Below are positions 1 to 64,000 of a stretch of 64,000 bases of DNA, piece by piece (positions within the stretch are counted from its first letter, which is position 1; every line of letters starts with the position of its first letter). The stretch comes from Campylobacterales bacterium. Lineage in GTDB: Bacteria > Campylobacterota > Campylobacteria > Campylobacterales > Sulfurospirillaceae. The position numbers and the translations under genes were made by a program. Location: positions 1-64,000 of the forward strand of contig JAJRPV010000024.1 in assembly GCA_024280575.1 (NCBI GenBank), given 5' to 3'. The notes beneath the pieces are model-generated. The model worked only from the letters and a program-made list of their open reading frames with translations. It was not told where the DNA came from and made no database searches.

Positions 1-837
1 CCACGCTCTTACACCTTGCGCAAAGGCATCTAGCATTTTTATAATTTGTTTTGAATTTTGGATTACTTTAAAATTATCATTTTTAATTTCTTCTACTTTT
101 ATATGCTCTTCATCTTTGATATCACAGCTACATGTAAAGAGGGCAATACCATTTTTAGCGATAGAATTTCTTCTCTCTCCTGCGTCTATATCTATCAATT
201 CACAGTCATATTTTGCTAAAAATCTAGCTAGAATTTTTATAGATGATGGGATATTTTTATCGATATCCACTCCACTGTGACCTCCGGGCAATCCAAAAAC
301 TGTGGCTTTGTAAGTTTTCATATTCTTATCAAGCGTGGTATATTTCATCTCTTTCTCACAAACCACATCACTTCCACCTGCACACCCTATACATATCTCG
401 TTTTCATCTTCGCTGTCGATATTTAAAATATTTGGTGCCGTAATTTCTAATTCCAGATTTGTAGCTCCTATCAATCCAACTTCCTCATTTGCAGTAAACA
501 AACACTCTAAATTATCATATTTTTGCATACAATAAAGCATGATAGCCACGCCCATACCGTTATCTGCACCCAAAGTTGAATTTTTAGCTTTTAAGATATT
601 TCCTTCTTTGATTAACTCTACCTTTGGAGCATCTCCTAAACAAACCATATCATAATGGGATTGCAAACAGACTTTAGGATTTCCTTTTTTGCATATTATA
701 TTCTCAGCTTGATCTATTTGCACATCAAAGTTTTTGCCTTTTGCATACTCCACAATATGATTTTTACAAGAGTCTGCATCATAGCTACACCTTGGAAATT
801 TACTCAAATTTTCAAAAAAATATTCTACACTTTTCAT
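1..837 (-). CDS. pepD: Aminoacyl-histidine dipeptidase (PepD, M20-type), C-terminus cut by window edge
   Basis: Minus-strand reading from ATG at 837 gives MKSVEYFFENLSKFPRCSYD...LGADNGMGVAIML...FGLPGGHSGVDI, matching PepD motifs; open to position 1. Confidence 0.85.
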   Translation of the reverse strand, partial: MKSVEYFFENLSKFPRCSYDADSCKNHIVEYAKGKNFDVQIDQAENIICKKGNPKVCLQSHYDMVCLGDAPKVELIKEGNILKAKNSTLGADNGMGVAIMLYCMQKYDNLECLFTANEEVGLIGATNLELEITAPNILNIDSEDENEICIGCAGGSDVVCEKEMKYTTLDKNMKTYKATVFGLPGGHSGVDIDKNIPSSIKILARFLAKYDCELIDIDAGERRNSIAKNGIALFTCSCDIKDEEHIKVEEIKNDNFKVIQNSKQIIKMLDAFAQGVRAW

Positions 838-1616
838 TTTATATCCCCTTCTCTTATTTTTTTAATTTCTATAAAATATGAATTTCCTATATATATAACA
901 TAAAAAACAGCTCCAAAAAATATGGCAAATGGAATAAGTGATATAAGATACAAAAACAGTGTTTTAACTCTCAGCGAGCCTTTTTTATAATACAAAAGTT
1001 TTCTGTTTTCCTCTCTTGTTGTTATGTTGGAACTGACATCATAAAGCATCATTTTGTGAAAAAAATAATATAAAGGAAAATTAAACGCAACTATATTTAA
1101 AATCGGGATGAAATATAACGGAATTAAAAGGAAAAAAAGCAATAGCATTATAAAGGCCCATTTTAAAATCAGCAAAGCACTCTCAAATATATTTGAATAA
1201 CCTATCATCTTAACATCTTGATAATGTCTAGTATGCAGTTCTTTCAGAACAAACGGTGTCATAAATCCCACTATAATAACCGCCAAAAATATGGAAGCAA
1301 ACAGTATAAAAAAGCCACCTATCGCATAAACTAAAAATGATGCCAGCCAAGAAGTCACGGAATATTTCATCAAAAATTTTATGATAGAAGAATCCTCTAC
1401 ATGTGCTGAGAAATTTTTAGTATGAGGTATGCCGTTTTGTATTGTTGTCTGAGTTGTATTTACATCAAAACTAGTATGCAGGCTATCAAGACCAGATCCC
1501 GCTAAAACAAAAAAAAGTAAATACATAACAACAAGTGTTGCGACAAAAGGCAATATGGCATATTTTAACATTTTAGCCGTAAAAAAGTCTCTTAAGCTAA
1601 GCATCAATAAATTCAT
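834..1616 (-). CDS. EI24 / CysZ-like multi-pass membrane protein
   Basis: 260-aa ORF with several hydrophobic segments; MLSLRDFFTAKMLKYAILPF N-terminus typical of EI24 family. Confidence 0.7.
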   Translation of the reverse strand: MNLLMLSLRDFFTAKMLKYAILPFVATLVVMYLLFFVLAGSGLDSLHTSFDVNTTQTTIQNGIPHTKNFSAHVEDSSIIKFLMKYSVTSWLASFLVYAIGGFFILFASIFLAVIIVGFMTPFVLKELHTRHYQDVKMIGYSNIFESALLILKWAFIMLLLFFLLIPLYFIPILNIVAFNFPLYYFFHKMMLYDVSSNITTREENRKLLYYKKGSLRVKTLFLYLISLIPFAIFFGAVFYVIYIGNSYFIEIKKIREGDIK

Positions 1617-2558
1617 AATTTACTCCATAATTTTTTATTTAATTTTAACTCTTCAACAACTCCTATGGCCAAATGTAGAGTTTTTATATATTCTATAGCA
1701 ACTTTATACTCCAAAAGAGCTTTAAACACGGAAGGCTCAAACAAATCTCGACCATAATCTATTGCAATATAAATATGATTAAAAACAAACGAAACATATA
1801 GATTATGTCTTGATTTCTTTTTGAATTCAAGTAATTTTTGCATCAGAGAATTAGTAAGTATATATCTGGCTTCTATCTGATTATTTCCATATACTACAAA
1901 TTCTTTTTCAAATTCAGGGCTATCCATCTTTATCAATTCACCCCTGTTTGAATTATGAGATTGTAGCCAACTTCCGATTAAATTACCAAAAGAATTTTGT
2001 GCAATATCAGGCAATACAACAGTACTTCCACTAAAGTTTTTATTAAACTGTGAAACTATAAATAAACCTTGGAATATAGTACTCCAGTTATCTTTCCCAT
2101 GACTATTTGTATGCTTTTTCTTTGCATGTAAATCTGAAAGTTCGATTTTAACATTATCTATTATGCCGGATATATAATCGTTCCCCTCCAGTTTGTCTGG
2201 TATTTCAGGGAAAAGCCTTGAGTTTATGAATTTAAATTCCTCTACATGTACATCTTTTTTATAAATTAAGTTTTTATCTATTTCGCTCACTAAAGGAGAT
2301 ATAACCTTATCTTTAAATTCTTGCGAATAGTCTTTGATTAAAAATTTATATACAAATGAACCGGCCGCTATATTTATGAACAACAACCATGATAAATTAT
2401 TTTGGAAAAAAGAAAAAATCATTAAATCAATCAGTAAAAAAAAATACTCCAAATAAAAATACTCTCGACTTTACATGTTTTCTTTTCTTTTCTAAATCCT
2501 CAATAGCAGGATGCAGATTTTCATAATAAAAATCAGTAAGTTCGCTTAATGATTTCAT
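1613..2558 (-). pseudogene. DUF3137 domain protein, frameshifted at a T9 tract (coding strand)
   Basis: ATG at 2558 overlaps the lemA stop and reads MKSLSELTDFYYENLHPAIEDLEKKRKHVKSRVFLFGVFFFTD*; the DUF3137 body continues in another frame (ORF 1613..2452). Removing one base of the A9 run at 2436-2444 joins the frames. Confidence 0.75.
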
Positions 2559-3112
2559 TTTTCAAATAAATCTTTTACATTTACATTTTTTCTTTCGTTA
2601 TCTTGTATTTCAAAAACTTTTTTAGGATTATAGCGCATAAAACTCGCCATAAAATTTGTCGGAAACATTTCTGTTGCGTTATTATAATCTGTCACGGCCT
2701 GATTGTAAGCGCGCCTTGCTGCAGAAATTTGCTCCTCAATCTCATTTAGACTTCTCTGTAAGTACATTACATTTTCATTTGCCTTAAGGTTTGGATAATT
2801 CTCAACCGCAACCATAATAGAGTGCAAAGCTGAGCTTACCTTATAATCCAAATTTATCTTTTGTTCATCGCTGATATTTGGTTTGTTTGCTTCTGCTCTA
2901 AGTTTTGTGATGTCTTCTAAGATTGACTTTTCATGTTTCATATATTCTTGCACACTTGCCACTAAATTTGGTATCAGGTTATATCTTTTTTTAAGTATCG
3001 CATCAACACTTGCAAATATATTTTGTACTTGATTCTTTTTAGAAATTAATGAGTTATACATTAAAATCAAAACAAGAAAAATTACGACAACAATAATCAA
3101 AATTATTAACAT
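2555..3112 (-). CDS. lemA: LemA family protein
   Basis: N-terminal TM then NQVQNIFASVDAILKKRYNLIPNLVASVQEYMKHE...YNNATEMFPTN, a LemA hallmark. Confidence 0.9.
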   Translation of the reverse strand: MLIILIIVVVIFLVLILMYNSLISKKNQVQNIFASVDAILKKRYNLIPNLVASVQEYMKHEKSILEDITKLRAEANKPNISDEQKINLDYKVSSALHSIMVAVENYPNLKANENVMYLQRSLNEIEEQISAARRAYNQAVTDYNNATEMFPTNFMASFMRYNPKKVFEIQDNERKNVNVKDLFEK

Positions 3113-3140
3113 TTTAAATCCTTTAAGTGATGTGTCATAA

Positions 3141-3383
3141 ATGAAATGTTATCATAATCTTATGAAAATACTATTAATTTTTATCATACCTCTAATTTTG
3201 GCAGGATGTTTTTATGTTAATGATAGAGGTATATCGAATGAATACTATAACGAATGCCACGAATATTATGATTCTATGGGAGTTTACCACAAATATTGTG
3301 ATAAAAATATGATAGAATTTAAAGATGTGGAAAATGGTGTGAAAAAAGTTTACAACAGCGCTAAAGAAGCAACCTCTTATTGA
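3141..3383 (+). CDS. Small putative lipoprotein
   Basis: 80-aa ORF with signal and lipobox IPLILAGC. Confidence 0.55.
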   Translation: MKCYHNLMKILLIFIIPLILAGCFYVNDRGISNEYYNECHEYYDSMGVYHKYCDKNMIEFKDVENGVKKVYNSAKEATSY

Positions 3384-3384
3384 T

Positions 3385-4284
3385 ATGGATTTAAAAAAGA
3401 TTAGACTAGAGAGACTAAGATGGCATGAATGGAAAAATATAAAAACTCTAAGAGAAAATTTAGCAAATTTGCCGGAAACTTCAAATATATCTTATAAACT
3501 TGAAAATTGCATAAAAATATACAAACAAGATATTAAATTAGAAACCCTCAAAAAGATACAAGATTTAGCGTGGCAACTTCGACCATGGAGAAAAGGACCA
3601 TTTGAACTTTTTGATACTTTTATTGATAGCGAATGGAAAAGCTATATTAAGTACAATTTATTAGAGCCATATTTTAATCTAAAAGATAAATGTGTTGCTG
3701 ATATTGGATGCAATAACGGATATTATCTTTTCAGAATGTTAGAGCAAATGCCTAAAAAGCTAGTTGGCTTTGATCCATCTATTCATTATAAGACACAATT
3801 TGATTTTATAAATCATTTTATAAAATCTCCCATAGAATTTGAACTTTTAGGGATTGAACATCTTCCTTTTTATGAAAATAAGTTTGATATTATCTTTTGT
3901 CTTGGAGTTTTATATCACAGAAGTGATCCGATAAATGCACTGAAAGCTTTAAAAAACAGTTTAAATAAAGATGGATATGTGATTTTGGATACTTTTATGA
4001 TTGATGGCGATGAACCGTATGCCCTGACTCCTGAAGATAGATATTCTAAAATACCAAATATATATTTTATTCCTACCATAAAGGCTTTAGAGAATTGGTG
4101 TAAAAGGGCTAAATTTACCAATTTTGAAGTTTTGGAGATAAAAAAAACAGAAATAAATGAACAGAGAAAAACCAAATGGATACAAGGTGAAAGTTTAGAA
4201 AATTTCTTAGATAAAGACAATAAAAATCTGACAATAGAGGGATATCCTGCTCCAAAAAGAGTTTATGTTAAACTAAGTATTTAA
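3385..4284 (+). CDS. cmoB: tRNA 5-carboxymethoxyuridine methyltransferase CmoB
   Basis: RPWRKGPFELFDTFIDSEWKS, VADIGCNNGYYLFRM, LGVLYHRSDPI motifs. Confidence 0.92.
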   Translation: MDLKKIRLERLRWHEWKNIKTLRENLANLPETSNISYKLENCIKIYKQDIKLETLKKIQDLAWQLRPWRKGPFELFDTFIDSEWKSYIKYNLLEPYFNLKDKCVADIGCNNGYYLFRMLEQMPKKLVGFDPSIHYKTQFDFINHFIKSPIEFELLGIEHLPFYENKFDIIFCLGVLYHRSDPINALKALKNSLNKDGYVILDTFMIDGDEPYALTPEDRYSKIPNIYFIPTIKALENWCKRAKFTNFEVLEIKKTEINEQRKTKWIQGESLENFLDKDNKNLTIEGYPAPKRVYVKLSI

Positions 4285-4302
4285 ATTACCGATATTAAGG
4301 TA

Positions 4303-4308
4303 TATAAT
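4303..4308 (+). promoter_or_regulatory. Candidate sigma70 -10 box TATAAT
   Basis: ggTATATAATAC just upstream of the thioesterase ATG at 4322. Confidence 0.35.
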
Positions 4309-4321
4309 ACAAGGAACTGCT

Positions 4322-4873
4322 ATGACCGATAGTGCTACAATGTTAGCTCATGAAGAAATAAACAAAATACATCCTGTAGAGGAAGACTTCCATAATGACT
4401 TTAATGACATGGAAGAAGATGAAGCTAATGATTCACATGTAGAGGATGAGGAAAACTTAAATACTCATGAAAAAATCCAAAAAAGTCTTAGTGGAAATGT
4501 TATCTTTCTTGAAAAAGGACATTCTAAAACTACGCTACAAACAACAAATGATATGAGTGTTGACACTCTTGGATTAATACATAGCGGATTTATATTTGGA
4601 GCTGCAGAATATGCAGCAGTAGCGGCAATCAATGAAGAAAACCTTGTTATCATATCTTCAAAAACAAAATTTTTAGCACCTGCCAAAAGTGGTGATTTGG
4701 TTGAATTTGATGCAAAAGCCAAATTTGAAGATGCAAGAAAACGGGAAGTTAAGGTTATCGGCAAAATAAATGAAATAAAAATATTTGAAGGGGTTTTTCA
4801 AGCAGTGGTTTTAGAAAATCATATACTAAAAACTAAATTAAAAAATATAGACACTGATTATCATACTAGATAA
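4322..4873 (+). CDS. Hotdog-fold (PaaI-like) thioesterase with acidic N-terminal extension
   Basis: HSGFIFGAAEYAAVAAINEENLVIISSKTKFLAPAKSGDLVEFDAKA hotdog core. Confidence 0.65.
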   Translation: MTDSATMLAHEEINKIHPVEEDFHNDFNDMEEDEANDSHVEDEENLNTHEKIQKSLSGNVIFLEKGHSKTTLQTTNDMSVDTLGLIHSGFIFGAAEYAAVAAINEENLVIISSKTKFLAPAKSGDLVEFDAKAKFEDARKREVKVIGKINEIKIFEGVFQAVVLENHILKTKLKNIDTDYHTR

Positions 4874-4877
4874 TTAC

Positions 4878-5486
4878 TTATATGTAATTCAACCAGGCAG
4901 GCAATGTTTTTTGTTCATTAAAAACTGTTGTATTTTCTCCATGCCCCGGAAACACTTTGTAATTTTCTTTAAATTTTAAAAATTTATTTATGCTGTTTTT
5001 CATACTTTCTGAATTACTAAAAGGGAAATCAACCCTGCCTATAGAATCTTTAAAGATAAAATCCCCACTAAAAAATGCGTCCCCAATCAATATGGCACTA
5101 CATCCTGGTGTATGACCAGGGAAAAAGAAGTATTTTACCTTTACGCCATCTATGTCAAACTCTTCATCGCCTATTACTTCAAAATCCGGCGTGCTAGGTG
5201 GAGTACCTTGCGAAAAAGGATCATTACTTAACATAAAAGCATCGTCTTTCGGACAATAGATTGGTATATTATAATAGTCTTTAAGCTCTTGGTTGCTCCA
5301 GACATGATCAAAATGACCATGAGTGTTTAGTATAGCAACAGGATTTGTTACATTTTTTTTAACCCAATCGACAGCACCGATTCCAGGATCTACTATAAAT
5401 TCCCTGCCATCAACATTAGCAATATAGCAATTTGTCATATAAGCCCCACAAGGCTGTTTTTTTATTTCGATTTTATACTCCTGCAC
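4878..5486 (-). CDS. MBL-fold metallo-hydrolase (glyoxalase II-like)
   Basis: NTHGHFDHVWSNQELKD, FFPGHTPGCSAILIGDAFFSGDFIF, FPGHGENTTV motifs. Confidence 0.88.
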   Translation of the reverse strand: MQEYKIEIKKQPCGAYMTNCYIANVDGREFIVDPGIGAVDWVKKNVTNPVAILNTHGHFDHVWSNQELKDYYNIPIYCPKDDAFMLSNDPFSQGTPPSTPDFEVIGDEEFDIDGVKVKYFFFPGHTPGCSAILIGDAFFSGDFIFKDSIGRVDFPFSNSESMKNSINKFLKFKENYKVFPGHGENTTVFNEQKTLPAWLNYI

Positions 5487-5499
5487 ATAAATTAGAAGC

Positions 5500-5529
5500 T
5501 TATCACAAAGAGTTTCCTCTTTGTGATAA
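5500..5529. terminator. Perfect 13-bp hairpin between porB and the MBL gene (terminator or attenuator)
   Basis: TTATCACAAAGAG-TTTC-CTCTTTGTGATAA; no strong U-tract follows. Confidence 0.5.
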
Positions 5530-5540
5530 ACGATGAGTTT

Positions 5541-6491
5541 TTATACTCCAGCCTCTTCTCTTTTTTGCAATAGTTCCCATTTTGCATTTACGGTTTTTTG
5601 CATCTCATCTATCAAGTATTCATTTTCTTTCTTAAAAAGATGTTTGAATCTTCCTTGAACTCCAAGATAATCTCTAACAGGAATTATATTTCTAGGCCTA
5701 TATGTGATAGTTAATTTATGTCCATCTTCTATCTCATACAGTGGAAACACAAGTGAATCTGTAGCCAAATCACTTACTTCTATAGTTTCATTTGAAGGAA
5801 ATTTCCATTCTGTCGTACATGCGCTCATGGCGTTGATAAATACAGGACCTTCAGTAGCTAAAGCTTTTTGATATTTTTTCACCATATCTTTCCATTTATT
5901 TGGAGCAACTTGAGCAACATAAGGGGCGCCATGTGAAGCCATAATGGCAACAATATCTTTTTTCATCTTTTTATTACCATAACTTACTCTTCCGGCCGGT
6001 GTTGTTGTAGTACTTGCACCAATAGGAGTAGAACTGCTTCTTTGACCACCAGTATTTGCGTAAACTTCATTATCCAAGCAAATATAAGTAAAATCATGTC
6101 CTCTCTCAACTGCACCACTTAAAAATTGAAACCCTATATCGTAAGTTGCGCCATCTCCACCAAAAGCAACAAATTTCACAGGTTTATCAGGATCTTTCAG
6201 TCTCCCTTTGTTTTTTAACGCCTTATACATGGCTTCAGCTCCAGTCGCAGCAGTAGAAGCATTTTCAAAACCAATATGTATCCAACTTGCATCCCATGAA
6301 GTATGTGGATAAACAGCTGTGCAAACTTCCAAGCATCCTGTAGCATTTGCTATGACCAAATTATCATCTGTACAATTAAGTAGTTCTCTGACTATGATAG
6401 AATGTGCACATCCCGGGCACAATAGGTGTGCGCCCTCAAATCTGTCATTTGATGTTGAAAACTGTTTTAAATTTTTTATTATTTTACTCAT
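5541..6491 (-). CDS. porB: Pyruvate:ferredoxin oxidoreductase beta subunit
   Basis: LLCPGCAHSIIVRELL, GGDGATYDIGFQ, LDNEVYANTGGQRSSSTP motifs. Confidence 0.93.
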   Translation of the reverse strand: MSKIIKNLKQFSTSNDRFEGAHLLCPGCAHSIIVRELLNCTDDNLVIANATGCLEVCTAVYPHTSWDASWIHIGFENASTAATGAEAMYKALKNKGRLKDPDKPVKFVAFGGDGATYDIGFQFLSGAVERGHDFTYICLDNEVYANTGGQRSSSTPIGASTTTTPAGRVSYGNKKMKKDIVAIMASHGAPYVAQVAPNKWKDMVKKYQKALATEGPVFINAMSACTTEWKFPSNETIEVSDLATDSLVFPLYEIEDGHKLTITYRPRNIIPVRDYLGVQGRFKHLFKKENEYLIDEMQKTVNAKWELLQKREEAGV

Positions 6492-6501
6492 CTATTCACT
6501 C

Positions 6502-7725
6502 CTAATTAAAAAAAGAGAGCTTAGGGCCTCTTAGTCCACTAAACTGTTGCAATGGTGTTACCAATGTTCCGGCATCTGCATTTTTCTTGATGTCTCTAAA
6601 TATTTCTTTTATATCTTCTTGGGTCATGTCTCTTCCGCCAAGACCATAAATATAGTTATTTATGACTGGTTTGCTGTCGCCTTGATACAAAGTTGCAGTT
6701 ATTTCGTTGTAAAGCATACCCAAGGTTCCACCAGGCGCTGATCTGTCAAGTGTTGCAATCGCTTTTACATTTTTCAATGTTTCTTTAATTTCTTCATAAG
6801 GGAATGGTCTGATAACTCTAGTGGCTACGACGCCAGCTTTTATGCCTTCGTTCTCTCTTAAATCTCGCGCTGCCTGTACTGCGCTTTCAACCGTACTGCC
6901 AAGAGCTACAATAGCTACCTCAGCATCTTCCATATCGTAACTTTCAACTACGCTATATTCTCTTGAAGTCAACTCTTTAAATTCTTCAAATACTTTTTCA
7001 ATCACTGATTTAGAATCCATCAATGCTTTGTGTTGTCTTGCTTTAAATTCAAAATGCCAATCTTCTTCAGTCTGAGCCCCGTAAGTTACAGGTTTGCAAA
7101 AATCAAGCATAGGATTTACTTCTTTATATTCACCTATAAATTTATATGCCGCTTCGTCCGACAAAGGTCTTACATTTTGAGCAGTATGAGAAGTGATAAA
7201 TCCATCTTGATTGACCATAACAGGTAACCTCACGCTTAAATCTTCAGCTATTTTAAATCCCATAAGCATCAAATCATAAGCTTCTTGGGCATTGAAAGCA
7301 TCAATCATAATCCATCCTGCATCCCGTCCAAGATACATATCAGAATGGTCTCCATTTACATTCAAAGGGGAAGCTAATGCACGATTAACAAGAGCTAAAA
7401 CAATAGGAAGTCTCATTCCACTTGCCTGATATAAAACCTCTACCATCAAAGCAAAACCTTGAGAACTTGTTGCAGTTGCAACCCTTCCACCAGCGGCCGC
7501 TGCTCCCACACATCCGCTCATAGCAGCATGTTCACTCTCCACCAAAACAAATTCACCATCGATATATCCATCAGATAAAAATTTAGCATACCCATGAACT
7601 GTAGGAGTTGATGGAGTTATCGGATAAGCCGCAACTACATCTATTTGTGCTTGTCTCATAGCTTGGGCAAAAGCCATATTTCCGTCCCAAACTTCAACTT
7701 CTTGTAATTCTAATTTTTCTGCCAT
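6502..7725 (-). CDS. porA: Pyruvate:ferredoxin oxidoreductase alpha subunit (start set at MAEKLEL, TAATG overlap with porD stop)
   Basis: AYPITPSTPTVHGYAKF, ESEHAAMSGCVGAAAAGGRVATATSSQGFALM; listed ORF begins upstream at 7755. Confidence 0.92.
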   Translation of the reverse strand: MAEKLELQEVEVWDGNMAFAQAMRQAQIDVVAAYPITPSTPTVHGYAKFLSDGYIDGEFVLVESEHAAMSGCVGAAAAGGRVATATSSQGFALMVEVLYQASGMRLPIVLALVNRALASPLNVNGDHSDMYLGRDAGWIMIDAFNAQEAYDLMLMGFKIAEDLSVRLPVMVNQDGFITSHTAQNVRPLSDEAAYKFIGEYKEVNPMLDFCKPVTYGAQTEEDWHFEFKARQHKALMDSKSVIEKVFEEFKELTSREYSVVESYDMEDAEVAIVALGSTVESAVQAARDLRENEGIKAGVVATRVIRPFPYEEIKETLKNVKAIATLDRSAPGGTLGMLYNEITATLYQGDSKPVINNYIYGLGGRDMTQEDIKEIFRDIKKNADAGTLVTPLQQFSGLRGPKLSFFN

Positions 7726-8120
7726 TACTTTTCCTTCTTCGTTTTCTCTGGCCAATTTGCCAATGCTATATCATTATCTTCATTTTCACCAAACATTAAT
7801 AACGATTTTTGATTTGTCGGACAAACTTCAACACATATGCCACATCCCTTACAGTGGTCATAATCAATTCCCACCATTTTTTTATCTCTTGAGATGATGG
7901 CAGTATCAGGACAAAATACCCAACAGTTTTGACAATCTATACATGTATCTCTGTTAAAAACTGGTTTAAACACTCTCCAGTCAGCAACGCTCGCTGTATA
8001 AGAGTTTGTTTTTGCATAATCTCTATCTTCCTGTTTTAAATCAACTATATCACAACTTACTTTTTCAAATGAAGGGAGAACTGCTCCTGCTTCTACCTGA
8101 TCCCATCCTAAAAATTCCAT
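7725..8120 (-). CDS. porD: Pyruvate:ferredoxin oxidoreductase delta subunit (2x[4Fe-4S])
   Basis: CIDCQNCWVFCPD and CKGCGICVEVCP clusters in por operon. Confidence 0.9.
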   Translation of the reverse strand: MEFLGWDQVEAGAVLPSFEKVSCDIVDLKQEDRDYAKTNSYTASVADWRVFKPVFNRDTCIDCQNCWVFCPDTAIISRDKKMVGIDYDHCKGCGICVEVCPTNQKSLLMFGENEDNDIALANWPEKTKKEK

Positions 8121-8135
8121 ATTTACTCCCTTTCT

Positions 8136-8693
8136 CTATTTGACTTCGTTATATGCCCGCTCTATCGCAGTCATATTCGCATCTATTATTTTTTGTGGAA
8201 ATTTACTAAGAACTTTTAACATAGCATTCTTAAAATACTCTATATCAAACATTCCGGAAACTTTCATCAAAGCTCCTAGCATCGGAGTATTTGGTATTGC
8301 TCTTCCTATTGTTTCCATAGAAATTTTCATACAATCTACAGTATATACTTTTTTACCTTCTAATTTTGGAACTTGCTTTAAGAGATCTTCCTTAGATAAG
8401 TGCGTTGTTACTATGTATTTTGTTTCTTCTTTTTCGTGTGCTGTTATATCAGCTGAAATTACCAAAGCCGGATCTATAACAAGTACATAATCAGGAACCA
8501 TAAATTTTTCATGATTTATAATAGGCTTATCATCAATTCTATTGTAAGCTGTCATCGCAGCTCCTCTTTTTGCAGAACCATAAAATGCAAAGGCTTGAAC
8601 CTCTTTGCCTGTATTTGCAATAACATCACCTAAACCTTTGGCTCCCGTTACTGCACCTTGACCGGCACGACTATGCCATCTAATTTCTAACAT
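8136..8693 (-). CDS. porG: Pyruvate:ferredoxin oxidoreductase gamma subunit
   Basis: MLEIRWHSRAGQGAVTGAKGLGDVIANTGKEVQAFAFYGSAKRGAAMTAYNRI. Confidence 0.93.
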   Translation of the reverse strand: MLEIRWHSRAGQGAVTGAKGLGDVIANTGKEVQAFAFYGSAKRGAAMTAYNRIDDKPIINHEKFMVPDYVLVIDPALVISADITAHEKEETKYIVTTHLSKEDLLKQVPKLEGKKVYTVDCMKISMETIGRAIPNTPMLGALMKVSGMFDIEYFKNAMLKVLSKFPQKIIDANMTAIERAYNEVK

Positions 8694-8877
8694 TAAAACT
8701 CCTTATACTGTAGTTATCTTAAATTTTTTATATAATATAAAAAATCAACTTAACTTAAGCTTTCAATAAATATTTTCCTCTTTTGATTATACATTAAAAT
8801 GATTAACCAACTTCCAAAAAACATTATTCTTAAAAAAATTAATTACATTTAAAAGAAACAATTAATACTTTCTTCAG

Positions 8878-8883
8878 TATAAT
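8878..8883 (+). promoter_or_regulatory. Candidate sigma70 -10 box TATAAT
   Basis: cagTATAATttc upstream of nadE TTG start. Confidence 0.4.
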
Positions 8884-8913
8884 TTCAGCAACTTTGACGA
8901 TAAAAGGATATTT

Positions 8914-9717
8914 TTGCAAAGATATAAGCTTATTAAATCTTTTCTTATCAAATTTCTTCAAGAAGAAGTACATAAAACCGGCTTAAAAAATGTTACTCTC
9001 GGAATTAGTGGTGGAATTGATTCTGCAGTAGTAGCTGTTCTTGCTAAAAAAGCTTTTAAAAATAATATGCTAGGCATTATGATGCCTTCATCCAATTCTA
9101 GTCAAAATAGTTTAGATGATGCTTTTATATTGTGCAAAAAATTTGATATACCATATGAAACAATATCAATTACTCCTATATTAGAATCGTACTTTAAACA
9201 TAAAACTGCGAGTAATCTTAGAATCGGAAACTTTAGTGCAAGAGCTAGAATGTCAATATTGTATGATATATCAGCGAGAGATGGGGCATTGGTATTGGGA
9301 ACTAGTAACAAAAGCGAACTTCTTCTGGGATATGGAACTATTTTCGGTGATTTAGCAAGTGCGATTAACCCTATTGGAGATTTATATAAAACACAAATCT
9401 TTGAATTTGCCAAATATCTTGAAATACCTGAAGAAATAATCTCCAAACCCCCAAGCGCAGATCTTTGGGAAGGTCAAAGTGACGAAGAAGACTTAGGATA
9501 TACATATGCAACCATTGACAAAGCATTAGAAGCATTTGTAGATGAAAGGATGAATGAAGAAGAGATGGAGAAAGCTGGTTTTGAGCCAGAATTAGTCTCT
9601 CTGATAAAAAGTAAAATATACAAAAATCAGTTTAAAAGAAAACAGCCAATCATTGCAAAAATCAGCCACAGAACAGTTGGCCATGATTTTTTGTATGCAA
9701 GAGATATAAAACTATAA
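8914..9717 (+). CDS. nadE: NAD+ synthase (TTG start)
   Basis: LGISGGIDSAVVAVLAKKAF PP-loop; GTSNKSELLLGYGTIFGD. Confidence 0.93.
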   Translation: MQRYKLIKSFLIKFLQEEVHKTGLKNVTLGISGGIDSAVVAVLAKKAFKNNMLGIMMPSSNSSQNSLDDAFILCKKFDIPYETISITPILESYFKHKTASNLRIGNFSARARMSILYDISARDGALVLGTSNKSELLLGYGTIFGDLASAINPIGDLYKTQIFEFAKYLEIPEEIISKPPSADLWEGQSDEEDLGYTYATIDKALEAFVDERMNEEEMEKAGFEPELVSLIKSKIYKNQFKRKQPIIAKISHRTVGHDFLYARDIKL

Positions 9718-9730
9718 GCAAGGAAAACAT

Positions 9731-10870
9731 ATGATTAAGAGAGAAATTCCATTTTACAAGCCATACATTGACAAAAAAGAGAGAAGATACATCAGCGAAG
9801 TTTTAGAATTAAACAAAGCAGATAAAGTTGAAAAATTAGAAAATGATTTTAGTAAATATGTAAACAGTAAATATGCTGTTTCAACCAACAATGGCACTTC
9901 AGCCATGCATCTTGCCATGTGTGCACTTGACTTGAAAAGGGGCGACAAAATCATCTGTTCAGTCAACTCTTTTCCTTCAGTAGCAGAAGTTATAAGGCAT
10001 TTTGATGCAGAGCCAATTTTCTTGGATATCGATAAGGATGATTTCAATATTGATTTAGATGAACTAGAAAAACTATTGGAAAACAATAGAAGCAAAAAAT
10101 TAAAAGCAGCATTTATCAATCATGTTGCCGGTCAACCAACCGAGTTGGACAGATTATATAAAATAGCTAAATTATATGATATAAAAATAGTAGAAGATGC
10201 TTCAAGTGCTATGGGTGCTACATATAATGGCTCAAAAATTGGCGGATTAAAAGCAGATATAACAACTTTTAGATTTTCGCCTCAAATGAAACATGCAGTG
10301 GCAAGTGGTGGGATAATGACAACAAATCATGAAAACTTAAAAGACAGAGCTGTTCTACTGAGAAATCATGCCATCATAAATGACGGATGGGATGCTTATG
10401 GAAATCTTGGATATGTATATGATGTCATAGACATAGGACTTAAATACGACATGAATGAATTAAATGCTGCATATGCACTAGGTCAACTAGAAAAAAATGA
10501 ACAATTTATAGAAAGAAGACAGCAAATATCAAAAATATACGATAATGAACTTAAAGATTGTAACCATGTGAGCACACCTGTTGAAAAAAGAGATCATACT
10601 TTTAGCCAATACATTATAAAAGTAGATAAAAACAGGGACAGCTTCGCAAGAGAACTTAAAGAAAGAGGTATAAACACTGCATTACACTATATACCTCTTC
10701 ACTTGCTAACCTACTATAGGAAAAAATATAATATGCGAGTAAATGATTTTCCAAATGCTTTAAATAACTATCAAAAAATTCTCTCATTGCCTATATACCT
10801 TGGTCTTAGCGATAAGGATGTGTATTATATTTGCGATCAAATAAAAGATATTGCCAAGACTCGTGTTTAA
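9731..10870 (+). CDS. DegT/DnrJ/EryC1/StrS aminotransferase
   Basis: NNGTSAMHLAMCAL, EDASSAMGATYNG, FSPQMKHAVASGG (candidate PLP lysine). Confidence 0.88.
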   Translation: MIKREIPFYKPYIDKKERRYISEVLELNKADKVEKLENDFSKYVNSKYAVSTNNGTSAMHLAMCALDLKRGDKIICSVNSFPSVAEVIRHFDAEPIFLDIDKDDFNIDLDELEKLLENNRSKKLKAAFINHVAGQPTELDRLYKIAKLYDIKIVEDASSAMGATYNGSKIGGLKADITTFRFSPQMKHAVASGGIMTTNHENLKDRAVLLRNHAIINDGWDAYGNLGYVYDVIDIGLKYDMNELNAAYALGQLEKNEQFIERRQQISKIYDNELKDCNHVSTPVEKRDHTFSQYIIKVDKNRDSFARELKERGINTALHYIPLHLLTYYRKKYNMRVNDFPNALNNYQKILSLPIYLGLSDKDVYYICDQIKDIAKTRV

Positions 10871-10888
10871 AAAAGCTAATCTTATTTT

Positions 10889-11794
10889 TTGGATAGAAGA
10901 ATATCTCTTTTATCCAAAAGTTTTTTGCAATTCTTACTTTCATTTCTACTCCTACCTTTAACTCTGATTTATTGTATAATTGTTATTTTCAAAAGACTTT
11001 TTTCAAGAAAAATTGACTTTAATATTCCAATTATCAGCATAGGAAATCTTACATTGGGTGGAAGTGGGAAAACTCCGCTAACTATTGAATTGGCAAAAGA
11101 TTATAAAAATTGTGCCATCATATTAAGAGGATACAAAAGAGAAAGTACGGGGTTGGTTGTAGTCTCAATAAATGGAAAAATATTGTGTGATATTTCTCAA
11201 AGTGGTGATGAAGCCATGCTTTATGCAAAATCTCTGCCAAATGCCACCGTAATAGTCAGCGAAAACCGAAATAAAGCCATACAATATGCAAAATCCTCTA
11301 CATGTAGAGTTGTTTTTCTAGATGATGGATTTAGTAAATCAAATATCAAAAAGTTTGATATATTGATAAAACCAAAAGTTGAACCCACCCTTCCATTTTG
11401 TTTGCCTAGTGGTGCTTATAGAGAACCCAAATTTCTATATAATAGTGCTGATTTACTCATCAAAGAAGATATAGATTTCAAAAGAATAGTTAAGATTGTA
11501 AATCCGACAAAAGAGATGATATTGGTAACGGGTATATCCAAACCAAAAAGATTGGATGTTTTTTTGCCAAAAAATATAAAAGAAAAAATATATTTTGAAG
11601 ATCATCATCACTTCACCAAAAAAGAGATTGAGACTTTGATGCGAAAATACAAAGCAACTTCAATTTTGACGACGAGAAAAGATGCCGTTAAGATGGAAAA
11701 TTTTGGATTAAATCTCTCTATATTGGAATTAAAATTAGAGCTAAATCCCCAAATAAAAAGTAAGATAAACACATTTTTAGGCAATTTTAGATAA
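10889..11794 (+). CDS. lpxK: Tetraacyldisaccharide 4'-kinase (TTG start)
   Basis: PIISIGNLTLGGSGKTPLTIELA and VFLDDGFS motifs. Confidence 0.92.
   Translation: MDRRISLLSKSFLQFLLSFLLLPLTLIYCIIVIFKRLFSRKIDFNIPIISIGNLTLGGSGKTPLTIELAKDYKNCAIILRGYKRESTGLVVVSINGKILCDISQSGDEAMLYAKSLPNATVIVSENRNKAIQYAKSSTCRVVFLDDGFSKSNIKKFDILIKPKVEPTLPFCLPSGAYREPKFLYNSADLLIKEDIDFKRIVKIVNPTKEMILVTGISKPKRLDVFLPKNIKEKIYFEDHHHFTKKEIETLMRKYKATSILTTRKDAVKMENFGLNLSILELKLELNPQIKSKINTFLGNFR
11296..11309. repeat. Iterated palindrome CTCTACATGTAGAG
   Basis: Perfect 14-bp palindrome inside lpxK. Confidence 0.9.
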
Positions 11795-11824
11795 AATCTT
11801 TCTTCGCCAAAGGAGAAAAACGGA

Positions 11825-12676
11825 ATGAAAAAAAAGATACACCAAGCACAAACCCTAATGGATGCTCTACCATATATCAAATATTTCAATAAAAAAACTA
11901 TAGTTATAAAATATGGTGGCTCAGCTCAATCAGATCCTGACTTAAAGGAAAAATTTGCACAAGACATAGTGCTTTTGTATTTAGTAGGAATTAAGCCGGT
12001 TATCATCCATGGCGGTGGTAAAAAAATAAATATTCTTTTGGATAAACTTGAAATAAAAAGTGAATTTATTGATGGTCTCAGAGTTACTAATAAAGAGATT
12101 ATGGAAGTTGTAGAGATGATTCTTGGCGGAAACATAAATAAAGAGATCACAAATTTATTAAATCATCATGGCGCCAAGGCTATAGGCGTAACAGGAAAAG
12201 ATGCCAGTTTTATAGAAGCAAGAGCGTTGGATGAGGACAAATACGGACTTGTTGGAGAGATAACTAGAATCGACCATAAAGTAATAGAGGATTTGATGGA
12301 GCAAAATTTTATTCCTGTGATTGCACCAATCGCAAGTGGAGGCACAAATCATCCCGGATTTAACATAAATGCTGATTTGGCTGCGAGTAAGATAGCAGTC
12401 GCCTTAAAAGCTGAGAAAATAATATTTTTAACTGATACTTTAGGTATACTAAATGCCAACAACGAGTTGATGTCAACTTTAAACAAAGAAGAAATCATAG
12501 ATTTGAAAGAAAAAAAAGTGATAAACGGTGGAATGATACCAAAAACAAATGCTTGTATCGAAGCGCTTGAAGGAAATGTTGGAAGTGCACACATCATAGA
12601 CGGTCGAGTTGAACACTCTATTTTACTCGAAATATTTACAAAAGATGGAATAGGAACAAAGATAAAAGGAAAATAA
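11825..12676 (+). CDS. argB: Acetylglutamate kinase
   Basis: TIVIKYGGSAQ, IIHGGGKKINILLDKL. Confidence 0.95.
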   Translation: MKKKIHQAQTLMDALPYIKYFNKKTIVIKYGGSAQSDPDLKEKFAQDIVLLYLVGIKPVIIHGGGKKINILLDKLEIKSEFIDGLRVTNKEIMEVVEMILGGNINKEITNLLNHHGAKAIGVTGKDASFIEARALDEDKYGLVGEITRIDHKVIEDLMEQNFIPVIAPIASGGTNHPGFNINADLAASKIAVALKAEKIIFLTDTLGILNANNELMSTLNKEEIIDLKEKKVINGGMIPKTNACIEALEGNVGSAHIIDGRVEHSILLEIFTKDGIGTKIKGK

Positions 12677-14142
12677 TGTTTATTGAAACAAGAGGAAATG
12701 ACGGTATAAAACCAAAAAGAGTAAATTTTTCATTTGCTATATTAAATCCAAGTGCCAGTTTTGGAGGACTTTATGTGCCTGAAAAACTCCCAAAATTAGA
12801 CAAAGAATTTTTTGAAAAATCACAGAATAAAAGCTACAAAGAGATAACTAAAGAAATTTTACAAAAATTTGAAATTGATATAGACGAAAAAACTATAGAT
12901 GAAGCAATATCTTTGTATGATAAATTTGATGATGACAAAAATCCTGTACCCCTTTGCAAAATAGAGGAAGATTTATATATAAATGAACTCTATCATGGAC
13001 CAACGAGAGCCTTTAAAGATATGGCACTTCAGCCTTTTGGTTATATACTCTCGGATTTAGCAAAAAAACAAGGTCAAGACTATCTCATCCTTGCTGCAAC
13101 CAGTGGTGATACGGGGCCTGCGGTGCTTGATACATTTTCAAATAAAGACAATATAAAAGTAGCCTGCATGTACCCTGATGGCGGAACTAGTGATGTTCAA
13201 AGACTGCAAATGGTTACACAAAGTGGCAAAAATTTACAAGTCTTGGGTATAGTAGGTAACTTTGATGATGCACAAAATACACTAAAAAGTTTGCTCTCTT
13301 CACCTACATTTAAAAATGAACTGCAAAAACAAAATATCAAGTTGAGTGCTGCAAATTCGGTAAATTTTGGCAGAATTATATTTCAAATTATTTATCATAT
13401 ATATGGATACATGTCTTTGTTGAAACAGAAAAAAGTTGATGAATTTTATGACATAATTCCTAGTGGAAATTTTGGAAATGCCCTTGGTGCATATTATGCT
13501 AAAAAGATGGGGCTTCCTATCAAAAAAATTCTCATAGCATCAAATATAAACAATATATTAAGTGATTTAATCAATACGGGAGTTTATGATTTAAGAGACC
13601 GGAAACTTTTAAAAACAACTTCTCCGGCTATGGATATACTTATTTCATCAAATGTGGAGCGAGTTTTATATGATAAATTTGGAGCCATAAGATGTAAAGA
13701 GTTAATGGATGATTTAAAAGAAAAGAGATATTATAAACTGACAAGTGATGAACTTAAAAATCTGCAAAAAGATTTTGCTGCAATTTACAGTGATGATAAA
13801 TTTGCAAAGGAAACTATCAAAAAATATGCCGACAAGGGCTACATCATGGATCCGCACACCGCGACAACACTTTGCGCTTATGAAAATCTAAGAGAAGAAA
13901 ATCTCCCGGCAATTGCTTGCTCAACGGCTGAGTGGACAAAATTTGCTCCGACAATGCTAAATGCGATAAAAAATGACAACTTGACTTACAATGATGAAAC
14001 TGCTTTGAGTGAGTTTAGCAAAGCTCTACATGTAGAGATACCAAAAAGCATAAGTGATTTATTTAGCCAAAAAATATCGCACAAAAAAGTAGTAGAAAAG
14101 AAAGATATAGAAGAAGAAATCCTAAATTTTATAAAAGGCTAA
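12676..14142 (+). CDS. thrC: Threonine synthase
   Basis: LYHGPTRAFKDMALQPFG, ATSGDTGPAVLD. Confidence 0.95.
   Translation: MFIETRGNDGIKPKRVNFSFAILNPSASFGGLYVPEKLPKLDKEFFEKSQNKSYKEITKEILQKFEIDIDEKTIDEAISLYDKFDDDKNPVPLCKIEEDLYINELYHGPTRAFKDMALQPFGYILSDLAKKQGQDYLILAATSGDTGPAVLDTFSNKDNIKVACMYPDGGTSDVQRLQMVTQSGKNLQVLGIVGNFDDAQNTLKSLLSSPTFKNELQKQNIKLSAANSVNFGRIIFQIIYHIYGYMSLLKQKKVDEFYDIIPSGNFGNALGAYYAKKMGLPIKKILIASNINNILSDLINTGVYDLRDRKLLKTTSPAMDILISSNVERVLYDKFGAIRCKELMDDLKEKRYYKLTSDELKNLQKDFAAIYSDDKFAKETIKKYADKGYIMDPHTATTLCAYENLREENLPAIACSTAEWTKFAPTMLNAIKNDNLTYNDETALSEFSKALHVEIPKSISDLFSQKISHKKVVEKKDIEEEILNFIKG
14024..14037. repeat. Iterated palindrome CTCTACATGTAGAG
   Basis: Perfect 14-bp palindrome inside thrC. 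Confidence 0.9.
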
Positions 14143-14146
14143 TCAG

Positions 14147-14863
14147 ATGATACTTATCCCTGCAAGAATCGCATCAAATAGATTTCCAAATAAAGTATTG
14201 GCAAATATAAACGGCTATCCTATGGTAATCGCTACTGCAAAAAGAGTTTCCAATCTTGATGATGTGGTGATAGCAACAGATTCTCAAGAAATTATAAATC
14301 TTGCAAGTGATTATGGCTTTAAAGCTATTATGACAAGCGATGAACACAAAAGCGGAACTGACAGGATTAACGAAGCTGTTTCAAAATTAGATTTAAGCGA
14401 TAATGAGATAATAGTCAATGTACAAGCCGATGAACCGTTTATCGAGCCCGAAGTCGTTGTGGCATTAATAAGCAGAGTAAAACAGGGCGTACAAAACAGT
14501 GAAGATTTAATGATGACAAGCTGTTATAAAACAATAAAAAATACTGAAGCAGATGATCCAAACTATGTTAAAGTTATAACAGATGCGAATGGTTATGCTA
14601 TATACTTTTCAAGAAGTAAAATTCCTTATGATAGAGAAGAATTTTATGGATATTTCGGACATTTAGGCTTATATGGTTTTACTAAAAAATCGCTAAAAGA
14701 TTTCTGTTCCCTTCCGACATCTCCTCTGGAAAATATAGAAAAACTAGAACAATTAAGAGCCATATATCACGGCAAAAAAGTGGCCATGATAGAAGTAAAA
14801 AGCAAAAGTTTCGGCATAGACACCAAAGAGGATTTACAAAGAGCAGTGGAATTTTTCAAGTAA
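14147..14863 (+). CDS. kdsB: 3-deoxy-manno-octulosonate cytidylyltransferase
   Basis: ILIPARIASNRFPNKVLANING; VNVQADEPFIEP; GHLGLYGF. Confidence 0.94.
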   Translation: MILIPARIASNRFPNKVLANINGYPMVIATAKRVSNLDDVVIATDSQEIINLASDYGFKAIMTSDEHKSGTDRINEAVSKLDLSDNEIIVNVQADEPFIEPEVVVALISRVKQGVQNSEDLMMTSCYKTIKNTEADDPNYVKVITDANGYAIYFSRSKIPYDREEFYGYFGHLGLYGFTKKSLKDFCSLPTSPLENIEKLEQLRAIYHGKKVAMIEVKSKSFGIDTKEDLQRAVEFFK

Positions 14864-14873
14864 TTTCGCACTC

Positions 14874-14910
14874 CTAAGTACCTACTCAATAAAATTGAGT
14901 AGGTACTTAG
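14874..14910. terminator. Bidirectional terminator hairpin between convergent kdsB and ilvA
   Basis: Perfect 17-bp arms CTAAGTACCTACTCAAT-AAA-ATTGAGTAGGTACTTAG; overlaps the ilvA stop codon. Confidence 0.7.
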
Positions 14911-16118
14911 ATTTCTTCTTCAAAAAGGTAGCCATTGTTATTTAACATCTCTTTTATATGTGTCTGATGCTCATCTCCTTTTGTTTCTAATACCATCGTT
15001 ATCTTTGCATCACCATAGGCTAGCTTGGTTGAAGTCCTGTCATAGTCAATCTGGATAATATTTGCATTTGCATCTCGCAAAATATCAGTAAGATACATAA
15101 GAGCACCTGGTTTGTCTATGAGAGTAATCAATAGTTTCATCTTCCTATGTGATTTCACAAGACCTTTTTCTATGATAACAGAGAGCATTCCCACATCTAT
15201 ATTTCCGCCACTTAATACAACGCCTATATTTTCATCTTTTTTAAAATCAAATTTTTTGTGCATCACTGCAGCAACTCCTGTTGCTCCTGCACCTTCAACT
15301 ATAATTTTTTGTTTTTCCATTAGAAATAGAACTGCCGTAGCTATTTCCTCATCATCGACGAGTATAACATCATCAACCAACTCTAAAATATTCTTCAGGT
15401 TTTGTGCGCTTACATCTCTGACGGCTATACCATCAGCTATCGTTCTTACACCTTTAGAATTTAATATGGTTTTTGCCTTAAAAGAGTTATACATAGCAGG
15501 CGCTCCTTTGGAAACAATTCCTATCACTCTTACATTAGGGTCTATCTGATTAACAGCAGAAGCAATGCCTGTTATCAAACCACCTCCGCCGATAGGCACT
15601 AATATAGTATTTAAATTATTGATTTCATCTAGCATCTCCAAGCCTACTGTTCCTTGACCTGCTATAACTTTTTTGTCTTCAAAAGGATGAATAAAAGTCA
15701 AATTGTTTTCTTTAGCGTATTTCAGCGCAAATTCATATGCTTCATCATAATTATCACCATGCAATATAACATCGGCCCCCAAATCTTTTGTACCTGTTAC
15801 TTTTAGTAGAGGAGTGGCTTCTGGCATGATAATAACCGCCTTTATACCAAAATGTCTAGCACTATAACCCACTCCTTGAGCATGATTTCCGGCACTTGCA
15901 GCCACAACACCTCTTTGTTTTTCTTCATCACTTAAAGATGCTATTTTATTAAAAGCCCCTCTTATCTTATAAGCTCCCGTTAACTGCAAATTTTCATTTT
16001 TTAAAAAGATATTTGCATCAACCTTCTCACTTAAAAGAGGAGCAAAAACAAATGGAGTCTTTGTCACAACATCGCTTATTAATCTTTTTGCCTGTACTAT
16101 TTCACTGAGTTCTATCAC
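14907..16118 (-). CDS. ilvA: Threonine ammonia-lyase with C-terminal ACT domain (GTG start in GTGA overlap with upstream gene)
   Basis: FLKNENLQLTGAYKIRGAFNKI, AASAGNHAQGVG, PIGGGGLITG; C-terminal ACT-like region. Listed ORF begins at 16151. Confidence 0.9.
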   Translation of the reverse strand: MIELSEIVQAKRLISDVVTKTPFVFAPLLSEKVDANIFLKNENLQLTGAYKIRGAFNKIASLSDEEKQRGVVAASAGNHAQGVGYSARHFGIKAVIIMPEATPLLKVTGTKDLGADVILHGDNYDEAYEFALKYAKENNLTFIHPFEDKKVIAGQGTVGLEMLDEINNLNTILVPIGGGGLITGIASAVNQIDPNVRVIGIVSKGAPAMYNSFKAKTILNSKGVRTIADGIAVRDVSAQNLKNILELVDDVILVDDEEIATAVLFLMEKQKIIVEGAGATGVAAVMHKKFDFKKDENIGVVLSGGNIDVGMLSVIIEKGLVKSHRKMKLLITLIDKPGALMYLTDILRDANANIIQIDYDRTSTKLAYGDAKITMVLETKGDEHQTHIKEMLNNNGYLFEEEI

Positions 16119-16549
16119 TTTATCAACCTTTGATGCTCTATCTTTGAACATCTATTTTGCACTACCTTTAAACCAGCCTTTTTAGCTTTTTCACACGCTT
16201 CATTATTTACAATTCCAAGCTGAAGCCAAAAAACTTTTACATCATCTCTTTTTAAAACTTCTTCTAGCAAACTATCTGCAATAGCTGGTTTTCTAAACAT
16301 ATCAACCATATCCACGCGTTCTGTTATCTCACTAAGGCTTCTATAAACTTTTTCACCGAGGATAAACTCTTCTTTTGGATAAACAGGTATTATTTTGTAG
16401 CCAACACTTTGGAGATATTTTCCCACCATATTACTCTCTTTCGTCTCATTTGGAGAGAGTCCGATAATCGCAATAGTTTTTACATCTTCGAGTATTTTTT
16501 TTATCTCTTTTACATCATTTGTATTGATAGTCGGCATTGGACATTCCAT
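16115..16549 (-). CDS. CoA-binding domain protein
   Basis: IAIIGLSPNETKESNMVGKYLQSVGYKIIPVYP Rossmann-type CoA-binding domain. Confidence 0.85.
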   Translation of the reverse strand: MECPMPTINTNDVKEIKKILEDVKTIAIIGLSPNETKESNMVGKYLQSVGYKIIPVYPKEEFILGEKVYRSLSEITERVDMVDMFRKPAIADSLLEEVLKRDDVKVFWLQLGIVNNEACEKAKKAGLKVVQNRCSKIEHQRLIK

Positions 16550-17660
16550 AATTTTTACCTTTTTTTCGTAGAATTATACCACTTTCTATATGGTTTGTAT
16601 ATGGGAACTGATCAAAAACTGCAAAATCTATTATATTAAATTTTTCTAACAAAATATCTAAATCTCTATTAAGAGTTGCGGGATTACAAGATATATATAT
16701 TATATTTTCAAACTGAGATATAAACTCCAAACTTTTTTCGTCAATTCCTGCTCTTGGCGGATCAACAAATACATGTGTAAAATTATATCTATCCAAATCT
16801 ATATCTTTTAATCTATTAAACTCTTGCTCTTTTTTTAAGGCTCTCGTTAGCTCTTCCACGCTCATTCTGAGGAATTTTATATTATCTATATCATTTAATT
16901 TGCAACTATAAAGTGCTGATTTGATAGAAGTTTTAGATATTTCGGTTGCCAATACGCTTTCAAATTTTGAACTCAAGGGCAAAGTAAAATTTCCGTGACC
17001 ACAATAAAGCTCGAGCAAATCTTTTGTTTCTTTTATCCGCTTGCAAACCCACTCTAGCATCTTTTCGTTTGTGCCTCTGTTTGGCTGCGAAAAACCACCT
17101 TCGATTATCTTATAAAGGTACTTTTTACCCTCCACATGTAGAGACTCTATGACGAAATCCTGCGTAACTGTCTCTTTTAACTTTTTAGCTCTTCCAATGA
17201 TATATATGCCAAATTTATTTTCCAAATTTATGGCTTCTTTTTTCCAATCTTCGCCTATTGGCCTATGATATATAAGTGTTACCAAAATAGAATCCACTGA
17301 TGATAAAAATTCTATCGCATAGAGTCTGTTTCTTAATTCCTCACTCTCTTGCAGAGATTTTTTTAATTCCGGCATCAAAGAGTATATACTTTCATCAACT
17401 TTGGGACACTCGTTAATCTTTAAAATTCCTTTGCCCTCAAGTTTATGCATACCATAATATATCTTTTCGCCCTCATGCCAAATTCTAAACTCTGCTCGGT
17501 TTCTATAATGTACATCTTTTGATGGAAAAAATTCAAAATTATCTTTGATTTTATCGCCAAACAGCTCTTTTATATACTCCTTTTTTTGGCTTATCTGCTC
17601 ATCATAACTCAAATCATAGAGCTTGCAACTGCCACACTTTCCAAAATATTCACAGTACAT
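16515..17660 (-). CDS. trmA: tRNA (uracil-54-C5)-methyltransferase
   Basis: FSQPNRGTNEKML, LELYCGHGNFTLPLS, VFVDPPRAGID, IISCNPATLNRDL-type motifs. Confidence 0.93.
   Translation of the reverse strand: MYCEYFGKCGSCKLYDLSYDEQISQKKEYIKELFGDKIKDNFEFFPSKDVHYRNRAEFRIWHEGEKIYYGMHKLEGKGILKINECPKVDESIYSLMPELKKSLQESEELRNRLYAIEFLSSVDSILVTLIYHRPIGEDWKKEAINLENKFGIYIIGRAKKLKETVTQDFVIESLHVEGKKYLYKIIEGGFSQPNRGTNEKMLEWVCKRIKETKDLLELYCGHGNFTLPLSSKFESVLATEISKTSIKSALYSCKLNDIDNIKFLRMSVEELTRALKKEQEFNRLKDIDLDRYNFTHVFVDPPRAGIDEKSLEFISQFENIIYISCNPATLNRDLDILLEKFNIIDFAVFDQFPYTNHIESGIILRKKGKNYGMSNADYQYK
17130..17143. repeat. Imperfect copy of the iterated palindrome (CTCCACATGTAGAG)
   Basis: One mismatch to CTCTACATGTAGAG, inside trmA. 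Confidence 0.7.
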
Positions 17661-18363
17661 GTAGAGCCAATACCGAAACTATTCCTATGAGTCCTCCAAA
17701 AAATCCTCCCCAGATGACAAGCCAACCCAAATGCTCTTTTATGAAATCTTGCACAATCTCTTTTACGATTTTTGGTGTCAGTTCATCTAGTCGTTTATCT
17801 ATCATATTTTCAACAGTAATTAGCATATCTTCACTTACGCCGGATTTTTTTATATAATTTTCAAGTTTTGACGAAAAATCAACACTTTGTGAAATTTGCG
17901 AAACAGACTCTTTAAGCTTTTTAACAAATGGTTCCTTTAGAGATGAAAGTGCTTTCTCTCCTCCAAACATACCAAGCATACTGCCAAGAGATGATTCCAT
18001 GACTGTTTTCACAAGGGCATCATAAGCAGGAGTAAAATCAGTTTCTTCTATAACCGAAGTTAAATCTATCTTTCTCTCTTCATTTTGAAAAAACTTATCC
18101 ATCTGCTCTTTTGTGAAAAACTGATTCATCATCAAGTTTTTAATAGAAGCTTTAAACGCCTCAAATCTCATCTCAATCACACCTGAGCCATAAAAAAACG
18201 GCACTTTTTCAAAAAGCATATAAATAGCAATCTGATTAGTAAGTGCACCGGAAAGTGCAAAAAGTCCGGCATACAAAACTATATCTTTATAAGGATCAAA
18301 TATAAAAAATGAAACACCTATAAGAAAAATAGATACTAAATCCGTGGCTAGGCTTTTATTCAT
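17650..18363 (-). CDS. DUF445 family membrane protein
   Basis: ALTNQIAIYMLFEKVPFFYGSGVI and terminal GGFFGGLIGIVSVL. Confidence 0.75.
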   Translation of the reverse strand: MNKSLATDLVSIFLIGVSFFIFDPYKDIVLYAGLFALSGALTNQIAIYMLFEKVPFFYGSGVIEMRFEAFKASIKNLMMNQFFTKEQMDKFFQNEERKIDLTSVIEETDFTPAYDALVKTVMESSLGSMLGMFGGEKALSSLKEPFVKKLKESVSQISQSVDFSSKLENYIKKSGVSEDMLITVENMIDKRLDELTPKIVKEIVQDFIKEHLGWLVIWGGFFGGLIGIVSVLALHVL

Positions 18364-18435
18364 TCACATCTCTCCAATTTTTTTGCAATTATATACAAAA
18401 TTGGCTAAAATATGCCAAAAACCTGAGGAATAAAT

Positions 18436-18987
18436 ATGCCAAACAGAGAAGATGCGTTTAAACTACTCAAAAAATACAATACTCATGCACTTGTAACTCA
18501 TGGGCTTTCGGTTGAAGGAGCTATGCGATACTTTGCAAGAAAGAGTGAAGAAGATGAAGAAAAGTGGGGAATAGTTGGACTTTTACATGATTTAGACTAT
18601 GAAAAATATCCGGATGAACATTGTCACAAAACAAAAGAGATTATGGAGCCACTTGGATATAGCGATGAAATAATCAGAGCTATAATGAGCCATGCTTATG
18701 GGATTTGTACTGATGTTGAGCCAATTTCTAAGATGGAAAAAACTTTATACGCTGTGGATGAATTAACTGGACTTATCACTGCTTGTGCACTTGTTAGACC
18801 TTCAAAATCTGTGATGGATTTAGAAGTAAAATCCGTTAAAAAGAAATTTAAACAAAAATCTTTTGCTTCTGGAGTTGACAGAGAAGTGATAAAAAAAGGC
18901 GCTGATATGCTTGGTATAAGTTTGGAGGAATTAATAAATGAAACCATACTTTCTCTAAGAGCTATCGCACCAAGTCTAGGACTTTAA
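18436..18987 (+). CDS. HD-domain hydrolase
   Basis: WGIVGLLHDLDYEKYPDEHCHKT...IMSHAYG, an HD motif set. Confidence 0.85.
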   Translation: MPNREDAFKLLKKYNTHALVTHGLSVEGAMRYFARKSEEDEEKWGIVGLLHDLDYEKYPDEHCHKTKEIMEPLGYSDEIIRAIMSHAYGICTDVEPISKMEKTLYAVDELTGLITACALVRPSKSVMDLEVKSVKKKFKQKSFASGVDREVIKKGADMLGISLEELINETILSLRAIAPSLGL

Positions 18988-18988
18988 A

Positions 18989-19540
18989 ATGAAAAATATT
19001 TCTAAATTTTTTATGATTTTAGTCATGCTTTCAACTCTTAGTTTTGGGGTGAAAATTTCTGGTATAGATATGCCTGATGCTATGATGCAAAATAATCTAA
19101 TTTTAAATGGTGCCGGCGTTAGAAGTAAATTTTTCTTTGATTTATATGTCGGAGGGTTGTATCTCAAAGAAAAAAGTCAAAATGCTACCAATATTATTAA
19201 TTCAAACATGCCAATGGCAATAAAACTTCATATAACCTCATCTTTAATAAGCAGTAAAAAAATGCAAGATGCCACTATGGAAGGATTTGAAAATTCTACC
19301 GACAATAAAATGGAACCCATAAAAAATGAAATAGATCAGTTTATAAATGTTTTTAAAAAAGAGATAAAAGATGGGGATATATATGATTTTATTTATAAAA
19401 ACAATAAAGTATCTATCTATAAAAATACAAAATTAATCACAACAATAAAAGGTTTAAAGTTTAAAAAAGCACTTTTTGGTATCTGGCTATGCAACAAACC
19501 TGCTCAAGAAAGCCTAAAAAAGAAGATGTTAGGAATTTAG
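18989..19540 (+). CDS. Chalcone isomerase-like periplasmic protein
   Basis: LNGAGVRSKFFFDLYVGGLYLKEKSQNATNI; FGIWLCNKPAQESLKKKMLG. Confidence 0.82.
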   Translation: MKNISKFFMILVMLSTLSFGVKISGIDMPDAMMQNNLILNGAGVRSKFFFDLYVGGLYLKEKSQNATNIINSNMPMAIKLHITSSLISSKKMQDATMEGFENSTDNKMEPIKNEIDQFINVFKKEIKDGDIYDFIYKNNKVSIYKNTKLITTIKGLKFKKALFGIWLCNKPAQESLKKKMLGI

Positions 19541-19897
19541 ACACTTAGGGCAAATACCTTTTATAATGATGCTTTCTATTTTATAGCCGTCCATATTTAT
19601 GATACTTTTTTCGTCTAAACATGAAATTGTATTGCATTTTGTACATATAAAATGAGGGTGAAAATTTTGTTCTAAAGAGAAATATCTTTTTTTATCATTT
19701 GATTCAAAGCTTCTTATTATCGCACTATCTTCAAATCTTGATATATTGCGATAAAAAGTGGCTTTATCCATCAATAGTCTATCTTTTATGTCATCATAAG
19801 ATATAGGCCTATTTTGCTCCACCAAAATCTCTAAAATCTCAACTCTTGCCGGAGTTAGTTTTAGGTTTTTTTCTTTTATTATCTGTTCAACTTTCAT
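19529..19897 (-). CDS. Fur-family transcriptional regulator
   Basis: LTPARVEILEILVEQNRPISYDDIKDRL...DKATFYRNISRFEDSAII; CTKC and CPKC pairs. Confidence 0.85.
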   Translation of the reverse strand: MKVEQIIKEKNLKLTPARVEILEILVEQNRPISYDDIKDRLLMDKATFYRNISRFEDSAIIRSFESNDKKRYFSLEQNFHPHFICTKCNTISCLDEKSIINMDGYKIESIIIKGICPKCLNS

Positions 19898-19922
19898 AAA
19901 TCAGATTATAGCAAATAATTTA

Positions 19923-20306
19923 CTAAACTTTAGTTTTTTCCGCAAATTCATATATATCTTTCTTTTTTAAATCTCCATTATATACAACTGTTGACGGATC
20001 TATCTTAGTTGTGTCTTGGTCAAGAACTTTTGGAACTGCATCTGCGTTTTCTAAAACTCGCATATGACGATCAAGCTCATCTTCACTATAGCTCATCTGC
20101 ATATCAGCAGCTATTATGTGAGGAATAGCCTCTATAACTCGTAATTTAGCTAATTCTTCTGATACATCTTCACCCTCGATAGTTATGATAATTTTTCCAC
20201 TCTTATCAAAAAAATGATAATCACAAACTTCACATTGCTTTAGGCTCTCTATCACTTCTTCTACATGTTGTGGCAAAGTCTGCACTACTATACTTGATAT
20301 ATTCAT
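19923..20306 (-). CDS. napD: NapD chaperone
   Basis: MNISSIVVQTLPQHVEEVIESLKQC at distal end of nap cluster. Confidence 0.85.
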   Translation of the reverse strand: MNISSIVVQTLPQHVEEVIESLKQCEVCDYHFFDKSGKIIITIEGEDVSEELAKLRVIEAIPHIIAADMQMSYSEDELDRHMRVLENADAVPKVLDQDTTKIDPSTVVYNGDLKKKDIYEFAEKTKV

Positions 20307-20307
20307 T

Positions 20308-21258
20308 TTAATTCTCCAATTTCCAAAATTTTATTTTGTTTTTACTTGATGTAAATATAGATTTATTGCCGACAAAAATGATATTTGATATCGTACTTTT
20401 ATCACCTACTAATCTATATAAATTACTTTTACTATCAACATCAAAAACCGTTATATTGTTTGCAAAATCGCTAGGATATGCACATAATTTACCATTTTCG
20501 CTTAATCCCACACTATAAACCATAAAATCTGCAGTTTTATAATAAGCCATTGAGCCATTTTCTTTATAAATACCACATCTTCTGTCTTTACTAGCGACTG
20601 CAATAGTGTGATTTTTATAATCTACCTGATATACATTATCCAAATTTTGACCATCAAAGGTTTTGATAATTTTTCCACTTTTTGTATCTAGCAGCGTTGC
20701 TCTGCCGCTTTCATCACTTAAAACCATCTTGCTTCTATCCTGACTTAAAGCAAAGTCAGAAAATTTTGATTGCGAAATCTGCTTATCATATATAAATTTT
20801 TTATTTTTCAAATCATATAAAAGCACTCTTGAGCTAAGCAATGCTAAAATAATTTTATCTTTTGATATAAATTTAGCCTTTACGATTGGAAGTTTATCTT
20901 TTTTATCAAAAATAAGATGATTTTTATTTTGATAGTGGAGATAGGCTCTGCTAAAACCCTCTTCTCCTTGAGACACAAAAAGCAATCTGTCTCCATCTTT
21001 ATCTATGGAAAAAATTCTTGTATCACTAATACTCCCAAGGAAATCCTTAATCTTGTCAAATTTTATAACTTTTTCTAGTTTTTTCGTTGTTATATCAAAA
21101 ATTTCTACTATACTGCTATCGGTCGAAGCATAAATCTTTCCATCACTCACCATCATAGCTAGTATATTACCGTCAACGCTAAGAGTATATTGTGAATTGA
21201 TATCTTTTGCAAATAGATGTAAAAACAAAATCAGACACAAAATAAAAAGTTTTCTCAT
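20308..21258 (-). CDS. napL: NapL-type WD40-like accessory protein
   Basis: Signal peptide, repeating beta-propeller pattern, position upstream of napD. Confidence 0.78.
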   Translation of the reverse strand: MRKLFILCLILFLHLFAKDINSQYTLSVDGNILAMMVSDGKIYASTDSSIVEIFDITTKKLEKVIKFDKIKDFLGSISDTRIFSIDKDGDRLLFVSQGEEGFSRAYLHYQNKNHLIFDKKDKLPIVKAKFISKDKIILALLSSRVLLYDLKNKKFIYDKQISQSKFSDFALSQDRSKMVLSDESGRATLLDTKSGKIIKTFDGQNLDNVYQVDYKNHTIAVASKDRRCGIYKENGSMAYYKTADFMVYSVGLSENGKLCAYPSDFANNITVFDVDSKSNLYRLVGDKSTISNIIFVGNKSIFTSSKNKIKFWKLEN

Positions 21259-21521
21259 GTGATTGCTTCTTTGTCATATCTTTGTTGATATTTGGCTATC
21301 TCTATCCTTACTTCTTCAAAATGCTCAATTGTTACATTATCATCTTTTTTCCATGCAACCTCTATATCTCCGCCATAATCATCACCCATCTGTTCAACTG
21401 CATCTTCATATTGATTTATATCGCTACATGTAGCGGTTCTATTTTCTAGCGTATCTACTAATTCAATATACCAGCCTCCTAGTCCATTTTCTTTAATAGT
21501 TGATATAAATTTTACTGCCAT
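21255..21521 (-). CDS. Small conserved nap-locus protein of unknown function
   Basis: MAVKFISTIKENGLGGWYIELVDTL...; start overlaps napF stop. Confidence 0.6.
   Translation of the reverse strand: MAVKFISTIKENGLGGWYIELVDTLENRTATCSDINQYEDAVEQMGDDYGGDIEVAWKKDDNVTIEHFEEVRIEIAKYQQRYDKEAIT
21422..21435. repeat. Iterated palindrome CGCTACATGTAGCG
   Basis: Perfect 14-bp palindrome with alternative flanks inside the small nap-locus ORF. Confidence 0.9.
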
Positions 21522-22006
21522 TTTGTCACCTTTATCGCTTCTGTTGGACACACATTTACACAAAAACCACAACTTGTGCATTTTTCCATATCTATCTCAG
21601 GTCTAAAGAGTCCTAGAAAAATTATAGCATCTTCCAAGCATAACTCTTTACAACTAAAACACATAGTCTTATGCCAACTAATACATTTTAACATATCTAT
21701 AGTAATTTTTGCATTAATATCTTTTTTACTCTCTACATGTAGAACATCAAATTCACAAGCTTGTGCACACTTATCGCAATATGTACATCCACCTTTAGAA
21801 CAATCCAAAATAGGAGTTTTATCATCCAAAATAGTGATAATATTCTCTTCACAAACCAAAGCACACTTGCCATCACAATTCAAACAATTATTTAAAAAAC
21901 TGTTTTCATCCTCAAAATAAGGAGGTCTTAAAGTTTCAATTCTCTCTTGACCTCCTTTTTTAAAAGACGATACAAGAGAGCCAAAAAGCTCTCTTTTTTT
22001 CATCAT
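21512..22006 (-). CDS. napF: NapF ferredoxin-type protein
   Basis: Multiple Cys clusters CLNCDGKCALVCEE, CTYCDKCAQACEFD, CTSCGFCVNVCPTEA. Confidence 0.85.
   Translation of the reverse strand: MMKKRELFGSLVSSFKKGGQERIETLRPPYFEDENSFLNNCLNCDGKCALVCEENIITILDDKTPILDCSKGGCTYCDKCAQACEFDVLHVESKKDINAKITIDMLKCISWHKTMCFSCKELCLEDAIIFLGLFRPEIDMEKCTSCGFCVNVCPTEAIKVTKWQ
21733..21742. repeat. Iterated palindrome CTACATGTAG
   Basis: CTCTACATGTAGAA context inside napF. Confidence 0.9.
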
Positions 22007-22626
22007 TTTACTGTATTTACTCCCTGATCAAATGTATTTATAAGATTAGATTGATTCATCTGCTTCTTATTCATATAATCTGGTGTAAAAGTATTGCCGA
22101 CCAATGGCTTAGCATTTGATTGAACAACATGACATTGCGTACAGTTATATCTTCCTGCATACAATTTTCCATGAGTTGGAGTTGCAAAAACATCATTTGC
22201 ACCACCATTTGGTCTTGCAACAATCTTGCCTTTTTTAATAAGCTTGACATTTTTAGCAATTAGCTCAGTTGGTCTGAAGTTCATAAAGTGTGATTTTGGA
22301 ATTGCTGTTGCATGAACACTTGGTGCAACTTCTGGCATATGGCAACCCAAACAAGAATTGTTATTTTTGGTGATAGGCACCAACCCATCTACACTGTGAG
22401 GAATAAGTGGTGGAGCATTATCATATGATCTCTCAATCGTTTTAGCATTTCCTGGTGCAGCTTCTGCATATGTAACCTTATGAAGTTTGATTGTATTTTC
22501 ATTTTGGACATTAGCTTTTCTTAAACTCAAAGACTCATCGCTAACGCTAGAGTTTACCGTAGCACAACCTGCTACAAAAACTCCGACTATTGCGATACTA
22601 AGAGCGATTTTATTCATTTTATTCAT
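22003..22626 (-). CDS. napB: NapB diheme cytochrome c subunit
   Basis: Two CXXCH motifs (CLGCH, CTQCH) in nap operon. Confidence 0.88.
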   Translation of the reverse strand: MNKMNKIALSIAIVGVFVAGCATVNSSVSDESLSLRKANVQNENTIKLHKVTYAEAAPGNAKTIERSYDNAPPLIPHSVDGLVPITKNNNSCLGCHMPEVAPSVHATAIPKSHFMNFRPTELIAKNVKLIKKGKIVARPNGGANDVFATPTHGKLYAGRYNCTQCHVVQSNAKPLVGNTFTPDYMNKKQMNQSNLINTFDQGVNTVK

Positions 22627-23443
22627 TATTTATCTCTCCTTTTTTATTATTATTTTCAACTTTTAAAAAGAAACCAAGGGCATTATCTTTGCAAACATCT
22701 ATGCACCTTCCGCAATTTGTACACTCGCCGGAAGTTACCGGAATAGAAACTTTATCTATCATATGCAAAACCTGTACTTCGGGGCATACTATTTTACACT
22801 CCATACATCCCGTACATGCCTCGCTGTCGTGTTTTACTTTCAGTAATCTAAACTTTCCGATTATTGAGTAAAATCCACCAAGCGGGCAAATATGTCCACA
22901 CCAACCGTTTTTTAGCACAAAAAGGTCAAACAAGTACAGTATCACTACAGCTGCCCAACCAAATCCCATACCAAAGATAAGTCCTCTGTGAACCATTGAG
23001 ATTGGTGATATAAATTCAAATGCCGGTATAGCTAAGAAAAAAGATATAATCAGGCTTATAAGTAAAACCCAATATCTCAAATTTCTACTTGAGGGCTGTT
23101 TTTTTGCAACCATATCAAAGCCAAATTTTCTTCTTGTCCAATTTGCTGCGTCAGTTATTATATTAACCGGACAGACCCATGAGCAAAAAGCTCTACCCCC
23201 CAAAATTCCATAAAATAGGAAAATTATCACAGCTCCTATAAGAATATTTGAAGAAATAACGGCACCTGCAACAAACATTTGAAGTACGGCATAAGGATCA
23301 CTAAGAGGAATTTTACCAAAAACAACTGATGTGCTTAGATTTCCTACTAAAATCTTCCAACCATAGTAATTACCTGCAAAATAGAGCAAAAGTATAGATA
23401 TTTGAACAACTCTTCTTAAGATTAGATATTTAACACTACTCAT
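22619..23443 (-). CDS. napH: NapH quinol dehydrogenase membrane component
   Basis: GRAFCSWVCPVNIITDAANWTRRK; GWCGHICPLGGFYSIIGKF; two 4Fe-4S clusters. Confidence 0.92.
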   Translation of the reverse strand: MSSVKYLILRRVVQISILLLYFAGNYYGWKILVGNLSTSVVFGKIPLSDPYAVLQMFVAGAVISSNILIGAVIIFLFYGILGGRAFCSWVCPVNIITDAANWTRRKFGFDMVAKKQPSSRNLRYWVLLISLIISFFLAIPAFEFISPISMVHRGLIFGMGFGWAAVVILYLFDLFVLKNGWCGHICPLGGFYSIIGKFRLLKVKHDSEACTGCMECKIVCPEVQVLHMIDKVSIPVTSGECTNCGRCIDVCKDNALGFFLKVENNNKKGEINNE

Positions 23444-24317
23444 CTAATAATCCTCCTAAGTTATTCAACTTATCAACAGCTTTTTGCTTGCTTCTCTCAT
23501 CTATCGTATGGATAGATTTAGCACCACCTACTCTTTGCTGATCATTTGAATCCCACCCTTTTACATAATGAGTTCCAACTTCTCCCATAGCATATTCTCT
23601 CGGAAGAACAAAAATTGCGGCCTTTTCAACTACACAAGCCTTTTCACACAATCCACAACCTGTACATATATCACTATGAACAACCGGTAGTAGAAATGCA
23701 TGCTTGCCTGTCCTTTTATTCATTTGCATATCAATCGTCAAAGCTTTACCTAACAGTGGGCAAGCCCTGTAACAAGCGTCGCATTGAAGTCCCCAATAAG
23801 CGATACAGCTCTCTTTATGCACGACGGCTAGTCCCATTTTTGCTCTGTTTATATCTAGTTTTTTAGTTTTTTTATTTATCAAACTATTCAAATCTAAAGC
23901 ACCACTTGGACATGCCGGCACACAAGGTATATCATCACACATAAAACAAGGATTCTCTCTTGCTATAAAAAATGGGGTGCCTAGAGGCTTATTGTCTCCG
24001 GGTTTTGCAAGTCTGAGAGTTGGCTCTTTTGTGCCAATTCTTTTGCCTTTCTCGTCATAAATGATATTTCCATCTCTATTACGACAAGCTGCAACACACA
24101 AACCACATTTTATACAAGTTTTGAGAAAATCATTCTCTCCTAGAGCACCCGGGGGTCTAAGTAACAATCTATTTGCCTTAGCTTCATCCACATAAGCACT
24201 CCAAGCGAGTCCACCTAAGATTGCAAGACCGATATTTCTAGTTGTACCTAAAAACCCTCTCCTACTTTCGCTAAGTGGCTGTCTGTATGATTTCACCTTT
24301 TTTTGTTTGCGATTCAA
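23436..24317 (-). CDS. napG: NapG ferredoxin-type protein
   Basis: RRGFLGTTRNIGLAILGGLAW signal; CIKCGLCVAAC, CFMCDDIPCVPACPSGAL. Confidence 0.92.
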   Translation of the reverse strand: MNRKQKKVKSYRQPLSESRRGFLGTTRNIGLAILGGLAWSAYVDEAKANRLLLRPPGALGENDFLKTCIKCGLCVAACRNRDGNIIYDEKGKRIGTKEPTLRLAKPGDNKPLGTPFFIARENPCFMCDDIPCVPACPSGALDLNSLINKKTKKLDINRAKMGLAVVHKESCIAYWGLQCDACYRACPLLGKALTIDMQMNKRTGKHAFLLPVVHSDICTGCGLCEKACVVEKAAIFVLPREYAMGEVGTHYVKGWDSNDQQRVGGAKSIHTIDERSKQKAVDKLNNLGGLLDE

Positions 24318-24330
24318 AATTTACCCTTTT

Positions 24331-27156
24331 TTATACTTTATATATCTTAACGGCACATTTTTTATAGTCAGTTTGTTTTGACATAGGACAAGTTGCATCA
24401 AGACACACTTTATTTATCAAAATCTTTTCATCAAACCAAGGAATAAACACCAACCCTCTAGGAGGTCTATTTCTTCCTCTTGTTTCGACTCTTGCTCTTA
24501 CTTTTCCTCTACGACTTTCAACCCAAGCCAAATCACCTCTTTTTAAGCCTTTTTCTTCAGCATTTTTCGGATGCATATAACACAAGGCTTCAGGAACTGC
24601 TCGGAAAAGCTCAGGTACTCTCATCGTCATCGTGCCACTATGCCAATGCTCAAGCACACGACCTGTACACAACCAAGTATCATATTCGCTATCTGGCATT
24701 TCCGGTGGATCCATATATGGTCGAGCAAAAATTTTCGCTTTATTTTTTAGTGCTTTTTTACCTCTTGACTTATCAGGGCCTCTCAAGTCACCTTGGAGTA
24801 AGTTTTTGGCAATTGGACCATAAAATGCAAAATCTGCATCAGGACCGGCAAAATGCTTAACATAAGGATCATATTCGCCATTAAATCTCCAAAGAGTCTC
24901 TTTACCGTTTACTACTGGCCATCTTAAGCCTCTAACTCTTTGATAAACATCAAATGGAGCCAAATCATGTCCGTGACCTCTTCCAAAATCTGCATACTCT
25001 TCCCATAAATATTTATGCAAAAAGAAACCATATCCCTTAAAGACTTTTCCATCGCTTCCCACAACATTTCTTTCATCTCCAAAGACTTCGGAATCATCAT
25101 AACCTCTTTGGATTGGGTCGTTTACACGATCCGCCTTAAATGCTTTAGCTCTGTCATTTGCAAATAGGACATCAAACATAGTAGTATCCCCACTATATCC
25201 CATTGCTCTCGCATCTCCTCTGACATCTGCTAACTTCTTACCGTTTCTAAGAGTATATGGGCCCCATAAATCATCAACTGTAAATCTTTTAGAAAGCTCA
25301 ACCCATTGCCAAGTATCACTCATGGCATCTCCGACAGGAAGTACTTGCTGTCGCCAATGTTGGCTTCTTCTCTCAGCATTTCCATAAGCTCCCCATTTTT
25401 CATAAATCATAGCACTTGGAAGCACTAAATCTGAAACCATAGCTGAAATTCCCGGATAGCCATCACTTGTAACTAAAAAGAAATCTTCTATCTCTCTTGC
25501 AGCTTTAAGCCAATGTTTTGCGCTAGCACTATCCTGATATGCATTGCATACATTTACCCATGCAAATTTTATAAATCTATCTTCTATATCTCTATGAATT
25601 TGCATAATATGTTGATTTCCAACAGGATTTAGTGTATTTTCAGGTATATGCCATCTTTTTTCAGCAATAACTCTGTGTTTTTTTACTTTTACCATAAGGT
25701 CTGCTGGAAGTCTATGACAGAAAGTTCCAACCTCTCTTGCAGTACCGCAAGCACTTGGTTGTCCTGTTAGTGAGTATGCGCCATTTCCTGGTTTTGCTTG
25801 TTTATTTACTAAAAAGTGAGCATTATATGAAAGTGTATTTACCCAACTACCTCTTGTATGTTGGTTCATACCCATTGTCCAAAAACTGACAATTTTTCTG
25901 TTTTTTTCTACATAATAACTTGCCAATCTTTTTAATTTTGCTTTATAGACATCTAGTGACTCATCAGGGTCGCCTTTTGAAACTTTTGCAATATAATCAA
26001 GGGTATAAGGCTCAAGTGATTTTTTATACTCTTCAAAACTAATAAGCCAGTGTTTTAGAGTACCGGCAGTATTTTTCATCATATCACCCTCTTTGTAGCC
26101 ATAAGGCTCAAGTGAAGGTGCTTCTCTAAAACCTACTTTTTTACTCATCTCTTTTTTTATAGTTTGCATCTCTTTTGCATCATATCTTCCAGCTTTTAAT
26201 GAAGGCTCACCGGCTCTTCTCATGCCATATCCAATATTCACAGGACCTACCGTAAATACAATATGTTTTTTTATAAAATCCCAGTCAATTGCTTCAGGAT
26301 GATTATAAACTATCTCTCTTGCTACATAATTCCATAAAAGAAGATCTGTTTGAGGTCTAAAGATGATAGTATCATCAGCCAAATCGCAAGTTCTATGAGT
26401 GTAAGTCTGAATACTTACAACTTTAACACGATCTGGATTACTTAATTTTCTATCTGTGCATCTTGACCAGAGAATTGGATGCATCTCTGCCATATTTGAG
26501 CCCCATGCGATGATAGTATCAGTCAATTCTATATCATCATAACAACCGCTTGGCTCATCTATTCCAAAAGTCTGATAAAAACCAACGACCGCACTTGCCA
26601 TACAGTGTCTAGCATTTGGATCAATTGCATTACTTCTAAAGCCGGCTGTCATCATCTTCTGAGCAGCATAGCCTTCCATAATAGTGTATTGACCACTAGC
26701 AAAGACAGCAACTGCTTCAGGTCCGCTTTTCTTTAGTGCATACCTGATGTGTTTTTCCATCTCATCATATGCTCTTTTCCAACTAACAGGTGCAAATCTA
26801 CCGTGTTTATCAAACTCACCCTTGTCATTCATTCTTAAAAGTGGAGTTGTTAATCTATCAGCACCATACATAATCTTGGCATTAAAATAACCTTTAATGC
26901 AGTTTAAACCTCGATTTACCGGAGCAGCGGGGTCTCCCTTGACAGCAACAATCCTTCTGTCTTTACCTTCTCCTTTAGTGGCCAACATAATTCCACATCC
27001 CGTACCACAAAAACGACAAGCTGCTTTGTCCCATCTCCAACTACTCTGAGTTGTATCAGCAGCAGCCTTTACCTCATCAGGTATAGAGATTCCTACAGCA
27101 GCAGCCGCACTAGCAGCAGCAGTCGACTTTAAAAAGTCTCTTCTTGAAAGTGACAT
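24331..27156 (-). CDS. napA: Periplasmic nitrate reductase catalytic subunit NapA
   Basis: Tat signal [47 protein letters not shown]. Confidence 0.97.
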
Positions 27157-27232
27157 TCTTACCTCCTATTGAATTTTTTATCATTTCAATAGTATCATTA
27201 AGTAAGTTTGTTTTTCTATGACTTAAGTCAAA

Positions 27233-28605
27233 TTATTGTTTTTTATCTCTGCTTATTTCTATTTCAGATATGTTGCTTAGATTTGATTTTAATTTTTCCA
27301 ACATTTTGGTTACATGTAAGAGATTTTCGGTTGATTCAATAGCTATATCTTCAGTAGCACTTATTTTTCTGTCAAAACCTTTTTTATCAGTTTCATTTAG
27401 ATTTAAAGAATTAAGTGCATCACTAGCATCATCTGACAAGCTTTCTAATTCTTCTACTGCCTTTTCAGCCCTATTTATGGCATCTTGAGAATGGCCTAAG
27501 GCATTATTTACTTTTTGAACAAAAGAGTTTATGTGAGATGATGCCTCTTTAAGTTCATCTTCGTTAGTTTCTCTAAGTTTAAAATTTCTTGTATTTATAT
27601 GAGCAATATCACTTGAAGCCAATATTTTAGCTTTTTCTATAAAATCTCTTAAATGATTCATAATTTCTTTAGTAAGCAAAAAGGAATATAAGACAATAAT
27701 CAATCCCAAACTCAGAAGTGTAAATTGAATATATACAAAAAGCATATTTTTTTGTTCACTATAATCAGTAAAAAGCCAAACAGCTTCATTCATTGTATTT
27801 AGCACCTTAACATTATTATTATAGATGTATTGCATAAGAATATTGATATTTTTCTGCTCTGTGATTAAATCGGTTGCATAACTTTGAAAACTGTTCCAAT
27901 ATTTATATGTGCTTTTACAAGCAGAATAGACTTCCTTATTTTTTTTACATTTTCATCATTCAAAAAGCTGATAATTGTTTTATTATATAAATTTTTTGCA
28001 TTATTATATATAGCAAAATCTTCTTTATTGGAAGTCCTCAGATATCTTTTTAAAAAAAGTCCCATTCTTTGAGAAAGCATTCTTTGCCTTCCAGACAAGT
28101 CTATATATTTTCCTTGCATTTTATTTTTAACCATTTTTTTTACAATATTATCCGATAGAGATAATATTTTATTTATTTTAACTGTAAAAATTTCAAGATT
28201 TGGACTTATTTTTTCTAGATTATTCTCTAGCTTCATTATATTTTTTTTAAATGGAATCCACATTTCCCTAACTTGGTTTAATTTTTCGGTTATTTTTTCA
28301 TTTTGAGGCGGATATATACCTTTTGCACTGTTTCCGTTTATTAAATCTGATAATGAATTTTCAAAAGTATTCATAGAAGAATTTATAATTCTAAAATCTG
28401 TAGAATATTTATGTATATTGTAAAATACCTCTTTGCTAATTTTTTGTGTCAGCATTCTTTGTCTTCCGGCAATATTTATAATAAGAGCATCTTTTTTACT
28501 TCTCGCATTCATATATACCGATATTAAGATTGTAGCAACAACTATAAAAGTAAGAGAACCTCCCACTAATCTTAATTTATTATTTATTCCTGATGGTCTA
28601 ATCAT
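27233..28605 (-). pseudogene. NarX/PilJ-type membrane sensor without kinase domain, split by a single-base frameshift
   Basis: ORF 27865..28605 has INIAGRQRMLTQ and IDLSGRQRMLSQ; continuing in the next frame gives TYKYWNSFQSYATDLITEQKNINILMQYIYNN joined to ORF 27233..27835. Confidence 0.75.
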
Positions 28606-28613
28606 TTTATACC

Positions 28614-29306
28614 TTACCTATATATTTCTTTTAACTCTTTTTTATCCACAACAATTACTTTATTGTTCCTAATTTCAATTATACCGTTTCTCATTAATTT
28701 TTTTAAAATTCTTGATAGAGTTTCGGGTTGTATATGCAACATATATGCAACCTCGTGTTTTTTCAACATATTAAAATATTCCAAATCATTATCAATCATG
28801 TGAGCTACTTTGGCAGTTCCGTCAAATACAATATCACGACTTATAATACACTGCATTTGCTGAATCATCAAAAACGACTCTTTCATGACTCTTCTCATTA
28901 ACTCTGGACTTTTTTTCATCAATTCTTTAAATTTTTTTGCATTTATTGATAAAACTTCACTATCTTCTAAAAATTCTGCATTTGCAAAACACTGAAGCAT
29001 AAATTCTTCACATAATTTTGACAAATCAAAGATAAGAGAATTTTTGGATAGCTTATATAAAAAAATCTCATTATCAAATCTGTCTACTTTATAAAATTTA
29101 ATTGATCCACTCAATACATAATAGATTGTATCTACTTCATCTTTTTCATAAAAAAGCACTTCATCTTTTACAAAATGTTTTATACTGCAAAATGATGAAA
29201 TCTCTTTTGTCAATGAAATTGGCAAAGAACCTAAAAAAGGAGATTTTTTAAGTTTGTCTATCATTGTATTAACCTCATATTTTTGTATCACGACCAATCT
29301 TAACAA
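28614..29306 (-). CDS. Crp/Fnr family transcriptional regulator
   Basis: cNMP-binding-like fold plus HTH KHEVAYMLHIQPETLSRILKKLMRNGII. Confidence 0.88.
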   Translation of the reverse strand: MLRLVVIQKYEVNTMIDKLKKSPFLGSLPISLTKEISSFCSIKHFVKDEVLFYEKDEVDTIYYVLSGSIKFYKVDRFDNEIFLYKLSKNSLIFDLSKLCEEFMLQCFANAEFLEDSEVLSINAKKFKELMKKSPELMRRVMKESFLMIQQMQCIISRDIVFDGTAKVAHMIDNDLEYFNMLKKHEVAYMLHIQPETLSRILKKLMRNGIIEIRNNKVIVVDKKELKEIYR

Positions 29307-29331
29307 AATATTTCTTTTTAACAGATTATGC

Positions 29332-29337
29332 TATAAT
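29332..29337 (+). promoter_or_regulatory. Candidate sigma70 -10 box TATAAT for the MotA/OmpA-like operon
   Basis: atgcTATAATatt 32 nt upstream of GTG start at 29369. Confidence 0.4.
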
Positions 29338-29368
29338 ATTTTTTTAATTTTACCACTAGGAGATTATA

Positions 29369-30496
29369 GTGTTGCCATCAGTTGAATCATCAAATTGTTT
29401 TCCAAATTTTATAGTCATACTTTCACTCCCTATATTGTTATTTGGTGCAGCCATTGGAGCTTATTTCGGATATATTCCTTTAAAAGTTGAAATGCACACA
29501 CTTGTAATACTAGGCTTTATATTTTTAGTTTTTATATTTTTTATAAAACACAATGCAAATTATGCAGCTTGTGGATTTAGAAACTCCTTTTATGATATAG
29601 GTGAAAAATTACAAGAGTATTTAAATACGAACATGTTATCTATTAATGGTAATAAAAAATCATTATCAAGCATAGATGATTTTTTAGAAAAATATATTAA
29701 TGGATTTAGAAATGATAATTTTTCATCCATTGCAACAACAGTTTTTCCAATGCTTGGAATCTTGGGTACTTTTATATCTATCGCTCTGTCTATGCCTGAT
29801 TTTTCTGTTAAAAATGCTGATGCGTTAGATCATGAAATAACTATTCTTTTAAGTGGTGTTGGAACTGCCTTTTATGCCTCAATTTATGGTATATTTTTAT
29901 CTCTTTGGTGGATGTTCTTTGAAAAAAGAGGGATGAGCAAGATATCTCGTACACTAAATTATATAAAAACTCTCTATTCAAAATATGTATGGAATCAAAA
30001 TGAATTAGATAAATACCAATATGAAAATAGACAAATAGAAAATGAAAATTTAGTTACCGCTTTAAAAGAGATATTCACAATTGATAAAGTACGAGAACTA
30101 AATGAAGACTACCTAAATAACTTTAAAGCCATAATAGAAACCACCTCTTCTTCTTTTACAAGAATAACGGATGACATGAACGGTGCAGCTGACAAGCTTA
30201 GCGAAACACTATCAAAAGTACAATATTCTGGAGATGCATTAAGCGCTACCCAAAATTTAGATGTTACTATAAAAGATTTTATAATCGCCACAAATTCCCT
30301 TGATAATACAATATCTAATATAGACGAGAAACTCTCTAAAAATGTTACTTCATCATTTGGAAAAATAGATAAAGAAGTTGCCGATATAGTTGTGAAACTA
30401 GCAGATTTTGCCTATTTACTAGATGGACACAATGAAAAGATTTTGCAAGATTTGGAAGAGTATCACAGAGAAATGCTTAAACAATTTAAGAGATAA
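29369..30496 (+). CDS. MotA/TolQ/ExbB-type proton channel protein with long C-terminal tail (GTG start)
   Basis: Four predicted TMs; TVFPMLGILGTFISIALSMPDF and LLSGVGTAFYASIYGIFLSL TolQ/MotA signatures. Confidence 0.82.
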   Translation: MLPSVESSNCFPNFIVILSLPILLFGAAIGAYFGYIPLKVEMHTLVILGFIFLVFIFFIKHNANYAACGFRNSFYDIGEKLQEYLNTNMLSINGNKKSLSSIDDFLEKYINGFRNDNFSSIATTVFPMLGILGTFISIALSMPDFSVKNADALDHEITILLSGVGTAFYASIYGIFLSLWWMFFEKRGMSKISRTLNYIKTLYSKYVWNQNELDKYQYENRQIENENLVTALKEIFTIDKVRELNEDYLNNFKAIIETTSSSFTRITDDMNGAADKLSETLSKVQYSGDALSATQNLDVTIKDFIIATNSLDNTISNIDEKLSKNVTSSFGKIDKEVADIVVKLADFAYLLDGHNEKILQDLEEYHREMLKQFKR

Positions 30497-30498
30497 AA

Positions 30499-31512
30499 AT
30501 GACCTTTAAAAAAAATAAAAACGAAGATATTACAAATTTTTGGATTTCTTACGCGGATTTAATGGCTGGATTACTTTTTGTATTTATTTTACTCATAGGT
30601 GCAATTGTTACCAAATCAATTATTTTAAAACATCACCTTTTATCTAGTGAAAGCAGCTTAGAGAAAAAGAAAAGTGCTTTACAGTTAAAGAGTGATGAAA
30701 TCCAAGAATTAAAAGCTATGCTTTTTCAAAAAAACACACAATTAAGCTCATTTAGCAATAAGATCGTAATTTTGCAATCAGTTATCAACGATACAAATGC
30801 ATCATTACTAGAAAAAGAGAAGAATCTAGAAGACTATAAAGGAAAAGTACTAGTATTGTCGAACGAATTAAATGCAAAAAAACAAGCTATTACACTCAAA
30901 GACGAACAAGTTCTAAAACTCTTAAATGCGATGGGAGAAAAGGAAACTAGATATGATAGACTACTTGCTCAAATGCAAGAGACTAAAAATAAGATAAAAA
31001 ATCTTACCGGTATTCGCATAAAAGTCATAGGTGAATTAAAAAGAATCCTTGGAAAGAAAATTAAAATAGATCCAAAAAATGGTTCTTTAAGATTCTCTTC
31101 CAACATACTGTTTGACAAAGGCAAAGCAGTTTTAAAAGAGGATTCCAAGAAACAGTTAAAAAAAGTTTTTATTGAATATGTTGGTGCTTTGATGGGCAAC
31201 AAAGACATCAAAGATCATATAGATAAAATTATCATTGAAGGACATACCGACAGTGACGGCGGTTTTTTATATAATCTCGAGCTTTCTCAAAAAAGAGCTT
31301 ATGAGGTTATGAATTATCTTTTAAGTCTTGATTTTGTTAAAACACACCATATTAAACCTCTCATGATAGCAAGCGGAAGATCTTATCTTGATCCAATTTA
31401 CGATAAAGATGGAAAAGAAAACAAGGATGCTTCAAGAAGAATAGAGATCAAATTTTCACTTAAAAACCAAAATGCCATGAAAGAGATAGAAAGAATCCTA
31501 GATGCAAAATAA
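30499..31512 (+). CDS. MotB/OmpA-like protein
   Basis: N-terminal TM ISYADLMAGLLFVFILLIGAI with conserved Asp; coiled coil; OmpA domain IIEGHTDSDGG...ELSQKRAYEVMNYLL. Confidence 0.88.
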   Translation: MTFKKNKNEDITNFWISYADLMAGLLFVFILLIGAIVTKSIILKHHLLSSESSLEKKKSALQLKSDEIQELKAMLFQKNTQLSSFSNKIVILQSVINDTNASLLEKEKNLEDYKGKVLVLSNELNAKKQAITLKDEQVLKLLNAMGEKETRYDRLLAQMQETKNKIKNLTGIRIKVIGELKRILGKKIKIDPKNGSLRFSSNILFDKGKAVLKEDSKKQLKKVFIEYVGALMGNKDIKDHIDKIIIEGHTDSDGGFLYNLELSQKRAYEVMNYLLSLDFVKTHHIKPLMIASGRSYLDPIYDKDGKENKDASRRIEIKFSLKNQNAMKEIERILDAK

Positions 31513-31669
31513 TTTTGAACCTTTAAATTTAAAAAATGCTAACAGGCATTTAGATTGGCTTATCAACAAAACCGGGAGTGTCAGTAAAACTAGCAATATC
31601 ACTAAGCCAAAAAAAACAAAAGTATCGCTCTGGAGTAAAGTTTTAAATATTCTTACAAGGATATTTTAG
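31502..31669 (+). CDS. 55-aa basic protein overlapping the OmpA-like gene stop
   Basis: ATG at 31502: MQNNFEPLNLKNANRHLDWLINKTGSVSKTSNISKPKKTKVSLWSKVLNILTRIF*; absent from the ORF track because of its length. Confidence 0.5.
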   Translation: MQNNFEPLNLKNANRHLDWLINKTGSVSKTSNITKPKKTKVSLWSKVLNILTRIF

Positions 31670-31699
31670 AGATAATACACATTTAAAGGAGATTACGAA

Positions 31700-31996
31700 A
31701 TGATAGTTTTTTCAACACTGATAGAAGCAATAGCTCAAATCTTACATATGGTTATCAATATTTATATTTGGGTTGTAATAATCGCAGCTCTAATAACCTG
31801 GGTTAGACCTGATCCCTATAATCCTATTATTCAAGTATTAAATAGACTAACAGAACCTGTTTATGCCTTTATACGAAGATATGTGCCGACTGTGATAGGA
31901 GGAATTGATTTGGCGCCTATTATCATTATATTAGCTCTTCAATTTTTAGATCTTTTTGCAGTAAAATTGCTGTTTTCTTTAGCAAATGGTGTTTAA
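31700..31996 (+). CDS. YggT family membrane protein
   Basis: ITWVRPDPYNPIIQVLNRLTEPVYAFIRRYVP. Confidence 0.9.
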   Translation: MIVFSTLIEAIAQILHMVINIYIWVVIIAALITWVRPDPYNPIIQVLNRLTEPVYAFIRRYVPTVIGGIDLAPIIIILALQFLDLFAVKLLFSLANGV

Positions 31997-33602
31997 AAAT
32001 TATCTACTTAATAAAGTAGTCTTACTTGGTATTTTTTGTGTGCAGATTCTGTTTGCACAGATTCCAAAGAACATGGAAGATTTTAAGAAATTACCAAAAA
32101 GCATAGCAAAAGATTACTATATATATAGATATTTAAATGAAAAAAATATAAGTTCTGATCAGGCTAAAAAGCTTTTCGTGCAGGCAAAAAGAATTAATAG
32201 AAAACTCTTCTATTCTTTTGCAAAAAAGATGAATGATCCTGGGTTTAAAAAAGTTTCAAAATGCCTAAGATTAAATACAGCACAACTTCTGAAGAAAGAC
32301 TCTGAATGTATCGCTATTGGACTTAGCATATATGATATATTTTCTTTAGATAAAAATACATTAAAAAAATTAAATACCAATCTAGCAAATTATAAAGATT
32401 TAAATAGCATTTTAAAAATATCAACTTCTTCAGATATTTTTAGTTCCGCACTAAAAGATAAAAATATTTTTATAAAAATTTTTAATCATATTGGTTCAAT
32501 TAACAGAAAAAAATTATTTAACAAACTTATCTCAAAGAACAACATAAACCAGTTATCAACTATTTATGGATTTAACAAAAGTATAGAAATCATATTAACA
32601 CAAAGAGAACTTAAGAACTTGCAAAAATCTATTTTAAATATCGATGCAACTTCAAATTTAACAAGCAAATCGCTTTTCTTTTTGGGGCTTAATGCTTTAG
32701 AATTCAATAAAAAAGATTTGGCTTTAAAATATTTTAATAAAGCCTTTAATAAAGCTTACTATAGATTTGACAAAGATAAAATTTTATTTTGGGAATACTT
32801 GGCTAGTACAGATGAGAATTTTTTAAAAAGTCTTAAATCGAGTTTTGACATAAATATTTATACAATATTTGCAAATGAAAAATACTCAACAAAATTTGAT
32901 AATATAATTTCACCACAAATTAGAAACAAAAAAATTAATTATGATATTGAAAATCCTTTTTTATGGGGAAGTTTACTGCATAAGATAAAAGATAAAAATT
33001 CAAGCGCGCTAGAAGAAATATCAAAAAAATTTAAACACTCAAACACTATTGGACAATATACCTTTATAAAAGAACGAGCAGAAAAGTACAAAAAACACTA
33101 TTTTCCAATGCCTTTTTATGATTTATTAGAGAACTATAAGCAAAAAAGAATTTCTCTTATTTTGGCGATAGCAAGACAAGAGAGTAGATTTATACCAGCT
33201 TCCATCTCTACATCCTATGCACTAGGAATGATGCAATTCATGCCTTTTTTAGCCCGTGCCACAGCTAAACAAAAAAAATTGAAAAACTTTGATTTAGATG
33301 ATATGTTTAAACCCAAAGTTGCATACAGTTTTGCAAATTCACATCTTAATTACCTTAGTCGTCATCTTAAAAATCCCCTTTTTATTGCTTACGCATATAA
33401 TGGTGGCATAGGGTATGTCAGAAGACTTTTAAAATCTGGAAAATTCTTTAAAAAAGGTAAATATGAACCATATTTGAGCATGGAACTCATAAGCTATCCT
33501 GAGAGTAGAAAATATGGTAAAAAAGTATTGGCAAATTATATAATCTATATGCAACTTTTTGGAAAAAAAATAACTCTTAGCAAATTAATTGCCAAAATGT
33601 GA
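31986..33602 (+). CDS. slt: Soluble lytic murein transglycosylase
   Basis: ILAIARQESRFIPASISTSYALGMMQFMPFLA; FIAYAYNGG. Confidence 0.9.
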   Translation: MVFKNYLLNKVVLLGIFCVQILFAQIPKNMEDFKKLPKSIAKDYYIYRYLNEKNISSDQAKKLFVQAKRINRKLFYSFAKKMNDPGFKKVSKCLRLNTAQLLKKDSECIAIGLSIYDIFSLDKNTLKKLNTNLANYKDLNSILKISTSSDIFSSALKDKNIFIKIFNHIGSINRKKLFNKLISKNNINQLSTIYGFNKSIEIILTQRELKNLQKSILNIDATSNLTSKSLFFLGLNALEFNKKDLALKYFNKAFNKAYYRFDKDKILFWEYLASTDENFLKSLKSSFDINIYTIFANEKYSTKFDNIISPQIRNKKINYDIENPFLWGSLLHKIKDKNSSALEEISKKFKHSNTIGQYTFIKERAEKYKKHYFPMPFYDLLENYKQKRISLILAIARQESRFIPASISTSYALGMMQFMPFLARATAKQKKLKNFDLDDMFKPKVAYSFANSHLNYLSRHLKNPLFIAYAYNGGIGYVRRLLKSGKFFKKGKYEPYLSMELISYPESRKYGKKVLANYIIYMQLFGKKITLSKLIAKM

Positions 33603-33634
33603 TAGAATAAAAAAAATAACTTGGAGGCGACAAA

Positions 33635-34648
33635 ATGGTTAAAAAATCTTTAGGTATCACCGTTAGCAGATATATTATGGATCTACAACATATGTTCCCC
33701 GAAGCCAAGGGAGATTTGACTGGTTTACTAAATGAACTTATAGTAGCAGCGAAAACTATAAATGCTGAAGTTAATAAAGCTGGACTTGCTGATATTTTAG
33801 GACAATCTGGCAAAAAAAATGTACAAGGGGAAGAGGTTCAAAATCTAGATGAACTAACAAACAATACAATCAAAAAGCGCATGGAAAGCTGCGGATATGT
33901 ATGTGCTATGGTTTCTGAAGAAGAAGACAATATAATACCTGTAAGAAAAGGTTATAGTGGTAAATATACTCTTGCTTTTGACCCACTTGATGGCTCATCC
34001 AATATAGATGTCAATGTCAGCATTGGAACGATTTTTTCTATACCCAGGCGCATCACCTCTAGTTCAGAAGTTTCATCTTATGATATACCAGGAACTGCTG
34101 AAGATTTCTTGCAAAAAGGAAGCGAACAAGTAGCTGCTGGATATATATTGTATGGCTCTAGTACAATGATGGTATTTTCAACAGGACATGGAGTAAACGG
34201 CTTCACACTAGATCCAAGTGTCGGTGAATTTTATCTCTCACATAAAAATATTAAAATACCAAAAACTTGCAAATATTTGAGTATTAATGAAGGAAACCAC
34301 AAATACTGGAATGAAAATATGAAAAACTACATTGACCATATAAAAGACAGAGAAATTTCTTCTAGATATATTGGATCATTAGTAGCAGATTTTCATAGAA
34401 ATCTCATAAGTGGAGGAATATTTTTATATCCTAAAGATAAAAAAGATCCATCAAAAAAACAAGGAAAACTAAGATTGCTCTACGAAGCTGCGCCACTTGC
34501 TTTTTTAATACAACAAGCCGGAGGTAAAGCTGTTACTGATGAAGGGGAAGATATATTGGAAATCAAACCAACATCTATACATCAACGAACACCTCTTATT
34601 ATTGGAAACAAGGATGCCGTAAGTGAAGCGATAGAGTTTTTAAACTAA
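33635..34648 (+). CDS. fbp: Class I fructose-1,6-bisphosphatase (337 aa)
   Basis: AFDPLDGSSNIDVNVSIGTIFSI; GKLRLLYEAAPLAFLIQQAGGKA. Confidence 0.93.
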   Translation: MVKKSLGITVSRYIMDLQHMFPEAKGDLTGLLNELIVAAKTINAEVNKAGLADILGQSGKKNVQGEEVQNLDELTNNTIKKRMESCGYVCAMVSEEEDNIIPVRKGYSGKYTLAFDPLDGSSNIDVNVSIGTIFSIPRRITSSSEVSSYDIPGTAEDFLQKGSEQVAAGYILYGSSTMMVFSTGHGVNGFTLDPSVGEFYLSHKNIKIPKTCKYLSINEGNHKYWNENMKNYIDHIKDREISSRYIGSLVADFHRNLISGGIFLYPKDKKDPSKKQGKLRLLYEAAPLAFLIQQAGGKAVTDEGEDILEIKPTSIHQRTPLIIGNKDAVSEAIEFLN

Positions 34649-35187
34649 AAATCTTTTTCGAAAATAAAAGATTTTTTTGGGTATGATTTTACTTTAAAAC
34701 TAAACGATATATTATTTTTATCTATCTTTCTGGTTTCAACCAAAAAGTATTGGCTCCAAGGATTTGATGCTGGGATAATTTGCAATATTTTACTATTTGA
34801 CTTTAACTTCTTCACACTTAATAAACGGGTACTGTCTTCAATATTAAAATGTATATCACCTTTGTTTAAATCTATTTTGGTTTTTTGTGTAGAAAAATTT
34901 ACAAAATGGAATCCAATTACAAACTGTTCTTTATCTTTATCAACTATTTTTTGATTTTTGAGAGAATTCAAATATGTAACGGTTACAAAAATTCTTATTT
35001 TTCCATTTTCCAAAATCTGAGTTTTTTTCGTATTTGCAACACTTTGCTCTGTTGTTTGTTTCGAACCCGTATATAAAGAATCATGCTTATAAGAACAAGC
35101 TGTTAAAAATAAAACCAGAATCAACAAAAGATTTTTCACTAGGTAGCTCCATATTTTGTATTGCAAAATTATAAGCTCTTTTTCCAA
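34645..35187 (-). CDS. Putative lipoprotein of unknown function
   Basis: LILVLFLTACSY lipobox (true start probably internal to the ORF). Confidence 0.6.
   Translation of the reverse strand: MEKELIILQYKIWSYLVKNLLLILVLFLTACSYKHDSLYTGSKQTTEQSVANTKKTQILENGKIRIFVTVTYLNSLKNQKIVDKDKEQFVIGFHFVNFSTQKTKIDLNKGDIHFNIEDSTRLLSVKKLKSNSKILQIIPASNPWSQYFLVETRKIDKNNISFSFKVKSYPKKSFIFEKDF
34646..34675. terminator. Bidirectional terminator between convergent genes
   Basis: AAAAATCTTTT...AAAAGATTTTT inverted repeat with T-tract on plus strand. Confidence 0.6.
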
Positions 35188-35219
35188 ACAAACTCATTAA
35201 AAACTAAACTAATTTTGGA

Positions 35220-35225
35220 TATAAT
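35220..35225 (+). promoter_or_regulatory. Candidate sigma70 -10 box TATAAT
   Basis: ttggaTATAATccc upstream of mobB. Confidence 0.4.
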
Positions 35226-35255
35226 CCCGATAACTTATAAAAAATGGATTAAATT

Positions 35256-35753
35256 ATGAAAAATTTGGCAGTAGCATTCAGCGGTCCTTCAAATAGTGGT
35301 AAAACTTCATTGATAGTAAAGGTATCTAACTTTTTAAAAGATACTTATCAAATAGCTATCGTCAAGCATGATCCCGGTGACAAAGCTACCTTTGACCAAA
35401 AAGGTAAAGATAGTTGGAAATTTGAACAAACAGGAGCTGAAGTTATAGTAGCAAGTCCAACAAGAACTACTTTTTTCTCTCAAAAAAGAAAAGATTTAGA
35501 TGAAATCATAAGGGTTTTTGGCGATTTTGATCTTTTGATTGTAGAAGGCTTAAAAACTCTTCCTCTTCCTAGGATTTCCATTTTTAGAAATAAGATCGAT
35601 GAAAGTTATTTTGAGTATTCAAATGCAATAGCGATTGATGACAGTATTGATATAACAAAATATAAGATTCCGGATAATTTAGATGTGTTAGATTTAAACG
35701 ATACTAATTATATAATAGAATGGATATTGAAAAATTCCAAAAAAATTAGGTAA
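35256..35753 (+). CDS. mobB: Molybdopterin-guanine dinucleotide biosynthesis protein MobB
   Basis: FSGPSNSGKTSLIVKV P-loop; IVKHDPG; LLIVEGLKTLPLPRI. Confidence 0.9.
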   Translation: MKNLAVAFSGPSNSGKTSLIVKVSNFLKDTYQIAIVKHDPGDKATFDQKGKDSWKFEQTGAEVIVASPTRTTFFSQKRKDLDEIIRVFGDFDLLIVEGLKTLPLPRISIFRNKIDESYFEYSNAIAIDDSIDITKYKIPDNLDVLDLNDTNYIIEWILKNSKKIR

Positions 35754-35762
35754 GGATTTAAA

Positions 35763-36599
35763 ATGGTAGAAATTTTTGACGCTATAAAAAAATCAGCCGT
35801 AAGAATAAAATGGCTTATAGAAAACGAAGATAGTGGCTATTCACAAAATATAAATGCTACAGGAGACACACAACTCAAACTTGACATAAAAACTGATTTG
35901 GTGATAGAAGAAGAATTTAGAAAAATTAGTAGTGTAAAAGAGATAATCAGCGAAGAAAAAGAAGAAAAAACACCTATTTATGAACACGGGAAATACATGG
36001 TCGGCTATGACCCACTTGATGGCTCAAGTCTGTTAGATGTAAATTTTAGTGTTGGCTCTATATTTGGCATTTATAAAGGTGGATATGACGGCAGGCATCT
36101 TGTAGCGGCTGTATATGTTATTTATGGCCCTGTGACTCAAATGGTCACTGCTTACGAAGATGTAGGGATGTATAAGTTAAATGAAAATAATGAATTTGCT
36201 TTTATTAAAAGTTTAGAATTAAAACAAAGCGGGCTTATAAATGCAACTGGAGGAACTCATAGTAATTGGTCTGATGAGCATAAAAAGATGATTGAAGAGA
36301 TATATTCTATGGGGCATAGACTAAGGTACTCGGGGGGAATGGTTCCTGATCTTCATCAAATACTTTTAAAAGGTGGAGGATTATTTTCATATCCTAGTAC
36401 AAGCGATCGTCCAAAAGGGAAACTTAGGATGGTATTTGAAGTATTTCCTTTTGCCTTTATATATGAAAAAGCCGGGGGCAAAGCAATTGATGGAAAAAGA
36501 AGACTATTGGATTTAACTCCATCTCATCCACATGATACCACACCTTGTTTTTTTGGTTCAGAAAAAGAGATAGAAACTGTTTTGAAATACAATGAATAA
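35763..36599 (+). CDS. fbp: Second class I fructose-1,6-bisphosphatase (278 aa)
   Basis: GYDPLDGSSLLDVNFSVGSIFGIYKGG; GKLRMVFEVFPFAFIYEKAGGKA. Confidence 0.92.
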   Translation: MVEIFDAIKKSAVRIKWLIENEDSGYSQNINATGDTQLKLDIKTDLVIEEEFRKISSVKEIISEEKEEKTPIYEHGKYMVGYDPLDGSSLLDVNFSVGSIFGIYKGGYDGRHLVAAVYVIYGPVTQMVTAYEDVGMYKLNENNEFAFIKSLELKQSGLINATGGTHSNWSDEHKKMIEEIYSMGHRLRYSGGMVPDLHQILLKGGGLFSYPSTSDRPKGKLRMVFEVFPFAFIYEKAGGKAIDGKRRLLDLTPSHPHDTTPCFFGSEKEIETVLKYNE

Positions 36600-36786
36600 A
36601 GAAATTGAAAAGTACAAAGAGAAATTATCACAAACCAAACAAGATTTGGAAGAGTGCCAACAAAATTTACAATTGAAAAGTTGTTTTAATTGCGAAAAAC
36701 TATTTCATTGTGAAATTAGAAAAAGATATATAGATGCCGTTTATAATAGTATGTCTAAGGGACAAAGCGGCGGATTTGAATTTTAA
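36592..36786 (+). CDS. Small Cys-containing protein
   Basis: 64 aa, SCFNCEKLFHCEIRKRYIDAVY; overlaps fbp stop, precedes metG. Confidence 0.65.
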   Translation: MNKEIEKYKEKLSQTKQDLEECQQNLQLKSCFNCEKLFHCEIRKRYIDAVYNSMSKGQSGGFEF

Positions 36787-36795
36787 AGGATAAAA

Positions 36796-38715
36796 ATGTC
36801 ACCAAAAAAAGCTTTTGTAACCACTCCGATATATTATGTAAATGATATTCCGCATATTGGTCACGCTTACACAACCATCATAGCTGATACTATGGCAAGA
36901 TATTATAGATTAAAAGGATATGATACTTTTTTTCTAACAGGCACCGATGAACATGGTCAAAAAATTGAAGAAGCTGCTAAATCAAGGAATAGAACTCCTT
37001 CAGAGTATGCAGATGAAATAAGTGGCAAGTTTAAATCTCTTTGGGATGAGTTCGATATAAGTTATGATAAATTCATCAGGACTACAGATGCAGAACATAA
37101 ACTAGGCGTACAAAAAGCTTTTGAGGTTATGTTTGATAATGGAGATATATATAAAGGCTCATACGAGGGTCATTATTGCGTAAGTTGTGAAACATTTTTT
37201 ACTGATATTCAACTAATAGATGAAAATCTTTGTCCCGATTGCGGAAAAGAAACTAGAGTTGTCAAGGAAGAAAGCTACTTTTTTAGATTATCTAATTACC
37301 AAGAAAAACTTTTAAATTGGTACAACGATGATGAAAAATGTGTTTTACCAAAAGGTAAAAAGAACGAAGTTATCAGTTTTGTCAAGCAAGGGCTGAGAGA
37401 TTTATCTATCACAAGAACAAGTTTTGATTGGGGTATTAAATTGCCTCCAAAAATGAATGACAATAAGCATGTTATGTATGTTTGGCTTGATGCACTTTTA
37501 AATTATATCACAGCTCTCGGATACGGGACTGATGAAAAAAATATGAAATATTGGCCAGCAACCGTACAACTTGTTGGTAAAGACATACTTCGTTTTCATG
37601 CAATTTATTGGCCTGCATTTCTGATGAGTTTAGGACTTCCTTTGCCTAAACATGTAGCAGCACATGGGTGGTGGACAAGAAACGGTGAAAAGATGAGCAA
37701 ATCAAAAGGAAATGTTGTAGATCCAAAAGAAGTAGCAGATGCTTATGGTTTGGAAAACTTCAGATACTTTCTACTTAGAGAAGTTCCTTTTGGTCAAGAT
37801 GGAGATTTTTCACAAAAAGCTTTGATAGACAGAATAAACTCTGATTTAAGTAATGAGCTAGGAAATCTGCTAAATAGAATCATAGGGATGAGTAGTAAAT
37901 ATAGTAATTTTTCAATATCCTCAAAAGATGTTTTATCATACCATAAAAAAGAGTTACTAACAGCCATAGAACATCTCAAGATGGCAGAAACCAACTTAAA
38001 CGAATTGCAAACCAATAGATTTTTGGAAGAACTTTGGAAAGCATTGACGATTGCCAATCAATCCATAACAATTTATGAACCTTGGGTTAAAATAAAAAAT
38101 AATGAAAAAGATTTTGCACTTGCAACAGTTGCTATGGTAGCAAATATTTTAGCAAAAGTCTCAATTCTTTTACACCCTATTATGCCAAAAACTACTTCAA
38201 AAATAGCAGAGACTCTTAATTTTGATATTTCCAATAATTCCTATATTAGATTTATAGAAGATAATGATTTACTTGATGATTTTATCATTCAAAAAGTTCC
38301 TCCTCTTTTTCCAAAAATTGAAGCTGAACTTTTAGTAACTCCAGAACCAAGTATAAAAAATGAAAAAAATGAAAAGGTAGAAGTAGATTCATTAATCACA
38401 ATAGATCAATTTTTTCAAACAAAATTAAGAATAGGTACAATTATTGAAGCAGAAGAAGTTCCAAAAAGTAAAAAATTACTAAGATTGCAAGTTGATTTAG
38501 GGGATGAAAAACCAAGACAAATAGTTGCTGGTATCAAAGAGTATTACAATCCAGAATCTTTAGTAAATACACAAATTTGTGTAGTAGCAAATCTAAAACC
38601 TGCAAAAATTATGGGATTAGTTAGTGAAGGTATGCTTTTAGCAGCAAAAGATGAAAATGGATTGTCTCTTGTGAGACCTGAAAAAAATAGACAAAATGGT
38701 TCTTCTGTTGGATGA
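36796..38715 (+). CDS. metG: Methionyl-tRNA synthetase with C-terminal tRNA-binding domain
   Basis: TTPIYYVNDIPHIGHAYTTI; KMSKSKGNVVDP; C-terminal LRIGTIIEAEEVPKSKKLLRLQVDLG. Confidence 0.96.
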   Translation: MSPKKAFVTTPIYYVNDIPHIGHAYTTIIADTMARYYRLKGYDTFFLTGTDEHGQKIEEAAKSRNRTPSEYADEISGKFKSLWDEFDISYDKFIRTTDAEHKLGVQKAFEVMFDNGDIYKGSYEGHYCVSCETFFTDIQLIDENLCPDCGKETRVVKEESYFFRLSNYQEKLLNWYNDDEKCVLPKGKKNEVISFVKQGLRDLSITRTSFDWGIKLPPKMNDNKHVMYVWLDALLNYITALGYGTDEKNMKYWPATVQLVGKDILRFHAIYWPAFLMSLGLPLPKHVAAHGWWTRNGEKMSKSKGNVVDPKEVADAYGLENFRYFLLREVPFGQDGDFSQKALIDRINSDLSNELGNLLNRIIGMSSKYSNFSISSKDVLSYHKKELLTAIEHLKMAETNLNELQTNRFLEELWKALTIANQSITIYEPWVKIKNNEKDFALATVAMVANILAKVSILLHPIMPKTTSKIAETLNFDISNNSYIRFIEDNDLLDDFIIQKVPPLFPKIEAELLVTPEPSIKNEKNEKVEVDSLITIDQFFQTKLRIGTIIEAEEVPKSKKLLRLQVDLGDEKPRQIVAGIKEYYNPESLVNTQICVVANLKPAKIMGLVSEGMLLAAKDENGLSLVRPEKNRQNGSSVG

Positions 38716-39710
38716 GAATTGAAGATATAATTCGTATTACCGATGGTCTTTTGCAAAACTTTCCATCCATTGATCAAATTGAGTCAAGAAAAATAGACTC
38801 TAACAAAATCAAAAGAGGGGATCTATTTTTAGATATTGATAATTCTTTGCATAACCAAAGAAAAGCAGTAGAAAATGGTGCATTTGCTGTGCTTTCTGAA
38901 GAAATTTCAAATATCACAGATAAAGAAATTGCTTGGATTGAAGTTGACTCACTTAGGCTTGCATGTGTAAAATTGGCAAGATATGAATTTAGCAAAAAAA
39001 ATGGTAAAATACTTTTTGTGGATGATATATCACAAGAAATTATACAAGGTACAACAAAGAATTTAGAGTTTACTAAACTCTTTTCAAATGTTTACAAAAC
39101 ACTTATTGCAATCATAGCCTCCGGAGAAAATATAAAGTTTACCTGTAGTGATGAAAGACTAGCATTTAGCTTGGACCCTTATTGCCATAAAATTGATTGC
39201 ACATATTCCCTTGAAATGTTTGAAACACGAAGTCCATTTTATACTTCTTTTATTTGCAATAATCGATTTTTTCATGATATCAAAATTCCAAATATCTTTG
39301 CAAAAAGACTTTGTGCAATTATTGCCTATTTTGAAGATAAAAATATAGAATTTAATGTGCAAAAACTTCATCTTAATAGACATTTTTCTCCTATATTTGT
39401 AAATTACGCTCTTTATAAAAAAGAATTTGGTCAAGGTGAAAAAGTAATCATTTTTGAAAACAACAAAGAAAACCTAGATTCAGAGATTAACTATTTGTCT
39501 AATTTTACTAATAATTTTATAATATGTGTGCCAAAAATATATAAGAATTATTTTTTACATCATAAAAATGTTTTTTTACTTAGTTGTGATGAAGAGGTAA
39601 AAGATTTAGCAAAAAAAGAGCATAGATATATTTTAGTTTTTGGCAAAAAAAATAATTATGAAAAGATGTTTAAGACAAAAGAAGAGAACACAAGGAGCTT
39701 GTTTCAATGA
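38712..39710 (+). CDS. MurF N-terminal-like protein lacking a recognisable P-loop
   Basis: IDQIESRKIDSNKIKRGDLFLDIDNS...AVENGAFAVLSEE...WIEVDSLRLACVKLARY resembles the Mur-ligase N-terminal domain; no GxxGKT/S. Confidence 0.5.
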   Translation: MRIEDIIRITDGLLQNFPSIDQIESRKIDSNKIKRGDLFLDIDNSLHNQRKAVENGAFAVLSEEISNITDKEIAWIEVDSLRLACVKLARYEFSKKNGKILFVDDISQEIIQGTTKNLEFTKLFSNVYKTLIAIIASGENIKFTCSDERLAFSLDPYCHKIDCTYSLEMFETRSPFYTSFICNNRFFHDIKIPNIFAKRLCAIIAYFEDKNIEFNVQKLHLNRHFSPIFVNYALYKKEFGQGEKVIIFENNKENLDSEINYLSNFTNNFIICVPKIYKNYFLHHKNVFLLSCDEEVKDLAKKEHRYILVFGKKNNYEKMFKTKEENTRSLFQ

Positions 39711-40126
39711 TTATAATACAAAACGATGAAAATTTTAATTTTAAAAAAGATTTAATAGAAAAAATTGCTAAAAATTTTTCACATAAAGACATAGAGTTAA
39801 TAATAACAAACGATGAAAATATGAAGAAGTTAAATTTTAAGTCAAGAGGTATTAACAGCACCACAGATGTGTTGAGTTTCCCTCTTGAAGAGATAGCTCA
39901 CACTCCTCTTGGCAGTATTGTTATAAACAAAGATAGTGTCATTAAAGTATCAAATAAATTGAAACATACACCAGAAGAAGAAATAGCACTACTTTTTGTT
40001 CACGGCTTACTTCACCTACTTGGCTATGATCACGAAAATGACAATGGGGAAATGAGAAAGAAAGAGGAAGAGATCATAAAAGAATATCATCTTCCAAAAA
40101 GTTTAATTGTAAGGATAGAGAAATAA
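39707..40126 (+). CDS. ybeY: Endoribonuclease YbeY
   Basis: LNFKSRGINSTTDVLSFPLEE; FVHGLLHLLGYDHEND. Confidence 0.95.
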   Translation: MIIIQNDENFNFKKDLIEKIAKNFSHKDIELIITNDENMKKLNFKSRGINSTTDVLSFPLEEIAHTPLGSIVINKDSVIKVSNKLKHTPEEEIALLFVHGLLHLLGYDHENDNGEMRKKEEEIIKEYHLPKSLIVRIEK

Positions 40127-41053
40127 ATGGACTATATAATTTTTGTCATATCTATGGCTTCTTTGGTATATGGTGCTAATCATATAGTCTTTCAATCAGA
40201 AAAAATTGCTCTGCATTTTAAAATACCTTCATTTATAATAGGTGCAACAATTATTGCACTTGGAACTAGTTTGCCGGAAATGGCGGCATCAGTTACCGCA
40301 AGTTGGCAAGGCAAATCCGATATGGCGGTTGCAAATATCATAGGAAGTGTTACTTTTAATATTTCTTTGGTGCTGGGTTTTATATTTTTAATAGCAAAAA
40401 ATCTAAACCCAAAAAGAGATAATTTTAAAAATGATAGTATTTGGATCATAGCTCCTCCTGTTTTATTTTTACTAATGGCATATGATGGAGTAATTAGTAG
40501 ATTAGATGGACTTATTTTTATATTTTTAATGCTTGCTTATTTATTATTTTTAAATTATGATAGAAAACTTTTTGAAGATGGGATAGATGAAGAAGCATTT
40601 AAAGAAAAATTTGACTGGATTAAAACTTCTTTTTTTCTAATATTAGGTTTTGTTTTTGTCATCTTAGGTGCTCAATACACAATACAAAGTGCTTCAAAAA
40701 TTGCTTTGGAGTTTGGCATTAGCGAGTGGGTTATAGCTCTATTTTTGATTGCTTTTGGAACTAGTTTGCCAGAACTTATAGTAAGCATAGTTGCTGTACG
40801 AAAAAATAATGCGGATATGGCAATAGGAAATATAATAGGTAGCAATGTAGCAAATTTTGCGGTGGTTCTTGGCTCCGCGGCTATAGTCAATCCTCTGAGT
40901 GTAAATTTAATAAAAAATGGATTTGATATTGCGTGTATGTTTGCATCTTCTATAATATTAATTTATTTGACGGCTACCAAACTATACAGTAAACCTGCTG
41001 GAATCATACTTCTTAGCATAATTGTTCTTATGATTAGTCATTCATTTGGATGA
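40127..41053 (+). CDS. Calcium/sodium antiporter (YrbG family)
   Basis: Duplicated GTSLPEM/GTSLPEL and IGNIIGSNVANF motifs. Confidence 0.92.
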   Translation: MDYIIFVISMASLVYGANHIVFQSEKIALHFKIPSFIIGATIIALGTSLPEMAASVTASWQGKSDMAVANIIGSVTFNISLVLGFIFLIAKNLNPKRDNFKNDSIWIIAPPVLFLLMAYDGVISRLDGLIFIFLMLAYLLFLNYDRKLFEDGIDEEAFKEKFDWIKTSFFLILGFVFVILGAQYTIQSASKIALEFGISEWVIALFLIAFGTSLPELIVSIVAVRKNNADMAIGNIIGSNVANFAVVLGSAAIVNPLSVNLIKNGFDIACMFASSIILIYLTATKLYSKPAGIILLSIIVLMISHSFG

Positions 41054-42844
41054 TACTGTCTTAATATATCCTAGTTCTAAAAGTTTGTCATAAATTTTTG
41101 AAATTATTTCTCCAGCTGCCGATCCACCATGCCCACCATGTTCCACAATGGCGGTTACAACGAATTGTGGATTTTTATATGGACCATAAGTTGTAAGCCA
41201 GGCATGTGACCTTTTAAAATATTTTAACTCATTTTCCTTCATTCTTTTTTTATCGCCTTGGGGAATACCTACAACTTGAGCCGTACCTGTTTTCCCAGCA
41301 ATTTGGACTTTTGTATGAATATGACTAGTGGCAGTTCCGTGCAATGCATGAGTTACTTCATACATGTATTTTCTAATTTTCCTTAGGTAAAACTTGTCAT
41401 TTTTGGAAAAAATAGTAGTATCTTTTCCAAAATTTACTTTAGTTCCATCAACACTGCCTATCAAATGTGGTGTAATTCCAAAACCGGTAGCCAAAAGTGC
41501 GGTATATCTTGCGATTTGTATTGGTGTCACTAAAAAATAACCTTGACCAATAGAAGTAATGAGTGTCTCTCCTCTATACCAAGGTTGGTTATATTTATTC
41601 ATTTTCCATTTTTTCCCCGGAACTGTTCCGATAAATTCATTTGGAAGATCTACTCCTGTTTTTTCCCCAAAACCTAAGTCTTTAAGAGTAGGCGAAATTC
41701 TTTCAATCCCAACCTTTAATGCTCCATCGTAAAAATACACATCACAACTCTCTCTAATAGCTTTTTCCATATTAACATATCCGTGCCCCCCTTTTTTCCA
41801 GCATCTAAACTTTCTTTTTCCAAGCGTTATACTTCCACTGTCAAAAATAGTTGTTTGAGGTGTAATTAAGCCTGATCTCAAAAAAGCAAGCGCAACTCCC
41901 ATTTTTATAGTGGAGCCCGGTGGATAAAGTCCTTTGGTAATTTTATTTGTAAAGGGGTGGTTGAAATCACTAGATAAAGTTTTCCACTCTTTTTCACTTA
42001 TTCCGCTCACAAAGTTATTTAAATTATATTCAGGAAAACTTCCTGCTGCCAAGATTTTTCCATTTTTTACATTCATAACAATAATAGAACCACTTTTACC
42101 TTTAAAAAGATCAGAGATATATTTTTGAAGTCTAATATCGATAGTTAATGTAATATTTTTACTAGTCGGTAATTTTTTACTAATAGTTTGTATTTCTTTG
42201 TTAAATGCCGTTACTTTAACTTTTTTAATTCCTTTTTCTCCTTCAAGTACCTTATTATAATACTTCTCTACACCTGTTTTACCAATATACTCTGTAAGTT
42301 TTGAAATATTGTCTTTTTCCATCTCTTTTAAATTTGATTTACCGACATACCCTATCAAATGTGAAGCCAAATCACCATTTGGATAGTATCTTTTAGATGA
42401 AATCTTTATTTGTAGATTTTTATCCAAAGATAATTTTGTAAACTCTTTTATAATATTATCATATGACATAAAATCAATAACTCTCACATATTGATGTGCA
42501 TATGGTGAGTCCTGTTTTAAGTAAGATTTTTTTAGTTTATCAATTTTAATTAAAGGAAATAGTGATTTTAAAAAATATAATTCTTTTTCCAGTTTATTTA
42601 GATTTTTTTTAGAACTTAAACCTGGAGTAATTCCGATGGAAAATCCTAACTTATTTACTGCTAACGGTTTGCCGTTAATATCTGAAATTGAACCACGAAG
42701 AGGTGCTAACTCTTCAGTTTTTATTGCATTTTGCCTTGCTAAACCATCATAATATACATTTGATTTTATACTGATATAATATACTTTTGCAAGTAAAATA
42801 ATCCATATTGAAGAAAATAAAACTAAAGCAATTTTAATTTTCAA
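41042..42844 (-). CDS. mrdA: Penicillin-binding protein 2
   Basis: PLRGSISDINGKPLA; YPPGSTIKMGVAL (SxxK); AGKTGTAQV. Confidence 0.94.
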   Translation of the reverse strand: MKIKIALVLFSSIWIILLAKVYYISIKSNVYYDGLARQNAIKTEELAPLRGSISDINGKPLAVNKLGFSIGITPGLSSKKNLNKLEKELYFLKSLFPLIKIDKLKKSYLKQDSPYAHQYVRVIDFMSYDNIIKEFTKLSLDKNLQIKISSKRYYPNGDLASHLIGYVGKSNLKEMEKDNISKLTEYIGKTGVEKYYNKVLEGEKGIKKVKVTAFNKEIQTISKKLPTSKNITLTIDIRLQKYISDLFKGKSGSIIVMNVKNGKILAAGSFPEYNLNNFVSGISEKEWKTLSSDFNHPFTNKITKGLYPPGSTIKMGVALAFLRSGLITPQTTIFDSGSITLGKRKFRCWKKGGHGYVNMEKAIRESCDVYFYDGALKVGIERISPTLKDLGFGEKTGVDLPNEFIGTVPGKKWKMNKYNQPWYRGETLITSIGQGYFLVTPIQIARYTALLATGFGITPHLIGSVDGTKVNFGKDTTIFSKNDKFYLRKIRKYMYEVTHALHGTATSHIHTKVQIAGKTGTAQVVGIPQGDKKRMKENELKYFKRSHAWLTTYGPYKNPQFVVTAIVEHGGHGGSAAGEIISKIYDKLLELGYIKTVSSK

Positions 42845-43310
42845 GTCTGCCCCTAAAAATGAATATACTCACAATGAAATCAAATGCAATATAATATATA
42901 TATTCAAATGAAAAACTAGGAAATTGTTTATTTAAAATATATGCAAAAAGGGAGTTAATAAAAAAATAGCCAATGTAAGCTACGATAATATATAAAAAAA
43001 TGATGCAATTTTTACATTTAAAATTATTTCTTATTCTCTCATCAAAAAGATAATAATATATAATAAATAAAACAACATAAGAAAATAGAAAAAAGCCTTT
43101 ATTTAATTCATAAAAACTTAGATATAAAAAACAAAGAACTATATAAGGAAATTTTTCTTCTTTTCCTATATTTATAATAATATAAGTAAAAAAAACACCG
43201 ACAAATGTCGGCATAAATAAAAAAGTATTTGAAAAAATCTGAAGAAACACTAAAAAAAGTGCAAATAGAGATAATTTTATATAATTCGGATAAGTGCTAT
43301 TTCGTCGCAT
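42834..43310 (-). CDS. Multi-pass membrane protein upstream of mrdA (possible MreD-like)
   Basis: 158 aa, highly hydrophobic; function inferred from position only. Confidence 0.4.
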   Translation of the reverse strand: MRRNSTYPNYIKLSLFALFLVFLQIFSNTFLFMPTFVGVFFTYIIINIGKEEKFPYIVLCFLYLSFYELNKGFFLFSYVVLFIIYYYLFDERIRNNFKCKNCIIFLYIIVAYIGYFFINSLFAYILNKQFPSFSFEYIYYIAFDFIVSIFIFRGRLEN

Positions 43311-43735
43311 ATAGGGAAAAATTTACATTTTATACAGTCTGCCCAAATTTTATTTGCGGGCAACTCTTCTTTTGCTATTTCTTTAAAATCAAGAGATTCA
43401 AAAAATTCCTTTTTATAAGTAAGAGTAAAAATTTGTTCAGCTCCTAGTCTTTTGGCTTCTTCTATATTTTTCTTAACTATATTTTTTCCTATCCCTTGGC
43501 CTCTTGCCTCTGGCGACACAACAAGACTTCTGATTTCTCCAAGTTTGTCTGTGTGAAAATGCAAGGCTCCAAATCCTACCAACTGCTCGTCAAGCTTCGC
43601 TAGTATATATGATCTAATATTTGTTGCTATTTCGTCATTATTTCTCTCCAATATAATGCCACTTTTCACTTCAGGTTCAACTAATTTCTGCATCTGTTTT
43701 ATATCTTTTAGAGTCGCTTGGATATATTTTATCAC
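43277..43735 (-). CDS. GNAT N-acetyltransferase, ArgA-like
   Basis: GEIRSLVVSPEARGQGIGKNIVKKNIEEAKRLG; IWADCIKC. Confidence 0.82.
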   Translation of the reverse strand: MIKYIQATLKDIKQMQKLVEPEVKSGIILERNNDEIATNIRSYILAKLDEQLVGFGALHFHTDKLGEIRSLVVSPEARGQGIGKNIVKKNIEEAKRLGAEQIFTLTYKKEFFESLDFKEIAKEELPANKIWADCIKCKFFPICDEIALIRII

Positions 43736-44337
43736 TACGAGACCTCTTTAAAAAGAGAATCAAAAATAGATGAGAGAACTTTATCAATTCCATTTTTTTT
43801 ACTGCTTGAAGCAAGTAAGGCACATGGAAAATCTTTTCTTAATGCACTTTTTTCTTTTTGATTTAATTTGTCTGCTTTTGTAAAAACATGAAGTAGTTTT
43901 TGGTCAGCCCGCAAAAGATTTTTAATATACTCATCCACACTCTTATCTATCTCCAATTCCCTGTGTCTAGAATCTACTAAATGAATAAAAAGTCTTATAG
44001 AATTTCTTTTACTTAAGAAATTATTAAGATTTTTTTGCCACTCATTTTTAATAGATTTTGAAACTTTTGCATATCCAAACCCAGGTAAATCAACAAATCT
44101 AGCTATATATATTTGTTTTTCTTTCATAAATTTTACAGAAAAGAAATTGATTAACCTCGTTTTTCCCGGAGTTGATGAACTTTTAGCCAAACCTTTTCTA
44201 TTTACCAATGCATTTATAATTGAACTTTTTCCAACATTGCTCCTTCCTAAAAATACTACTTCGCTTATCCCATCAGGAAGAGAATCTTCTATCCCCTGTG
44301 CTGAAGTCAGAAACTCAGATTCTGTGATTTTTATCAC
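43735..44337 (-). CDS. engB: Ribosome biogenesis GTPase YsxC/EngB
   Basis: FLGRSNVGKSSIINALVNRKGLAKSSSTPGKTRLINFF. Confidence 0.95.
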   Translation of the reverse strand: MIKITESEFLTSAQGIEDSLPDGISEVVFLGRSNVGKSSIINALVNRKGLAKSSSTPGKTRLINFFSVKFMKEKQIYIARFVDLPGFGYAKVSKSIKNEWQKNLNNFLSKRNSIRLFIHLVDSRHRELEIDKSVDEYIKNLLRADQKLLHVFTKADKLNQKEKSALRKDFPCALLASSSKKNGIDKVLSSIFDSLFKEVS

Positions 44338-44792
44338 TTCTTTTTATCCTGAATCTGAAATATAAATTTTACCGGTTTGTTTTTCTTCCCATCAACCTCA
44401 TAATAACCCCTTGCCTGATCCACTCTAATATTCTCACCGTATATTTTTTTGTCACTGTCCAATTCTTGCAAAAAGGCATTTTTCTCTATGATATATTTTA
44501 AAGTAAGGGGATTATATATAAGGGTATTTCCTTTTGCAAAATATCTCTTGCCTTTCATGGTTAATTTTGCCTTTGCATGACCAGAAGCAGTGTATAAAGT
44601 TGGCTGTTTTTTCTTATCAAAATTTACAACAACTTTGTCTGCTTTTAAATCATCTTTCCCTTTTACAATATGCACATTTCCTGTAAAAATAGAGATACCC
44701 TTTGTTTCATCTGCTGAAAATTTATCTGCAGTAATTACAACTTCACTTGCGCTTAGTATAGTTAGTGTTAAAAAAAATATGAAATACTTCAA
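44334..44792 (-). CDS. lptA: LPS transport periplasmic protein LptA
   Basis: ITADKFSADETKGISIFTGNVHIVKGKDDLKADKVVV, OstA-type. Confidence 0.88.
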   Translation of the reverse strand: MKYFIFFLTLTILSASEVVITADKFSADETKGISIFTGNVHIVKGKDDLKADKVVVNFDKKKQPTLYTASGHAKAKLTMKGKRYFAKGNTLIYNPLTLKYIIEKNAFLQELDSDKKIYGENIRVDQARGYYEVDGKKNKPVKFIFQIQDKKK

Positions 44793-45317
44793 TTACTTAT
44801 CCATCCTTATAATTGTTTTAACCTTATCGGCTTTTATTATACCTTTTTGCATATCATAAATAAATGATTTGCCATAAGTTGTAATATTTTCTTTAGTGAG
44901 TACAAAAGAATTTCTACTACTTAATACTTTATTTTTTAAATCATATTTCAAACTATCCGTATTTAGGGCCAAATTATCGCTTCTTGTGTATTTGACATTT
45001 TTATCAAGATACAAAATATTTTTAGAAAGCAAACCTTGATCAGCTTTTAGATTATTAATTAAATTCAGTGCGCTTTTATGCAGAGCCTTGATTATATACA
45101 ATTTGTCATAATTCTTATATCTTTCTACTTTATTTGCCAATAAAATACTAGAAACGCCATTTTCTAAAATATTATAACTTTTTACATCATAGAGTTCGAC
45201 ATCAGGCTGCTTTTCGCCAAGGGCGTTATACTTTAGCGAATATGGATTTTTTGTTAATAAAAAAATCATAATTAATACAAAAAAAATTAAAAAATATTTT
45301 AGTAATTTTACAGCCAA
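44793..45317 (-). CDS. lptC: LptC-like LPS export protein
   Basis: N-terminal TM and OstA-like repeats; upstream of lptA, downstream of kdsC. Confidence 0.75.
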   Translation of the reverse strand: MAVKLLKYFLIFFVLIMIFLLTKNPYSLKYNALGEKQPDVELYDVKSYNILENGVSSILLANKVERYKNYDKLYIIKALHKSALNLINNLKADQGLLSKNILYLDKNVKYTRSDNLALNTDSLKYDLKNKVLSSRNSFVLTKENITTYGKSFIYDMQKGIIKADKVKTIIRMDK

Positions 45318-45802
45318 AGCTTTACAAGCTCCTCAATTCTGTTTTCTTTTTTTAAAATTTTTTCTATCATTTCTCTGATTGCACCATCTCCACCTTTTGC
45401 ATCCAAAATTGTATCGGCTATTTCTTTTACAAAATGACTTCCATCGTTTGGAACAAATGACCAACCTGCACATTTTAGCATCTCATAATCATTTAAATCA
45501 TCGCCGATAACCGCAACATTTGAATAATTTAATTCTTCTTTTTTTAAAATATCATCTAGTTTTTCAATTTTTTTAGTAACTTTTTGAAAAAAATATGATA
45601 TTCCTAATTCGTTTGCTCTTTTTTCAACTATCTTAGACTCTCTCCCTGTGATAATTGCACTCTTCCCTCCCATCTTCATCCAAGACACAATTGCCAATCC
45701 ATCTTTTACATTAAACGATTTATATTCATTCCCATCATTCGAGTATGTTATAGCAACATTTGTCATACACCCATCCACATCAAAAACTAATAATTTAATC
45801 AT
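45308..45802 (-). CDS. kdsC: KDO-8-phosphate phosphatase
   Basis: LLVFDVDGCMTN; VAVIGDDLNDYEMLKCAG HAD motifs. Confidence 0.92.
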   Translation of the reverse strand: MIKLLVFDVDGCMTNVAITYSNDGNEYKSFNVKDGLAIVSWMKMGGKSAIITGRESKIVEKRANELGISYFFQKVTKKIEKLDDILKKEELNYSNVAVIGDDLNDYEMLKCAGWSFVPNDGSHFVKEIADTILDAKGGDGAIREMIEKILKKENRIEELVKLWL

Positions 45803-46377
45803 TACAAGATGCCTTTTGTACTAGGCACTCCTGCTCTCTCGTTGATAGCAAGTGCTCTTCTCAAACTTACAGCAAACGACTTAAAGGCTGCTTCAACAAG
45901 ATGATGTTTGTTTTTACCTCTTCTCTTAACAATGTGCATGCTAATACCGGCATTTACGGCAACTGCTCTAAAAAACTCTTCACAAAGCTCAACATCAAAG
46001 CTACCAATCTTTCCATCAATATCCAAATCATAAATAAGAAAAGCCCGATTGCTCAAATCCATATCACATTCTACCGCAGCTTCGTCCATAACTATAACAC
46101 TGTTTGAGTATCTTTCAACATTTTGTATAGGATATATCAAATCTTTCAAAACAAGCCCTAAAACAATACCAATATCCTCAACACTATGATGATAGTCCAC
46201 ATGTAAATCACCCTTGCATGTAACTTCCAAATCTACAAAAGAATGTTTTGAAAAAGCTTCTAACATATGGTCAAAAAAACCAATACCTGTATTAATGCTT
46301 GAAATACCCGTACCTCTTAAATTTACTTTTACTTTTACATCTGTCTCTTTTGTTACTCTTTTTAACTCTTTTGTCAT
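45802..46377 (-). CDS. hisB: Imidazoleglycerol-phosphate dehydratase
   Basis: GIGFFDHMLEAFSKH; DYHHSVEDIGIVLG; KNKHHLVEAAFK. Confidence 0.96.
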   Translation of the reverse strand: MTKELKRVTKETDVKVKVNLRGTGISSINTGIGFFDHMLEAFSKHSFVDLEVTCKGDLHVDYHHSVEDIGIVLGLVLKDLIYPIQNVERYSNSVIVMDEAAVECDMDLSNRAFLIYDLDIDGKIGSFDVELCEEFFRAVAVNAGISMHIVKRRGKNKHHLVEAAFKSFAVSLRRALAINERAGVPSTKGIL

Positions 46378-46386
46378 AATTTTTCC

Positions 46387-47184
46387 TTAATTTCCAACAA
46401 TAAATGAACCTCTAAACATACCTTTTGCTATGAAATCTCTTGCTTCATTTTCGCTCTTAAAACCACTTAAATAAACCCTGTAAATTGGGTAATTGTCTAA
46501 CATATATCTCTTAACAACGGATTTATATCTTGAAAGTACTTTTGAATATCGACTAGCATATCTATTTGCACCTGATTGTCTTCTAAATGCTCCTATCTGA
46601 ACCAAATAATTACTCATACTTACACTTTTAACCTTGGTTTTGTCGCGATTTATTACTCCATTAAAACCAATCACTTCCAATCTGACAGGTGCTGTACCAT
46701 GTGACAACACACCTAATCTTGAAGCAGCAGCATATGATAAATCGATAATTCTTGTTTTTACAAATGGACCTCTATCATTAATTCTAACAATGGCGCTTTT
46801 TGAGTTATTTAGGTTTGTTACTTTTACCATCGTATTCATGGGTAAAGTTTTATTTGCCGCTGTCATATCGTACATATTATAATATTCACCATTTGAAGTT
46901 CTTTTTCCGTGAAAATCTCTACCATACCAACTAGCAATTCCACTAACCGTATCTCCAATCCTCACAGTCGTTGGATAATATGTTTTACCTCCTACCGTGT
47001 ATGGTCTCATCGTAGCTTTATGCATACTGTTGGAATTATTTATTCTAACATTTTTAGGTGGTGAAAAATTTGTTTTGTATCTAGGATAATTATTGTATTG
47101 ACGGCTACTGCATCCAATAAATACTATAGCCAATAAAAATGCAAAGCCATATCTAATCAATCTGTGGTATAACAAGCTTTTCAC
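46387..47184 (-). CDS. rlpA: RlpA-like septal ring lytic transglycosylase with SPOR domain
   Basis: GIASWYGRDFHGKRTSNGE; DPBB; C-terminal YLVQIGAFRR SPOR. Confidence 0.93.
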   Translation of the reverse strand: MKSLLYHRLIRYGFAFLLAIVFIGCSSRQYNNYPRYKTNFSPPKNVRINNSNSMHKATMRPYTVGGKTYYPTTVRIGDTVSGIASWYGRDFHGKRTSNGEYYNMYDMTAANKTLPMNTMVKVTNLNNSKSAIVRINDRGPFVKTRIIDLSYAAASRLGVLSHGTAPVRLEVIGFNGVINRDKTKVKSVSMSNYLVQIGAFRRQSGANRYASRYSKVLSRYKSVVKRYMLDNYPIYRVYLSGFKSENEARDFIAKGMFRGSFIVGN

Positions 47185-48370
47185 CTATTTTAATCATTGA
47201 GTTTTTTTTATGGTTTATTTTGATTATTTTATTCATTGCTACTTTAAATTTTCTCGATATTTTGCCTATTGCGTCGCCTTTTTTTATAATATAACTAATC
47301 ATTACAGGTCTTAATGATGGTATTATCAAAGACTGTCTAATATGCAAGCGATTTGTTTTTAAATGGTTGTATTCTCTTAGCACTCTATAACTAATTCCAT
47401 ATCTTCTGCCTATCTTATGTAAAGAATCTCCTCTTTTAACCCTATACACATAAAACCTACCAATTGATTTTTTAGGCTTAAAATTTTGTTTAAAAGCCAT
47501 TTGCTTTCCATATGGAATATAAATAGTATATTTACCGATTTTAGGCGGTACAAAGTAGTATTTTAGCTGTGGATTATAGATTTTTAACTCTTTTAAAGAA
47601 ATTCCGATACTAGAAGCTATGCTACTTAGAGAAGTTCCTTGCTTTACAAAAACTTTCGAAAATGTTTCGGCGGAGCCTTGGTTTAAAAGATAACCTGAAT
47701 TATTTTCTAAAATAAAATCTGGGTTATTTGCCATATTTTGCATCATAAGTATTTTTCTAATATACATCCTGCTTTCGTGAGGAAGATATTTTTTATTTGG
47801 GTTAAGTAAAATTTCGAGATTATCAGTCTTGGCTTTTTTTATAGCTCTCAAAACTCTGCCCTCGCCACAGTTATATGCAAGTGCCGCCAAATACCACTTT
47901 CCAAATATTTTATGTAAGTATTTTAGATATTTGATAGCAGCAATAGTTGATTTTACAGGATCTCTTCTTTCGTCCAAATAACTATTAATCTTTAAGCCAA
48001 ATTTCTTAGCAGTATAAGGCATAAACTGCCACATTCCCGAGGCTCTTGATTTTGAATACGCATCTGGTGTAAAGTTTGATTCAGCCATAGCCATATACAA
48101 AAACGCTTCGGGAATATTAGATTCATTAATAAGCTTTCTCAAATAAGGAACAAATCTATTTCCATCTGACAAAACTCTTAGAAAATGTTTTGTCTTATAC
48201 CTATTTATGTTTTCTTTCATAGATATTAGTTGCATATCTCTTAGAAAACTTGAATCAATATCAAACTTTTTTAAAACCAGTACTTGTTCTTTATAATTAT
48301 TTTGTGTGATTAAAAAAGCATATCCACTTTTAAAAAATAAAATTAAAATTAATAAAATCTTTATCATCAT
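47153..48370 (-). CDS. MltD-like lytic transglycosylase with LysM domains
   Basis: AMAESNFTPDAYSKSRASGMWQFMPYTAK; LALAYNCGEGRV-type motif; LysM VKRGDSLHKIGRRYGIS. Confidence 0.92.
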   Translation of the reverse strand: MMIKILLILILFFKSGYAFLITQNNYKEQVLVLKKFDIDSSFLRDMQLISMKENINRYKTKHFLRVLSDGNRFVPYLRKLINESNIPEAFLYMAMAESNFTPDAYSKSRASGMWQFMPYTAKKFGLKINSYLDERRDPVKSTIAAIKYLKYLHKIFGKWYLAALAYNCGEGRVLRAIKKAKTDNLEILLNPNKKYLPHESRMYIRKILMMQNMANNPDFILENNSGYLLNQGSAETFSKVFVKQGTSLSSIASSIGISLKELKIYNPQLKYYFVPPKIGKYTIYIPYGKQMAFKQNFKPKKSIGRFYVYRVKRGDSLHKIGRRYGISYRVLREYNHLKTNRLHIRQSLIIPSLRPVMISYIIKKGDAIGKISRKFKVAMNKIIKINHKKNSMIKIGEKLVIPQID

Positions 48371-48401
48371 GCTCCTTTTTTTAAAATAGCTTTCATTTTA
48401 T

Positions 48402-49189
48402 CTAATTTACACTTTCTAATGCTTTAAAAAGTCTTTTTGCGTTATTTGTTGTCAATTCTTCTACTTCTTTTTCACTCAAATTTAAAATTTCCGCTATTTT
48501 TGTAGCTACAAAAGTTGTGTAAAAGGGTTCGTTTCTTCCTCCTCTGTGAGGATGTGGTGTCAAATACGGCGAATCCGTTTCTATGATAATTTTATCCCGT
48601 GGAATATCCGGCAAAATTTCTACCAATTTTTGGCATTTTTAAATGTTAAAACTCCACCGATACCAAAATAAAATCCTTTTTCACTTAAATCTAGCAAATG
48701 CCTTGAAGCGTTATAGCAATGCAAAACTCCACCAACAATATCAGCACCATTTTCAAGCAATACATTTTTACTGTCTTCATTTGCATCTCTGATATGAATG
48801 ATAAGTGGCTTATTTACTTCTATAGCCAACCTTATCTGCTTTGCAAATATATCTTTTTGCCTCTTTTTGTTTTCTTCTTTCTCTTTTTTATAATCTGGCA
48901 ATCTAAAATAGTCAAGTCCACACTCACCTACAGCTATGCATCTCTCATCTTTCAAATAAGCTTTTAAGATTTTTTCGTCATATCCGTCTATATTGTATGG
49001 ATGTACTCCTGCTGCAAAAAAGACATTTGGATACCTATAAGCAATCTCTCTCGCTCTTGGCAAATCATTTATATCGGCTCCGGGAATCAAAAAACCCTTA
49101 ACTCCTCCATCATTTGCTCTTTTTATAACCTCATCTAAATCTTCAAAATAACTTTTGTCGTCCAAATGTGTATGTGTGTCTATTATCAT
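48402..49189 (-). pseudogene. tatD: TatD family DNase/metal hydrolase, interrupted by one-base frameshift
   Basis: ORF 48620..49189 (MIIDTHTHLDD...GIGGVLTFKNAKNW*) and ORF 48402..48626 (VEILPDIPRDKIIIETDSPYLTPHPHRGGRNEP) abut in adjacent frames at T5, 48627-48631. Confidence 0.88.
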
Positions 49190-50424
49190 ACTATCTCCAC
49201 TCTATTTTTACCTAAATTTTTTGCTCTGTATAGTGCTTCATCAGCCTCTTTTAAAAGCATATCAATATTTTTTTTCTCACCACTAAAGCTAAGACCGATG
49301 GATACTGTTATATTAATTTTCCCTTTTTTGGTTTGTATGTTAAGATTAGATATAATTTTTCGTAATTTTGCAAAAAAACCTACTGCCTGCTTCTTGTCTA
49401 TATTTCTCAGAGCAATACAAAATTCCTCTCCACCAAATCTTGCTACTAAATCCGAACCCTTTGTATTTTCCCTCAAAATATTTGCAAGAGAAACCAAAAC
49501 GCTATCTCCAATATCATGTCCGTATTTATCATTTATCTTTTTAAAATTATCGATATCAATCATAGATACTGCAAAAGAAGATTTATCTTGATAAAATTTT
49601 ACTATTTCTTGGAAAAAGTATCTTCTGTTATAAACTTTTGTCAGAAAATCATTATGCGCCATATTGCTCATTTTTTTCAACTGCTCGTTAAAATCAAGTG
49701 CATTATTTATCCTACAAATCAACTCTTCTTTTCCGAAAGGCTTTTTGATAAAATCATTGGCTCCGATTTTTAAAAATTTTGCAGATATCATAGGCTCATT
49801 GTTGCCCGTCATGGCTATAATTATCATTTCATTTTTGTCAAATGTTTCTCTTATCGTCTTGGTCAATTCAACTCCATCAATAACTGGCATATTAAAATCT
49901 GTCAAAACTAATTTTATATCTTTATTGTTTTCAAGATAATTTAGAGCCTCTTCACCATGAGCTGCTACCAAAACATTAAACATCTGGTTATGAAGTATCT
50001 TTTTAACTTCATTTCTCACGACCATAGAGTCATCCACAAGCATAAGTTTAATATCTCTATTTTTAGATAATCTAGATATTAATGAAAATATATAATTCAC
50101 ATCTTCAATATTACCTTTATAGACATAATCTACTATATTTTTACCTACCATTTCTTTTTGCAAATCATCGTCTATACTCCCTGTTAAAACAATGACAGGC
50201 AAACCTCTAGACAATACGAAATCGACAATTTCACCATTTGGAGCATCAGGCAAATTCAAATCACATAAAGTTATAAAAAAATCATCATTTTCATCTATAA
50301 TCTCTTCTGCTTGGGCAAATGTATAAGCTTGGATAATATCAAAATCAAGATTTTTTTCCATCTTTTTGCTGATTATTTTTGACAATGCTTTGTTATCTTC
50401 TATTATAAGTATTCTTTCTTTCAT
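49186..50424 (-). CDS. Response regulator: two REC domains plus GGDEF diguanylate cyclase
   Basis: ILIIEDNKALS...TLCDLNLPD; LMLVDDSMVVR...LTDFNMPVIDG; LVARFGGEEFCIAL. Confidence 0.93.
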   Translation of the reverse strand: MKERILIIEDNKALSKIISKKMEKNLDFDIIQAYTFAQAEEIIDENDDFFITLCDLNLPDAPNGEIVDFVLSRGLPVIVLTGSIDDDLQKEMVGKNIVDYVYKGNIEDVNYIFSLISRLSKNRDIKLMLVDDSMVVRNEVKKILHNQMFNVLVAAHGEEALNYLENNKDIKLVLTDFNMPVIDGVELTKTIRETFDKNEMIIIAMTGNNEPMISAKFLKIGANDFIKKPFGKEELICRINNALDFNEQLKKMSNMAHNDFLTKVYNRRYFFQEIVKFYQDKSSFAVSMIDIDNFKKINDKYGHDIGDSVLVSLANILRENTKGSDLVARFGGEEFCIALRNIDKKQAVGFFAKLRKIISNLNIQTKKGKINITVSIGLSFSGEKKNIDMLLKEADEALYRAKNLGKNRVEIV

Positions 50425-50592
50425 TTTATGTCCCCTTTTTTCGGAAGTAAATTCCGCAAAAATTCCTCACGACTAAAGCTTTGGCTGTCGCCAAGAAATT
50501 TTACTTTATGTCCCCTTTTTTCGGAAGTAAATTCCGCAAAAATTCCTCACGACTAAAGCTTTGGCTGTCGCCAAGAAATTTTACTTTATGTC
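50425..50592. repeat. Perfect 80-bp tandem direct repeat, 2 full copies (50425-50504, 50505-50584) plus partial third
   Basis: TTTATGTCCCCTTTTTTCGGAAGTAAATTCCGCAAAAATTCCTCACGACTAAAGCTTTGGCTGTCGCCAAGAAATTTTAC twice, then TTTATGTC. Confidence 0.97.
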
Positions 50593-50605
50593 TTGTTTGG
50601 TTTTG

Positions 50606-52131
50606 CTACTCCATTAGAGATTTTGCGAATTCTATGGCTTTTTCATGTATCTCTTCTCCGCTTACCATTCTTGCTAACTCTTCTACCCGTTCATCTTGGC
50701 TCAGAAGTTTAACACGGCTTTTGCTGCCCTGTTTTTCTACTAAAAAATGCATATCGGCTTTAGAAGAGAGTTGCGGTTGATGAGATATCGCAAATATCTG
50801 GTATTTCTTAGACAACGCCAACAATACATTTGCAACGCTCATGGACTCTTTTCCACTGAGATTAGAGTCTATTTCATCTAATATCAATATACCTCCGTCG
50901 CTTTGCAAATACTCTTGTCTTGTGACTAAAAAAGCCAAACGCAAACGGTTATATTCACCTGAACTTATCTTTTTTAATTCAACACTTCCTAAATTGACTA
51001 CAATCTCATCACAACCTAACTCATCTAACTCTTTTTGTTTAATTGAGAGCTTAACATCGGGCATATAAAGCTCTTTTAAATAATCATTTATTTTTTTATT
51101 CATCGAAGAAAGATTTGCAATTCTTGTTTTTGAAATTATCTGAGATAGTTTTTCAATATTTTCTTTTGCGCTTTTATATTTTTTCTCCAAATCTTCTTTA
51201 GCAAAAGATATATTTTCATACTCTTCCAATTCTTTTAACTTTTGTTTTTTATATGCCAATACTTCTTCAATATCTCCATATCTTTTTTAAGTCCTGCTAT
51301 CTTTTCTATTCGCTCAAGCAAAGATTCTATATCAATCTCTTCAAGTTCATCAAGCCTATCCTGTCCTGTTTCAAATCTTGCTCGTAATTCATTCATACAT
51401 TCATCAAAAAAAGAACTGTTCTCCTCCATCAGGTTAAGTGCTTCTATGACGCTTGATTCACTTTGAAAGATTAAAGATGCATCATCAAGAGCAGATGCTA
51501 TCTTTTCTTTTTTGGATATTATCTTTTTTTGAAGTTGTAACTCTTCATCTTCTCCCGGTTTTGGATCTACTTCTTCTATTTTTGCTATCTCAAATCTTGC
51601 AAAATCTTTTAATTCTTCAACTTTTTTTTCTTTTTCAACTAGTGTATTTAATTCATCATGCAACTTTTTATATATATAATATCTACTTTTAAAGTTATTT
51701 AAATTCTCTACATGTAGAGGTTCTTTTGTAAAACATATAGCATCCAAGAGTTCCAATAATCTCCTGTTTTCAAATTCTTCACTATCTTTTACACTTAAAT
51801 AATTTATAAATTTTTTAGATATACTGTTGATATTCTTTTTAGATATATTTTGAGAATTTACAAAATACCGAGCAGTTTTTGATTTTGCCAATCTAAATAT
51901 ATTTATATCTTCATTTTCAATCCCATATTCACTCATATCAATATTTTTATCAACAGTTGCTTCGATGAGACTAGCACTCGCATCACCATAACCAAACAGC
52001 GAAAGCAAAGCTTCCATAAGCACTGATTTTCCAGCTCCACTTGGACCTGTAAAAGCTATAAGACCCTCTTTGAAATTTAACTCGCACTGATCAAATGAGA
52101 AATGTTCATTTAGATAAAGTCTCTCTATCAC
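50606..52131 (-). pseudogene. recN: DNA repair protein RecN, interrupted by one-base frameshift
   Basis: N-terminal ORF 51235..52131 (FTGPSGAGKSVLMEALLSL Walker A) and C-terminal ORF 50606..51259 (RLRLAFLVTRQEY, ILDEIDSNLSG). One extra A in the run at 51283-51288 gives KKRYGDIEEVLAYKKQKLKELEEY. Confidence 0.9.
51706..51719. repeat. Iterated palindrome CTCTACATGTAGAG
   Basis: Perfect 14-bp palindrome inside recN. Confidence 0.9.
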
Positions 52132-53003
52132 ATATTTCCCCAGTTTAGTTTATTTCTTAACACCTCAAAATAGTTTCTCTTTAACGAGTGTATCAGTTTT
52201 GCACTCTTGTTGGCAATTTTAATCACAATATTATCAAAATCCCTCATTTTATATTTATCCTGTCCGTCAATTACAATCAGTATATCATCTTTACTTTTAA
52301 ATTCAATCTCAAAATCAACCGGTAAAACCAAAGGTCTTTGAGTTAGCGAATGAGGGCAAATCGGAGTAAGTATAAGAGCTTCCGTGAGTGGAAATACAAC
52401 CGGGCCACCAGCAGATATATTGTACGCAGTTGAGCCTGTCGGAGTAGAAACAATAAGACCGTCTCCCCTGTACGAGTTGATCATTTGACCATCTATAAAA
52501 GCATCAATTGTGGACATTGATACTGTATTTTTTCTTGCAAAAACCGCATCATTAAATGCCACAATTTTTTTAACACAACTGCCTACATGTAGAGAAATTT
52601 CGAGCAACATTCTTTTATCTATTCTATATTCTCCATCAAAAAAACAATCTATAAAATCTTCGATTTCGTTTGTTTTAATATCCGTTAAAAAGCCAAGCTG
52701 TCCGGCATAAATACCAAGAACCGGTTTATTATAACTAAAACTTCTCCTACAAAGGGAGATGAGTGTTCCATCTCCACCAAGAGAAATTAACAAATCACTT
52801 TCTTGGCACATTTTATCAAAATCAATACCATCGCAATTTAGATTTTTTGCACTGTCATTATCTACTAAAAGTTTTACTTTATGCTTATTTAGTGCTATTT
52901 TTATGGTATTATAATAAGGAATCAATGAAGCATCATTTGGTTTGCTTACTAAACCGGCACATATAAAAGAATTTATCTTCTCATTATTGTTTGTTATTTT
53001 CAT
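52128..53003 (-). CDS. nadK: NAD kinase
   Basis: [35 protein letters not shown]. Confidence 0.95.
52583..52592. repeat. Iterated palindrome CTACATGTAG
   Basis: GCCTACATGTAGAGA context inside nadK. Confidence 0.9.
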
Positions 53004-53032
53004 AGTCTCATTATATAGTTATTTAGATTTTT

Positions 53033-54766
53033 TTACAATTTATGATTAAATTCCGGCACAATCTCTTTAAGTTTTTTTAATTTATCTTCACAAATAAAAA
53101 GCTCGGCTATATCTTTGTCTAATTTATCTATATCATACAAAGTCTTCTTCCCAATCATGATAGATTTGTATTTTGTTTCTTTGTCGCTCTCATCTATAAG
53201 CAATTCTTCGTATAGCTTTTCTCCAGGACGCAGACCAGTAAATTCTATATTAATTTCTTCATTACCGCTTAATTCTATCATTTTTTTAGCTAAATCAACT
53301 ATTTTTATTGGTTTACCCATGTCAAGTACAAAAATCTCTCCGCCTTTTGCTATGGCACCTGTTTGAAGAACCAATTCACAAGCTTCGGGGATTAGCATAA
53401 AATATCTTATTATATCCGGGTGAGTTACTGTGATAGGACCTCCGCTTTCAATTTGTTTTTTAAATTTTGGAATAACAGATCCACTACTTCCTAGAACATT
53501 ACCAAATCTGACAGCCACTACTTCAGTATTTTTAGAATCTACATTTCCAGCATACAACTCACAAATTCTTTTTGTAGTACCCATCACATTTGTAGGACGA
53601 ACTGCCTTATCGGTAGATATAAGAATAAATTTTTTCACATCATATTTTATCGCTAAATCAATGCAATTTTTAGTGCCTATTATATTATTTTCTATTCCTT
53701 CTTCTATATTAGCCTCAACCAAAGGCACATGTTTATATGCAGCAGCATGTATTATAATATCCGGCTTGATAGTGGATATCACTTTTTCTAATAGTTTTTT
53801 ATTTAAAACGCTCAGCATCAAAGGCTTGACTATATCACTGTTTAATTCTTCGTTTATTACATAGAGATTGTATTCACTATGATCAATCAAACTTAGTTCT
53901 TTTACGCCGTAATTTATGCATTGTCTGCTGATTTCGCTGCCTATACTTCCTCCAGCACCAGTTACCAATACTTTTTTATCTTTTAAAAATGAAGCAATCG
54001 CTTTTTTGTCTAAATCCTTTGGGTGACGCGCTAATAAATCTTCTACGCTTATATTTTTAGGTTGTGTCAAAAAAGCTTTATCTGATAAAATATTATCAAG
54101 CGAAGGAAGTATTTGAATTTTATAAAAATAACCACTAAGCTTTTGATATATAATCTTTGCTCGGCTTGGATCAGCTGACGGCATCGCAATAACCAATAAA
54201 TCATATTTATTGTCTTTACCTATTATTTCTTTTAATTTATCTTTAGAAATTATTTTTACGCTGTCAATACTTCTTTTTTGTAATTTTTTGTTATCATCTA
54301 CAAAATATTTTATTTTATATTCTGAATCCCTATACTCTTCTTCAAGTTTGAGACCAGCCCTGCCCGCACCATATATAACTAATAATTTATCTTTTTTTAT
54401 TTTACTTTTATTGACTAGCATACAATAAAGATACATGGAAAAATTTATAATAAAAAGATAAAGAAACAACTCAGACATCAGCAAAGAGATACTTAAAAAT
54501 CTGTAGAAAATTGGTGCATAAACTATAAAGGCACAAAAGTATACCAGGCTTTTTAATATAAAAGTTTTTTGTGTGGCTTTTGACCAAGACAGCGAGAAAT
54601 CTTTAAAAATTAATATAGAAGCTATAATACGAATGCATATTACAAGAAGTACTGCTTGTAGTTCAAAATGAATATGAAATATCCAAAATGTCCAAGCAAA
54701 AGTAATAAAACTTAGACCTATTATTACAAATATATTCAAAATTCTTTTATCTATATATGAACTCAT
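53033..54766 (-). CDS. Membrane-anchored nucleotide-sugar 4,6-dehydratase (PglF/FlaA1/CapD-like)
   Basis: N-terminal TMs; VLVTGAGGSIGSEISRQ; HAAAYKHVPLVE; STDKAVRPTNVMG; TGLRPGEKLYEELL. Confidence 0.92.
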   Translation of the reverse strand: MSSYIDKRILNIFVIIGLSFITFAWTFWIFHIHFELQAVLLVICIRIIASILIFKDFSLSWSKATQKTFILKSLVYFCAFIVYAPIFYRFLSISLLMSELFLYLFIINFSMYLYCMLVNKSKIKKDKLLVIYGAGRAGLKLEEEYRDSEYKIKYFVDDNKKLQKRSIDSVKIISKDKLKEIIGKDNKYDLLVIAMPSADPSRAKIIYQKLSGYFYKIQILPSLDNILSDKAFLTQPKNISVEDLLARHPKDLDKKAIASFLKDKKVLVTGAGGSIGSEISRQCINYGVKELSLIDHSEYNLYVINEELNSDIVKPLMLSVLNKKLLEKVISTIKPDIIIHAAAYKHVPLVEANIEEGIENNIIGTKNCIDLAIKYDVKKFILISTDKAVRPTNVMGTTKRICELYAGNVDSKNTEVVAVRFGNVLGSSGSVIPKFKKQIESGGPITVTHPDIIRYFMLIPEACELVLQTGAIAKGGEIFVLDMGKPIKIVDLAKKMIELSGNEEINIEFTGLRPGEKLYEELLIDESDKETKYKSIMIGKKTLYDIDKLDKDIAELFICEDKLKKLKEIVPEFNHKL

Positions 54767-54780
54767 ATCATATCACCTTT

Positions 54781-55788
54781 TTACACATAACCATTTGGAT
54801 TGTCTGATTGCCATCTCCAGGTATCTTCGCACATTTTATCTATGTCTTTTTTAGCATTCCAACCTAAAATATCTTTGGCAAAGCTTGGGTCTGCAAAACA
54901 TTTTGCTATATCCCCTGCTCTTCTTTGTGCTATTTTGTAGTTTATTTTCTTCCCTGAAGCCTTCTCGAAAGCTTTTACCATATCTAGAACAGAATATCCG
55001 TTACCTGTGCCTAGATTTACTGTCAATACATCATCTATTTTAGAGATTTTATCCAATGCCCCAACATGACCATTTGCTAAATCTACCACATGTATATAAT
55101 CTCTCACGCCTGTACCATCATGAGTATCATAGTCACCGCCAAAAACACTTAAACACTCCCTTTTTCCAACAGCGGTTTGGGATATAAAAGGCATTAAATT
55201 GTTTGGTATTCCGTTTGGATCTTCCCCTATGAGTCCAGATTCATGAGCACCGACCGGATTAAAATATCTCAGTAGAATTATCTTCCAATTCTTATCGGAG
55301 ATATATATATCCCTGAGTATTTCTTCTATAAACAGTTTGCTTCTTCCATATGGATTTGTGGCACTGAGCGTAAAATCTTCTTTTATCGGCGTTTTGTGAG
55401 GATCTCCATAAACAGTCGCAGAAGAGCTGAAAACAATCTTTTTACAATTATTACTTTGCATGACTTCACAAAGAGAAATCGTGCCATTTATATTATTGTC
55501 ATAATATTTCAATGGTTTCTCCACTGATTCTCCGACAGCTTTTAGCCCTGCAAAGTGAATAACAGAGTCTATATCATATTTGTCAAAAACCTTTTGCAGA
55601 GCATTTTGATCTCTTATATCACCCTTTTCAAGGGGTATTTTTTTTCCAATTATTTTTTCTACTCGTTTTAAGCTTTCCAAAGAAGAGTTGCAAAAATTAT
55701 CAAATACCACAAAATCATATCCTGCCTCATGCAGTGCTATACAGGTGTGTGAACCTATATATCCTGCTCCTCCTGTGACTAAAATCAT
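54781..55788 (-). CDS. galE: UDP-glucose 4-epimerase
   Basis: VTGGAGYIGSHTCIALHEAGYD; FSSSATVYG; NPYGRSK. Confidence 0.95.
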   Translation of the reverse strand: MILVTGGAGYIGSHTCIALHEAGYDFVVFDNFCNSSLESLKRVEKIIGKKIPLEKGDIRDQNALQKVFDKYDIDSVIHFAGLKAVGESVEKPLKYYDNNINGTISLCEVMQSNNCKKIVFSSSATVYGDPHKTPIKEDFTLSATNPYGRSKLFIEEILRDIYISDKNWKIILLRYFNPVGAHESGLIGEDPNGIPNNLMPFISQTAVGKRECLSVFGGDYDTHDGTGVRDYIHVVDLANGHVGALDKISKIDDVLTVNLGTGNGYSVLDMVKAFEKASGKKINYKIAQRRAGDIAKCFADPSFAKDILGWNAKKDIDKMCEDTWRWQSDNPNGYV

Positions 55789-57992
55789 TATATATCCTGC
55801 TCTATAATTTCTCTAAACTTATTAAAATATATCGATTTTAAGTTTTCCAAATCTTCTTTTATATCGTTACATGTAAAGATATTTTCTTCTGTTGTTTTAC
55901 CTATTTTGGCTACATTTATACCGATTTCTTTTGCTAACTTTTTAAATTCTTCTTCATCTTTTACTTCGACTATGGCTCTTGAAAAACTCTCGGAAAATAT
56001 GTCTCTTTTATCTTCCAAATTAACGCTACATGTAGAGCCTAAATTTCCTACACAACTCATCTTGGCCAAGGCTATTGCTATACCGCCCACATTTACATCT
56101 TTTGCGCAATAGAGCAAATCTTTTTTATTGGCTTCCATAACCAACTCCCAAAGTTTTAACTCTTTTTCATAATCAATTTTGGCTAAAACTCCACCGACTT
56201 TTCCATATACTTTTTTAAGGTATAAACTTCCACCAAAATCACTTTTTGTATCTCCTATGAGATATATCGGGCTACCACTTTTTTGAAAAGAGCTAGGTAA
56301 AGTCTTGTTTGCATCATCATTTACTCCAACCATCGCAATCGCGGGAGTAGGATAGATTCCTTCTCCATCTGTTTCATTATAAAGCGACACATTTCCACTG
56401 ACTACCGGAGTATTAAGTGCAGCACATGCTTCTTTAATACCATAACATCCTTGTGCAAACTGCCACATTATTTCGGGATTTTCAGGATTTCCATAATTCA
56501 AACAATCTGTGATAGCCTTTGGTCTAGCTCCGCTCATCGCCACATTTCTACCACTCTCCATCACTGCGGCCGCTGCTCCGCCAAATGGGTCTATATAATT
56601 ATATCTAGGGTTGCAATCGCTACTCATGCTAAGTGCTTTTCCACTCTCTTTTATCCTAATCGCACTTGCATCTAAGCTTCCGGAGTTTTTTATGGTATTT
56701 GTTTGCACCATTGAGTCATACTGTTCGCTAATCCAGGATTTATCTACAACTTCGGGTCTTGCAAAAATATTATCAAATGCTTCTTGATTTTTTACTCTTT
56801 CAAAATTATTTATATTTATGTCTTTAATTTCGTCAAGATAAGCTGGTTTTTTTACAGGTCTGTCATATATCGGAGCTTCTTCACCAACCGGAAGAACAGG
56901 AATATCAGCTACTCTCTCACCGTGCCAAAAAAGTTCCATATTTCCGGTATTTGTCACTTCCCCTATAACTTCGGCATCTAAATCCCATTTTTTAAATATA
57001 TTTAAAACTCTGTCTTCATATCCTCTTTTGGCGCAAATTAACATCCTCTCTTGAGATTCACTAAGCATAAACTCAAACGGTTCCATGCCCTCTTCTCGAG
57101 CCGGAACAAGGTCTAGATGCATCGTCATTCCACTTCCGCTTCGCCCTGCCATCTCAAAAGAACTGCTAGTAAGTCCCGCGGCTCCCATATCTTGGATACC
57201 GACTATATAATCATGCTTAAAAAGCTCCATGCAGGCTTCTAGCAAAAGTTTTTCTGCAAAAGGGTCGCCAACTTGCACTGTTGGTCTCAAACTTTTGTTT
57301 TCCTCGCTAAAACTATCACTTGCCATAACAGCTCCGCCTAAACCGTCACGGCCGGTTTTGCTGCCTACATAAATCACCGGATTTCCGATACCCTCGGCAA
57401 GACCATAAAAAATTTCATCTGTTTTTGCAAGCCCTAAAGTAAAAGCGTTGACTAAAATATTTCCGTTATAGCACTCTTCAAAAGAGCATTCCCCACCAAT
57501 TGTAGGCACCCCCATACAATTTCCATAATCGCCGATTCCAGCAACTACGCCACGCACTAAGTATCTTTGGTGTTTGGAAATTTTGTCATTATTTACTACA
57601 CTTCCGAAGCGAAGTGAGTTCATATTTGCAACCGGTCTTGCACCCATTGTAAAGATATCTCTTAAAATTCCGCCTACTCCTGTAGCAGCCCCCTGATAAG
57701 GCTCTATGAAACTTGGGTGATTATGAGACTCCATCTTAAAAACAGCTGCTATGCCATCTCCCACATCAATCACACCGGCATTTTCTCCCGGGCCCTGAAT
57801 AACCCATGGGGCTGATGTTGGAAAACCGTTTAAGTATTTTTTGCTTGATTTGTATGAACAGTGTTCACTCCACATGGAAGAAAATATCTTTATTTCCAAA
57901 AGATTTGGCTCTCGCCCCATGATATTAAGAATATTTTCATACTCATCTTGTGTAAGCTTGTGAGTTTTTAGTACTTCTTCTAAATTTTCCAT
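55788..57992 (-). CDS. purL: Phosphoribosylformylglycinamidine synthase PurL
   Basis: [51 protein letters not shown]. Confidence 0.96.
56026..56035. repeat. Iterated palindrome CTACATGTAG
   Basis: CGCTACATGTAGAGCC context inside purL. Confidence 0.9.
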
Positions 57993-58055
57993 AAATTTGC
58001 CTAATAAAATAAAATTAATATATTTTACTGAAAAAGTACTAAATATGTATTTAAA

Positions 58056-58520
58056 TTACTTTGTAAATTTTGAAAATGCTTTTACTAATTCTTTTGCAGA
58101 TTGTCCCATAACTTTTTCTACATTTCCACCAAACATCTTACTCATAATTCCCATCTGCGCACCTGTGATAAAAACTTTTCCATTTTTGTCTTCATAAACT
58201 CCTAAGCGGTATGGCATAAATCCCAATATATTTTTATCTTTATCATTTTTGACGATAGAGTAAGCATGTTTTGCATTTCCCAAAGATACGACCATCATCT
58301 TTTGAACATTTTTATTTCCTGCTTTCTCAAAAGATTGCTTCATATTGTAAACATGTGGCACATTCCAACCTAAGGCTTTTGCCTCATCTTGAGCTTTTTG
58401 TACAGTATCTTCAAAATTAAGAGTACTCTCTTTTGTGATGCACATCAATTTTGGCATCATCTTCCAGATAACCAAGCCTAAAACAATCGCTCCCAAAACA
58501 AAACCTAACAAAAACTGCAT
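58056..58520 (-). CDS. DUF302 domain protein with N-terminal TM
   Basis: CITKESTLNFEDTVQKAQDEAKALGWNVPHVYNMKQSFEKAG; FMPYRLGVYEDKNGKVFI. Confidence 0.8.
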   Translation of the reverse strand: MQFLLGFVLGAIVLGLVIWKMMPKLMCITKESTLNFEDTVQKAQDEAKALGWNVPHVYNMKQSFEKAGNKNVQKMMVVSLGNAKHAYSIVKNDKDKNILGFMPYRLGVYEDKNGKVFITGAQMGIMSKMFGGNVEKVMGQSAKELVKAFSKFTK

Positions 58521-58591
58521 ATATTCTCCTTATAATAAAAATAATAGTTGAGTATATCTGCAATTAAAATAAATTACTTATAAAAATTATT

Positions 58592-59236
58592 TTAAATTAT
58601 TATTTTAAGCAACTTATCAATTTTAATATTTTTTTCGCGGGGATTTATCCTTTTTGAAAACTTGAGCCATCTAATAATAGGTTTTTTATACCCATAAAGA
58701 GATAGTTTATTAATCAAAAATTCTACATCTTTTGAGTTTAAATGCTCTTTTATCAGCGATGCAGCCACAAGCATAGAGGATATATTTTTTATTTTTTTCA
58801 TCTGTTTTTTTGCAGATTTATAGTCTTTTGCTTTCATCTGTTTTACAAAACTTTTATACTGTTCAGGCAAATCATCAAGACTTACTTTGTCAAATCTGTT
58901 TTCTATCATATAATAATAACTTTTACTCGGATCATTTTTATCCAAAACATCCAAAAGAGATGTATATTCTTCACATTTGTCATTTATCAAAACCGCTACA
59001 TGTAGAGCACAAACTCCTAGATATACTTTAGCCAAAGGCTTCAAATCAGCGCTGCTTTTTGCACTCTTTAGTGCTCTTTTTAGTGACACGGAAGCGAGCC
59101 TGGTTTTGCCCTCTAAATAATATTGCTTATAACTGTCAAATGAATTTGAAGTATCTTTTTTCCAGATACCCGGTGTTTCATTTTTCAGTGAACAGCCTAC
59201 TAAAAAAATAGCTATCAACAAAATGATTTTTTTCAT
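58592..59236 (-). CDS. Putative lipoprotein of unknown function downstream of the Mla-like genes
   Basis: LLIAIFLVGCSLKN lipobox. Confidence 0.6.
   Translation of the reverse strand: MKKIILLIAIFLVGCSLKNETPGIWKKDTSNSFDSYKQYYLEGKTRLASVSLKRALKSAKSSADLKPLAKVYLGVCALHVAVLINDKCEEYTSLLDVLDKNDPSKSYYYMIENRFDKVSLDDLPEQYKSFVKQMKAKDYKSAKKQMKKIKNISSMLVAASLIKEHLNSKDVEFLINKLSLYGYKKPIIRWLKFSKRINPREKNIKIDKLLKIII
58996..59005. repeat. Iterated palindrome CTACATGTAG
   Basis: CGCTACATGTAGAGCA context inside the lipoprotein gene. Confidence 0.9.
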
Positions 59237-60165
59237 GGCAAATCAACCTTTTTCTTGTCACTTTGTATCAAAGAGTTTACGCTGTCAATCAAACCATTTG
59301 CCTTGTCAACTGCCAACAAAATCTGCTCTTTCAGTAAAACTATATCTTTGTCTGATTTTCCAACAGCATTTACCAAACCATTCAAAGCTTTTAGTTTTTG
59401 CTTAACATCTTCTAAAATATCGTTTATATTATTTGGTATTTTTTGTGTAGGTCTTATAATTCCTTTATCGACTTCATACAAGATAGTATTGATTTTAACC
59501 GTACTTTTTTGAACTTCATTCATAATTTCTTTTAGAGATTCTATGCTTTGAGTGATATTTTTTGTACTCTTTTTCTCTCCTGTTACTGCATCCAACATTG
59601 ATTTATTGTTTGCAAATTTTGCTGTAACTTTTTCTATATTTACCAAAGTTTTCATGAGGGATCCGTCTTTGCTAGATAGTTCATTTGTGAGTTTATCTAT
59701 ATTGGCAATCACATTTTTTACATTTTGCAAAACAGGTTTTAATTCGAGTATCAGGGAATTAATATCATCTTGAACTTCATAACTCAAAATTGCGTTTGGA
59801 GAGATTACGGGATAATTCGCATTTGCTACCAATGAAATAGTTGATCCTCCAATTAGTGGTTTTCTAAGCAATAAGTATGCTTTTCTATTGATCCATTTTA
59901 TATTTTTTTCTTTTACTAAAAAATGCACAAATACTTTTCCGTCATATGTAAAATCAATCTTATTTATATAACCTATTTGAAATCCAGAATACTTTATAGG
60001 CGTTCCTATATCAAAATTTTCTGCACTATTTGCATAAAACGCATAAGTATAACTTTTTTCAAAAACTCCCTTGTATTTTAAAATAAAAAAAACAGCAGCA
60101 ATTAAAAAAATCGAAGTAAAAAAAGTAAAAACTCCAACTGCTATCTTCATTTTATTATATGACAT
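59233..60165 (-). CDS. MlaD family (MCE domain) protein
   Basis: FYANSAENFDIGTPIKYSGFQIGYINKIDF; IGGSTISLV. Confidence 0.9.
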   Translation of the reverse strand: MSYNKMKIAVGVFTFFTSIFLIAAVFFILKYKGVFEKSYTYAFYANSAENFDIGTPIKYSGFQIGYINKIDFTYDGKVFVHFLVKEKNIKWINRKAYLLLRKPLIGGSTISLVANANYPVISPNAILSYEVQDDINSLILELKPVLQNVKNVIANIDKLTNELSSKDGSLMKTLVNIEKVTAKFANNKSMLDAVTGEKKSTKNITQSIESLKEIMNEVQKSTVKINTILYEVDKGIIRPTQKIPNNINDILEDVKQKLKALNGLVNAVGKSDKDIVLLKEQILLAVDKANGLIDSVNSLIQSDKKKVDLP

Positions 60166-60613
60166 TTTTATCCCTATAGTATTTATTTGATTTTAAATCT
60201 ACTATTTTAGTTATTTTATCATTAAATATGTTAAACAATTTAAAAAGCACTTCCATATCTTTCGTGTGATCCAACATACTAAATGGTTTTATAATTAAAA
60301 TCGTATCGAAACTACTAACATAAGCTCTTAAGTATTTAACAATTAAAATATCTTTTTTATCTAATTCATAGACTCTTTTATCTTTAATGCCGTTAATTTG
60401 ACATTTTTCCATAAGTTTAAAAACAGTTTGTTCAGCTTTATTTATTGAGTAATTTTCATGATATTCTAGTATAAGTGCAATATTTTCAATTATGCTTAAA
60501 TCCCTTAAGAGAGGCGTTTCTACGCTTATTAAAGCAATATTTCTATCTTGCATTGTATATTCTTCAAGGCTTTTTGAGTCGTCAAATAACTCTATAAGAA
60601 TTGTATCACTAAT
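60155..60613 (-). CDS. Degenerate MlaF-like ABC ATPase (no Walker A, altered signature and Walker B); putative ATT start
   Basis: Located between MlaE-like and MlaD-like genes. LSIIENIALILEYHENYS matches the post-Q-loop region; ELDKK at the LSGGQ position; ILIIKPFSMLD at the Walker B/D-loop position. GGAGG lies 7 nt upstream of ATT at 60613; first ATG is at 60553. Confidence 0.55.
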   Translation of the reverse strand: MSDTILIELFDDSKSLEEYTMQDRNIALISVETPLLRDLSIIENIALILEYHENYSINKAEQTVFKLMEKCQINGIKDKRVYELDKKDILIVKYLRAYVSSFDTILIIKPFSMLDHTKDMEVLFKLFNIFNDKITKIVDLKSNKYYRDKNVI

Positions 60614-61377
60614 GATAAAGCCTCCAATACAAAAATAGATATAAAAAGTACAACCATAGACTTTGAAACTCTAAGTGGAATTTCAGTATATCTTTTTTCT
60701 ACGGTTTCTCCAAAATAACTAGGTATTGCAATTATCAAAAATCCATAAATTACACTTTTAAAGATAAAAATACATATGTACTTTACTGTAACTGCATTTG
60801 TCAATGATGATATAAATCTTGCAAAATCCATATTAATTGAAAAAAACATAAACAAATATCCGCTCAAAATCATTATGACCGAAAACAATACTGCTAAAGA
60901 TAAAAAACTTAATATTCCTGCCACAGCTCTTGGTGCAAACTGGTACTTCATGATATCAATTTCATAAGTTTCCAGTGTACTTAATTCATGGTTTACTTTC
61001 ATGATTGCTGTTTTAATTCCTACTCGCAGACCAGTTCTCAAAGATATCAAAAGAGCCATAAAAAAGGGTATAAATTCAACTATTACAAATTGGACTATTA
61101 TATTACTTAGCTGATTTTGGAGTGAATATTCAATAGAAAGATTTACAATAAAACCCATAAAAAGTGCACCGAATATTATAGCAAAAAGCAAGAAAACAGG
61201 TAAAATCTCTATGGCTGTAAAAAATATTTGCTCAACTAATATTTTTCTGCTAGCAGGGTTATAGCTTTTAGGATGAAATATATTTAAAAAACAAACAACG
61301 GAGAATTTGTAAAAAATGATAAAATCATTCAATAAACCCAAAACAAAATCACCAATATTTTCAAAAAACTTTAGCAA
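60592..61377 (-). CDS. MlaE family ABC permease
   Basis: FEXX-type permease: RKILVEQIFFTAIEILPVFLLFAIIFGALF; LISLRTGLRVGIKTAIMKVNHELSTLETYEID. Confidence 0.88.
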   Translation of the reverse strand: MLKFFENIGDFVLGLLNDFIIFYKFSVVCFLNIFHPKSYNPASRKILVEQIFFTAIEILPVFLLFAIIFGALFMGFIVNLSIEYSLQNQLSNIIVQFVIVEFIPFFMALLISLRTGLRVGIKTAIMKVNHELSTLETYEIDIMKYQFAPRAVAGILSFLSLAVLFSVIMILSGYLFMFFSINMDFARFISSLTNAVTVKYICIFIFKSVIYGFLIIAIPSYFGETVEKRYTEIPLRVSKSMVVLFISIFVLEALSLVIQFL

Positions 61378-61389
61378 AACCTTATACTC

Positions 61390-62724
61390 CTATTTTCCCA
61401 AACAAAAACTCCCAAACATTTTATCTAAAATTTCATCTCTATCAAAATTCTTTGTTATTTTAGACATATGTCTAATTGCTTCGTTTATATTAAATGCAAA
61501 AAGCTCCAACTCACCTTCACTCAGTACATCTTGGCTCTGATTTATCTCTTCATAAGTTGCTTTTACTGCTATCATTTGCCTTTTAGAAGTAAGTAACAAC
61601 GAATCATCTTGATTTGTTATGTCTAATATATTTTTTAATTTAGAGATTATAACATCACTATCTTTTTTGCAAGATATCTCTACATGTGAACCCAAAAGTG
61701 ATTTATCGAACTTACTATTTAAATCTATCTTATTTAAAACTAGTATAATATTTTTATCCTCTTTAAAATCACTTACAGTTTTAAGTATAATTTCATCTTC
61801 TTTATCACAAGCTCTAGAGTTGTCAAACATTGCTATAACTATATCACTTGAATTTATCGCATCGATTGATCTTTTTATTCCTATTTTTTCTATCAAATCT
61901 CCAGACTCTCTTATACCTGCCGTATCGACCATTTTTATCAGATGCGTTCCTATTCTGATTTCTTCTTCGATTGTATCTCTTGTAGTTCCGGCAATTTCAC
62001 TAATAATAGCTCTGTCATAATTTAAAAGAGAATTTAATAGAGAACTTTTGCCTACATTTGGCTTGCCAACAATTGCTACTTTAAAACCCTCTATTATCCC
62101 CTCTCTTCTCTTAGAACTGTCATATGTTTTTTTAAGTAATTCGTATAAATTCTTTAGTTTTTTTTCAATTTGCTTGAGTAAATCTAACGGCAAGTCCTCT
62201 TCGGCATAATCAATATTTCCCTCTACAAAAGCTAAAATCTCTACCAAATCTTCTCTTATTTTTTCAACAAAATCCTGCAATTCACCCTTGAGTTGTCTAG
62301 CTAAAATTTTGGCACCATCTTCACTTTTTGTCTCAATTAATTTTGCTATTGCTTCGGCTTTTGTTAAATCAATCTTTCCGTTTAAAAATGCTCTTTTTGA
62401 GAATTCTCCAGGGCTTGCTAATCTTGCACCACATTGCAAAATAGTGTTTAGCACCATATTTGCTACTATATATCCTCCGTGACATTGAAATTCCACTATA
62501 TCTTCGCCACTAAACGAGTATGGTGCTTTAAAGTATATAATTATAGCTTCGTCTAGAATTTCGCCCAAGAAGCTATATAGATTTGACAATACTGCTTGTC
62601 TTGGTATGAAATTTTCTTTTTTAGAGAGTTTTTTTGCTATATTTAAAGAGTCTGGCCCACTTATTCTAATTACTGATATAGAACCTATTCCGTGAGCCGT
62701 TGCTATTGCAGCTATTGTTTCTAT
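61390..62724 (-). CDS. mnmE: tRNA uridine-5-carboxymethylaminomethyl(34) synthesis GTPase MnmE, putative ATA start
   Basis: GKPNVGKSSLLNSLLNYDRAIISEIAGTTRDTIEE; C-terminal FGSFCLGK; in-frame N-terminus [33 protein letters not shown] lies upstream of the listed ORF. Confidence 0.92.
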   Translation of the reverse strand: METIAAIATAHGIGSISVIRISGPDSLNIAKKLSKKENFIPRQAVLSNLYSFLGEILDEAIIIYFKAPYSFSGEDIVEFQCHGGYIVANMVLNTILQCGARLASPGEFSKRAFLNGKIDLTKAEAIAKLIETKSEDGAKILARQLKGELQDFVEKIREDLVEILAFVEGNIDYAEEDLPLDLLKQIEKKLKNLYELLKKTYDSSKRREGIIEGFKVAIVGKPNVGKSSLLNSLLNYDRAIISEIAGTTRDTIEEEIRIGTHLIKMVDTAGIRESGDLIEKIGIKRSIDAINSSDIVIAMFDNSRACDKEDEIILKTVSDFKEDKNIILVLNKIDLNSKFDKSLLGSHVEISCKKDSDVIISKLKNILDITNQDDSLLLTSKRQMIAVKATYEEINQSQDVLSEGELELFAFNINEAIRHMSKITKNFDRDEILDKMFGSFCLGK

Positions 62725-63569
62725 TTTGTTTTCCTGTTAAAGTCATTTATAACTATAAATCTTCCTCCACTTCTTGCAGATTTAATACCGACATATTTTT
62801 CCGGAAATTCATTTCTTAATTTTTCAAGTGCAATTTTTATAAGAACCCCATCAAGAGTCTTAGTTTGTCCTCTACCACTGTTTCTTACTCGTTCAAAAAC
62901 GGGAATAAGGTATTTGCCTATCATTTCTTCTTGGTTTTTCAAAAACTCTGCAATTTCCAAGCGAATATTTGCACCATATTTTATATTTATCCAATTATAT
63001 AGAAAATAAGAAAGTGCTTTATACCTATATCCTTCTTTTCCAATAAGAAGTGCAGCATCAGCACCTCCAAATTCAAGTAAGATCGTATCGTCATTGTATT
63101 TTGAGACTTTAATTTCATCCATCTCAAAACAACTTTCTTTAAATAGCCTGTTTATATCTGTGCTTATCTCATCAACAGCTTTATTAATATCAATCTTAAG
63201 TACTTGTTTTCGAATTTCTCTTCTCAAAGGTTTTTGTTCCGCTTTTATTTTTACTGATTCAGTGCTTATTTTTTCATTTCTTGTTTTTTTTGTTTTTGCC
63301 AGTTTACTTTGTTGGCTTATTTTAGATATATCTTTCTTCTCTTTTTTATTATTTCTAGGTTTTTTAGTTTTATTTGGTTTAATATTACTATCTATCTTTT
63401 TATTACCTTTTTTCTTTACTTCTATAATAGCTGTTTTTTTAAACATTCCTAAAAATCCAGAATAAGCATTTTGAATCACAACTATCTCTAGCTCAGTGAT
63501 AGAACATTTTAACTCATGTGCCGCATTTAAATATGCTTCTTGTAGGGTATTTGCTTCTATTCTTGTCAT
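62721..63569 (-). CDS. jag: Jag/KhpB-like RNA-binding protein
   Basis: N-terminal Jag_N ([35 protein letters not shown]), KH-like [20 protein letters not shown]3H-like C-terminus. Confidence 0.92.
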
Positions 63570-64000
63570 TTTACAACCGCCATTTCTTCTACTTTGTGCT
63601 TTGCAAATGTTTTATTTACAAAATATTGCTGTACTATAGATGCTAAGTTGCTTACAAACCAATAAAGCGTCAAACCTGCAGGAAAGGTTACGAAGAAAAA
63701 TGTAAATATCAAAGGCAAAAATTTCATTATCTTCTCTTGCGTTTTATCAGTAAAATTATTTGGTGCAAGTCTTTGCTGTAAAAACATAGATCCACCCATC
63801 AGAATTGGAAGTATAAAATATGGGTCCATCACAGCTAAATCATGAATCCATAAAATCCAAGGCGCACCTTTCAATTCAACCGTATTTTGGAGAACTCTAT
63901 ACACACCATAAAAAACAGGTATCTGCAAGATCATAGGCAAACATCCACCCATTGGGTTAGCGCCATGTTTTTTATATAATTCCATCATATGGGCATTTAG
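63566..64000 (-). CDS. yidC: Membrane protein insertase YidC, N-terminus beyond window
   Basis: [55 protein letters not shown]. Confidence 0.95.

Follow-up and report, generated by a model that had tools for sequence, protein, structure and literature searches.

Can an ABC-type lipid permease work beside an ATPase subunit that has only half of the ABC fold and none of its catalytic motifs? This question is raised by one operon of a Campylobacterales bacterium (assembly GCA_024280575.1, contig JAJRPV010000024.1), located in the 64,000-nucleotide stretch analysed here (positions 1 to 64,000, hereafter the window). On the minus strand, the gene of the half-length ATPase is flanked by mlaE and mlaD, and a lipoprotein gene follows mlaD. 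The features of the locus are listed below.

60592..61377, minus strand: mlaE, MlaE-type permease of 261 aa with no STAS domain (PF02405, E 3.5e-36)
60952..61014, minus strand: coupling helix within mlaE, predicted ATPase docking site; KTAIMKVNHELSTLETYEIDI, aligned with canonical EIGTMKITEEIDAMRSMGFEP
60621..60625, minus strand: Shine-Dalgarno-like GGAGG within the mlaE 3' end, 7 nt ahead of ATT
60611..60613, minus strand: putative start codon of the half-ATPase, ATT (AUU), invariant in 23/23 homologues
60155..60613, minus strand: half ABC ATPase (pseudo-MlaF), helical subdomain and C-terminal RecA half only, with 0 catalytic motifs
59233..60165, minus strand: MlaD of 310 aa, MCE domain and long helical region (PF02470, E 6.3e-8)
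58592..59236, minus strand: lipoprotein of 214 aa with lipobox LVGC; sequence MKKIILLIAIFLVGCS

The start of mlaD overlaps the stop of the half-ATPase gene by 11 nt. At family level the two flanking proteins look normal, as the earlier note had stated: MlaE matches the PF02405 profile and has a coupling helix that is recognisable though diverged, and the MCE domain of MlaD scores 33.2 bits against a cut-off of 25.1. The lipoprotein is weakly similar to BamD/TPR proteins (NCBIfam BamD model, 1.4e-4) and is likely the outer-membrane partner of the system. Between the lipoprotein gene and purL, 58056-58520 (minus strand) encodes a DUF302 protein whose N-terminus carries a membrane segment.

The homology of the middle protein (~152 aa) is confined to the C-terminal half of ABC ATPases. 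NCBIfam ABC-ATPase models align colinearly with it, from about position 65 to about position 195 of 240 (LptB model, E 1.8e-7), and a profile built from the 23 half-ATPase homologues matches solved ABC ATPases (MacB, 6.4e-8; LptB, 2.7e-7), always in their C-terminal half. By hhalign, the half family aligns with the profile of live MlaF (E 5e-8, probability 95) and with a family of full-length dead ATPases described below (residues 75-192, E 7e-11, probability 97), which itself aligns with live MlaF at E 2e-21; the PDB matches of both the half and the full-length dead profiles are ABC ATPases. These profile comparisons rule out a chance ABC resemblance. With Pfam, PF00005 did not rise above its cut-off on the half-ATPase, the top match being a spurious GSHPx (0.022). 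AlphaFold with two-row alignments (the window sequence and that of L041, a full-length relative) gave pLDDT values of 44 and 44, too low to carry weight here; Foldseek of the L041 model returned ABC ATPases throughout the matches listed, but at a TM of ~0.35.

The whole N-terminal half, Walker A (GxxGxGK[ST]) included, is absent from the three homologues of the window genus and from 20 others. In the window protein, LISVE occupies the Q-loop position, ELDKK replaces the LSGG signature, ILIIKP stands at Walker B and IVDLKSN at the switch His; the Q-loop Gln, the signature, the Walker B Asp-Glu and the switch His are all missing. The protein is predicted to be catalytically inactive, as certainly as a sequence can indicate it. 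Accurate in these respects, the earlier note had described a ~150-aa protein without the N-terminal Walker A region, with ELDKK for LSGGQ and ILIIKPFSMLD in the Walker B stretch, and the ABC homology that it assumed is genuine. The stop-to-stop frame extends from 60155 to 60670, with its earliest ATG at 60553. Because mlaE (ending at 60592) overlaps the start of the half-ATPase gene, there is no space upstream for a Walker A half, which rules out that the missing N-terminal half is encoded there.

Window-type MlaE was found in 27 of 397 genomes of the phylum (E<=1e-20), and all 27 loci were inspected: 23 carry a half-ATPase, 3 have no ATPase gene and 1 is a fused operon. In G752, G713 and G725, MlaD comes directly after MlaE with no ATPase gene between them. 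Within the genus, MlaE and the half-ATPase are present in two of nine other members (G003 and G009), while the window's MlaE was not found in the remaining genus and family members. The operon has different neighbours in G009 (L034: cytochrome c peroxidase upstream, permease downstream) and has therefore moved within the genus. The truncated form is not restricted to close relatives: the 23 half-ATPases, from at least three families, share the same boundary, length, mlaE overlap and start signals, with the window trio among the most divergent members of the clade. A recent decay or an assembly error is ruled out by this identical boundary. A MlaD homologue lies downstream in 23/23 loci, and a strict lipobox was detected in 14 of the 19 loci with sufficient sequence. 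In G626 (L198, 1421-2185 in reverse-strand coordinates), mlaE and the end of the lipoprotein gene share one fused frame, owing to a large internal operon deletion or an assembly fault.

The window gene, which had been presented as a single oddity, is real but belongs to a large lineage that includes full-length dead ATPases and half-eroded intermediates. Entry to this wider family was gained through a bacterial genome scan with the window MlaE, which returned only L041, from a 'Deltaproteobacteria' MAG. Its operon encodes MlaE, a 250-aa ATPase, MlaD and a TPR lipoprotein, and the ATPase is full length yet dead (TDSPDDAHHLL at Walker A, LDPEE at the signature, LLVERP at Walker B). Among 390 genomes of L041's class, 109 carry a related MlaE (E<=1e-25), the weakest matches being canonical. 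The 87 full-length ATPases adjoining a lineage MlaE in that class all lack both the Walker A Lys and the SGG signature, and all share the Arg closing the signature helix and the Pro after Walker B; the 10 canonical ATPases in that comparison are all complete. As a control in the order of the window, a strict pattern recognised a complete ATPase at 20 of 27 canonical MlaE loci and gave no decision for the other 7. Across the lineage, the SGG signature is absent from all 126 full-length ATPases, and not one of the 149 ATPases or remnants encoded next to a lineage MlaE has the full catalytic set, versus 11 of 11 canonical ones.

Intermediates were drawn from a sample of L041's phylum. Basal loci (L213-L217, L222-L224 and L226-L228) keep Walker A and the Q-loop, have LSLG, LSLE or ISTG at the signature and have lost the switch His; other relatives keep only the Walker A Lys, and others are fully dead. 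To judge from these motifs, the basal MlaFs likely bind ATP without hydrolysis, a candidate first step of the loss. A tree of 206 MlaE sequences splits canonical MlaE from the whole lineage (support 0.999) and recovers a crown whose ATPases are dead, halved or missing (0.958) and the half clade (1.0); the MlaEs with dead ATPases group in it as a single lineage. The deep order of the basal groups is poorly supported (0.27-0.59), so the order of motif loss is a reading of states and not a proven series. We consider the grounds evenly balanced for a broad history in which a single ancient ABC-type lipid permease lineage would have abandoned ATP. Its ATPase would have lost its signature and switch His before Walker B and Walker A, later its N-terminal half and finally the whole gene, with the permease and MCE bridge kept under selection; the transporter would now be an ATP-independent lipid conduit on which the dead motor serves as a docking lid.

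The coupling helix of MlaE contacts MlaF in the solved MlaFEDB (PMC7790496), and the corresponding loop of YrbE proteins contains an EExDA motif (PMC9947336). The helix is located between TM2 and TM3, and we compared its identity with that of the rest of the protein, for each MlaE against its five nearest ATPase-bearing relatives. The helix/rest identity ratio is at least 0.88 in 149/149 ATPase-bearing MlaEs. In five loci where MlaD directly follows MlaE, the helix has decayed (L136, 0.40; L137, 0.28; L197, 0.22; L199, 0.26; L200, 0.21), and the orphan MlaEs with no adjoining ATPase or MlaD (L138-L140) have ratios of 0.73-0.79. Since L136 has 28 N near the mlaE end, this case rests mainly on L137. 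These ATPase-less cases represent two or three independent losses, and perhaps only two, because L197 groups with L199 and L200 in the MlaE tree (0.901). This co-loss supports docking of the half-ATPase on MlaE.

We therefore lean, with some reserve, towards the view that the locus encodes a Mla-type MCE lipid transport system in which the former ATPase has turned into a non-catalytic docking subunit. The earlier note's suggestion of a catalytically dead protein, possibly a scaffold, is supported by the 23 conserved halves, their low dN/dS and the decay of the coupling helix in loci without the stump. Conservation of the half-ATPase peaks at residues 31-50, just after the Q-loop position; in ABC transporters this part of the ATPase is turned towards the permease. 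Two half-ATPase copies would bind the coupling helices on the cytoplasmic side of the MlaE dimer, make contact through this conserved segment (TPLLxxLxxxENIALI) and hold MlaE fixed, probably permanently open. Lipid would move between the inner membrane and the MlaD hexamer, and from there reach the outer membrane via MlaD and the lipoprotein, flowing down its gradient without ATP hydrolysis, which is one option proposed for PqiABC. In this proposal the Walker A half would be expendable, its only tasks being to bind ATP and to close the dimer. Transport is probably ATP-independent, a view reached by exclusion and from the parallel with PqiABC and LetAB; ATP may still be bound by the basal members, which retain Walker A.

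The locus resembles several known systems without coinciding with any of them. Like MlaFEDB/MlaEFD of E. coli and Veillonella, it combines MlaE, an MCE protein MlaD and an ABC-ATPase homologue in the order mlaE-mlaF-mlaD, and its MlaD is long, as in most diderms (PMC10665443). It differs from them by its half-length, motif-less ATPase, by the absence of MlaB/STAS and by a MlaE lineage placed apart from canonical MlaE in the tree (0.999); the competent, operon-encoded MlaF that defines an ATP-driven Mla system is missing from the window locus. PqiABC and LetAB also associate a membrane protein without ATPase domain with an MCE protein, and Pqi too has an outer-membrane lipoprotein (PMC12436622, PMC10897342), but the fold of PqiA and LetA differs, whereas the window permease is a true ABC-type MlaE (PF02405). 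The Mla-Pqi chimeric system of Brucella (Mpc) joins MlaE, a MlaD-like bridge and a lipoprotein (PMC12436622); however, its MpcF ATPase is described as well conserved, and its lipoprotein is PqiC-like and not TPR/BamD-like. Mycobacterial Mce systems associate MCE proteins with MlaE-like (YrbE) permeases having the EExDA loop, but several of these transporters share one live ATPase, MceG (PMC9947336). In open papers, our literature search found no description of a MlaF that is dead or halved; in a survey of 1083 genomes, MlaF was assigned by synteny and its annotation noted as uncertain (PMC10665443). In genome surveys, "MlaEFD present" need not mean an ATP-driven system. For PqiA, passive transport, an unknown ATPase and PMF have all been left as possible drives (PMC10897342). 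A lineage in which true MlaE permeases survive at each step of losing the motor is a natural experiment on how MCE systems are powered and on whether lipids can cross the envelope passively.

An ATPase acting in trans is the most serious alternative: MlaF of contig C4, or another ATPase, would power the transporter, and the half-ATPase would be a regulator or a placeholder. Indeed, the window genome encodes a live MlaF in a second, canonical operon on contig C4 (STAS-MlaE, MlaF, MlaD and lipoprotein), with complete motifs (GGSGSGKTT, LSGGM, LFLDEPTSGLD and THD), and one MceG serving several Mce permeases offers a precedent (PMC9947336). Loci L236, L247 and L248 retain the coupling helix with no ATPase in the flank and perhaps use an ATPase elsewhere, which makes supply in trans possible in basal members, and in L222 and L224 the ATPase gene lies apart from mlaE. 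Against this, the C4 protein is the only close MlaF of the window genome and belongs to its own complete operon; among the remaining ABC ATPases, identity to it reaches ~41% at most and is mostly 25-38%. An ABC dimer site needs the Walker A half, and a protein lacking that half cannot complete one. Moreover, four genomes without an adjoining ATPase gene and with a decayed MlaE coupling helix keep a MlaF relative elsewhere, in an open frame in G752, G725 and G100 and with an internal stop in G713; in G115, none was found at E<=1e-40. There, a live MlaF is probably not used by the MlaE of this lineage, or at least not via the helix. We regard an ATPase encoded elsewhere, as the earlier note had proposed, as disfavoured and unlikely. 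In G713 (L199, L253), an in-frame TAA interrupts both the window-type MlaE and the canonical MlaF, perhaps through sequencing errors or decay.

Returning to the docking subunit, the question of how it is produced arises from its start. The mlaE and half-ATPase frames overlap by ~19 nt, and no ATG, GTG or TTG start is conserved among the 23 half-ATPases. On these two grounds the protein might arise by frameshifting out of the mlaE frame, as an extension tethered to the permease, instead of from an AUU start, but we give this little credence. All 23 half-ATPase genes have GAGG placed at Shine-Dalgarno distance from an ATT codon, and this invariant arrangement forces rare synonymous codons in mlaE: at the overlap, the Ser codon is TCA in 23/23 genes (versus a 12% share of Ser codons across these mlaE genes) and the Leu codon TTA or TTG in 23/23 (versus 33% of Leu usage). 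The joint chance is 0.039 per gene, the true significance being below the product of such chances because the homologues are related. Furthermore, an in-frame TGA lies immediately 5' of the ATT in at least four homologues, and no slippery sequence was seen by eye. Among loci with no ATPase gene, L200 has TCT at the Ser codon and L197 retains TCA TTA, as expected if the loss is recent. These signals support, without proving, initiation at an invariant AUU. Conserved AUU-initiated genes form a very short list, of which infC and pcnB are members, and the half-ATPase, if confirmed, would be an addition to it.

Finally, that the ATPase is a functionless remnant in neutral decay, as its stepwise erosion and repeated complete loss might suggest, is very improbable given its invariant residues, the boundary and start signals common to 23 genomes and a coupling helix retained wherever the stump is retained. 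Outside the overlap, dN/dS is 0.08-0.22 in the closest half-ATPase pairs and 0.16-0.42 in close pairs of full-length dead ATPases, more distant pairs being left out as their dS is saturated; with 23 halves conserved in this way, the earlier statement that the gene is not simply decaying is upheld.
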